Shown here one piece after another: positions 1 to 35,956 of a stretch of 35,956 nt of DNA (the stretch's first letter is position 1; each line of letters opens with the position of its first letter). The position numbers and the translations under genes are program-made. This DNA comes from Gemmatimonadota bacterium. Lineage in GTDB: Bacteria; Gemmatimonadota; Gemmatimonadetes; Longimicrobiales; Gaopeijiaceae. Where the stretch lies: assembly GCA_028874985.1 (NCBI GenBank), contig JAPPGI010000013.1, positions 1-35,956 of the forward strand. Direction: 5' to 3'. Under the pieces are notes generated by a model. That model did no database searches, was not told where the DNA came from, and saw only the letters and a list, made by a program, of their open reading frames with translations.

Positions 1-53
1 GACAAATGAAGCACCGGACCCTACCCGGCACCGCGCCACCCCCCGACTCTACT

Positions 54-142
54 GTTGCCGGTTCAAGGCTTCGCTCTGCGTTGCTCCCTATGGCGAATAG
101 CGCTGCTATTCCCCCTCCGTCGCGCCTTGCCAGCCCGGCAAC
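54..142. repeat. Imperfect long palindrome (hairpin-type dispersed repeat)
   Basis: Outer arms GTTGCCGG (54-61) and CCGGCAAC (135-142) pair perfectly. Inside them CAAGGC (64-69) pairs with GCCTTG (124-129), and at the centre GAATAGC (95-101) pairs with GCTATTC (105-111) around a 3-base loop. The whole 89 bp can fold as one interrupted hairpin. It lies beyond the 3' end of the integrase gene, where an element border would be expected. It may be a dispersed palindromic repeat or part of an attachment region. No gene is seen in 1-227. Confidence 0.5.
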
Positions 143-227
143 GGGCGGCAGTTTCGCATCTGATTGAGGTGGTTGTGTTTGCATGCGTGGCGGGGTCTGA
201 TTCCCTCTGGTTGGCTCCCGCTACTTG

Positions 228-1394
228 CTACTTCGCGAGCGCGCCACGGCGGCGGGCGTCCAGCGCCTTCCGAAGCTGTCCCTCGTCGGCTCTCTGGTAA
301 CAACGTAGGACCGTCTTCGCCGTCTTCCAACCGCCGAGGTCGCAGAGCACCTTCAGCGGCTGGTCCATGAGGTCGGTCGCGAACTTCCGCCTCAGAGAGT
401 GCCAACCCCTGCCGCGCTTGGGTTCCAGCCCGGCGAGCTTCTGGGCCTTGGACCACCACGAACGCACCCGCGACGATCCAACGGATACCGAAGGATTACC
501 GGGCGCGGGCAGAACCGGAGCGTCGCCGCCCCGGACCTTCCTTACTCGGGCCTCGCCGAGTGCGGCCAGCGCGTCGGCGGTGACGGGCGTCGTGTGCTCG
601 TAACCCGTCTTCTCGTGCTCGGCCCGCCACCGGACGACTCCGGCATCGAGGTCGATGTCGCGCCAGCGGAGCTTTCGGATCGCTCCGATCCGGTGGCCCG
701 TTTCGTGCGCCAGCACGAGCGCGACGTGGAACCGCCAGTCGACCTTATGGGACACCGTCAGAAGCGCTTGGTACTCGTCCTCGTCGAGGACGACCCGCGT
801 GGGATTCTTCTCCTTGGGCGTCCTCAGCCCCCTGAGCGGATTCCTTTCAAGCAGCAGCCTTCCCCGCTCGTCTCTGGACTTCGCGGCCCAGTTGAAGATC
901 GCGATCAGGAGCTTCAGGTCGTATTCGACCGTCCGGTCGGACACCGGCCTACCGCTCGGGCCGACCCTGCCCTCCCTCCGCGCCCGGATGAACCGGTCCC
1001 AGTCCCGCTGCGACAGCGTCGCCGGATCGCGATCCCGACCGAAGAACCGGAGGAACATCTCCATCGTGGTCCGGTCGTGCTGCCGGGTGTGCTCGCCCTT
1101 CGTGGGCGTCACCTCTTCCCCGTAGATTTCAAAAAGCCGTTCCAGCGTGAGCGGCTCGGGCTCGGCGTCCTTCCTGCCGTTGGGCTGATGCACCGCGAAG
1201 CCCGCGGCGGCCTCGTCGGCCTGCCGCTTCGCGCGCGTCCAATCGCGGTGTTTCAGCGACCGGCTCAGCCTGCGCCCGTTCTCCCGCCACTCGATCTGGT
1301 AGAGCCCGGTTTTCGGGTCCGGGAACACCCTGACCCGGTTCCTGCCCCATTCGCCGGCGCTGTATCCGCGCCGGACACGTTTCGTGCGTGCCAT
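228..1394 (-). CDS. int: Tyrosine recombinase / phage-type integrase (element 1)
   Basis: A 388-residue site-specific recombinase that would catalyse integration and excision of the neighbouring element. The N-terminal half (residues about 1-175) is an arm/core-binding SAM-like domain. The C-terminal catalytic domain shows the conserved arginine in TGHRIGAIRKL, a lysine in EHEKTGYEH, the box HSLRRKF, a tryptophan in LGGWKT where many relatives have histidine, and the nucleophile tyrosine in RCYQR. The start is the ATG matching the second integrase in this window; another ATG lies 3 bases upstream, and AGAGG sits 9 bases before the chosen one. The coupling ATPase gene ends 165 bases upstream in the same orientation. 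The second integrase (34639-35799) shares roughly three quarters of its residues by eye. Confidence 0.93.
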   Translation of the reverse strand: MARTKRVRRGYSAGEWGRNRVRVFPDPKTGLYQIEWRENGRRLSRSLKHRDWTRAKRQADEAAAGFAVHQPNGRKDAEPEPLTLERLFEIYGEEVTPTKGEHTRQHDRTTMEMFLRFFGRDRDPATLSQRDWDRFIRARREGRVGPSGRPVSDRTVEYDLKLLIAIFNWAAKSRDERGRLLLERNPLRGLRTPKEKNPTRVVLDEDEYQALLTVSHKVDWRFHVALVLAHETGHRIGAIRKLRWRDIDLDAGVVRWRAEHEKTGYEHTTPVTADALAALGEARVRKVRGGDAPVLPAPGNPSVSVGSSRVRSWWSKAQKLAGLEPKRGRGWHSLRRKFATDLMDQPLKVLCDLGGWKTAKTVLRCYQRADEGQLRKALDARRRGALAK

Positions 1395-1440
1395 CATTCG
1401 ATTCCTCTCCGGATGATGGACTGCACGATCTGCGCGTTTG
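1395..1440 (-). promoter_or_regulatory. Conserved integrase leader
   Basis: The bases just upstream of the integrase start include a 22-base stretch (1415-1436) identical to 35819-35840 in front of the second integrase, plus a shared AGAGGAATCGAA ribosome-binding segment. The two leaders differ by a one-base indel between these blocks, so conservation is at DNA or RNA level rather than of a reading frame. A recombinase arm site, operator or translational control element would fit; which of these is not shown. Confidence 0.5.
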
Positions 1441-1470
1441 TAATCTCGCGCGCGCAGGGCGTCCTGACCA

Positions 1471-1513
1471 GTGCCGGATCTTCCGGCACGGTGGGCTTGG
1501 CGTTCCGCCAAGC
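1471..1513. promoter_or_regulatory. Two tandem 8-3-8 hairpins between coupling gene and integrase
   Basis: GTGCCGGA-TCT-TCCGGCAC (1471-1489) and GCTTGGCG-TTC-CGCCAAGC (1495-1513) are two perfect 8-bp inverted repeats with 3-base loops, separated by only 5 bases. They lie after the coupling ATPase stop (1559) and before the integrase start on the transcribed minus strand. They have no U-tract, so a factor-independent terminator is uncertain. They could attenuate integrase transcription or be protein-binding sites. Confidence 0.55.
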
Positions 1514-1558
1514 GCCCTGGCAGACTCTCGACGGATGCCCGGCCGGTCGGACCCCGCC

Positions 1559-3586
1559 TCATATCCGGCCCTCCTTCCGCAGCCGCCAGTAGCCCTTGTT
1601 CCCCGGCAGGTAGTGGGGCTTCAGGTAGACGCGGGTGGCCGGGAGCGACTTGACGCCGTCGTAGGGCAGGCAGACGGCCTGATAGTTGTCGAGCAGCGTG
1701 AACTCGCGGGGGGTGAACACGGGCTGCATGCTCCGCTGGAACGACTTGCTCGCGCCGATGGTGCCGCGCCCGCCTCCGGCGCGGCCGGACAGGAGCGAGA
1801 ACTCGGGCCTCCCCGTGGTCTCGGTGAACGTGTAGGAGGGCTGGGTCTTCATGACGGAGCCGCACATCTCGGACGCGATCCGCGCCGACGACTCGTCGGA
1901 CAGGGACAGGAAGATCCGGGTGCGAAGCGTCTGGACCAGCGTGCGCCACGCCTCGCCCGAGGGGAGCACGGAGCGGAGCGAGGAGATCGACTGCGTGGCG
2001 ACGATGGGGATGCAGCGGCACTGCCGGGTCAGGGCGAACGCCTTCTCGTCACCGGAAGGATCGTCCTGCCCGACGGTGGCAAAGGCTTGATACTCGTCAC
2101 AGATGAACACGGCGGGCCGCATGTGACGCTCGGGACGGCGGGCGGCCTCGGCCGGACGCCGGAGCAACGCCTGCATCCAAGCGTTCTTGAGCAGCACGCC
2201 GATGGCGCGGGCGAGCGCCGGGTTCGCCCCGGCGGGCATGTTGAGCGCCAGTACCTTGCCGTCCTCGATCAGATCGGCGAGCGGCGGCAGCCTGCGGCGG
2301 AGCCCCGGCAAGGGCGGGACGGCGGCATCGTCCCGGTCCGGTCCGGCTTCATCCGGCTGCGCGGCATCGGGCGGCGGCGGACAGAACACCCCGGCCACGT
2401 CCGGCTGGTCGAACAGCGAGAGGAAGACGCTGATCCCCTCGACGATCGAGGTGCGCAGCTTCGCGTCCAGCGCCATCCAGTCCTTCCGGTACCACCGCTC
2501 GACGGCCTCGACCTGCTCGCGGAAATCGCCGCCCGCGCCGGTCCCGTCCGCTTCGGTCGTGAACTCGATCTTCCGTTCGGCGAGCCGCTTCCGAAGGCCG
2601 GTGTCGAGGCGGCATGCCGCGCTGGCCGTGCCGGAGACCGGCTTCCACGCCCAGCCTCCGAGTGCTTCCTTGTGCTCGGCGAGGTCCGTGTTGGCAATCA
2701 CGGCGCGCTGCGGACACACCCGGTCGGCCATCGCCTTGGCCTCCCCGATCTTGTCGGCGAATAACTCCGCGTCCACGGTGCAGCGGTAGATGTCCCGGAG
2801 CGTGACCCACCCGCTTGGGAGGAGCCGGTGAAGCTCGACGATCCACCGGACGAGGTTCGTGTAAGCCTGCTGCCAGAACGGTTCTCTGGACTTGCCGAAG
2901 AGTTGGTTGATGAGCGACGCCACGCCGTAGGCCAGCGAGTAGGAGTCGAGGAGAGGATCGTCGAGCGGGTTCCACTGCCACGAGCCGCCGAGCCCGATTT
3001 CGAGGTAGTCGTCAGCGCGACCGGCGTCCCCGAGGATGCTCCGGACCTGGTGGCAGAAGTCCCCTTTGACTTCGAGCACGAGCGCCCCCGCGCGGCGCTT
3101 GGGATCGTCGGCCCGCCAGTGAAGCAGCTGGCGGGCGAACGGGTACATGCAGGCGGTGGTCTTGCCGGTGCCGACGGCCCCGACGACGAGCACGCCGGTG
3201 TACAGTCCCTTCTCGGGAATGACGAGCCATGACGGCCGCTCGCTCGGGCGCGGAACGGTGGGATGGTGCAGCTCCCCGACGACGAGCGAGGGCTTGTCGT
3301 CCGCTGGCGACGTGGGCCACCGGGGCAGCCTGCCCCGGCGGACGATCCGCACGAGCGGCTGGAACCAGACCCTCCAGACCGCGAGGCAGAGGTTTCCGGC
3401 GAGGATGACGGCCGCGGCGGGAGCCGCGTGGTACCAGACGCGGATCGCCGTGTGGATGCCCGGATCGTTGTGGGCGATCAGGTCGAGGTAGGGGTTCTCG
3501 CCCAAGCCGGGGAACGGCGCGCCGATGGCGCGTCCGGCCGCCGCGCCGACAGCCGAGCCGATGATGACGAGCGTGCTGAGTCTCAT
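1559..3586 (-). CDS. VirD4/TraG-family type IV coupling ATPase
   Basis: A 675-residue membrane-anchored ATPase of the conjugative coupling-protein family, which hands DNA to a type IV secretion channel. Two hydrophobic segments lie at about residues 3-22 and 54-75. Walker A is GAVGTGKT (136-143) and Walker B is AVFICDEYQ (D497, E498). Downstream ATQSISSLRS and the late IFLSLSDE segment match the usual C-terminal ATPase core. Families of this type are typically 550-750 residues. The ATG at 3586 lacks a strong Shine-Dalgarno. No relaxase or channel genes accompany it, so the element either relies on a helper or uses this protein as a stand-alone DNA pump. The precise subfamily (TraG, TraD or TcpA-like) cannot be settled by eye. 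Confidence 0.85.
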   Translation of the reverse strand: MRLSTLVIIGSAVGAAAGRAIGAPFPGLGENPYLDLIAHNDPGIHTAIRVWYHAAPAAAVILAGNLCLAVWRVWFQPLVRIVRRGRLPRWPTSPADDKPSLVVGELHHPTVPRPSERPSWLVIPEKGLYTGVLVVGAVGTGKTTACMYPFARQLLHWRADDPKRRAGALVLEVKGDFCHQVRSILGDAGRADDYLEIGLGGSWQWNPLDDPLLDSYSLAYGVASLINQLFGKSREPFWQQAYTNLVRWIVELHRLLPSGWVTLRDIYRCTVDAELFADKIGEAKAMADRVCPQRAVIANTDLAEHKEALGGWAWKPVSGTASAACRLDTGLRKRLAERKIEFTTEADGTGAGGDFREQVEAVERWYRKDWMALDAKLRTSIVEGISVFLSLFDQPDVAGVFCPPPPDAAQPDEAGPDRDDAAVPPLPGLRRRLPPLADLIEDGKVLALNMPAGANPALARAIGVLLKNAWMQALLRRPAEAARRPERHMRPAVFICDEYQAFATVGQDDPSGDEKAFALTRQCRCIPIVATQSISSLRSVLPSGEAWRTLVQTLRTRIFLSLSDESSARIASEMCGSVMKTQPSYTFTETTGRPEFSLLSGRAGGGRGTIGASKSFQRSMQPVFTPREFTLLDNYQAVCLPYDGVKSLPATRVYLKPHYLPGNKGYWRLRKEGRI

Positions 3587-3619
3587 CGTTGGTTCAACCT
3601 TCCCGTAGGGATTGATGCT

Positions 3620-3713
3620 GCGGTAGCGACCCCGAGGGGTCGGGGGCAGGGGTGCGCAAACACACCTGCCCCCGAACCCGTACCGAGCCCTCGGCGATGG
3701 GGGTCGCTACCGC
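3620..3713. other. Nested inverted repeats, candidate oriT or regulatory cruciform
   Basis: Outer arms GCGGTAGCGACCCC (3620-3633) and GGGGTCGCTACCGC (3700-3713) are a perfect 14-bp inverted repeat. Nested inside, TCGGGGGCAGG (3640-3650) pairs with CCTGCCCCCGA (3665-3675) around a 14-base loop. It occupies most of the non-coding stretch 3587-3883 between the coupling ATPase gene and the upstream gene of a mobile element. Large inverted repeats beside transfer genes are typical of origins of transfer, but no nick-site consensus was recognised, and a terminator or attenuator is also possible. Confidence 0.5.
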
Positions 3714-3883
3714 CACGGCAAGAGCGGCCCGCGTGCCACCGGGCACCCGGGCCGCGAAGCCGCAAGACGTTTCCGGGCGGGGGCTTCCGCCGCCGAACCG
3801 GTGCGCATCGCCGGACGCCCGAAGTGCGCATCGGACCCCCGTGTCGATTGCGCGGTCGAGTACGGTCGTGGGACGCCCTCCGC

Positions 3884-4816
3884 TCACAGGTAGCGCACTC
3901 CTTGAAGGCGAACGGTCCGCCAAGCGCTGGCGCGGTGGATCGTGGCGATCCGACGCCCCCGCAGCGCCTCCTTCTCCAGCGCCACGCTCTTCTGCATGGC
4001 GGCTTGCAGCCCGCCGTACTCGTCGAGAACCTCGACGGAACCCTCGATGATCGCACGTTCGATCCGGGCAAGCTCGATGGCCGCCATCGGGTCGGGCTCG
4101 GCGGTGGCGGTGGCTTCCGTCCAGTAGCGCATCACCTTCCTGGCCCGCCGGGCCTGCCGCGACGTGCGGGCGACCACGACCGCCTCGACGGTTCGGCCCA
4201 ACGTCGCGAGCGCCCGCCAGAGACCCCGGTGCGCTCTGCCCCACGACCGGAGCGCGGTCGCGGTGTCGTGGCCGGGATCGGCGTAGACGAAGACGGCGCG
4301 CTCGGAGTCGAGGGCGACGGGCAGCTTGACGTGGAAGTACCGGCGCGTGGTTCCGGCTTTGCCCCGGTATACCCGGACGGGCAGGAGCTCCCGGTCGATC
4401 CCGAGCGCATCGAACGCGGCGACCTTCTCGGCCTCGGTCGGGAGCCACGGCAGGTCCGGATGCTCGATCACGTGTTCGAGCGACAGCAGGCGGCGCATGA
4501 GCACGACCGGGGAGGCGGTCCTGCGGTGGCGGATGTGCTCCGCGCCCAGCGCGCGGTAGAGGCTCCGGGCGTAGATCCGGCAGACGCGGCCGATCCCCCG
4601 GACGCGCGGGACGGTCTCCTCGGCCGCGAGACCCTGCGCGATCAGCGCGTGGACCATGCGCCGCGCCCGTTCGTGGTGCGTACTCAGGAACGCCGTCGCC
4701 TGCGTGCGGGTGAAGACCCCGCTGTGAAGGCACACCAGAGCGATCCACTCGGCCTTGCGGCCCTTCCAGCCGAACGGCTTCAGGGCCTCCGCCCGTTCTT
4801 CGAGACGGGCGGTCAT
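3884..4816 (-). CDS. Winged-helix replication-relaxation-like protein of a mobile element
   Basis: A 310-residue protein without signal peptide or membrane segment. The first 80 residues look like a winged helix: a helical segment (WIALVCLHSGVFTRTQATAF), a recognition helix with the run ERARRMVHALIAQGL, and a basic wing. The remainder includes FHVKLPVALDSERAVFVYAD and arginine-rich helices. This layout resembles the replication-relaxation family found beside coupling ATPases on conjugative elements; that family call is moderate. The start is the ATG at 4816, which overlaps the upstream stop as ATGA, implying translational coupling. A longer reading from 4843 is less likely. It may be the element's own DNA-processing or accessory mobilisation protein, since no classical relaxase is present. 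Confidence 0.55.
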   Translation of the reverse strand: MTARLEERAEALKPFGWKGRKAEWIALVCLHSGVFTRTQATAFLSTHHERARRMVHALIAQGLAAEETVPRVRGIGRVCRIYARSLYRALGAEHIRHRRTASPVVLMRRLLSLEHVIEHPDLPWLPTEAEKVAAFDALGIDRELLPVRVYRGKAGTTRRYFHVKLPVALDSERAVFVYADPGHDTATALRSWGRAHRGLWRALATLGRTVEAVVVARTSRQARRARKVMRYWTEATATAEPDPMAAIELARIERAIIEGSVEVLDEYGGLQAAMQKSVALEKEALRGRRIATIHRASAWRTVRLQGVRYL

Positions 4817-5028
4817 CGCGCCGCGATCCGGTCGCGCAGCCACTCCTCCAGTTCCGATTCGATCCAGCCCACGGACCGCTCGCCCAACGGGACCGGCTTG
4901 GGGAACCGGCCCTCGGCCATCATTACATAGATCGTGCTCCGCGACAGGCCCGTGCGGGCCATCACCTCATGCAGCCGCACGAAGCGGATCGGGGAAGTCG
5001 TTCTCGGTTGCGTCTGGTGTTCGCTCAT
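4813..5028 (-). CDS. AlpA-family excisionase-like regulator (internal start form)
   Basis: A 71-residue DNA-binding protein. It shows the AlpA/excisionase motif: FVRLHEVMARTGLSRSTIY (winged-helix HTH), then the wing GRFPKPVPLGERSVGW and the helix ESELEEWLRDRI. Such proteins activate or assist excision of integrated elements and are usually 60-90 residues. An ATG at 5028 is preceded by GGGGAG at good spacing, so independent translation is likely even though the frame stays open upstream (see 4813-5304). Its stop overlaps the next start as ATGA. By analogy it probably controls the integrase and transfer genes or bends DNA at the element ends. Confidence 0.75.
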   Translation of the reverse strand: MSEHQTQPRTTSPIRFVRLHEVMARTGLSRSTIYVMMAEGRFPKPVPLGERSVGWIESELEEWLRDRIAAR

Positions 5029-5304
5029 CGCTCTGCTCCCCGTCGTGCTCCTCGATTTCGATGCGGGCTTCCGGTGCCGGGGGCGGCGGGGCGGCTCGCG
5101 TGCGCCGCCCGGCTCACGGCCGAAACCGGCGATGAACGCCAGAACCCGGTCTGCCGTCCGGAGCGTGAGCGAGCGGCCGACGTCGATCTGGCGCATCAGG
5201 TTCGGGTCGCCCAGCGCCATCCTCCCGAACCTCGTCCGGCTCAGGCCCGTGCGATCGAGGAAAGTGCTAACTCGCGTGCTGAAGTACTCTTGCAGCGTAT
5301 CCAT
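4813..5304 (-). CDS. Small HTH protein read in frame into the AlpA domain
   Basis: From the ATG at 5304 the frame is open for 163 residues. Residues 1-65 form a small helix-turn-helix domain with FLDRTGLSRTRFGRMALGDP and RTADRVLAFIAGF. In other bacteria this pattern occurs as a short separate regulator with a FGR-ALGDP-L-R core. A basic, low-complexity linker (about 66-92, rich in R, P, K and S) joins it to the AlpA domain. Either this is a fusion of two normally separate regulators, or one frame holds two nested products because the AlpA part has its own ribosome-binding site. Upstream TTG/GTG codons near 5340 allow a slightly longer form. The operator-like palindrome at 5342-5361 lies directly upstream. 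Confidence 0.55.
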   Translation of the reverse strand: MDTLQEYFSTRVSTFLDRTGLSRTRFGRMALGDPNLMRQIDVGRSLTLRTADRVLAFIAGFGREPGGAREPPRRPRHRKPASKSRSTTGSRAMSEHQTQPRTTSPIRFVRLHEVMARTGLSRSTIYVMMAEGRFPKPVPLGERSVGWIESELEEWLRDRIAAR

Positions 5305-5341
5305 GACCGAACGCTGAAAGACCTTCCGCACGCCCGTCAAG

Positions 5342-5361
5342 CTGTAGGAAATCGTCTACAG
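5342..5361. promoter_or_regulatory. Operator-like palindrome
   Basis: CTGTAG (5342-5347) and CTACAG (5356-5361) form an inverted repeat with an 8-base spacer, about 40 bases before the start of the HTH regulator gene. Position and symmetry suggest a dimeric repressor site, plausibly for autoregulation by the HTH protein. Confidence 0.5.
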
Positions 5362-5370
5362 TCCGGGGAC

Positions 5371-5400
5371 GTTCGAGGACGTTCCGCAGCGTTCTCGGCT
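5371..5400. repeat. Three 10-bp-phased GTTC repeats
   Basis: GTTC occurs at exactly 5371, 5381 and 5391, giving three consecutive 10-base units (GTTCGAGGAC, GTTCCGCAGC, GTTCTCGGCT), preceded by GTCCGGGGAC. Helically phased short direct repeats next to an AlpA/excisionase-type gene suggest a cooperative protein-binding or DNA-bending site. Confidence 0.4.
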
Positions 5401-5528
5401 CGGGACACGCCGCCGCCAGCGGTTCGGACAAACTCCCCCCTCGCCATGCGTGGCGATTCCCTTCAACGCCCTGCAAGACAGGCTCTCAGGCACTGGACCA
5501 CTCACTTGGGATCGTCGGCAAACAAGAC

Positions 5529-5557
5529 TTGACGGTACCGCGACCAGCCTGTATGGT
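5529..5557 (+). promoter_or_regulatory. Sigma70-like promoter of the thioredoxin/propeller/peptide operon
   Basis: TTGACG (5529-5534) and TATGGT (5552-5557) are separated by exactly 17 bases. The predicted transcript start near 5564 leaves a short leader to the ATG at 5592. This is the best promoter match seen in the window and separates the operon from the element on its left. Confidence 0.55.
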
Positions 5558-5591
5558 ATCGGCTCCCACCCAAGCCCCCAGCAAAGACCGG

Positions 5592-6248
5592 ATGAATCCA
5601 AGAAGAATGTGGAAGAAGCGCCTCAACACTGCGGCCAAGCTGGCCTGGGTCGGGCTTCTTGCCGGAGGGGTGGCGTATTTCGCCGCCCAACAACGAGGAA
5701 CCCCCGATGCGCCGCCCAGATTCCGAACGCTCACCCCAGACGAAGCGGCGAGGGCATGGGAGGGTGGACAAGTGCTTGGGCATGCCGAGGACACCGAGGC
5801 TGATGTCGTCGTATTCTCACGGTATACGTGCCCGTTCTCGCAAGCGCTTTTCTTCAGATTGGATAGCTTGGCGCTGGGCGGCGACCGTCAGCCAACCGTC
5901 CGCATTCGGCACCTCGTCCATCCCATGGATTCGGTCTCGTACCGGGCGGCGCTTGGAATGGTGTGTGCCGATCTCCAAGGCCGGTCGGGAGAATTCCATG
6001 ACGCTCTTCTTCGCGATACGTCGCAGAAGCATGTCGGCGATCTAGTCTCCATAGCAGCGCGGACGGGTATCGGCGACCTACCGAGTTTTCAGACCTGCTT
6101 GGCCAGCGAAGAAGCCGTTGGGTCGGTTGATACCGACCTCCAAGATGGCCTTGAGTTGGGGATTACGGGGGTACCCGCGTTGGTCGCTGGCGATCGGCTG
6201 GTGGTCGGGAGCGTATCCGAAACCGAGCTCAGGGAGTGGTTGCGGTGA
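5592..6248 (+). CDS. Membrane-anchored DsbA/thioredoxin-fold protein with CPFS active site
   Basis: A 218-residue protein with one N-terminal hydrophobic segment (residues 13-32) and a thioredoxin-like domain facing the periplasm. The active-site region is VVVFSRYTCPFSQ, with C80 followed by P-F-S, so the usual second cysteine is serine (S83). GVPALVAGDRLV near the C-terminus supplies the cis-proline loop of DsbA-like proteins, and other cysteines lie at about 125 and 169. CXXS proteins often act in isomerisation, reduction or mixed-disulfide capture rather than simple oxidation; the activity here is inferred. The next gene starts inside its stop codon (GTGA). The nearby six-cysteine peptide gene offers an obvious substrate. 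An alternative start is the ATG at 5607. Confidence 0.78.
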   Translation: MNPRRMWKKRLNTAAKLAWVGLLAGGVAYFAAQQRGTPDAPPRFRTLTPDEAARAWEGGQVLGHAEDTEADVVVFSRYTCPFSQALFFRLDSLALGGDRQPTVRIRHLVHPMDSVSYRAALGMVCADLQGRSGEFHDALLRDTSQKHVGDLVSIAARTGIGDLPSFQTCLASEEAVGSVDTDLQDGLELGITGVPALVAGDRLVVGSVSETELREWLR

Positions 6249-7330
6249 ACAGATGCCTCCTGATCGCAGTGGCCATGCAGGTGGCGTGCGGCGATCGAGA
6301 GTCGGGATTGCCGCGCACGGACTCGCCTCTGATCGGCTCCCAAATGAGTCAAGTCGCATGGGAGCGTCTCGATACGTTGGCGGTGTTGGGGTCCGGGCCA
6401 GAATGGAGCGAGTCACCCCTGTATCGCGTGTCCGACGCAGTGCTCGACAACGAGCGGAACACAGTTTTCTTGGTGAACGGGGGGAATAGCGAGCTCATCC
6501 GCTACGACATCGGCGACGGTCAGATCCACTCGATCGGGCGGCGGGGGCGGGGTCCAGGGGAGTTCGGGCGACCGCTGTGGATGGAACCGCACGGCCCGGA
6601 CTCATTGCTTGTGTATGACCGAGATCTCACCCAATTCTCCGTCTTTTCGAGGTCGGGTGGCTTCGGTCGCACCTTCAGGGTGCCGGGAATCGGCCTGAGG
6701 GGGAGGCAGCCTGCCGCCCTGACACGAATGGGAACCGGGCTTTGGGCCGCCACATCCTCGGGACTGCCACAGGTGCTGATGGTGCCGGAGACGCCCGCCG
6801 GCACGAAGGCGCGCGACACGCTTGCTATCGTCGCGATAACGGCCGAGGGCAATGTCGGAGACACGGTTGCCCGCGTCCCTCACGCACTATGGGAGCGGCT
6901 CCCGGATCCGACATCATTCAATATCCGTCGTGACGAAGACGCCGGGGGAGCGATGATATCTGGCGGGGGCGGAAGGCTGTTCATCGCGACCTTTGCGGAC
7001 TCGCTGGAGGTGTTTGAGTATCTGGTCGCTGACGGCCCTGATGCCCGGCTTCTGAACCCGGTGGCGGTAGGAGCACCGCGCCAAGGCGTGGTTCAAGTGT
7101 TCGCGAGCCGGGAGGGGACGCTGTGGATCGGGGAGGACCAGTCGGCTGGTGAATCTACAGTTCTTCATGCGTTTCGACCGGGTGAGGACGAGTGGGTTCT
7201 TGCGGGGAGCCTCGCCCTTGATGGGAGTGTTCAGATACTGGACGCGGCGCAAGCTAGGATCGTCCTATTGCACCGCGATTCGCTGGGAATCGAGACGGTC
7301 GTGATTGCCCGCGCCAGCGGGACTAGGTAG
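6245..7330 (+). CDS. 6-bladed beta-propeller lipoprotein
   Basis: A 361-residue secreted protein starting at a GTG that overlaps the upstream stop as GTGA. A short hydrophobic leader ends at MQVAC, a plausible but non-canonical lipobox with C17. The body shows repeated beta-strand patterns of a propeller, including the family hallmark IGRRGRGPGEFGRP, then LLVYDRDLTQFSVFS, GGRLFIATFADSLEVFEY and GTLWIGED. Such 6-bladed propellers are abundant in Bacteroidetes and Gemmatimonadota and in Bacteroidetes often sit next to small secreted peptides of the NVEALA type. Translational coupling with the thioredoxin-fold gene and closeness of the Cys-rich peptide gene 50 bases downstream point to a shared function, perhaps binding or presenting the peptide. 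Confidence 0.8.
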   Translation: MNRCLLIAVAMQVACGDRESGLPRTDSPLIGSQMSQVAWERLDTLAVLGSGPEWSESPLYRVSDAVLDNERNTVFLVNGGNSELIRYDIGDGQIHSIGRRGRGPGEFGRPLWMEPHGPDSLLVYDRDLTQFSVFSRSGGFGRTFRVPGIGLRGRQPAALTRMGTGLWAATSSGLPQVLMVPETPAGTKARDTLAIVAITAEGNVGDTVARVPHALWERLPDPTSFNIRRDEDAGGAMISGGGGRLFIATFADSLEVFEYLVADGPDARLLNPVAVGAPRQGVVQVFASREGTLWIGEDQSAGESTVLHAFRPGEDEWVLAGSLALDGSVQILDAAQARIVLLHRDSLGIETVVIARASGTR

Positions 7331-7366
7331 TTTCTTTCGTCGAGTAAGGTTGAACCCACCACCCAG

Positions 7367-7374
7367 AAGGAGAT
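7367..7374 (+). promoter_or_regulatory. Strong ribosome-binding site of the Cys-rich peptide
   Basis: AAGGAGAT sits 6 bases before the ATG at 7381. It is one of the strongest Shine-Dalgarno matches in the window, which supports the short reading frame downstream as a real, probably highly translated gene. Confidence 0.7.
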
Positions 7375-7380
7375 CTTGAG

Positions 7381-7590
7381 ATGCGTTGGAGAACACTGAT
7401 TCCGCTGTCGCTGACCCTCGCTGTCGCCGTCACCCTGGCTCTCACCAACGCCGGTGGCTCGATGGCTCAGGAGCCTCCCCCGCCACATCCCCTCTGCGGG
7501 ATGGTGAAAGGCGACGACTGCGAAAGCATCTGTCAGCGCGAGTGCAAGGACGGCAGTTGCTGTCACATGAGGCACTACAACTACCTGTAG
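7381..7590 (+). CDS. Secreted six-cysteine mini-protein
   Basis: A 69-residue peptide. Residues 1-30 form a signal peptide: MRWR, a hydrophobic stretch rich in L, T, A and V, and a probable cleavage after GSMA. The mature part starts with a proline-rich QEPPPPHP segment and then has six cysteines in about 23 residues, spaced C-x7-C-x3-C-x3-C-x5-CC, ending HMRHYNYL. The pattern suggests a disulfide-stabilised knot. The segment LALTNAGGSMAQ before the mature part resembles the leader boundary of Bacteroidetes NVEALA peptides, also short, cysteine-rich and next to 6-bladed propellers; this link is inferred. It follows the propeller gene by 50 bases and a hairpin follows it. No function is assigned; an antimicrobial, signalling or surface peptide are all possible. 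Confidence 0.72.
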   Translation: MRWRTLIPLSLTLAVAVTLALTNAGGSMAQEPPPPHPLCGMVKGDDCESICQRECKDGSCCHMRHYNYL

Positions 7591-8021
7591 CGGTTCGGAG
7601 ACCCTCCGGGGTAGGAAGGTCGCGAGAGAGGCCGGGCAGCGGGGTTCTCCCGCCGCTCGCCTCTCTGCGCGTTGATGCGTGGAGCGCGTTTTCCGAGTTG
7701 CGTGTTCGATGATCGGATCTCGGTTTCGACGGAGACGCGATGGCGGGTGCCCTCGTTTTCGTTCCGTACCTGGTGTTCGCCACCCCTCCACATCCCAACC
7801 CGTATCATTGAGGCGGCTTCACGCCGAATGCCCGCCATATGATGCAGTTTCTCCGGCTGTTTTGGTACGGTGGGACGTGGGAGGGATCTAGCGGCAAGAA
7901 CGGCAGATCGTGCAGTCCTGGTTGGACTTACGTGGTTCCTTGCCATGATTCGCGAACCTCATGCCCTGCCAGCCCGGCGCCTCGCCGCTCTCGGTGCTCG
8001 CGGGGCTTTATCCACGGACTG
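7591..8021. other. Intergenic stretch between convergent units
   Basis: This 431-base stretch lies between the peptide gene (plus) and the serine hydrolase gene (minus). Apart from the hairpin at 7625-7666, I find no open frame with a ribosome-binding site, no tRNA-like fold and no recognisable protein remnant. Confidence 0.6.
7625..7666 (+). terminator. Probable terminator hairpin of the peptide operon
   Basis: AGAGAGGC (7625-7632) pairs with GCCTCTCT (7659-7666), with further GC pairing in the enclosed segment. It begins 35 bases after the peptide stop. There is no clear U-run after it, so termination may be imperfect or need a factor. Confidence 0.5.
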
Positions 8022-9689
8022 CTAGCCGGCGGAGCCCGATCGGCTCGCGGATTCGGAGACCGCTCGCCGGAAGACGATGTCGGCGCCGCTGGGCTCGAAG
8101 GGGATGGCCACGGTCGCCACCTCGCCGGAATCGTCGGAAGCGAAGGTCACGAGTCCGGTGACCGGCACCATGGTGGGGAGGGAGGCGATCGCAAAGGTGT
8201 CGTAGTGGTAGTGCTCGAGTTCGAGGCGGAATCCGTCGTAGCGGATCTCGAGGCGGCCTTCATTGACCCGCACTTCCATCAGCCCGTACGCCGGATGCTC
8301 GTAGTGCCCCGCGTAGGCGACGAGTTCGTGGCTGGTCTGCGTATCCTTGACCCGCCGTGCCTCCAGGTCGCGCGCGTTCTCCTCGGCCCGGGCCCGCTGC
8401 TCGTCCCGCAGCTTCAGATTGCGGGTGTTCCAGTCGATCTCGGGCAGGCCCAGCAGGCGGTCGTAGATGTTGTAAGCGACGGTCACGGGAACGGGGTTCA
8501 TGTCGCCGGAGCGGTTGCTCAGCACGATGACTCCGATCCTCTGGTTCGGTAGCCACGACATGGACGAGGTGAAGCCGTCGATCCCGCCCCCGTGGGCCAC
8601 CATCTTGTGTCCGCGATAGCTGCCGACGCGCAGGCCGAGTCCGTAGCTCACCTGCCCCAGTTCGGCGAACCCGGATTCCGCCGGCATGGCGAACTGGGGC
8701 TGCTGCATCCGCGCCGCACTCTCTTCGGACAGGATTCGCCGGTTTCCGAAGACACCCTGGTCCAGGTGCATCCGAATGTAGGCGAGCATCTCGAGGACAT
8801 TCGAATTGATGGAGCCGGCCGGGCCCATGTGGTCGAGGTTGCGGAAGGGAACTCCGTCGAGAACGCCGCCGCGCAGGATGTAGGGCAGCGCGTAGTCTCC
8901 CGACTCGGGGTTGTCGTCGACCGAAGTATTGGAGCGGTCCATACCCAGCGGCGTGAAGACCCGTTCGTCGATGAGCCGGTGCCAGTTCCTGCCCGCGATC
9001 CGTTCCGCCAGGTGCCCCGCGGCCATGAACATCAGATTCTGATACTGGAAGCGGCTCCGGAACGAGGCGTTGGGCTCCAGGAAACGCAGCTTCGCGAAGA
9101 GTTCCGCCCGCGTTTGCGGCCGGCCGTACCAGACGTTGTCGTGGCGCGGCAGCCCCGACTGGTGAGTGACGAGGTCGCGGGGTGTCATCTCGGCGGTCGC
9201 GAATTCGTCGTAGAGCCGGAAGTCGGGAAGGTAGTCGCGCACGGGCCTGTCCCACTCCAGCCTGCCCTCGTCCGCCAGCATGGCCAGCAGTGCCACCGTG
9301 AAGGACTTGCTGCCGGATCCGATGGCCATCGTGGTGTGCTCGGTGACCGGCAGAAGGGCTTCCCGGTCACGATGGCCGAAGCCCCTCGCGAACAGCACCT
9401 CCCCGTCGCGAATCACGCCCGCGGCGAGACCGGGGACCCGCCAATCCGACATGATCGAGGTGACGAAATCGTCGAAGCCGGCGAAGGCCTCCGCAGCGGG
9501 GACGGGATGGACCGGGGCGGGGATCGTGTCCGGCAGAGGCGGTTCCCGGTCGCCGACCTGGGCCGCGAGTGGGAGCGTTGCCACGGTACTGGCCGCCAGG
9601 GCGAGAAGGACGAGACGGGAATGTCGTCCCCCGGTCCGCCCGGGATGGATTACGCGGATAAGGCCTCCTGGGTGGGTGCTATCGTGCAT
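8022..9689 (-). CDS. Exported serine hydrolase, beta-lactamase/penicillin-binding fold
   Basis: A 555-residue protein of the class C beta-lactamase-like family (esterases, D-aminopeptidases, peptidases). Motifs are SGSK (S125 to K128, the SxxK nucleophile and base), YQN (Y216-N218) and HGG (from H366). A hydrophobic stretch at residues 26-44 ending PLAAQ looks like a signal peptide, preceded by an unusually long 25-residue n-region. After the catalytic domain (about 65-420) a C-terminal beta-rich region from about 440 resembles the DUF3471 tail common in these enzymes. An AGGAGG lies inside the first codons with no start at proper spacing, so the true start may differ. It sits 173 bases downstream of the FAD oxidoreductase on the same strand; no other gene is seen in that gap. 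The substrate cannot be told. Confidence 0.88.
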   Translation of the reverse strand: MHDSTHPGGLIRVIHPGRTGGRHSRLVLLALAASTVATLPLAAQVGDREPPLPDTIPAPVHPVPAAEAFAGFDDFVTSIMSDWRVPGLAAGVIRDGEVLFARGFGHRDREALLPVTEHTTMAIGSGSKSFTVALLAMLADEGRLEWDRPVRDYLPDFRLYDEFATAEMTPRDLVTHQSGLPRHDNVWYGRPQTRAELFAKLRFLEPNASFRSRFQYQNLMFMAAGHLAERIAGRNWHRLIDERVFTPLGMDRSNTSVDDNPESGDYALPYILRGGVLDGVPFRNLDHMGPAGSINSNVLEMLAYIRMHLDQGVFGNRRILSEESAARMQQPQFAMPAESGFAELGQVSYGLGLRVGSYRGHKMVAHGGGIDGFTSSMSWLPNQRIGVIVLSNRSGDMNPVPVTVAYNIYDRLLGLPEIDWNTRNLKLRDEQRARAEENARDLEARRVKDTQTSHELVAYAGHYEHPAYGLMEVRVNEGRLEIRYDGFRLELEHYHYDTFAIASLPTMVPVTGLVTFASDDSGEVATVAIPFEPSGADIVFRRAVSESASRSGSAG

Positions 9690-9862
9690 CTACCGACTCC
9701 GACCCGCACTGGTTCCTGCAATCTACTCGGGGGACCCGATCCGCGTCAGCCCTCCGATGACGCACCCCGGACCCGGAGAACGGGCGAGGAGAGCGTGGGC
9801 GCCGCCTGGACCCCATGAGGCCGGCATGTGCTCGGGCGGGCGTCGACAGGACTCCGGTCGCA

Positions 9863-11227
9863 CTACGGTGCTCCTTCGTCCTCCGGTTCGAATTCCTCCT
9901 CCGACAGCCGGAAGGCTTCGATCAGTTCGGGGGTGTCCTCCGTCCCCATCACACGCCCGGCCAGATACTCGCCGACCACGGGGCCGAACTTGAAGCCCTC
10001 CGCCGAGCCCCCTCCCGCGAACCACACGTTGTCGAAGGCGGGGTGGTGATCTAAGAAGAAGTTGCGCGTCACCGATACCTCGTAGTGACACGCGCGCGTC
10101 TCGCTGACGGGGGCGTCGGCAAGCCCGGGGAACCGCTCCCGCAGGAATTTCCGCGGGCGTTCATATTCTTCCTCCAGGAGCCAGCGGCGGCTGGTGTCGG
10201 GGTCTCCCGGGGGCTGGCCGCCGGTTCGGACGCGGAAGCCGCGGTTGTCGACGGGCAGAGCGGGCCACCCCGTAACGCCGCGGAAGTTGTAGCTGGGGAG
10301 GTTGGGATAGCTGTAACCGTTGTCCCCCGGTGGAGTGCGGAGGTACAGGACGTGGCCCATGGGGATGCGCAACCGCCGGCCCATCAGTTCCGGGAAGGCC
10401 TTGGGGAACCAGGGTCCGAGGGCGAACACGTAGGTTCCGGCCGAGAGGCCCGCGCCGGGTTCAAGTCGCAGAGCGTCAAGGCGACGGCCGGTGCTCGTTC
10501 CCATCCCGGCCCGGGCGATCATGACCTCACCGCCTTCGTATTCAAAGACCCGGGCCACGGACTCCATGGCGCGGCGGGATCGCACGACGCCGGCGTCCCT
10601 CTCCCAGAGGGCCACCGTCACGTCTCCCAGTTCGATCACGGGCCAGCGCCGCCCGATCTCGTCGGCGTCCAGGACTTCGTACCGAACGCCCACCGCGTCC
10701 CAGTTCCTGCGCGTGTCCTCCATGAACTCCGTCCACTCTTCGCGCAGGATCAGGTCGGAGGTGGTGAAGAACACGCGGGGCAACAGCATGTCCCGCCACT
10801 TCGCGTCCCACTCGTTCCATTTCTCGATCGAGCGAAGGGCCCAGCGGGTCCAGAGGAGCCCGTGACCGCGGTCTCCGTAGCCCGTGCGTACACCCCGCGT
10901 CTCGCCCCCCGAGGTAGCGCGCGAATTTCCGGGCCCGTACTGGTCGATGAGGGTGACCCGTGCACCCGACTGCTGAAGGTTGAGGGCCGTCCAGGCACCG
11001 AAGGCTCCGGCCCCGATCACGGCAACGTCGGGAGTCCGCCGCGTGTGAACCGCCGGTGCGCGGCGCTCGCGCGGCAACGCCGAACGCCCTTTCCCCTGGT
11101 CGGCCGACACGGCGCGCGTGCCCGTCAGAACGGCACCCGTACCCAGCACGGCCGCCTTGACGAACCGGCGCCGATCCACCCCGGTGCGTTCCCGGGTCCC
11201 ATCCCGGCGTGTCTCGAGCTGTTTCAC
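9863..11227 (-). CDS. Tat-exported FAD-dependent amine oxidoreductase (DAO/sarcosine oxidase family)
   Basis: A 454-residue flavoprotein. A twin-arginine signal (DRRRFVKAAVLGTGAVLTG, about residues 18-36) indicates export of the folded, cofactor-loaded enzyme. The FAD-binding Rossmann motif is VAVIGAGAFGAWTALNL (about residues 68-84). Late motifs ACHYEVSVTRNFFLDHHP and GGGSAEGFKFGPVVGE match the monomeric sarcosine oxidase group, and C380 sits where that group attaches FAD covalently. The GTG start at 11227 overlaps the cytochrome gene stop as GTGA, so the two are translationally coupled. The likely reaction is oxidation of a secondary or N-methyl amine; coupling to a cytochrome suggests dehydrogenase rather than oxidase action. 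The substrate is unknown. Confidence 0.85.
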   Translation of the reverse strand: MKQLETRRDGTRERTGVDRRRFVKAAVLGTGAVLTGTRAVSADQGKGRSALPRERRAPAVHTRRTPDVAVIGAGAFGAWTALNLQQSGARVTLIDQYGPGNSRATSGGETRGVRTGYGDRGHGLLWTRWALRSIEKWNEWDAKWRDMLLPRVFFTTSDLILREEWTEFMEDTRRNWDAVGVRYEVLDADEIGRRWPVIELGDVTVALWERDAGVVRSRRAMESVARVFEYEGGEVMIARAGMGTSTGRRLDALRLEPGAGLSAGTYVFALGPWFPKAFPELMGRRLRIPMGHVLYLRTPPGDNGYSYPNLPSYNFRGVTGWPALPVDNRGFRVRTGGQPPGDPDTSRRWLLEEEYERPRKFLRERFPGLADAPVSETRACHYEVSVTRNFFLDHHPAFDNVWFAGGGSAEGFKFGPVVGEYLAGRVMGTEDTPELIEAFRLSEEEFEPEDEGAP

Positions 11228-11730
11228 GGATCGAGGCCGGGTGGCGCCATCCTGACCTTGCGCATCGGGGAGTTCGCATCCAGCTCGGCGGGGCCCGCCG
11301 CGTGTCCGTTGATGCTGAGAATGAAGGAAACGACATCCAGGTAGGTGTCTTCCTCCAGGCTTCCGGGATTGTCGTCGGGCATGGTGGAGCGGAGGTCCCG
11401 GTAGAACGAGTAGACGGTGCGGCGACCCCAGGTGGACTGGAACGCGCGTCCCCGGAACTCGCTGGTGGTGTGGCAGTCGGAGCAGTCCGCGTCGAATGCC
11501 GTCCTGCCCCGGTCCGCCTGCACCGAGGTGAAGATCGCGGCGGCGTGTTCGCCGGTCGCGTGTGCCCCGGCGTCGGTGCCGGTCCGGGAAGGGGGGGACG
11601 ACAGCGCACCGTTCACGGTTTCCGGCGCCTTTCCCGACGCTTCAGGTTCACCGCCGGAAGCGCAGCCCGCAACGGCGATTGCGAGTGCGCAGCGAAGCGT
11701 AGCGGCCCCACGGCCATGCATTCCCGGCAT
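11224..11730 (-). CDS. Monoheme cytochrome c lipoprotein
   Basis: A 168-residue protein with a lipoprotein signal (AIAVAGC, lipidation at C23), a low-complexity linker (about 25-65) and a compact heme domain. The heme site is CSDCH (C83-H87) and M117 in STMPDDNPG is the likely distal ligand. The ATG at 11730 is preceded by GGAGGAGGGAG at about 10 bases. Its stop overlaps the start of the FAD oxidoreductase. It is probably the electron acceptor for that enzyme on the outer face of a membrane, passing electrons to the respiratory chain; this partnership is inferred from the overlap. Confidence 0.85.
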   Translation of the reverse strand: MPGMHGRGAATLRCALAIAVAGCASGGEPEASGKAPETVNGALSSPPSRTGTDAGAHATGEHAAAIFTSVQADRGRTAFDADCSDCHTTSEFRGRAFQSTWGRRTVYSFYRDLRSTMPDDNPGSLEEDTYLDVVSFILSINGHAAGPAELDANSPMRKVRMAPPGLDP

Positions 11731-11840
11731 AGACCGGACTCCCTCCTCCGGTGTAGTATGTCCGTCCAGGGGGCGTGCCCGCGGTCCCCCTCGCGCACGC
11801 CCGGCTTGTTGCAACCCTCGAATATAGGAGGTGTGACGAA
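11731..11840. promoter_or_regulatory. Divergent intergenic region with two strong ribosome-binding sites
   Basis: This 110-base region separates the minus-strand cytochrome gene and the plus-strand DUF4837 gene. An AGGAGGTG lies 7 bases before the ATG at 11841, and GGAGGAGGGAG precedes the ATG at 11730 on the other strand. The AT-rich AATATA at 11821 may belong to a promoter, but no confident -35/-10 pair was found. Confidence 0.4.
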
Positions 11841-12914
11841 ATGCGCAGCCGAAGATCCCCGAGCGGGGCCCGCGGACGGAAGCCCCCCGGCACATGCCGC
11901 TTTCGGTGGCCGTGCGGAAAGATCCACCTGCTTCTGGTAACGGCACTGATACCGGCCGTGGCCGGGTGCGAGAGACTTCCACTGTCCCTGGGAGACGAGA
12001 ACAGCATCATCGTAACCGCCGCACCGGAGTTGTGGACGGACGTGGAGGCTACCCTCGTGCCCGCGCTGGAGCGAACCGTATTCACGGTCCGCGACGAGAA
12101 GACCTTCACGGTGACCTCGGGTGACCTCGGAGGGGAGAACTGGGTTCGGCTTCGCCGGTTGAAGCGGCAACTGATACTCGGGACGGCGGCGGATCCGTGG
12201 ATGGAGCCGGCGCTCGCCAAGGTCGGGGAGCCGGTTACCCCGCCGCAGATCGCGCAGGTGGAGAACGTGTGGGCGCGGGGTCAGGTCGTCACACTCGTCA
12301 TCCTGGAGGAAGGAGACGAAGTGGCCGGCGTGACCGAACTGCTGCCTTCCGTCGCCGAACTCTACGACAGCCAGTTCAGGGCCCGGGCCATCGCCAGGAT
12401 GTTCATCACCGAGCCCGACACGGCACTCTCCCGCAAGCTGGCGGAGGAGCATGGATTCACCCTGCTCGTGCCCGCCGTGTACAGCTACAGGACCGTCGAC
12501 TCGGTACACATCTTCCGCAACGACAACCCGGATCCCTCCGAGTTGATCCGCCAGTTCACCGTCACCTGGCAGCTTCCCGTGCAGCCGGAATTGGGGACCG
12601 AAGATCTGCTGGCCTGGCGGGCACGGATCGTCGACGGCTACTACAACTACCCGCAGAACGTCAACCTGGACCGGGTGATCGAGAAACGGGCGATCCTGAA
12701 CGGCGGCCCGACCTTTACGTACCAGGCCGTCTGGGAGAACCCGCCGAACGAGTATCCCGCCGCCGGGCCGTTCATCACGCGAACGGTGGACTGTCCCGGC
12801 CAGGGCCGCCGGTACCTCGTCGACGCCTGGCTGTATGCGCCCGGCCGGGACAAGTACGAGTACATGATCCAGTTGGAGCAGATCCTGGATTCCTTCCGCT
12901 GTACGCGAGGGTAG
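11841..12914 (+). CDS. DUF4837 family lipoprotein
   Basis: A 357-residue protein with a long basic n-region (residues 1-27), a hydrophobic core (28-40) and lipobox AVAGC (C43). The mature start ERLPLSLGDENSIIVTAAPELW matches the pattern of DUF4837 proteins of Bacteroidetes and relatives (LP-S-G--NEI-VV---LW). A second conserved block is VVDG-type tryptophan-rich text, here TYQAVWENPPNEYPAAGPFITRT. The start is fixed by AGGAGGTG at ideal spacing. dnaE begins 14 bases after its stop. Function is unknown; it is presumably a periplasmic or outer-membrane lipoprotein. Confidence 0.75.
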   Translation: MRSRRSPSGARGRKPPGTCRFRWPCGKIHLLLVTALIPAVAGCERLPLSLGDENSIIVTAAPELWTDVEATLVPALERTVFTVRDEKTFTVTSGDLGGENWVRLRRLKRQLILGTAADPWMEPALAKVGEPVTPPQIAQVENVWARGQVVTLVILEEGDEVAGVTELLPSVAELYDSQFRARAIARMFITEPDTALSRKLAEEHGFTLLVPAVYSYRTVDSVHIFRNDNPDPSELIRQFTVTWQLPVQPELGTEDLLAWRARIVDGYYNYPQNVNLDRVIEKRAILNGGPTFTYQAVWENPPNEYPAAGPFITRTVDCPGQGRRYLVDAWLYAPGRDKYEYMIQLEQILDSFRCTRG

Positions 12915-12928
12915 CGGCGGAGCAGCCT

Positions 12929-15900
12929 TTGTCCTTCGTTCACCTCCACACTCACTCCGAGTACTCGCTCCTCGACGGCGCCAACCGCCTCCCGGACCTG
13001 ATCCGCAGGGCCAAGTCCTTCGAGATGCCGGCGCTGGCGCTGACCGATCACGGATGCCTCTACGGCGCCTGGACCTTCCAGAAGCTTGCCCGCAGGGAAG
13101 GCCTCAAGCCGATCATCGGGATGGAGGCGTACGTTGCGCCCGGCGACCGGCGCGAGCGCGCCCGCTCGGGCCCGGGGGGCAAGGCGCACTACCATCTGGT
13201 ACTGCTGGCCCGGGATGCCGAAGGCTACCGCAACCTGATCAGGCTGTCGTCGATCGGGTACACCGAGGGCTTCTACTATCGCCCCCGGGTGGACCGCGAG
13301 ACGCTCGCCCGCCACGCCGAAGGGCTGATCGTGACCTCCGCGTGCATGGCGGGCGAACTCGCCCGCCACCTGGTCGCCGGGAACGACGAGATCGCGCGCG
13401 AAGTGGCCTGCTGGTACGCCGACACGTTCCCCGACCGATACTACCTGGAGGTGCAGGCGCACGGCACTCCGGGTCAGGCCGAAGTCAACGACGGGATCTT
13501 CGCGCTGGCGGACGAGCTCGGCCTCCCCGTCGTGGCCACCAACGACGCGCACTTCCTGGAGCACGCGCACCACCCCGCCCACGACATCCTCGTCTGCATC
13601 GGCACGGCCAGGAACCACGACGATGAAGACCGCCTCAGATACGACGACGGCCTCTACCTCAAGAACCCCGACGAGATGTCCGCCGCCTTCCCGGGCCGCC
13701 CCGATGTGATCGAGAACACGCTCAGGATCGCCGACGAAGTCACCCTTACCCTGGAACGGAAGTACCGGCTGCCGTCCTTTCCCCTCCCCACCCCCTTCAG
13801 CGACCCCAACGAATACCTGGTTCAACTCGCAAGGGAAGGTGCCCGGGAGCGGTTCGCGCCCGGGGCCGCCGCTGCCGGTACCTCGGAGGGCTCCACGCCC
13901 GGCGGCGGCGCGACCCCCACGCCGGACGACCCTCTTCCCGCAGGAGTGCGCAAGCGCCTCGACTACGAGCTCGAGGTCATACTCAAGACCGGCTACGCGG
14001 GGTACTTCCTCATCACCTGGGACTTCATCCGCTGGGCCCGCGAACACGGGATCCCGGTGGGTCCGGGCAGGGGTTCCGCCGCCGGCTCGCTGGTCTCCTA
14101 CGCGCTCCGGATCACCGACCTCGACCCGCTCGAATACGGCCTCCTCTTCGAGCGCTTCCTCAACCCCGAGCGCATCTCGATGCCCGACATCGACATCGAC
14201 TTCTGCTACGAGCGCCGGAGCGAGGTGATCGAATACGTGCGGCGCAAGTACGGGCGCGACGCCGTCGGACAGATCGTGACCTTCGGGACGATGAAGAGCC
14301 GGGCCGTGATCCGCGACGTGGGGCGGGTGCTCAGGTTCGAGGTGGCCGAAACCGACCGGATCGCGAAGATGATACCGAACCAGCCGGGGCAGAGCTACAC
14401 GGTGGCCCAGGCCGTGGAGAGGATCCGGGACGTCAAGGCGCTCTACGAGTCCGACGAGCGCCACAGGCGACTCTTCGACTACTCGATCACGCTGGAGGGG
14501 CTGTCGCGCCACGCTTCGGTGCACGCTGCCGGAGTGGTGATCGCGCCCGGGCCGCTGCACGACTACGTACCGATCTGCACGCAGGGCAGGGGTGCCAGGA
14601 ACGGTGGGGCGGGGGTGGGGTCGGCGGCTGCAGATGCGGGGGAGGACGGTCCCGACGTCGTGACGCAGTACGACATGAACTGCCTCGAGGACGCCGGGAT
14701 GCTCAAGATGGACTTCCTGGGCCTCAAGACGCTCACCGTGATCCATGACGCGGTGAAGGCGGTAACCGGCCGGCTGGGCGAATTCCGCCACCCGGACACC
14801 GGCGCGGTCTACGACTCCGACGCCATGGACGACGTGCCCCTGGACGACCCCGAGGTCTACCGCATGCTGGCCGGCGGCGGCACCTCGGGCGTCTTCCAGT
14901 TCGAGTCGAACCTGGCACTGGACAAGCTGCGGGCAATGCGCTGCGACCGTTTCGACGACCTGGTCGCCACCAACGCCCTCATCCGCCCCGGCCCGCTCGA
15001 TTCGGGGATGACCGACCGGTACATCCAGCGCAAGCTGGGAAAGCAGTCGGTCTCCTACCCCGCGCCCGGCCTGGAACACATCCTGGAGCCCACCTACGGC
15101 ATCATCGTCTACCAGGAGCAGGTGATGCTCATCGCGAACGACCTGGCGGGCTATTCCCTGGGCGAAGCCGACGTGCTGCGCAAGGCGATGGGAAAAAAGG
15201 ACGCCGAGCTGATCCGCGCGGAGCTGTCCCGTTTCCAGGACCGGGTCATCGAGCGCGGACTGCCGCGCAACACCGCGGCGGCGCTGGCCGGCCAGATCGA
15301 GACTTTCGGCCGCTACGGCTTCAACAAGTCGCACTCGGCGGCGTACTCGCTGCTGTCGTACAAGACCGCCTGGCTCAAGCGCCACTACCCGGCGGAGTTC
15401 ATGGCGGCTCTGCTTTCGTCGGTGCTCGACAGGACCGACGATGTCGTCAAGTACATCGGGGAGTGCCGTGAGCTGGGCCGCTACCACCCCGGGCTTGACG
15501 AGGGTCTCGAAGTTCTGCCCCCTGACGTCAACGAGAGCGGCTGGAAGTTCACCGTGGTCGGGGCCGCGAGCATCCGCTTCGGGCTGGGAGCGGTGAAGGG
15601 AGTGGGTTCGGCCGCAGTGGAGTCGATCCTGGCCGCGCGCGAGAAGGGCGGCCCCTTCCGGACCTTCTTCGGCTTCCTGGAACGGATCGACCCGCGCGCG
15701 CTGAACAAGCGGGCGTGCGAGGCACTGATTGCATCCGGGGCCCTGGACTCCTTCGGCCACCGGGCCCAGCTGCTGGCCGGCCTGGAAGGCACCTACGGCG
15801 AGGTCATGGCGCGTCTGCAGGAGGCCGAACTGGGGCAGGGGTCCCTCTTCGGCGCGGGCGGGCTGGAGCGTCCCGCACCCACCCTCCCGACCGTGCCCGA

Positions 15901-16558
15901 GTGGGGCGACCGCGAACGCCTGGCCCGCGAGAAGGAGGCGCTGGGTTTCTTCATCTCGGGACATCCCCTTGACCGGTACCGGGAGGTCGCGCGCGCCTTC
16001 GACCAGCCGGAGGCGGGCGCGCTGAAGGACCGCATGGGCGACTCGGTCGAAATGGCGTGCGTGGTCACCGCCGTAGCGCGCCAGATCTCGCGGCGCGACG
16101 GCTCCGAATGGGCCAGGATCACCGTGGAGGGGTTCCACGGCACCGCGACCGTGCTCGCGTTCAAGGACGTGTGGCAATCGTACCGGCGAGCCCTGGAAAC
16201 GGATGCGGTGGTGCTCCTGCGCGGCAAGGTCAGCGACCGCGAGCGGGACGAGGAGGACCCGCCGGTCTTCCTGGATTCCGCGGAACCGCTGGCGGTGGTG
16301 AGGGACGGTGGGCGACTGGCGGTCCGAATCGCCGTGGAGCCGGACGGGGAACTGCCCGACGACGCCTTCTCCCGCGCCCGGGCGGTTGTTGCGGCCCATG
16401 CCGGCGGGTCGCCGATCGAACTGGAAGTCGGAGACGGGAACGGTGCCACGGCCCCCGTCCTGCGGTCGAAGTCGCTGCGGGTCGCGCCCGACCGGGCGAC
16501 GATTCGTGAACTCGAAGCCGTATTCGGCAAGGGCCGGGTGGGCCTGGTGAAGGTGTGA
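12929..16558 (+). CDS. dnaE: DNA polymerase III subunit alpha
   Basis: The replicative polymerase catalytic subunit, 1209 residues, normal for DnaE1. The PHP domain opens with FVHLHTHSEYSLLDG and LALTDHG. The palm has GPGRGSAAGSLV, then PDIDIDF with catalytic aspartates D420 and D422, and the third in LKMDFLGLKTL (D595). Later blocks YGIIVYQEQVM, FNKSHSAAYSL (thumb and fingers), the helix-hairpin-helix region and an OB-fold (CVVTAVARQISRRDGSEWARI) follow in order. The start is inferred as TTG at 12929 (GGCGGAG before it), because the frame upstream overlaps the DUF4837 gene and the conserved N-terminus begins here. It closely follows the DUF4837 gene. It is an essential core gene, which argues that the surrounding DNA is chromosomal. 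Confidence 0.96.
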   Translation: MSFVHLHTHSEYSLLDGANRLPDLIRRAKSFEMPALALTDHGCLYGAWTFQKLARREGLKPIIGMEAYVAPGDRRERARSGPGGKAHYHLVLLARDAEGYRNLIRLSSIGYTEGFYYRPRVDRETLARHAEGLIVTSACMAGELARHLVAGNDEIAREVACWYADTFPDRYYLEVQAHGTPGQAEVNDGIFALADELGLPVVATNDAHFLEHAHHPAHDILVCIGTARNHDDEDRLRYDDGLYLKNPDEMSAAFPGRPDVIENTLRIADEVTLTLERKYRLPSFPLPTPFSDPNEYLVQLAREGARERFAPGAAAAGTSEGSTPGGGATPTPDDPLPAGVRKRLDYELEVILKTGYAGYFLITWDFIRWAREHGIPVGPGRGSAAGSLVSYALRITDLDPLEYGLLFERFLNPERISMPDIDIDFCYERRSEVIEYVRRKYGRDAVGQIVTFGTMKSRAVIRDVGRVLRFEVAETDRIAKMIPNQPGQSYTVAQAVERIRDVKALYESDERHRRLFDYSITLEGLSRHASVHAAGVVIAPGPLHDYVPICTQGRGARNGGAGVGSAAADAGEDGPDVVTQYDMNCLEDAGMLKMDFLGLKTLTVIHDAVKAVTGRLGEFRHPDTGAVYDSDAMDDVPLDDPEVYRMLAGGGTSGVFQFESNLALDKLRAMRCDRFDDLVATNALIRPGPLDSGMTDRYIQRKLGKQSVSYPAPGLEHILEPTYGIIVYQEQVMLIANDLAGYSLGEADVLRKAMGKKDAELIRAELSRFQDRVIERGLPRNTAAALAGQIETFGRYGFNKSHSAAYSLLSYKTAWLKRHYPAEFMAALLSSVLDRTDDVVKYIGECRELGRYHPGLDEGLEVLPPDVNESGWKFTVVGAASIRFGLGAVKGVGSAAVESILAAREKGGPFRTFFGFLERIDPRALNKRACEALIASGALDSFGHRAQLLAGLEGTYGEVMARLQEAELGQGSLFGAGGLERPAPTLPTVPEWGDRERLAREKEALGFFISGHPLDRYREVARAFDQPEAGALKDRMGDSVEMACVVTAVARQISRRDGSEWARITVEGFHGTATVLAFKDVWQSYRRALETDAVVLLRGKVSDRERDEEDPPVFLDSAEPLAVVRDGGRLAVRIAVEPDGELPDDAFSRARAVVAAHAGGSPIELEVGDGNGATAPVLRSKSLRVAPDRATIRELEAVFGKGRVGLVKV

Positions 16559-16637
16559 AGCGCCTTCCCGGCCCCGGCCCTCATGCTCTCGTTTCGGCTT
16601 CAAGGGCGCGTCCACCCGTGTCGGCCGTGCCCGCCCC

Positions 16638-16679
16638 AATGTCAATCACAGTTGACATTCTGTAATGTCAAGTTGACAT
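16638..16679. repeat. Cluster of four alternating AATGTCAA / TTGACATT arms
   Basis: AATGTCAA (16638-16645), TTGACATT (16652-16659), AATGTCAA (16664-16671) and TTGACAT (16673-16679) alternate in orientation, so each neighbouring pair forms a perfect inverted repeat of 7-8 bp with spacers of 6, 4 and 1 bases. The block is an AT-rich island between the convergent dnaE and exonuclease genes and contains the exonuclease stop codon. It could be a bidirectional terminator, a cluster of operator half-sites or a chromosome-organisation site. Confidence 0.6.
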
Positions 16680-17567
16680 ATCGCCCGTCCCGAAACGGGA
16701 TTCGCGCAATCGCACGGCCCGCTTCCAGAATCCGGACACGCCGATGTCGGCCGCGAAGTCCCTGAACCCCGGATCCGGACCCGTCCACTCCAGCTCGTCC
16801 ACCCGGTCGAATACCGCGGCGCCGTCCCGCAGGGTCGCGAGATCGCGGAACAGCAGCGCCGCGGAGCGGTTGGCCGCCAGCGACGCCGCGAGTCTCTTCG
16901 CCCCCCGCACCGCGACGTCCCAGCGGTCGGGGCGCCCCGGAATGTGCTCGAGGTGACCATAGCGCCCCAGCACGGTGGAGGTGGACTTCGGGCCCCAGCC
17001 CGGGACGCCCGGGAATCCGTCCGCGCTGTCCCCGACCAGGGCGAGGTAGTCGGGGATGCTGGCGGGCGGGACCCCGAACTTCGCTACGACCCCCCTCTCG
17101 TCGCGAATCTCGTCCCTGCGCCGGTCCCACTGGACCACGCGCTCGCCCGCGACGCACTGAGACAGGTCCTTGTCCGGAGTACAGATGTAGACGCGCTCGA
17201 CGCGTGGGTCGCGGGCGGCCCGCGCCGCGCCCGAGGCCAGCCCGTCGTCGGCTTCCAGCTCCTCCATGGCCCACACCTGCACGCCCAGGGACCTCAACGC
17301 CTCTTCGAGCGGACGGAACTGGGCCAGCAGGACCGGGTCGATGCCCGCTCCCGTCTTGTAGCCGGGCCAGAGATCGTTGCGGAACGACTCGATAACGTGA
17401 TCGGTCGCCACCGCCACGTGTGTCGCGCCCCGTTCCAGCATGCCGAGAAGCGAGGCCACCACGCCGCGCACGGCACCTGCGGGACGCCCGGCGGCGTCAA
17501 GGGCCGCGGGGGCGCCGAAATGGTGGCGGAAGAGCTCCCATGTGCCGTCGACGAGGTGGACGTTCAC
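16668..17567 (-). CDS. 5'-3' exonuclease, FEN/PIN type (DNA polymerase I N-domain-like)
   Basis: A 299-residue flap/5' nuclease. Expected metal-binding and DNA-binding blocks appear in order: LVDGTWELFR at the N-terminus, the WPGYKTG lysine segment, EELEADDGLAS (paired acidic residues), CTPDKDLSQCV, and the helix-three-turn-helix DNA clamp LVGDSADGFPGVPGWGPKSTST. Length matches stand-alone 5'-3' exonucleases of the ExoIX/Pol I N-terminal type. The start is a GTG at 17567 with weak ribosome-binding sequence. It lies 79 bases after the Spy-like gene on the same strand, and its last codons run into the palindrome cluster shared with the dnaE end. Likely roles are flap or RNA-primer removal and repair. 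Confidence 0.85.
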   Translation of the reverse strand: MNVHLVDGTWELFRHHFGAPAALDAAGRPAGAVRGVVASLLGMLERGATHVAVATDHVIESFRNDLWPGYKTGAGIDPVLLAQFRPLEEALRSLGVQVWAMEELEADDGLASGAARAARDPRVERVYICTPDKDLSQCVAGERVVQWDRRRDEIRDERGVVAKFGVPPASIPDYLALVGDSADGFPGVPGWGPKSTSTVLGRYGHLEHIPGRPDRWDVAVRGAKRLAASLAANRSAALLFRDLATLRDGAAVFDRVDELEWTGPDPGFRDFAADIGVSGFWKRAVRLRESRFGTGDMST

Positions 17568-17646
17568 CGCCTGTGGGCACTATTCGCCACCGCGGGGGGC
17601 GCCGCGGGTGTCGCCATGGGCGCCATGGCCCCGAGCGGCCGTCGGG

Positions 17647-18141
17647 TCACCCGCGCCGGGGCGGCCGTTCGAGGATCCCGGCCAGGGTCTCGACCTGCTT
17701 CTCGTCCAGGAGCTTCGTGACTTCTTCGTGGAGGGTTTCCAGGGCGGGTGTAAGCTGACGCATGAGATCGCGTATTTCCTGCATGCTCCGCCTGCCGCCT
17801 CCGGCCCCGCGCGCGCCTCCGCCCCCCACCCCGCGTGTGCGGGAACGCATGGAGTTCCTCATGCTGGTCCAGCGACCGAGGGCGTTCTTGTTCTCCTCAC
17901 GGAAGTCCGCGACCAGCTTGGTCACCGCCTCGGTCTGCTCTTCGCTCAGCGAGAGTTCCTTGTTGAAGTCATCGAAGCCCTGGTCCAACACGCCCCACAG
18001 GCGCATCGCCGGGTTGTTGAAGAACCCGCCTCCGCCTCCCGCCCTGCGCTGGGCCGAAGCGGTAACGGGGATGGCCAGGGTGAGCGCCGCGACGGTGGCC
18101 CCGAACGTGACGACGTGTGCGTGGTGCCTGCTGGGTTTCAT
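17647..18141 (-). CDS. Spy/CpxP-like periplasmic protein
   Basis: A 164-residue secreted protein with a signal peptide ending ASA-Q (about residue 30). The mature part starts with a glycine-rich stretch and then carries amphipathic helices with LSLSEEQTEAVTKLVADFREENK, the L-x-x-x-Q pattern seen in Spy/CpxP/LTXXQ family chaperones and metal-responsive proteins. A second helical block (RSMQEIRDLMRQLTPALETLHEEV) follows a G/R-rich linker. AGGAGACCC lies before the ATG. A long hairpin lies in its leader (18164-18206). The exonuclease gene is downstream on the same strand. Family assignment is moderate because this family is defined by loose helical patterns. Confidence 0.65.
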   Translation of the reverse strand: MKPSRHHAHVVTFGATVAALTLAIPVTASAQRRAGGGGGFFNNPAMRLWGVLDQGFDDFNKELSLSEEQTEAVTKLVADFREENKNALGRWTSMRNSMRSRTRGVGGGGARGAGGGRRSMQEIRDLMRQLTPALETLHEEVTKLLDEKQVETLAGILERPPRRG

Positions 18142-18163
18142 GGGGTGGGTCTCCTGTGGAAGG

Positions 18164-18206
18164 GCGGGTGACGCTCGGGTTTCCCTCGCAGGGAGCCGTC
18201 ACCCGC
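18164..18206 (-). promoter_or_regulatory. 10-bp stem hairpin in the leader of the Spy-like gene
   Basis: GCGGGTGACG (18164-18173) pairs perfectly with CGTCACCCGC (18197-18206) around a 23-base loop, ending 22 bases before the start codon of the minus-strand gene. It may act as a translational control hairpin. An AT-rich segment at 18210-18240 could hold that gene's promoter. Confidence 0.45.
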
Positions 18207-18370
18207 GGGTGGTATTCTGAAGACATATTGCGCTCTTGATCCGTTAGGCGTCCAGCGGTCCGGGGCGGGCCGACGTCGCCGGGCGGGTCGCCCGCCGCGA
18301 CGGGACGGTCCGCGGGCGGTATCCGGTACGGTCCGGCCCCCGCATCTGGCGCGCGGGCCCCTTTCCACAA

Positions 18371-18376
18371 GATTAT
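18371..18376 (+). promoter_or_regulatory. Possible -10 element of a leaderless transcript
   Basis: GATTAT ends 5 bases before the ATG at 18382, and there is no Shine-Dalgarno upstream of that ATG. If it is a -10 box, transcription would start at or next to the start codon. No convincing -35 was identified. Confidence 0.3.
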
Positions 18377-18381
18377 CACCC

Positions 18382-20109
18382 ATGCGCATCGCCCCCCTGT
18401 TTCTGATCGCCGCGGCCGTCGTCCCGATTCGCGGCACGGCCCAGCCCGTATCCGGCATCGTCCTGGAAGAGGGCTCCGGCAAGGCGGTGCCGGGTGCCAT
18501 GGTACTGCTCTACGACAGCGCGGACACTCGAGTGGATCGCACTCTCACCAACGCGGCCGGCCGGTTCATCGTGCAGGCGGGCGCGCCCGGGTCATATCGC
18601 ATCACGGTGCAGCGGATCGGCTATGTCGACTGGTCCACGGGACACTTTCGACCGGAGGCCGGTGGCATGTTCCTCACGATCGCGGTTCCGTTCGAAGCGA
18701 TCTCGCTCGAGGGCCTGGATGTGTCGGGTGCACGACGTTGCGAAACCAATCTGGAAGAAGGGGCGGCCACGGCCCGCGTCTGGGAAGAGGCGCGCAAGGC
18801 ACTGGCGGCGGAGGTGTACACCCGGGAAAGGGGACTGTACCGCTACACGCTGCTCCGCTACCGGCGGCAGCTCGACCGCAATGCCAGGAAGATCCTCGAC
18901 GAGAAGGTGGAGGCATGGGAGCACCTGCGGGAACCCTACGTTTCGCATCCGATCGAACGCCTTCTGACCTGGGGTTTTGTCGAGCCGTCGCATGAGGACA
19001 ACATGTACTATGCGCCGGACGCCGGGACCTTTCTCTCGGAGGCATTCCTCGAGACGCACTGTTTCGGCCTGCGAGAGGGTGAGGGAGGCAGGATCGGCCT
19101 GACCTTCGAACCGCTGCCCGACCGCAAGGTGGCGGAGATAAAGGGAGTGCTCTGGCTGAACGCCGCCACCTCGGAACTGGAGCAACTGGAGTTTCTCTAC
19201 CAGAACATTCTGCAGCATCGCGAGGTCGGCAAGCCGGGTGGAGAAGTCTCCTTCACACGGCTTCCGAACGGCGCGTGGATCGTTCGCGAGTGGGCGGTCC
19301 GGGGACCCAAACTCGAGCAGGTCATCCGTGGGCGGCTCCGGCGCGTGGGGTATACGGAAGAGGGCGGGATCACCTGGGCGATCACCGATGCCGATGGCAA
19401 GACCATCCTGCACGCGGAATCCGCGACGATACAGGGGGTGGTCACCGACTCCGTGCGGACCGGGCCGCCGGCCGGACCGGTTGTCGTCGAGGTGCGGGAA
19501 ACCGATTTCCGTGCGGTAACGGAAGAAGACGGCTCCTTCCTCCTCACCGGCGTGGAGGAGGGGGTGCATCTCCTGACGGTTCAGCATCCGCTCCTCTCGG
19601 AGTGGGGCCTGGCCTCTCCCGCGATGTTGGCGGCCGAAGCCGGGTCGGGTCAGGTGACATACGTGCGGTTGCGGGTGCCCACGGTGACGGAAGTGCTGGA
19701 TGCCACCTGCGGAGGGGCCCCGCGCCCGGGGGAGACCACGGCCTTTCTGGGACGGATCACTTCACCGGGGGGCGCCGCCAGGCAGGGGATGACGGTGACG
19801 GCCAGCTGGGCGCTGGCGTCGGGATACACGGTTCCTTCGATTGCCGCGCCGGCCGGACCGGAAGGCACAGGGGGCCGGGACTGGACAATCGGCCGTGACG
19901 GCGCCTCCGCCACCGCCACGACCACAACCGACCGGCGAGGGCTCTTTCTTCTCTGCGACGTCCCCCACGGCCTGGACCTGCTTTTGACAGTGCGAAGTCC
20001 CGGTCGCACCGAGCCGGTGGCGGCCGAGTCCGTTACCGTGAATGCGGGCGTGGGGGCCGTGGTCGAAGAACTTGTCATACCGGCTGGGAGCGAGGAGCAG
20101 GAACCATGA
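18382..20109 (+). CDS. Exported protein with carboxypeptidase-regulatory-like repeats
   Basis: A 575-residue secreted protein with a signal peptide (residues 1-20, ending GTAQ). It contains three beta-sandwich segments of the carboxypeptidase regulatory-like type: about 22-85 (VSGIVLEEGSGKAVPGAMV through GRFIVQAGAPGSYRI), about 348-405 (IQGVVTDS through GSFLLTGVEEGVHLLTV) and about 452-560 (GRITSPGGAARQGMTV through RRGLFLLCDVPHGLDLLLTV). The region between the first and second is a beta-rich domain of unknown type. It lacks a TonB-dependent barrel, although the first domain resembles those at the N-terminus of such receptors. The next gene overlaps its stop as ATGA. The protein is probably surface-located; its function is unknown. 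Confidence 0.75.
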   Translation: MRIAPLFLIAAAVVPIRGTAQPVSGIVLEEGSGKAVPGAMVLLYDSADTRVDRTLTNAAGRFIVQAGAPGSYRITVQRIGYVDWSTGHFRPEAGGMFLTIAVPFEAISLEGLDVSGARRCETNLEEGAATARVWEEARKALAAEVYTRERGLYRYTLLRYRRQLDRNARKILDEKVEAWEHLREPYVSHPIERLLTWGFVEPSHEDNMYYAPDAGTFLSEAFLETHCFGLREGEGGRIGLTFEPLPDRKVAEIKGVLWLNAATSELEQLEFLYQNILQHREVGKPGGEVSFTRLPNGAWIVREWAVRGPKLEQVIRGRLRRVGYTEEGGITWAITDADGKTILHAESATIQGVVTDSVRTGPPAGPVVVEVRETDFRAVTEEDGSFLLTGVEEGVHLLTVQHPLLSEWGLASPAMLAAEAGSGQVTYVRLRVPTVTEVLDATCGGAPRPGETTAFLGRITSPGGAARQGMTVTASWALASGYTVPSIAAPAGPEGTGGRDWTIGRDGASATATTTTDRRGLFLLCDVPHGLDLLLTVRSPGRTEPVAAESVTVNAGVGAVVEELVIPAGSEEQEP

Positions 20110-20555
20110 CCCGGTTCGCAGCAGTCGCGGTAGTCGCAGTCGCCTTCGGGGGTTGCGGGAGGGATGCGGGGGACCGGGCCGATCGGCCGGCTCCCCCGGA
20201 AGCCGAAGCGGAAGTGGCGGCCAGAGTGATGATCGTCGAGCCGGCCGACGGGGCCGAAGTGGATGCCGGGCCGCTGCTCGTGGTCATGGAAACGGAGGGC
20301 GTCGAGATCGTGGCCGCCGGAAACATGGACGCCGGCACCGGCCATCATCACCTGATCGTGGACGCCGACGTCGACTGGACCTTGCCCATCCCGAACGATC
20401 CCGGGGTACACTACCACATGGGGCAGGCTCAGAAGGAGTTCACCCTGGCGGATCTGGCTCCGGGCCGGCGCCGGATCATCGCGGTGGTGGCCGACGGGGT
20501 CCACATTCCCCTGGATCCCCCCGTCAGCGACACCATCACGGTCGTCGTTCGGTAA
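20106..20555 (+). CDS. DUF4399-type lipoprotein
   Basis: A 149-residue lipoprotein with lipobox FGGC (C17) and an acidic/proline linker. The domain MIVEPADGAEVDAGPLLVVMETEGVE...GTGHHHLIVDADV, with its HHH motif and a later VHYHMGQAQKEFTLADLAPG segment, matches DUF4399 proteins, whose histidines may bind metal. It overlaps the preceding gene by ATGA and is 7 bases from the next. It is presumably periplasmic. Confidence 0.75.
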   Translation: MTRFAAVAVVAVAFGGCGRDAGDRADRPAPPEAEAEVAARVMIVEPADGAEVDAGPLLVVMETEGVEIVAAGNMDAGTGHHHLIVDADVDWTLPIPNDPGVHYHMGQAQKEFTLADLAPGRRRIIAVVADGVHIPLDPPVSDTITVVVR

Positions 20556-20562
20556 CGGCCGA

Positions 20563-21915
20563 GTGCGCGGGGACGGGCGGGTTCACGGTGGAGCCGGGAG
20601 CTGCCTGCTGCTGGCACTCCCGTGGCTGGCGGCGTGCGACGATCTCGCGGATCGCGGCCTGGTGGCCAGAGCGGGTGATTGGACCCTGACGGAGGAACGC
20701 CTTGCGGAACTTCTGGTCCTGGCCCAGCCCTTCCCGCTTGATTCCGCGGCCGTACACGAGGTGGCGAGCCACTGGGTGGGGACGGCCGCCCTGGTGCTGA
20801 GGTCGGCGGCGGGCGATTCGCTGCTGGGTTCCGAGGCCCTGGAGGCCGGCATGTGGCTCGACCGCAGGGAGGCCCTGCTCACGGCTGACCGGGAAGCGCG
20901 GCTCGGGACAGGCGCGGAAGTGGAGGCTGCGTCCGCCGCGGAGGTGTTCAATGAGGGGGATCTCCGCCTGGTCGCGCACACCCTCCGCCGCGCCGGTCCC
21001 GGAGCCTCTTCGAGTGAGCGTCTCCGGCAGCAGCGTGTGGCCGAGCGGCTTCTCGCCACACTGGTTGAAGGCGGCTCGTGGGACGGGGCCGTGGCGGAGA
21101 GCGAAGACGCGGAGACCCGCGGCGCGGCGGGGCTGCTGGGACTCTTCGCGCGGAGCGAACTCCCATCCACGCTGGACCGGGTCGTCTTCCGGCTGGAGCC
21201 CGGGCAGGTGTCCGCCGTCACCCAGAGCAGCGAGGGTTTCCACATCCTCTACCGTCCCCGCTACGAAGAGGTCGGATCGCTTTACAGGGAGCAGTTGCGG
21301 CAGCGTCGGCTGGCCGAGGCGGACGCCGTGGCCAACGGGGAGGAACGGGTGTCCCGCGGTTTTGCGATGCTCCCGGGAGCGGTCACCGTACTGGGCCGGA
21401 TGGCCGGGGAACCCGTTAAGTGGCTGGGATCGGCGCAGCCCCTGGCCGAATGGGAAGGCGGTCGTCTCACGGCTTCCGTAGTGGCGCGGTACCTGCTTTA
21501 CTTCCCGGCGCAGTCACTCGCCGAACTCGCCGCGGCGGGAGAAGAGGCGCGCGTCACGCTGATCCAGGACCTGGGAACGCGCGAGCTCCGCCTTGGCGAC
21601 GCGGCCGCGCGCGAGGGCCTGCTGTCCCCGGCAATCGACGAGGCCCTGGTCCGGACCCACGCCGACGAAATCGAGTACTGGCACACGGCTCTGGAACTCG
21701 GCACCCCGGACTCGCCGTCCCGGGCGGCACTGGGCCGCTACATGGAGTCGCTGGTTTCCAGGCAGACGGACGGGCGGTCGCTGCCCCCGCTTCTCAAGGC
21801 GTGGCTGCTGGCCCGGACGGACCACCGGGTGCGCGCTCGGGGGGTCCTCGCGGCGATCGTGATCGCGCGGGGAATGTTGGCGGAGACGGGCGGTGGGGCA
21901 GGCTCGGGACGGTGA
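20563..21915 (+). CDS. Parvulin-type peptidyl-prolyl isomerase lipoprotein
   Basis: A 450-residue lipoprotein (lipobox WLAAC, C25) resembling PpiC/SurA folding factors. Residues about 127-230 contain the rotamase pattern: LVAHTLRRAG, then TRGAAGLLGLFARSELPSTLDRVVF, LEPGQVSAVTQSSEGFHILYRP. The long helical parts before and after look like SurA-type chaperone regions. The GTG start at 20563 has little Shine-Dalgarno and probably depends on translation of the gene 7 bases upstream. It may assist folding of secreted or outer-membrane proteins. Confidence 0.75.
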   Translation: MRGDGRVHGGAGSCLLLALPWLAACDDLADRGLVARAGDWTLTEERLAELLVLAQPFPLDSAAVHEVASHWVGTAALVLRSAAGDSLLGSEALEAGMWLDRREALLTADREARLGTGAEVEAASAAEVFNEGDLRLVAHTLRRAGPGASSSERLRQQRVAERLLATLVEGGSWDGAVAESEDAETRGAAGLLGLFARSELPSTLDRVVFRLEPGQVSAVTQSSEGFHILYRPRYEEVGSLYREQLRQRRLAEADAVANGEERVSRGFAMLPGAVTVLGRMAGEPVKWLGSAQPLAEWEGGRLTASVVARYLLYFPAQSLAELAAAGEEARVTLIQDLGTRELRLGDAAAREGLLSPAIDEALVRTHADEIEYWHTALELGTPDSPSRAALGRYMESLVSRQTDGRSLPPLLKAWLLARTDHRVRARGVLAAIVIARGMLAETGGGAGSGR

Positions 21916-22001
21916 ACGCGCGCAAGCCGGCAGCCGGCCGCCTCGCCGCTCTCCATGCCTGGACGGGTCCGTCCACGGCACCATCCACGGCGACGGCGGA
22001 C

Positions 22002-22029
22002 TTGACCTGTCCCCGGCCCCTTCTAGTTT
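22002..22029 (+). promoter_or_regulatory. Possible promoter before the Gld-type transporter
   Basis: TTGACC (22002-22007) and TAGTTT (22024-22029) are separated by 16 bases in the 151-base gap before the ATPase gene. This would give the transporter its own promoter inside a long same-strand series. Confidence 0.35.
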
Positions 22030-22066
22030 CCTTCCCACGTTCGCATTCATTCGCCGGGGACACGCA

Positions 22067-23047
22067 ATGGTCCAATTGACCGAAGTCACCAAGTACTACG
22101 GCCGCAAGAGGGCCCTGGGCCCGGTGTCTTGCGAAATCGAGAAGGGCGATACGGTCGGGTTCCTGGGGCTGAACGGTGTGGGGAAGACCACGCTGCTGCG
22201 GATTCTGGCCTGCGGTCTGCGACCTTCTTCCGGCCGTGTCCGAATCGACGGCCTGGATGTGCTGCAGGATCCGCACGAGGTACGGAAGCGGGTGGGATAC
22301 CTGCCCGAGATTCCACCCGTCTACCGGGACATGACGGTGCGCGACTATCTGGCCTTCGCCGGACGCATCAAGGGAATGACCCCGGAGGCCGTGGCGCGGC
22401 GCATTCCCGAAGTCGAAGAGCGCGCCCGGGTTACCGAGGTGGCCGACATGCCCGCCGGCCATCTGTCTCAGGGTTACCGCCAGCGGGTTGGCGTGGCACA
22501 GGCGATCATCCACGAACCCGAGCTGCTCATACTTGACGAACCCACCCACGACCTCGACCCCGTGCAGATCATGGAGATGCGCGGGATGATCCGGTCGCTC
22601 AAGGACTCCCACACCATCCTGATCTCGAGCCACATCCTTCCGGAGATCAGCCAGACCTGCGACCGTCTCCTTATCCTGGACGACGGAGAGATCGTGGCGT
22701 CGGGCACCGAGGAAGAGCTGGGTGAGATGCTGCTGCAGTCGCGCAGGGTGGCGGTGACCGTCCGGGAGGGGGGCGGTGAGGAGAACAACGGGAGCGCGGC
22801 GAACGAAGGCGCCGCGATGGTGATCGGCCGGATACCGGGCGTCATCGGCGTGCGGCGGTCGGATCGCGGCGAGGGCGCCATCGAGGAGACGGGCACCGTC
22901 ACCTTCGAGGTCGAGTGCAAGACGGATCTGCGCGCCGAGGTGTGCAGGGTGCTGGTCGAGAACGGCTACGACGTGATCGCGCTGGCCAGGGCGCAACGCG
23001 ATTTGGAGCGGGTGTTCGTCGGGCTGGTCGGGCGGGAGCGCACGTGA
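22067..23047 (+). CDS. ABC transporter ATP-binding protein, GldA-like
   Basis: A 326-residue cytoplasmic ATPase. Walker A is GLNGVGKTT (34-42), the signature is LSQGYRQR (133-140), Walker B is LLILDEP (153-159), and the H-loop is SSH (187-189). The D-loop region reads THDLDPVQ, where relatives usually have a glycine before LDP. After the ATPase domain (to about 225) a C-terminal extension of about 100 residues is typical of GldA/ABC-2 exporters. The ATG at 22067 follows GGGGA. The permease gene starts within its stop (GTGA). With the next three genes it forms a Gld-type transporter, in Bacteroidetes tied to gliding, but elsewhere a general exporter with unknown cargo. Confidence 0.9.
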   Translation: MVQLTEVTKYYGRKRALGPVSCEIEKGDTVGFLGLNGVGKTTLLRILACGLRPSSGRVRIDGLDVLQDPHEVRKRVGYLPEIPPVYRDMTVRDYLAFAGRIKGMTPEAVARRIPEVEERARVTEVADMPAGHLSQGYRQRVGVAQAIIHEPELLILDEPTHDLDPVQIMEMRGMIRSLKDSHTILISSHILPEISQTCDRLLILDDGEIVASGTEEELGEMLLQSRRVAVTVREGGGEENNGSAANEGAAMVIGRIPGVIGVRRSDRGEGAIEETGTVTFEVECKTDLRAEVCRVLVENGYDVIALARAQRDLERVFVGLVGRERT

Positions 23048-23781
23048 CGATGGGTGCGACCGGCATCATCTTCCGGCGGGAGTTCAGAGCGTACACGCGG
23101 TCGCCGATGGGGTACATCGTCGCGGCGGTCGTACTGCTCCTCGACGGCATCCTCTTCTACGCCGTGGCTCTGGGCCCCCGGGCGGGGCAGCTTCTCTCCG
23201 GCCAGGCGCTGGATCGCTTCCTCTACAACGCCAGCGGCATGGTGGCGGTGGCGGCGGTGGCCCTGTCGATTCGCCTCATCGCCGAGGAGCGCCAGACCGG
23301 CACTCTGCTGCTGCTGGACACGTCGCCGGTCCGGGACTGGGAGATCGTGCTCGGGAAGTTCCTGTCGGCGCTGGCCTTTCTGGGTGCCATCACCGTCGCG
23401 ACGCTCTACATGCCGCTGATGATCCTGGTCAACGGCAAGATCGCCGTCGGGCACATCCTGATCGGGTACCTTGGCCTGATCTGCCTTGGTGGTGCGGTTC
23501 TCTCGATCGGGGTGTTCGCCACCTCGCTCACGCGTCATCAGCTCGTGGCGGCGGCCGTGGCGTCCGTCATCACGGGGACCCTGTTCCTCTTCTCGGGCAT
23601 GGCCCAGGTCGTGGGGGCTCCGCTGGGGCGCGTCTTCGCGGCCCTCACGATCCACGGACGCCACTGGGCGGGCTTCGGGTCGGGGATTCTGCACCTCCGT
23701 GACCTCGTTTACTACGCGGCGCTCACCTACTTCTTCCTCTACGCGGCCACGAAGGTGATGGAGGCGAAGCGATGGGAGTGA
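23044..23781 (+). CDS. ABC-2 type permease, GldF-like
   Basis: A 245-residue inner-membrane protein with about six hydrophobic segments (for example IVAAVVLLLDGILFYAVAL, GMVAVAAVALSIRLIA, ATLYMPLMILV, LIGYLGLICLGGAVLSIG). The motif FRREFRAYTRSPMGYI at the start and RLIAEERQTGTLLLLDTSPV match GldF/ABC-2 permeases. GTG at 23044 overlaps the previous stop; ATG at 23050 is an alternative. The next gene overlaps by 10 bases. It should form the membrane channel energised by the GldA-like ATPase. Confidence 0.88.
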   Translation: MTMGATGIIFRREFRAYTRSPMGYIVAAVVLLLDGILFYAVALGPRAGQLLSGQALDRFLYNASGMVAVAAVALSIRLIAEERQTGTLLLLDTSPVRDWEIVLGKFLSALAFLGAITVATLYMPLMILVNGKIAVGHILIGYLGLICLGGAVLSIGVFATSLTRHQLVAAAVASVITGTLFLFSGMAQVVGAPLGRVFAALTIHGRHWAGFGSGILHLRDLVYYAALTYFFLYAATKVMEAKRWE

Positions 23782-25706
23782 CGGGTTCGCGGCCCACGTG
23801 GCTGCTCGTCGCGGGGCTGGCCGCGGTCTTTGCGGGATGGCGCATCCTGAGTGCCGTGGAGGTGGTGCGGCTTCCACTGATTGTGCTGGGGGCGGGTTGC
23901 CTGCTCGTCGCGGCCGGCTGGCGCCTGCGCTCCTGGAGGCGGGCCGAAGGGGAGGAGCGCACGATCGCGGCCGTCTTCGCATTCGGCACGCTCGGGTGTG
24001 TGGTCGCCCTGGCGGGATTCGTCCCGGGTACCGACAGCGGTCTGGAACTGCTGGACCTGGACTTCGACCGAATAACCGACCAACTGCGCTTCAAGCGGGT
24101 CTTCTCCGTGGCCGCCCCGATTCTCCTGGGCTGTTCGCTGTTGCCCTTGTTCGCGGCCCAGTGGGCAGTGGGGAGGGGGGGGACCGAGGGTGCCCTCCCC
24201 GTCGATGCGCTACGTGTCCGGGAAACAGCGGCCAACGCCCTCAGTCTCGGACTGGCCGGAGCCGCCCTCATGCTGATCGGCTACGTTACGACGGCGCTGG
24301 ACCGCACCGCCGACTTCAGCTATTTCAAGACCTCCCGTCCCGGCGACGCAGTCCGGGAAATCGTCCTCAGTCTGGAAGAGCCGTTGACGGCCGCGTTCTT
24401 CTTCCCGACGGTGAATCCCGTGAAGGACGAGGCCCTGAACTATTTCCGGGAACTCGCCCGGGCCACGGACAGGGTCGTCATCGAGGAGTACGACCGCTTC
24501 GCGGATCCCGATGCCGCCGCCGACTACAACGCCCGCCGCGACGGATCCATCTTTCTGCGAGTCGATGGACGGACCGAGTCCGTTGATTTGCCGCCGGATC
24601 TGGATGAAGCGCGAGGCAGTCTGCGGATTCTGGACAGCCAGGTGCAGCAGGCGCTTCTCCTCCTGGTCCGTGAGCAGCGCTTTGCCTACCTCACGATCGG
24701 TCACGGCGAACTCAATGACCCGCTGGCCGACCCGCAGGACGATCCGCTGGGCCGCTGGATGCAGGACCTGCGCCAGGACCGGGAGAGGTCGCTGGGGCCG
24801 CCGCAAGCGCTGGACGCCCTCCGCAAGCTGCTGGGCGCGGTCAACTACGAGGCGCGGGATATCGGGATCGGAGAAGGGTTGGCCGACCGGATCCCGAACG
24901 ACGCCGCAATGGTCATGATCATTGCACCCCAGACGCCGTTTCTGGACGCGGAGCTGAATTCGATCCGGCGGTACCTGGACCGGGGCGGTTCGTTGCTCGT
25001 CGCCCTTGAGCCCGGCTCCGACTTCCGGCTGGAAGATCTGCGGGACCACCTGGGCGTCGACTACGATCCCGCGATGACCGTTGACGACGAACTCTTCTTT
25101 CCGGAAAGGTACACGCTGGCGGATCGCCGGAACGTCTACACCGATCGGTTTTCGACCCACGCCGCCGTCACCACCGCCAGCCGCTACGGAGTGCAGTTGC
25201 CCGTTCTGATGGTCGGACCGGGAAGGCTCACACCCGCGGAAGACGTGGAAGGTCTGCGCACCACCGTCATCATCAACAGCATGCCCAGCAACTACCAGGA
25301 CCGTGACGGCGACTACCGATTCGACGAGGAGACCGAGGTGAAGGGGAGCCACGGTCTCGCCGTGGCCGTGGAGCGCGCGGCGGACGAGGGCGAGGACGGC
25401 GACGAAGGGCCGGAGGGGACGAGGGCGCTGGTATACGCGGATGCGGACATCTTCACGGATCGCGTTCTGCTGGCCCAGAGGATGCAGGCGGAGCTGGTCG
25501 CAGACGGAATTCGCTGGCTGGGCAGGGAAGAGGCCTTCGCGGGCGCGGTGGTCTCCGAAGAGGACGTGCCGATCCTGCATACCCGAGCCGAGAACGTGAT
25601 CTGGTTCTACGCCATCATATTCGGGGCGCCGACCCTGGTTCTCGGCGCGGGACTGTCGGTGCTCGGCAGACGCCGTCGCCACCCCGCTTCCGCGAGTTCG
25701 TCATGA
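23772..25706 (+). CDS. GldG-family ABC transport component
   Basis: A 644-residue protein with hydrophobic segments in the first 180 residues, a large soluble domain (about 195-610) and a final transmembrane helix (WFYAIIFGAPTLVLGAGLSVL). The soluble part starts FSYFKTSRPGDAVREIVLSLEEPLTAAFFFP, as in Gldg proteins where a transport-associated domain follows the membrane part. The block IIAPQTPFLDAELNSIRRYLDRGGSLLVALEPG is the typical glutamine-amidotransferase-like fold segment. It overlaps both neighbours (10 bases before; ATGA after). It probably forms the extracytoplasmic partner of the GldA/GldF exporter. Confidence 0.85.
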   Translation: MGVTGSRPTWLLVAGLAAVFAGWRILSAVEVVRLPLIVLGAGCLLVAAGWRLRSWRRAEGEERTIAAVFAFGTLGCVVALAGFVPGTDSGLELLDLDFDRITDQLRFKRVFSVAAPILLGCSLLPLFAAQWAVGRGGTEGALPVDALRVRETAANALSLGLAGAALMLIGYVTTALDRTADFSYFKTSRPGDAVREIVLSLEEPLTAAFFFPTVNPVKDEALNYFRELARATDRVVIEEYDRFADPDAAADYNARRDGSIFLRVDGRTESVDLPPDLDEARGSLRILDSQVQQALLLLVREQRFAYLTIGHGELNDPLADPQDDPLGRWMQDLRQDRERSLGPPQALDALRKLLGAVNYEARDIGIGEGLADRIPNDAAMVMIIAPQTPFLDAELNSIRRYLDRGGSLLVALEPGSDFRLEDLRDHLGVDYDPAMTVDDELFFPERYTLADRRNVYTDRFSTHAAVTTASRYGVQLPVLMVGPGRLTPAEDVEGLRTTVIINSMPSNYQDRDGDYRFDEETEVKGSHGLAVAVERAADEGEDGDEGPEGTRALVYADADIFTDRVLLAQRMQAELVADGIRWLGREEAFAGAVVSEEDVPILHTRAENVIWFYAIIFGAPTLVLGAGLSVLGRRRRHPASASSS

Positions 25707-26641
25707 AGGACCTGAAGGCACACATCGCTCTTTTCGCGGTGGCGGTGGTCGCGACGGTGCTGACCTGGAACCGGCCCCGGGCCCCGGTGACGACCATGGA
25801 GATCTTTCCGGTCTGGGATCACGATTCGACCGACTTCAAGGGGTTTCACTACGTCGATCCCGACCTGGACCTTCGGATCGTGCGACGCGCCGGCCCGGAC
25901 GGTCCGTTCTACTGGGGAATCGAGAAACGCGAGGACCTCGGGACCGATTCACTGGTGTTCCCCGTCGGCGGGTCGGGTCCGTTGCTCATGCCGCGCCTGG
26001 TTGATCTGCCCGCGATGAGGGACCTCGGCCGGCTGTCTCCCGGGCGGCGGACACGTTTCGGGCTCGAGGATTCCGATGTGCACCTCACGGTGGAGTTCAC
26101 CGACGAGCGGCGCGAACTGGTGGTGGGCGATTCGGTCTACGGGGGGTCGGACCGCTACGTGATGGAGCCTGCTACGGGCAGGGGATACGTGATCTCGCGG
26201 GATATCATGAACGTGATGGAGCTGGGCGAAGGGGCGCTCCGGCAGCGAACGCTGCACAACTTCCCCGTCAGGGAGATCGCGGAGGTGCGCGTTGCGGCGG
26301 GGGCCGAAAGGGAGCGGAGGATGGCGCGCACGGAGTCGGACGAGTGGACGGAGCCCGGAAGCGACACTCCGGACCCCGGCTTCGCCAACTTCATGGAGCG
26401 CGTCGACCAACTGACGATCGAGGGCTACGACAGCCTGCCGCCCGTCGAGAGGCTCAAGCTGGTTGTTCGAATCGACTATCTGGATGACGACGGCGATGCC
26501 CTCGGTTTCTCGGAACTTCTGCGGGATGATCTGGCGGACCGCAGCGTCTACTATCTCAGGAGCGAGAGCACGCGCATAATCGCTCGTGCCCACAGCGTTC
26601 TGACCGAACGGGTGGAACAGGCGGTCGAGGACATTTTCTAG
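25703..26641 (+). CDS. DUF4340 domain protein, partner of the Gld-type transporter
   Basis: A 312-residue protein with one N-terminal membrane segment (HIALFAVAVVATVLTW) and a beta-rich extracytoplasmic part. GLEDSDVHLTVEFTDERRELVVGDSVYGGSDRYVM is the characteristic DUF4340 stretch. DUF4340 proteins very often follow gldG-like genes, as here with an ATGA overlap. It likely belongs to the same membrane complex. The biochemical role is unknown. Confidence 0.8.
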   Translation: MKDLKAHIALFAVAVVATVLTWNRPRAPVTTMEIFPVWDHDSTDFKGFHYVDPDLDLRIVRRAGPDGPFYWGIEKREDLGTDSLVFPVGGSGPLLMPRLVDLPAMRDLGRLSPGRRTRFGLEDSDVHLTVEFTDERRELVVGDSVYGGSDRYVMEPATGRGYVISRDIMNVMELGEGALRQRTLHNFPVREIAEVRVAAGAERERRMARTESDEWTEPGSDTPDPGFANFMERVDQLTIEGYDSLPPVERLKLVVRIDYLDDDGDALGFSELLRDDLADRSVYYLRSESTRIIARAHSVLTERVEQAVEDIF

Positions 26642-26698
26642 AGAGTCCGGGTGGCAAGGTTGTCCTGGCCTCGGAGAAGACGACGAGAAACGGAGAGA

Positions 26699-27439
26699 AT
26701 GAAGACGACGACCAGCAACGGGGTTTTCCTAGCACTCCTTTTCCTCGCCGTCCTTTCGGCTTGTGGAGGGGGACGGGGCGAAGAGCGAGGCGAAGGCGCG
26801 GAGGCGGATGCCGAGAGCACGGAAGCGACCGCCTCCGAGGACGGGACGGACTTCGTTCTCTACTATCCGGACCGGCTTGCCGAGGTCGCGCCCGAGACGT
26901 TCCGGGTACGCTTCGAGACCACCAAGGGTGAATTCCTGGTGGAAGTGACGCGGGGGTGGGCGCCGAACGGAGCCGACCGCCTGTACAACCTGGTGAAGAA
27001 CGGCTACTACGACGGAGTGTACTTCCATCGGGTGATGGCCGGGTTCATGGCCCAGTTCGGCACCCACGGGGAGCCACAGGTACAGGTGAGGTGGAAGAAG
27101 GCAACAATCGAAGACGATCCGGTTCTGCAGTCGAACACTCGCGGGATGCTGACCTACGCCAAGACGGGCCGGCCCAACAGCCGGTCGACCCAGCTCTTCA
27201 TCAACTACCGTGACAATTCCAATCTCGACCCGCAGGGTTTCGCGCCGGTCGGGCGGGTGATCGAAGGGATGGAGGTGGTCGACCAGCTCCATTCCGGCTA
27301 CGGCGAAATCGCCGATCTTGAGGGCGACGGGCCCGATACGAGATACATGGAGTACGAAGGCAACCGGTACCTGGAGGAGAATTTTCCGGACCTGGACCAC
27401 ATCATTTCGGCAACCCTGGTGGAGCCCGCGGGCGAATAG
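26699..27439 (+). CDS. Cyclophilin-type peptidyl-prolyl isomerase lipoprotein
   Basis: A 246-residue lipoprotein (lipobox LSAC, C22) with an acidic linker (about 23-60) and a cyclophilin domain (about 68-240). Typical motifs are FETTKGEFLVEV, GYYDGVYFHRVMAGFMAQFG, ARGM-like RGMLTYAKTG, STQLFINYRDNSNLD and FAPVGRVIEGMEVVDQL. The ATG at 26699 follows GGAGAG closely; an upstream in-frame ATG at 26651 would destroy the signal peptide. It is the second prolyl isomerase lipoprotein in this series and probably assists folding of exported proteins. Confidence 0.88.
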   Translation: MKTTTSNGVFLALLFLAVLSACGGGRGEERGEGAEADAESTEATASEDGTDFVLYYPDRLAEVAPETFRVRFETTKGEFLVEVTRGWAPNGADRLYNLVKNGYYDGVYFHRVMAGFMAQFGTHGEPQVQVRWKKATIEDDPVLQSNTRGMLTYAKTGRPNSRSTQLFINYRDNSNLDPQGFAPVGRVIEGMEVVDQLHSGYGEIADLEGDGPDTRYMEYEGNRYLEENFPDLDHIISATLVEPAGE

Positions 27440-27459
27440 GGCGAACACGGGGCCGGCCG

Positions 27460-28208
27460 GTGGACAGCCTGGGCGCACTGCATGCGGAACTGGTCCGGTG
27501 CCGGCGCTGCCCGCGGCTGGTCGCATGGCGGGAGAAGGTGGCGCGGGAGAGGCGTGCCTCGTACCGGGACGACCGCTATTGGGGAAGGCCCGTGCCGGGT
27601 TTCGGGGACCCGGAGGCTTCGGTCCTGGTGGTGGGTCTCGCCCCGGCCGCGCACGGCGCGAACCGCACGGGACGCATGTTCACGGGTGACCGCGCGGGGG
27701 ACTGGCTGTACCGGGCCATGCACAGGGCCGGGTTCGCGAACCAGGCTTTCAGCCGTGACCGCGACGACGGGTTGATGCTGCGGGGCGCGTACGTGACGGC
27801 GGGGGTTCGGTGCGCCCCCCCGCGGAACCGGCCAACCACTTCGGAGCGCGACCGTTGCGCGACCTTCCTGCGCCGCGAGGTGGAGATCCTGTGGAACGGG
27901 CTGCACACGATCGTGGCACTCGGCGGGTTTGCACATGCAGTCGTCCTCAGGGTGCTGGCGGATCGGGGCGTGGCGATTCCCAGGCCGCGACCCCGGTTCG
28001 GGCACGGGGCCGAAGCCGATTTCGGGAAGGTGGCCCTGCTGGGTTCCTATCATCCGAGCCAGCAGAACACCTTCACCGGAAAGCTCACCGAGGAGATGTT
28101 CGACTCGGTGTGGCGGCGGGCCGCGGAGCGCGTGCGGGAACGGGGCGCGAGCGGTCCCGGGACCGCGACCGGGCGGCGGAACGTGGAGCGACCGCCGGAG
28201 CCGCGCCC

Positions 28209-28212
<4 letters not shown>
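27460..28212 (+). CDS. udgB: Family 5 uracil-DNA glycosylase (UDGb)
   Basis: A 250-residue DNA repair enzyme that removes uracil and other deaminated bases. Four cysteines for the iron-sulfur cluster are at C14, C17, C118 and C133. Motif I is GLAPAAHG (59-66) and the late motif is HPSQQNTFTG (198-207); together these are diagnostic of type 5 enzymes, which lack the usual catalytic acidic residue of family 1. The GTG start at 27460 is 20 bases after the cyclophilin stop. Its stop overlaps the following GTG start. The last 35 residues are a basic, low-complexity tail. Confidence 0.92.
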
Positions 28213-32532
<4,320 letters not shown>

Positions 32533-32691
32533 TCAGTCAGGATCTGCTCCGGCCGGAAGCAACGGTATCCGGGTGGACGGGGTCCAACAGCCGAGAATCG
32601 ACGGATCTGAGGAGCGCGGATTGGACTACCTTCACTGCCACGACCAAAGCGAGGGTTGGGCCGACCCGGTCGCGACCGGCCAGGGGTCACC

Positions 32692-33900
32692 ATGAGCAGT
32701 TGCCGGATCCTCCTCTCGGTCGGATTCATCTGTAACGCCGTTGCCGCGTGCAACGATGCCCGGTCCGAGAGGGAAGTTCAGGCCCGCAGCGTGGTTCAGG
32801 TCTCCGACTCCGCCGGGATCACAAACATCTTCCTGGGCCGGGTGGCAGAATTGACGGCACCCGAGTTGGAGGCGGATCCTGTTTTCTCCACGCGGGAACT
32901 CGGGATCGAGTTGTTCCGGGTTGGGGACGCCCTCCTCCTCGGCGGCGGTGGCCTGGCCGTGGCCAACACGGGCGAGAGCGAAGTGTTGATCCTCTCCGTA
33001 GATGGTTCCCTTGCAACTCGCGTGGGCGGACAGGGCGAAGGCCCCGGGGAGTTCCGCGAGATCACCACGCTCCTTGCCACCGAAGCCGGGTTCCTGGCCT
33101 ACGACTCGCGGCTGGCCCGTCTCAACGAGTTCTCGGAGACCGGGCGGTTCCTCACGTCGTCGCGACTCGACCCGCAGAGTGCCATCGTGAGTCTGAGACC
33201 TCTCGCGACGGACACCGCCGGTCACGTCCTCGCGATCCTGGGAGAGCAGCGGTTCTTTCTTCCCGAGGGCATGAAGAGGGATACGACGCCCCTGCTATCG
33301 TTCACGGATCTCGGGGCCGAGCCGGACACGTTGGGAGTTCTTCCAGCCAAGGAATGGAGCTACGGCGGCATTCCCGGAGGAGGGGCCACTCGTAGCGAAC
33401 CCGCGTTTGGACGCGATATCGTCGCCTACGGATTCGGGGACCGGGCGCTGATCGGGGACACGGACGTGTTGAGCCTGTCCATCTACGGGGCCGACGGTCG
33501 CCTTACGCGACGGATTCGTGGCACCGGCGGCGGGTGGGCGGTTACGACCGAAGAGATCGAGGCGTCAAGAGCGGAACGGCTCGCCCGCCCTGGGCCGGAC
33601 GCACCGGACTGGTACCTGCAGTTCATCGAGAATGCTCCCTACCGGGACACCCACCCGGCCTTTCACTCGGCGCTTCTGGGACCCGGCGAGATGGTCTGGA
33701 TCGGGTTGGCGACCCGCCTGGGCGAGGAAACGAGACGCTGGCTCGTCGTCGGCACCGACGGACAACCGCGGGGATGGCTGGATCTTCCAGCCAAGGCGAG
33801 TGTGCTGGCCATGGATGCCGACCGATTCGCCATCCTCCTGCGTGATGCCAACGACGAAGAGGAAGTCAGACTCTACGGCTATGGTCCAAGTCGCAAGTAG
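32692..33900 (+). CDS. 6-bladed beta-propeller lipoprotein (second copy)
   Basis: A 402-residue lipoprotein with lipobox AVAAC (C20). Propeller hallmarks include RVGGQGEGPGEFREI, followed by LAYDSRLARLNEFSETGRFL and blade repeats such as DVLSLSIYGADGRLTRRI. It is of the same family as the propeller at 6245-7330 but clearly diverged and has no peptide or thioredoxin-like gene beside it. The ATG at 32692 follows AGGGG. The 243-base divergent gap with the beta-galactosidase gene holds no recognised promoter. The role is unknown; a surface binding function is possible. Confidence 0.8.
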   Translation: MSSCRILLSVGFICNAVAACNDARSEREVQARSVVQVSDSAGITNIFLGRVAELTAPELEADPVFSTRELGIELFRVGDALLLGGGGLAVANTGESEVLILSVDGSLATRVGGQGEGPGEFREITTLLATEAGFLAYDSRLARLNEFSETGRFLTSSRLDPQSAIVSLRPLATDTAGHVLAILGEQRFFLPEGMKRDTTPLLSFTDLGAEPDTLGVLPAKEWSYGGIPGGGATRSEPAFGRDIVAYGFGDRALIGDTDVLSLSIYGADGRLTRRIRGTGGGWAVTTEEIEASRAERLARPGPDAPDWYLQFIENAPYRDTHPAFHSALLGPGEMVWIGLATRLGEETRRWLVVGTDGQPRGWLDLPAKASVLAMDADRFAILLRDANDEEEVRLYGYGPSRK

Positions 33901-33902
33901 AT

Positions 33903-34382
33903 AGCGCTCGACCGGACATCAGCCTTCGAGACAGGTGGTGATGGGCTGCCCCCGTCCACGATCTTGACCGGTTCGAGCCGGTAGTGGTCGGCCGGTTCGA
34001 GATCGACTCGGCCGGTTCCTACCTGTACTGGCCCGACCACGACTTGCACATGGGTCCGTCTCAGATGCTGCAGGCCGTAGATCCCATGTATCTGTCCGAC
34101 GTGGAAATCCGCCGGTACGAGATGGAGAAGGTGTCGCTGGCCCTCCTTGACATGAGAAACGCTCGGCACCTCAAGCAAACCGATATCCCGGGGCTGTCGG
34201 AGAGGCACGTCCGGCGGTTGGAAAAGGAGAAGGTGCGTCTCACCGTCGGAGCGGCGACCAGGTTCGCGAGTGCGTTCGCCATGACGCTGCCGGAGTTCCT
34301 CGACGAGCTGAGCAGGCGAATAACGGGCCTGGGAGGAGGTGCGAGCCTGGATCAGGCGCCCGGTCGTGTGGCCGCCCGATAG
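33903..34382 (+). pseudogene. Broken DUF2442/XRE-type regulator (antitoxin-like)
   Basis: From a GTG at 33984 a 132-residue frame encodes the end of a DUF2442-like domain (VGRFEIDSAGSYLYWPDHDLHMG) and a C-terminal XRE-type helix-turn-helix (RHLKQTDIPGLSERHVRRLEKEK, ASAFAMTLPEFLDEL). The same frame continues the family-like sequence upstream (DISLRDRW, then TGA at 33939, then WAAPVHDLDRFEPV), so an in-frame stop appears to split the domain and the first strands are missing. I therefore read it as a decayed gene, though the HTH part could still be made. Such proteins often serve as antitoxins or small regulators. It abuts the propeller stop and lies near the element junction. Confidence 0.45.
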
Positions 34383-34402
34383 GGATCCGGGCGCAAAAGC
34401 AC

Positions 34403-34552
34403 CTACCAGAAGATCACATACAGCACCGCCGCCCCCCCGATCACCCCACCCGCCCACCATTTCGCCCCCGGCGCGGGCGTCAGGTCCACCTGCGCCGCAG
34501 AACGCGGCAGCCGGCGCGGCTCGGCCAAACCCTGACGTAACGGCGGTGTCGT
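34403..34552 (-). pseudogene. C-terminal remnant of a truncated membrane protein
   Basis: On the minus strand an open stretch of 49 codons has no start codon context and ends with a hydrophobic helix, KWWAGGVIGGAAVLYVIFW, then stop. The preceding hydrophilic part ends DLTPAPGA. This looks like the last transmembrane helix of a larger transporter; a sodium:solute symporter is one guess with low confidence. The frame closes upstream at TGA 34553, exactly where the low-GC junction sequence begins, suggesting the gene was cut by insertion or deletion. Confidence 0.35.
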
Positions 34553-34554
34553 TC

Positions 34555-34600
34555 AAGATCGGATCTTCTTTGATTCCTTGAGCTTACGAGATTTGTAAGC
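34555..34600. other. Candidate recombination core / attachment site
   Basis: Two inverted repeats lie 14 bases apart: AAGATC-G-GATCTT (34555-34567) and GCTTAC-GAGATTT-GTAAGC (34582-34600). The second has 6-bp arms around a 7-base spacer, the geometry of tyrosine-recombinase core sites with a 7-bp crossover. It is in a low-GC patch 39 bases beyond the end of the second integrase gene. No second copy was found in the window, as expected if the other end of this element is outside. Confidence 0.45.
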
Positions 34601-34638
34601 CCGTTTCTCGCTGTTTGACTCCCGCCGATTCGTGAGCC

Positions 34639-35799
34639 TCAGCCGCGAGGTCTCCGGCGGGCGTCCAGTGCCTTCCGAAGCTGTCCCTCGTCGGCTCGCT
34701 GGTAGCACTCAAGTACCGTCTTGGCGGTCTTCCAGCCGCCCAACTCGCAGAGCACCTTGAGCGGCTGATCCATCAGGTCGCTGGCAAACTTCCGCCTCAA
34801 CGAGTGCCAGCCTCTCCCGCGCTTCGGTTCGAGCCTCGCCAGCGTCTGGGCTCTGTACCACCAAGCTCGCACCAACGACCGGCCCGCGCACTTCGACGGA
34901 TCCGTCGGCGCGGGCAGCACCGGAGCGTGCTCATGCCCGGAACTCCTCTCCCGTGCCTCCTCAAGAACGGCCAACGCTTCGGCCGTCACCGGCGTCCGAT
35001 GCTCGTATCCGGTCTTCTCGTGCTCCGCCCGCCACCGCACCACTCCGCCCTCGAAGTCGATGTCCGAGAACCGGAGTTGACGGACGGCTCCGATTCGGTG
35101 TCCCGTTTCGTGCGCGAGCACGAGCGCGACGCGGAAGCGCCAATCGACTTCTTGGGACACCCAGAGAAGCGCTTGGTACTCCTCCTCGGACAACACCACC
35201 CGCGTGGGGTTCTTCTCCGTGGGCGTCCTGAGACCCCTCAGCGGATTCGACACGAGCAGGAGCTTGCCGCGCTCGTCTCTGGACTTGGACGCCCAGTTGA
35301 GCACGGCGATCAGGAACTTCAGATCGTGCTCGATGGTCCGGTCGGACACCGGCTTGCCGCTCGGACCGGCCTTGCCCGCGCGCCGCGCCCGGATGAACCG
35401 GTCCCAGTCGCGCTGGGAGAGCGTGGAGGGCTCGCGCCCCCGTCCGAAGAACCGGAGGAACATCCTCGTCGCCGTCCGGTCGGACCGCTGGGATGCCTCC
35501 GCCTTCGTAGGCGTCACCTCCTCACCGTAGATTTCAAACAGCTTGTCCAGCGTGAGCGGCTCGGGCTCGGCTTCCGCCTTGCCGTTGGGCTCGTGGACCG
35601 CAAAGCCCGCGGCGGCCTCGTCGGCCTGCTTCTTGGCTTTCACCCAGTCCCGGTGTCCAAGCGACCGGGTGAGCCTTCGCCCGTTTTCGCGCCACTCCAA
35701 CTGGTACAGGCCGGTCTTCGGGTCGGGGAACACCCTCACCCGGTTGCGGCCCCATTCGCCGGCGCCGTACGAGCGCCGACTTCGTTTCGTGCGTGCCAT
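34639..35799 (-). CDS. int: Tyrosine recombinase / phage-type integrase (element 2)
   Basis: A 386-residue integrase closely related to the one at 228-1394, about three quarters identical by eye and collinear except for small differences at the C-terminus. Catalytic residues are the arginine in TGHRIGAVRQL, lysine in EHEKTGYEH, box HSLRRKF, tryptophan in LGGWKT and tyrosine in ECYQR. The ATG at 35799 follows AGAGG at 9 bases, and the leader resembles that of the first copy. The gene upstream of it is outside the window. A candidate core site and truncated genes lie just beyond its 3' end, so this is probably the end of a second related integrated element. Confidence 0.93.
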   Translation of the reverse strand: MARTKRSRRSYGAGEWGRNRVRVFPDPKTGLYQLEWRENGRRLTRSLGHRDWVKAKKQADEAAAGFAVHEPNGKAEAEPEPLTLDKLFEIYGEEVTPTKAEASQRSDRTATRMFLRFFGRGREPSTLSQRDWDRFIRARRAGKAGPSGKPVSDRTIEHDLKFLIAVLNWASKSRDERGKLLLVSNPLRGLRTPTEKNPTRVVLSEEEYQALLWVSQEVDWRFRVALVLAHETGHRIGAVRQLRFSDIDFEGGVVRWRAEHEKTGYEHRTPVTAEALAVLEEARERSSGHEHAPVLPAPTDPSKCAGRSLVRAWWYRAQTLARLEPKRGRGWHSLRRKFASDLMDQPLKVLCELGGWKTAKTVLECYQRADEGQLRKALDARRRPRG

Positions 35800-35956
35800 C
35801 GTTCGATTCCTCTCGTTCGATGGACTGCACGATCTGCGCGATTGAAACCTCGCGACGACGGGGCGCGTCGTCCAGACTGACTGAGTTGGTGCCCCGGCCG
35901 GCTTTCGGGCGGGCGCGCCACGGGGGCGCTGGTTTCTGCGGTTTGTGGAGGAGCCA
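35800..35956 (-). promoter_or_regulatory. Leader of the second integrase
   Basis: 35819-35840 is identical to 1415-1436 in front of the first integrase. Farther upstream GACGAC and GTCGTC (35855-35874 region) can form a small hairpin, but the twin 8-3-8 hairpins of element 1 are absent. No coupling ATPase end is recognisable before the window stops. Confidence 0.45.

Follow-up and report, generated by a model that had tools for sequence, protein, structure and literature searches.

A DsbA-like protein, a six-bladed propeller and a cysteine-rich secreted peptide as cargo of an integrative element in Gemmatimonadota

Described peptide systems and the present module

In Bacteroidetes, according to the initial annotation, NVEALA peptides are paired with 6-bladed propellers. 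The three-gene set described here, from a stretch of 35,956 nucleotides of a Gemmatimonadota bacterium (the window), resembles that pairing in that a small exported peptide adjoins a 6-bladed propeller, and sibling propellers match PF17170; it differs in having a DsbA partner, in the occurrence of DsbA-propeller fusions and in the lack of a match to the NVEALA profile (PF14055). This profile gave no match in the source genome, one in a control Bacteroides genome, and none on ten module peptides tested, so that membership in the NVEALA family was rejected; the kinship implied when the initial annotation presented the locus as an analogue of those systems is not supported.

That a peptide can have a disulfide helper to itself is known from pediocin PA-1, whose dedicated thiol-disulfide oxidoreductase is PedC (PMC4919988). 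The likeness lies in a secreted peptide containing Cys that is accompanied by a helper gene for disulfide formation, and a small exported Cys peptide next to an oxidoreductase gene, as expected of a bacteriocin-type locus, is indeed found here. Unlike pediocin PA-1, the module would export its peptide by a signal peptide, has no ABC transporter and no recognised immunity gene, and has a propeller as partner: no dedicated exporter is found among the three operon genes, which also hold no obvious immunity gene, leaving the propeller or the DsbA as the only candidates for that part. The three proteins have no match among the PADLOC profiles, and membership in a known anti-phage defence system was rejected on this ground; judged from profile searches, the module belongs neither to NVEALA nor to any known defence family. 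Searches of open-access literature for combinations of NVEALA, DUF5128 and Gemmatimonadota brought up no description of such a module.

The operon and the element that carries it

The features of the operon and of the surrounding element are the following.

124-139, no strand: left end repeat, GCCTTGCCAGCCCGGC (direct repeat D3, 15/16 identical to 7963-7978)
228-1397, minus: tyrosine integrase (for the longer ORF, 228-2021, Pfam Phage_integrase 1.7e-17)
1559-3586, minus: TraG/VirD4-type coupling protein (TrwB_AAD_bind 5.6e-9, TraG-D_C 5.1e-7)
3884-4816, minus: element marker protein G3884 (present in 39/395 genomes of the phylum)
4813-5304, minus: AlpA-type regulator/excisionase (Phage_AlpA 4.8e-24)
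5529-5557, plus: promoter-like site TTGACG-17-TATGGT (sigma-70-like motif scan)
5592-6248, plus: DsbA-like thioredoxin-fold protein with N-terminal TM anchor, active site CPFS (Pfam DSBA 4.4e-11; alignment)
6245-7330, plus: 6-bladed NHL-type beta-propeller, exported, probable lipoprotein (AF2 model, Foldseek, tree)
7367-7373, plus: AAGGAGA, ribosome-binding site for the peptide gene (sequence)
7381-7590, plus: secreted peptide, 69 aa, six Cys, signal peptide about residues 1-29, framework CGx3Gx2Cx3Cx3C...CC...YxY (ORF, homologues, alignment)
about 7625-7666, plus: hairpin 3' of the peptide gene, without T-run (sequence, folding)
7963-7978, no strand: right end repeat, GCCCTGCCAGCCCGGC (direct repeat, pairs with 124-139)

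The three open reading frames are present as they had been described, all are genuine, and they form one unit that encodes a CPFS DsbA-like protein, an NHL-type propeller with six blades and a six-cysteine peptide of 69 aa. A single promoter had been proposed, and one sigma-70-like site is found in the operon region, where 0.4 are expected. Position 5529, from which the feature had been made to start, is the −35 box of this promoter and not a credible start codon; the likeliest translation start of the DsbA gene is therefore ATG 5592 or 5607. The GTGA overlap of the first two genes (GTG 6245, TGA 6246-6248) and the strong ribosome-binding site of the third, which ends 7 nt before the ATG at 7381, are as originally noted. 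A hairpin likewise closes the operon (the stretch 7591-7680 has a folding energy of −48 kcal/mol, z −2.3), but it lacks a T-run and is no canonical terminator.

Neither the mobile-element setting nor the five additional cargo variants of this genome appear in the initial annotation. The operon is the cargo of a 7.85-kb integrative element, since it is bracketed by direct repeats and since the right end (7931-8025) is homologous to the DNA directly after the cargo of three sister elements (L134, L136, L137); many other copies have DNA homologous to this right end close to their integrase end. The AlpA reading frame is open to 5340, with a start MDTLQEY at 5304 comparable to the METLQEY starts of sister proteins. 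With an integrase, a coupling protein, end repeats and a T4SS in relatives, the element has the hallmarks of an integrative conjugative or mobilizable element. Longer relatives carry VirB4, VirB9, VirB10 and VirB11 together with coupling-protein genes, of which the window element, having no VirB genes, is a short form.

The integrase family is seen at both contig ends (228-1397 and 34651-35799) and matches 43 places in the 4.25-Mb draft source genome, many of them fragments; such an expansion is unusual, and probably also breaks the assembly. The DnaE of the source genome is 56% identical to that of a Gemmatimonadota genome and 45-52%, in some cases over part of its length, to those of genomes from other phyla, in keeping with a place in Gemmatimonadota. 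A 23-bp stretch at 21931-21953, 91% identical to the right end of the element, is possibly a further attachment site or a remnant.

In the three sister elements just mentioned, whose G3884 is 88-95% identical to that of the window, different peptide and propeller genes occupy the same place, and in a fourth within the same range of identity (L135) the cargo is unrelated; closely related backbones thus hold differing, swappable peptide-propeller cargo. In other sister elements the cargo site after AlpA holds SspB/SspC, HmaC, AbiE or a restriction-methylation pair.

Sister-element defence cargo (SspBC, HmaC, AbiE, restriction-modification): L185 11053-15386; L191 10742-13750; L158 6146-7754 (minus); L142 10860-13383

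Some of these defence genes sit behind an S24-type repressor gene. Their presence at the same site suggests, by cargo position only, that the module has a role in conflict. We put forward tentatively, as a proposal that may well not hold, that the loci represent an undescribed Gemmatimonadota conflict system, in which diverse secreted disulfide-rich peptides, resembling conotoxins in their pattern of conserved leader, fixed cysteines and hypervariable loops and each with its own DsbA-propeller folding machine, would be interchangeable cargo in the defence bay of integrative elements. The module adds a candidate system to the cargo site where sister elements keep known defence genes, and across the phylum it would supply small secreted peptides rich in disulfides from bacteria that have been little studied. 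The same elements could be read differently, with the peptide as a signal or pheromone and the propeller as its receptor, serving element self-recognition, surface exclusion or transfer control. Each element copy does have its own peptide-propeller type and the genes lie at the AlpA regulator end, but many modules found by way of DsbA relatives have no element genes alongside within the stretches examined and the unit holds no signalling genes, so we regard this as improbable.

Recurrence, co-inheritance and evolution of the peptide

In five further elements of the source genome different Cys-rich peptides lie next to different propellers, some with a DsbA and some lacking it.

C30: two 8-Cys peptides, forming a related pair, flank DsbA and propeller
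C209: Cys-rich peptide and propeller, with DsbA
C154, C176, C57: Cys-rich peptide and propeller, no recognisable DsbA

The peptides differ among the five, those of C154 and C176 being distantly similar. When 40 integrase- or G3884-bearing stretches of this genome were scanned, small secreted Cys-rich ORFs were found only beside G3884/AlpA-type elements with propellers. The neighbourhood search originally suggested shows that the set recurs in several families of Gemmatimonadota, with at least 24 peptide clusters. It had been allowed that propeller homologues might never adjoin small Cys-rich genes; clearly they do, repeatedly, and the secreted peptides beside them are variable. Among 24 such clusters the number of cysteines is even in 19 (p 0.003), an excess expected for paired cysteines. 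The peptides of the modules contain 4-11 Cys each and match no Pfam family.

Around the 29 nearest DsbA relatives a propeller is adjacent in 20, a Cys-rich secreted ORF in 13 and both in 11, while none of 80 generic DsbA loci, which come almost entirely from other phyla, has a propeller, and their 3 small-Cys matches resemble membrane proteins; the generic DsbAs, of many phyla, were returned by a genome-wide scan with a DsbA alignment and served as negative control only. By the strict definition of a small secreted Cys-rich ORF, 15 of 18 in 1.28 Mb of phylum DNA lie near propeller or DsbA genes, a neighbourhood that takes up 16% of this DNA, and none occurs in 732 kb of control DNA, figures that describe linkage and not genome-wide frequency, as the locus sets were collected around elements and propellers and searched with a home-made gene finder. 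The remaining three candidates are one family, and for at least two of them the operon has a propeller further downstream. In L173, L175 and L179 (about 1370-1657) a six-Cys peptide is followed by a 774-aa protein, a protein of about 320 aa and, if the contig extends far enough, a propeller, an arrangement that is possibly a longer variant of the module. That the neighbourhood arose by chance, or that the small ORFs are false, is conceivable insofar as the ORFs stem from a heuristic of our own and the loci were selected; conserved frames, purifying selection, co-inheritance and the controls all speak against it, the controls refuting it at the level of linkage, and we hold it to be very improbable indeed.

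The peptide of the window has no credible match in Pfam or NCBIfam and an AF2 model of it by itself is poor (pLDDT 57), its N-terminus being signal-peptide-like. Its frame is real, because a sister genome (G309) holds an 84% identical copy and because homologues with the same cysteine framework are found in three other taxonomic families; the six-cysteine secreted peptide of the initial annotation is in this sense upheld. Between the window and G309 the mature part has dN 0.05 and dS 0.28: it is conserved, not hypervariable, and under purifying selection. All aligned homologues share the framework listed above except the G309 copy (L214, G309:C95), in which one cysteine is gone (ICQRE to IGQSE), leaving 5 of six; the DsbA beside it retains CPFS.

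In two further genomes (G073, G200) distant homologues of the window peptide directly adjoin DsbA relatives that were recovered by a separate search, and in another (G285) a third distant homologue has a propeller and a different middle gene. The loci of G309, G200 and G073 group with the window by peptide, by DsbA, where they form one clade of the tree (100/99), and by propeller (100/96 among 67 propellers, a cluster that also takes in an orphan paralogue at C152). These groupings show that window-type peptide, DsbA and propeller have been co-inherited across three taxonomic families.

A different picture is given by the MLDVKTIRKLL family, to which, and not to the window-G309 pair, the term hypervariable peptide applies. 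In seven loci of this family the DsbA is mostly 82-86% identical (dN about 0.08), the propeller 69-85% and the signal peptide 70-89% (dN 0.05-0.20), whereas in most pairs the mature peptide falls to 30-58%, with a dN of about 0.35-0.85, and dN/dS is frequently close to 1. It thus changes about five times faster than the DsbA, and all seven loci keep six Cys.

DsbA, propeller and a possible folding function

Besides its DSBA match, gene 1 matches Thioredoxin_4, and against the DsbA family (PF01323/PF13462) it scores 43.4 bits, above the curated cut-off of 25.6; a membrane-tethered thioredoxin-fold protein with a CPFS site, as first described, is what the gene encodes. With the DsbA / Thioredoxin_4 periplasmic oxidoreductases it shares the fold family and, in the alignment, the cis-Pro, the first Cys of the active site and a further two conserved Cys. 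It differs from them in that the active site is CPFS in the window and G309 copies, the other aligned module members having CxxC, and in that its genomic partner is a propeller, at times fused to it. Because of the CPFS site, the window DsbA may work via mixed disulfides, as an isomerase or holdase, and not as a classical oxidase. The same site would fit an envelope redox or stress module in which DsbA and propeller handle different clients, the peptide staying in the periplasm as a small regulator, metal binder or reporter, and one module does contain a small protein with a weak match to LTXXQ, below threshold. However, no other part evolves as fast as the peptide in the family with the best sampling, and the modules have a patchy distribution, are mobile and occur in several copies, which makes this explanation quite improbable.

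Gene 2 matches no Pfam family at E<=1 and none in NCBIfam. Its AF2 model (pLDDT 75, pTM 0.75) has as best PDB match in Foldseek the Brat NHL 6-bladed propeller 1q7f (E 4.6e-10, TMt 0.69), in agreement with the beta-propeller initially assigned. The likeness to NHL-type 6-bladed propellers is one of fold; the closest structures by fold are about 12-15% identical in sequence, and the partner genes are others. The window propeller does not match PF17170 (DUF5128, '6-bladed beta-propeller'), whose cut-off is passed by the L137 fusion and by several propellers of sibling cargo. Its description as a lipoprotein is likely though not certain, as the lipobox is poor (QVAC) and the aligned, 84% identical sister propeller has LVAC.

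At eight loci a single ORF encodes both DsbA and propeller, and a Cys-rich peptide gene lies beside all eight. As an example, the L137 fusion has a TM anchor and a CPYC site and is above both Pfam cut-offs (DSBA 4.7e-14, DUF5128 3.8e-11). Seven of the eight fall in one clade of the DsbA tree (98/92), the placement of L350 being without resolution. The fusion protein has no match in a viral-contig search, and among plasmid records none spans it, the listed matches covering mainly the DsbA half. Since the two proteins are fused in eight loci, there is strong evidence that DsbA and propeller act together, and the fusions beside Cys peptides lend support to the peptide maturation and the dedicated disulfide-handling partner already suspected in the initial annotation.

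We infer, with good support, that DsbA and propeller are a dedicated periplasmic folding unit for the disulfide-rich peptide. The signal peptide would take the peptide into the periplasm, where the membrane-anchored DsbA-like protein would make or correct its disulfides; the propeller would bind the peptide and hold it near the DsbA active site, several relatives having both in one protein; and the folded peptide would be released or displayed and would then act as an effector against other microbes or mobile elements. This last role we can only infer; the peptide may kill, serve in signalling or exclusion, or act against phages. For the cassette as a whole, on its integrative element, we see an even chance that it serves DsbA-propeller folding of a secreted disulfide-rich peptide that is a diversifying effector in conflict. 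The reading is built on the genes, their linkage, co-inheritance and fusion, the rapid change of the mature peptide within one family, the mobile location and the defence cargo of sister elements. Counting against it, the window DsbA has no second active-site Cys and the G309 peptide has 5 Cys; C154, C176 and C57 have no recognisable DsbA; apart from the signal peptide no exporter is present, nor is there an obvious immunity gene; window and G309 have a conserved mature peptide; the AF2 model of the peptide is poor; and the link to defence is one of cargo position only. If correct, it would mean a new peptide-folding route with a propeller coupled or fused to DsbA.

The fast change around fixed cysteines in one family and the mobile, swappable cargo would also suit a bacteriocin that kills relatives, with the DsbA merely folding the toxin and the propeller lipoprotein as immunity protein; as the window operon has three genes only, immunity would have to fall to the propeller (or the DsbA). 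The propeller-DsbA fusion suits folding better than immunity and no exporter is present, and we therefore think a bacteriocin unlikely. Under the folding reading, the function of orphan 6-bladed propellers, about forty in the source genome, becomes directly testable through peptide binding, folding of the fusion proteins and peptide activity.

Some minor observations concern these proteins. In the L137 locus (reversed) a short ORF at 2160-2417, PDZ-like by reading, lies between the 68-aa Cys peptide and the fusion. The source genome has about 41 propeller matches, and the window itself holds a second 6-bladed propeller ORF at 32611-33900. An orphan propeller at L023 (3666-4751, minus), with no peptide or DsbA beside it, is about 62% identical to that of the window.
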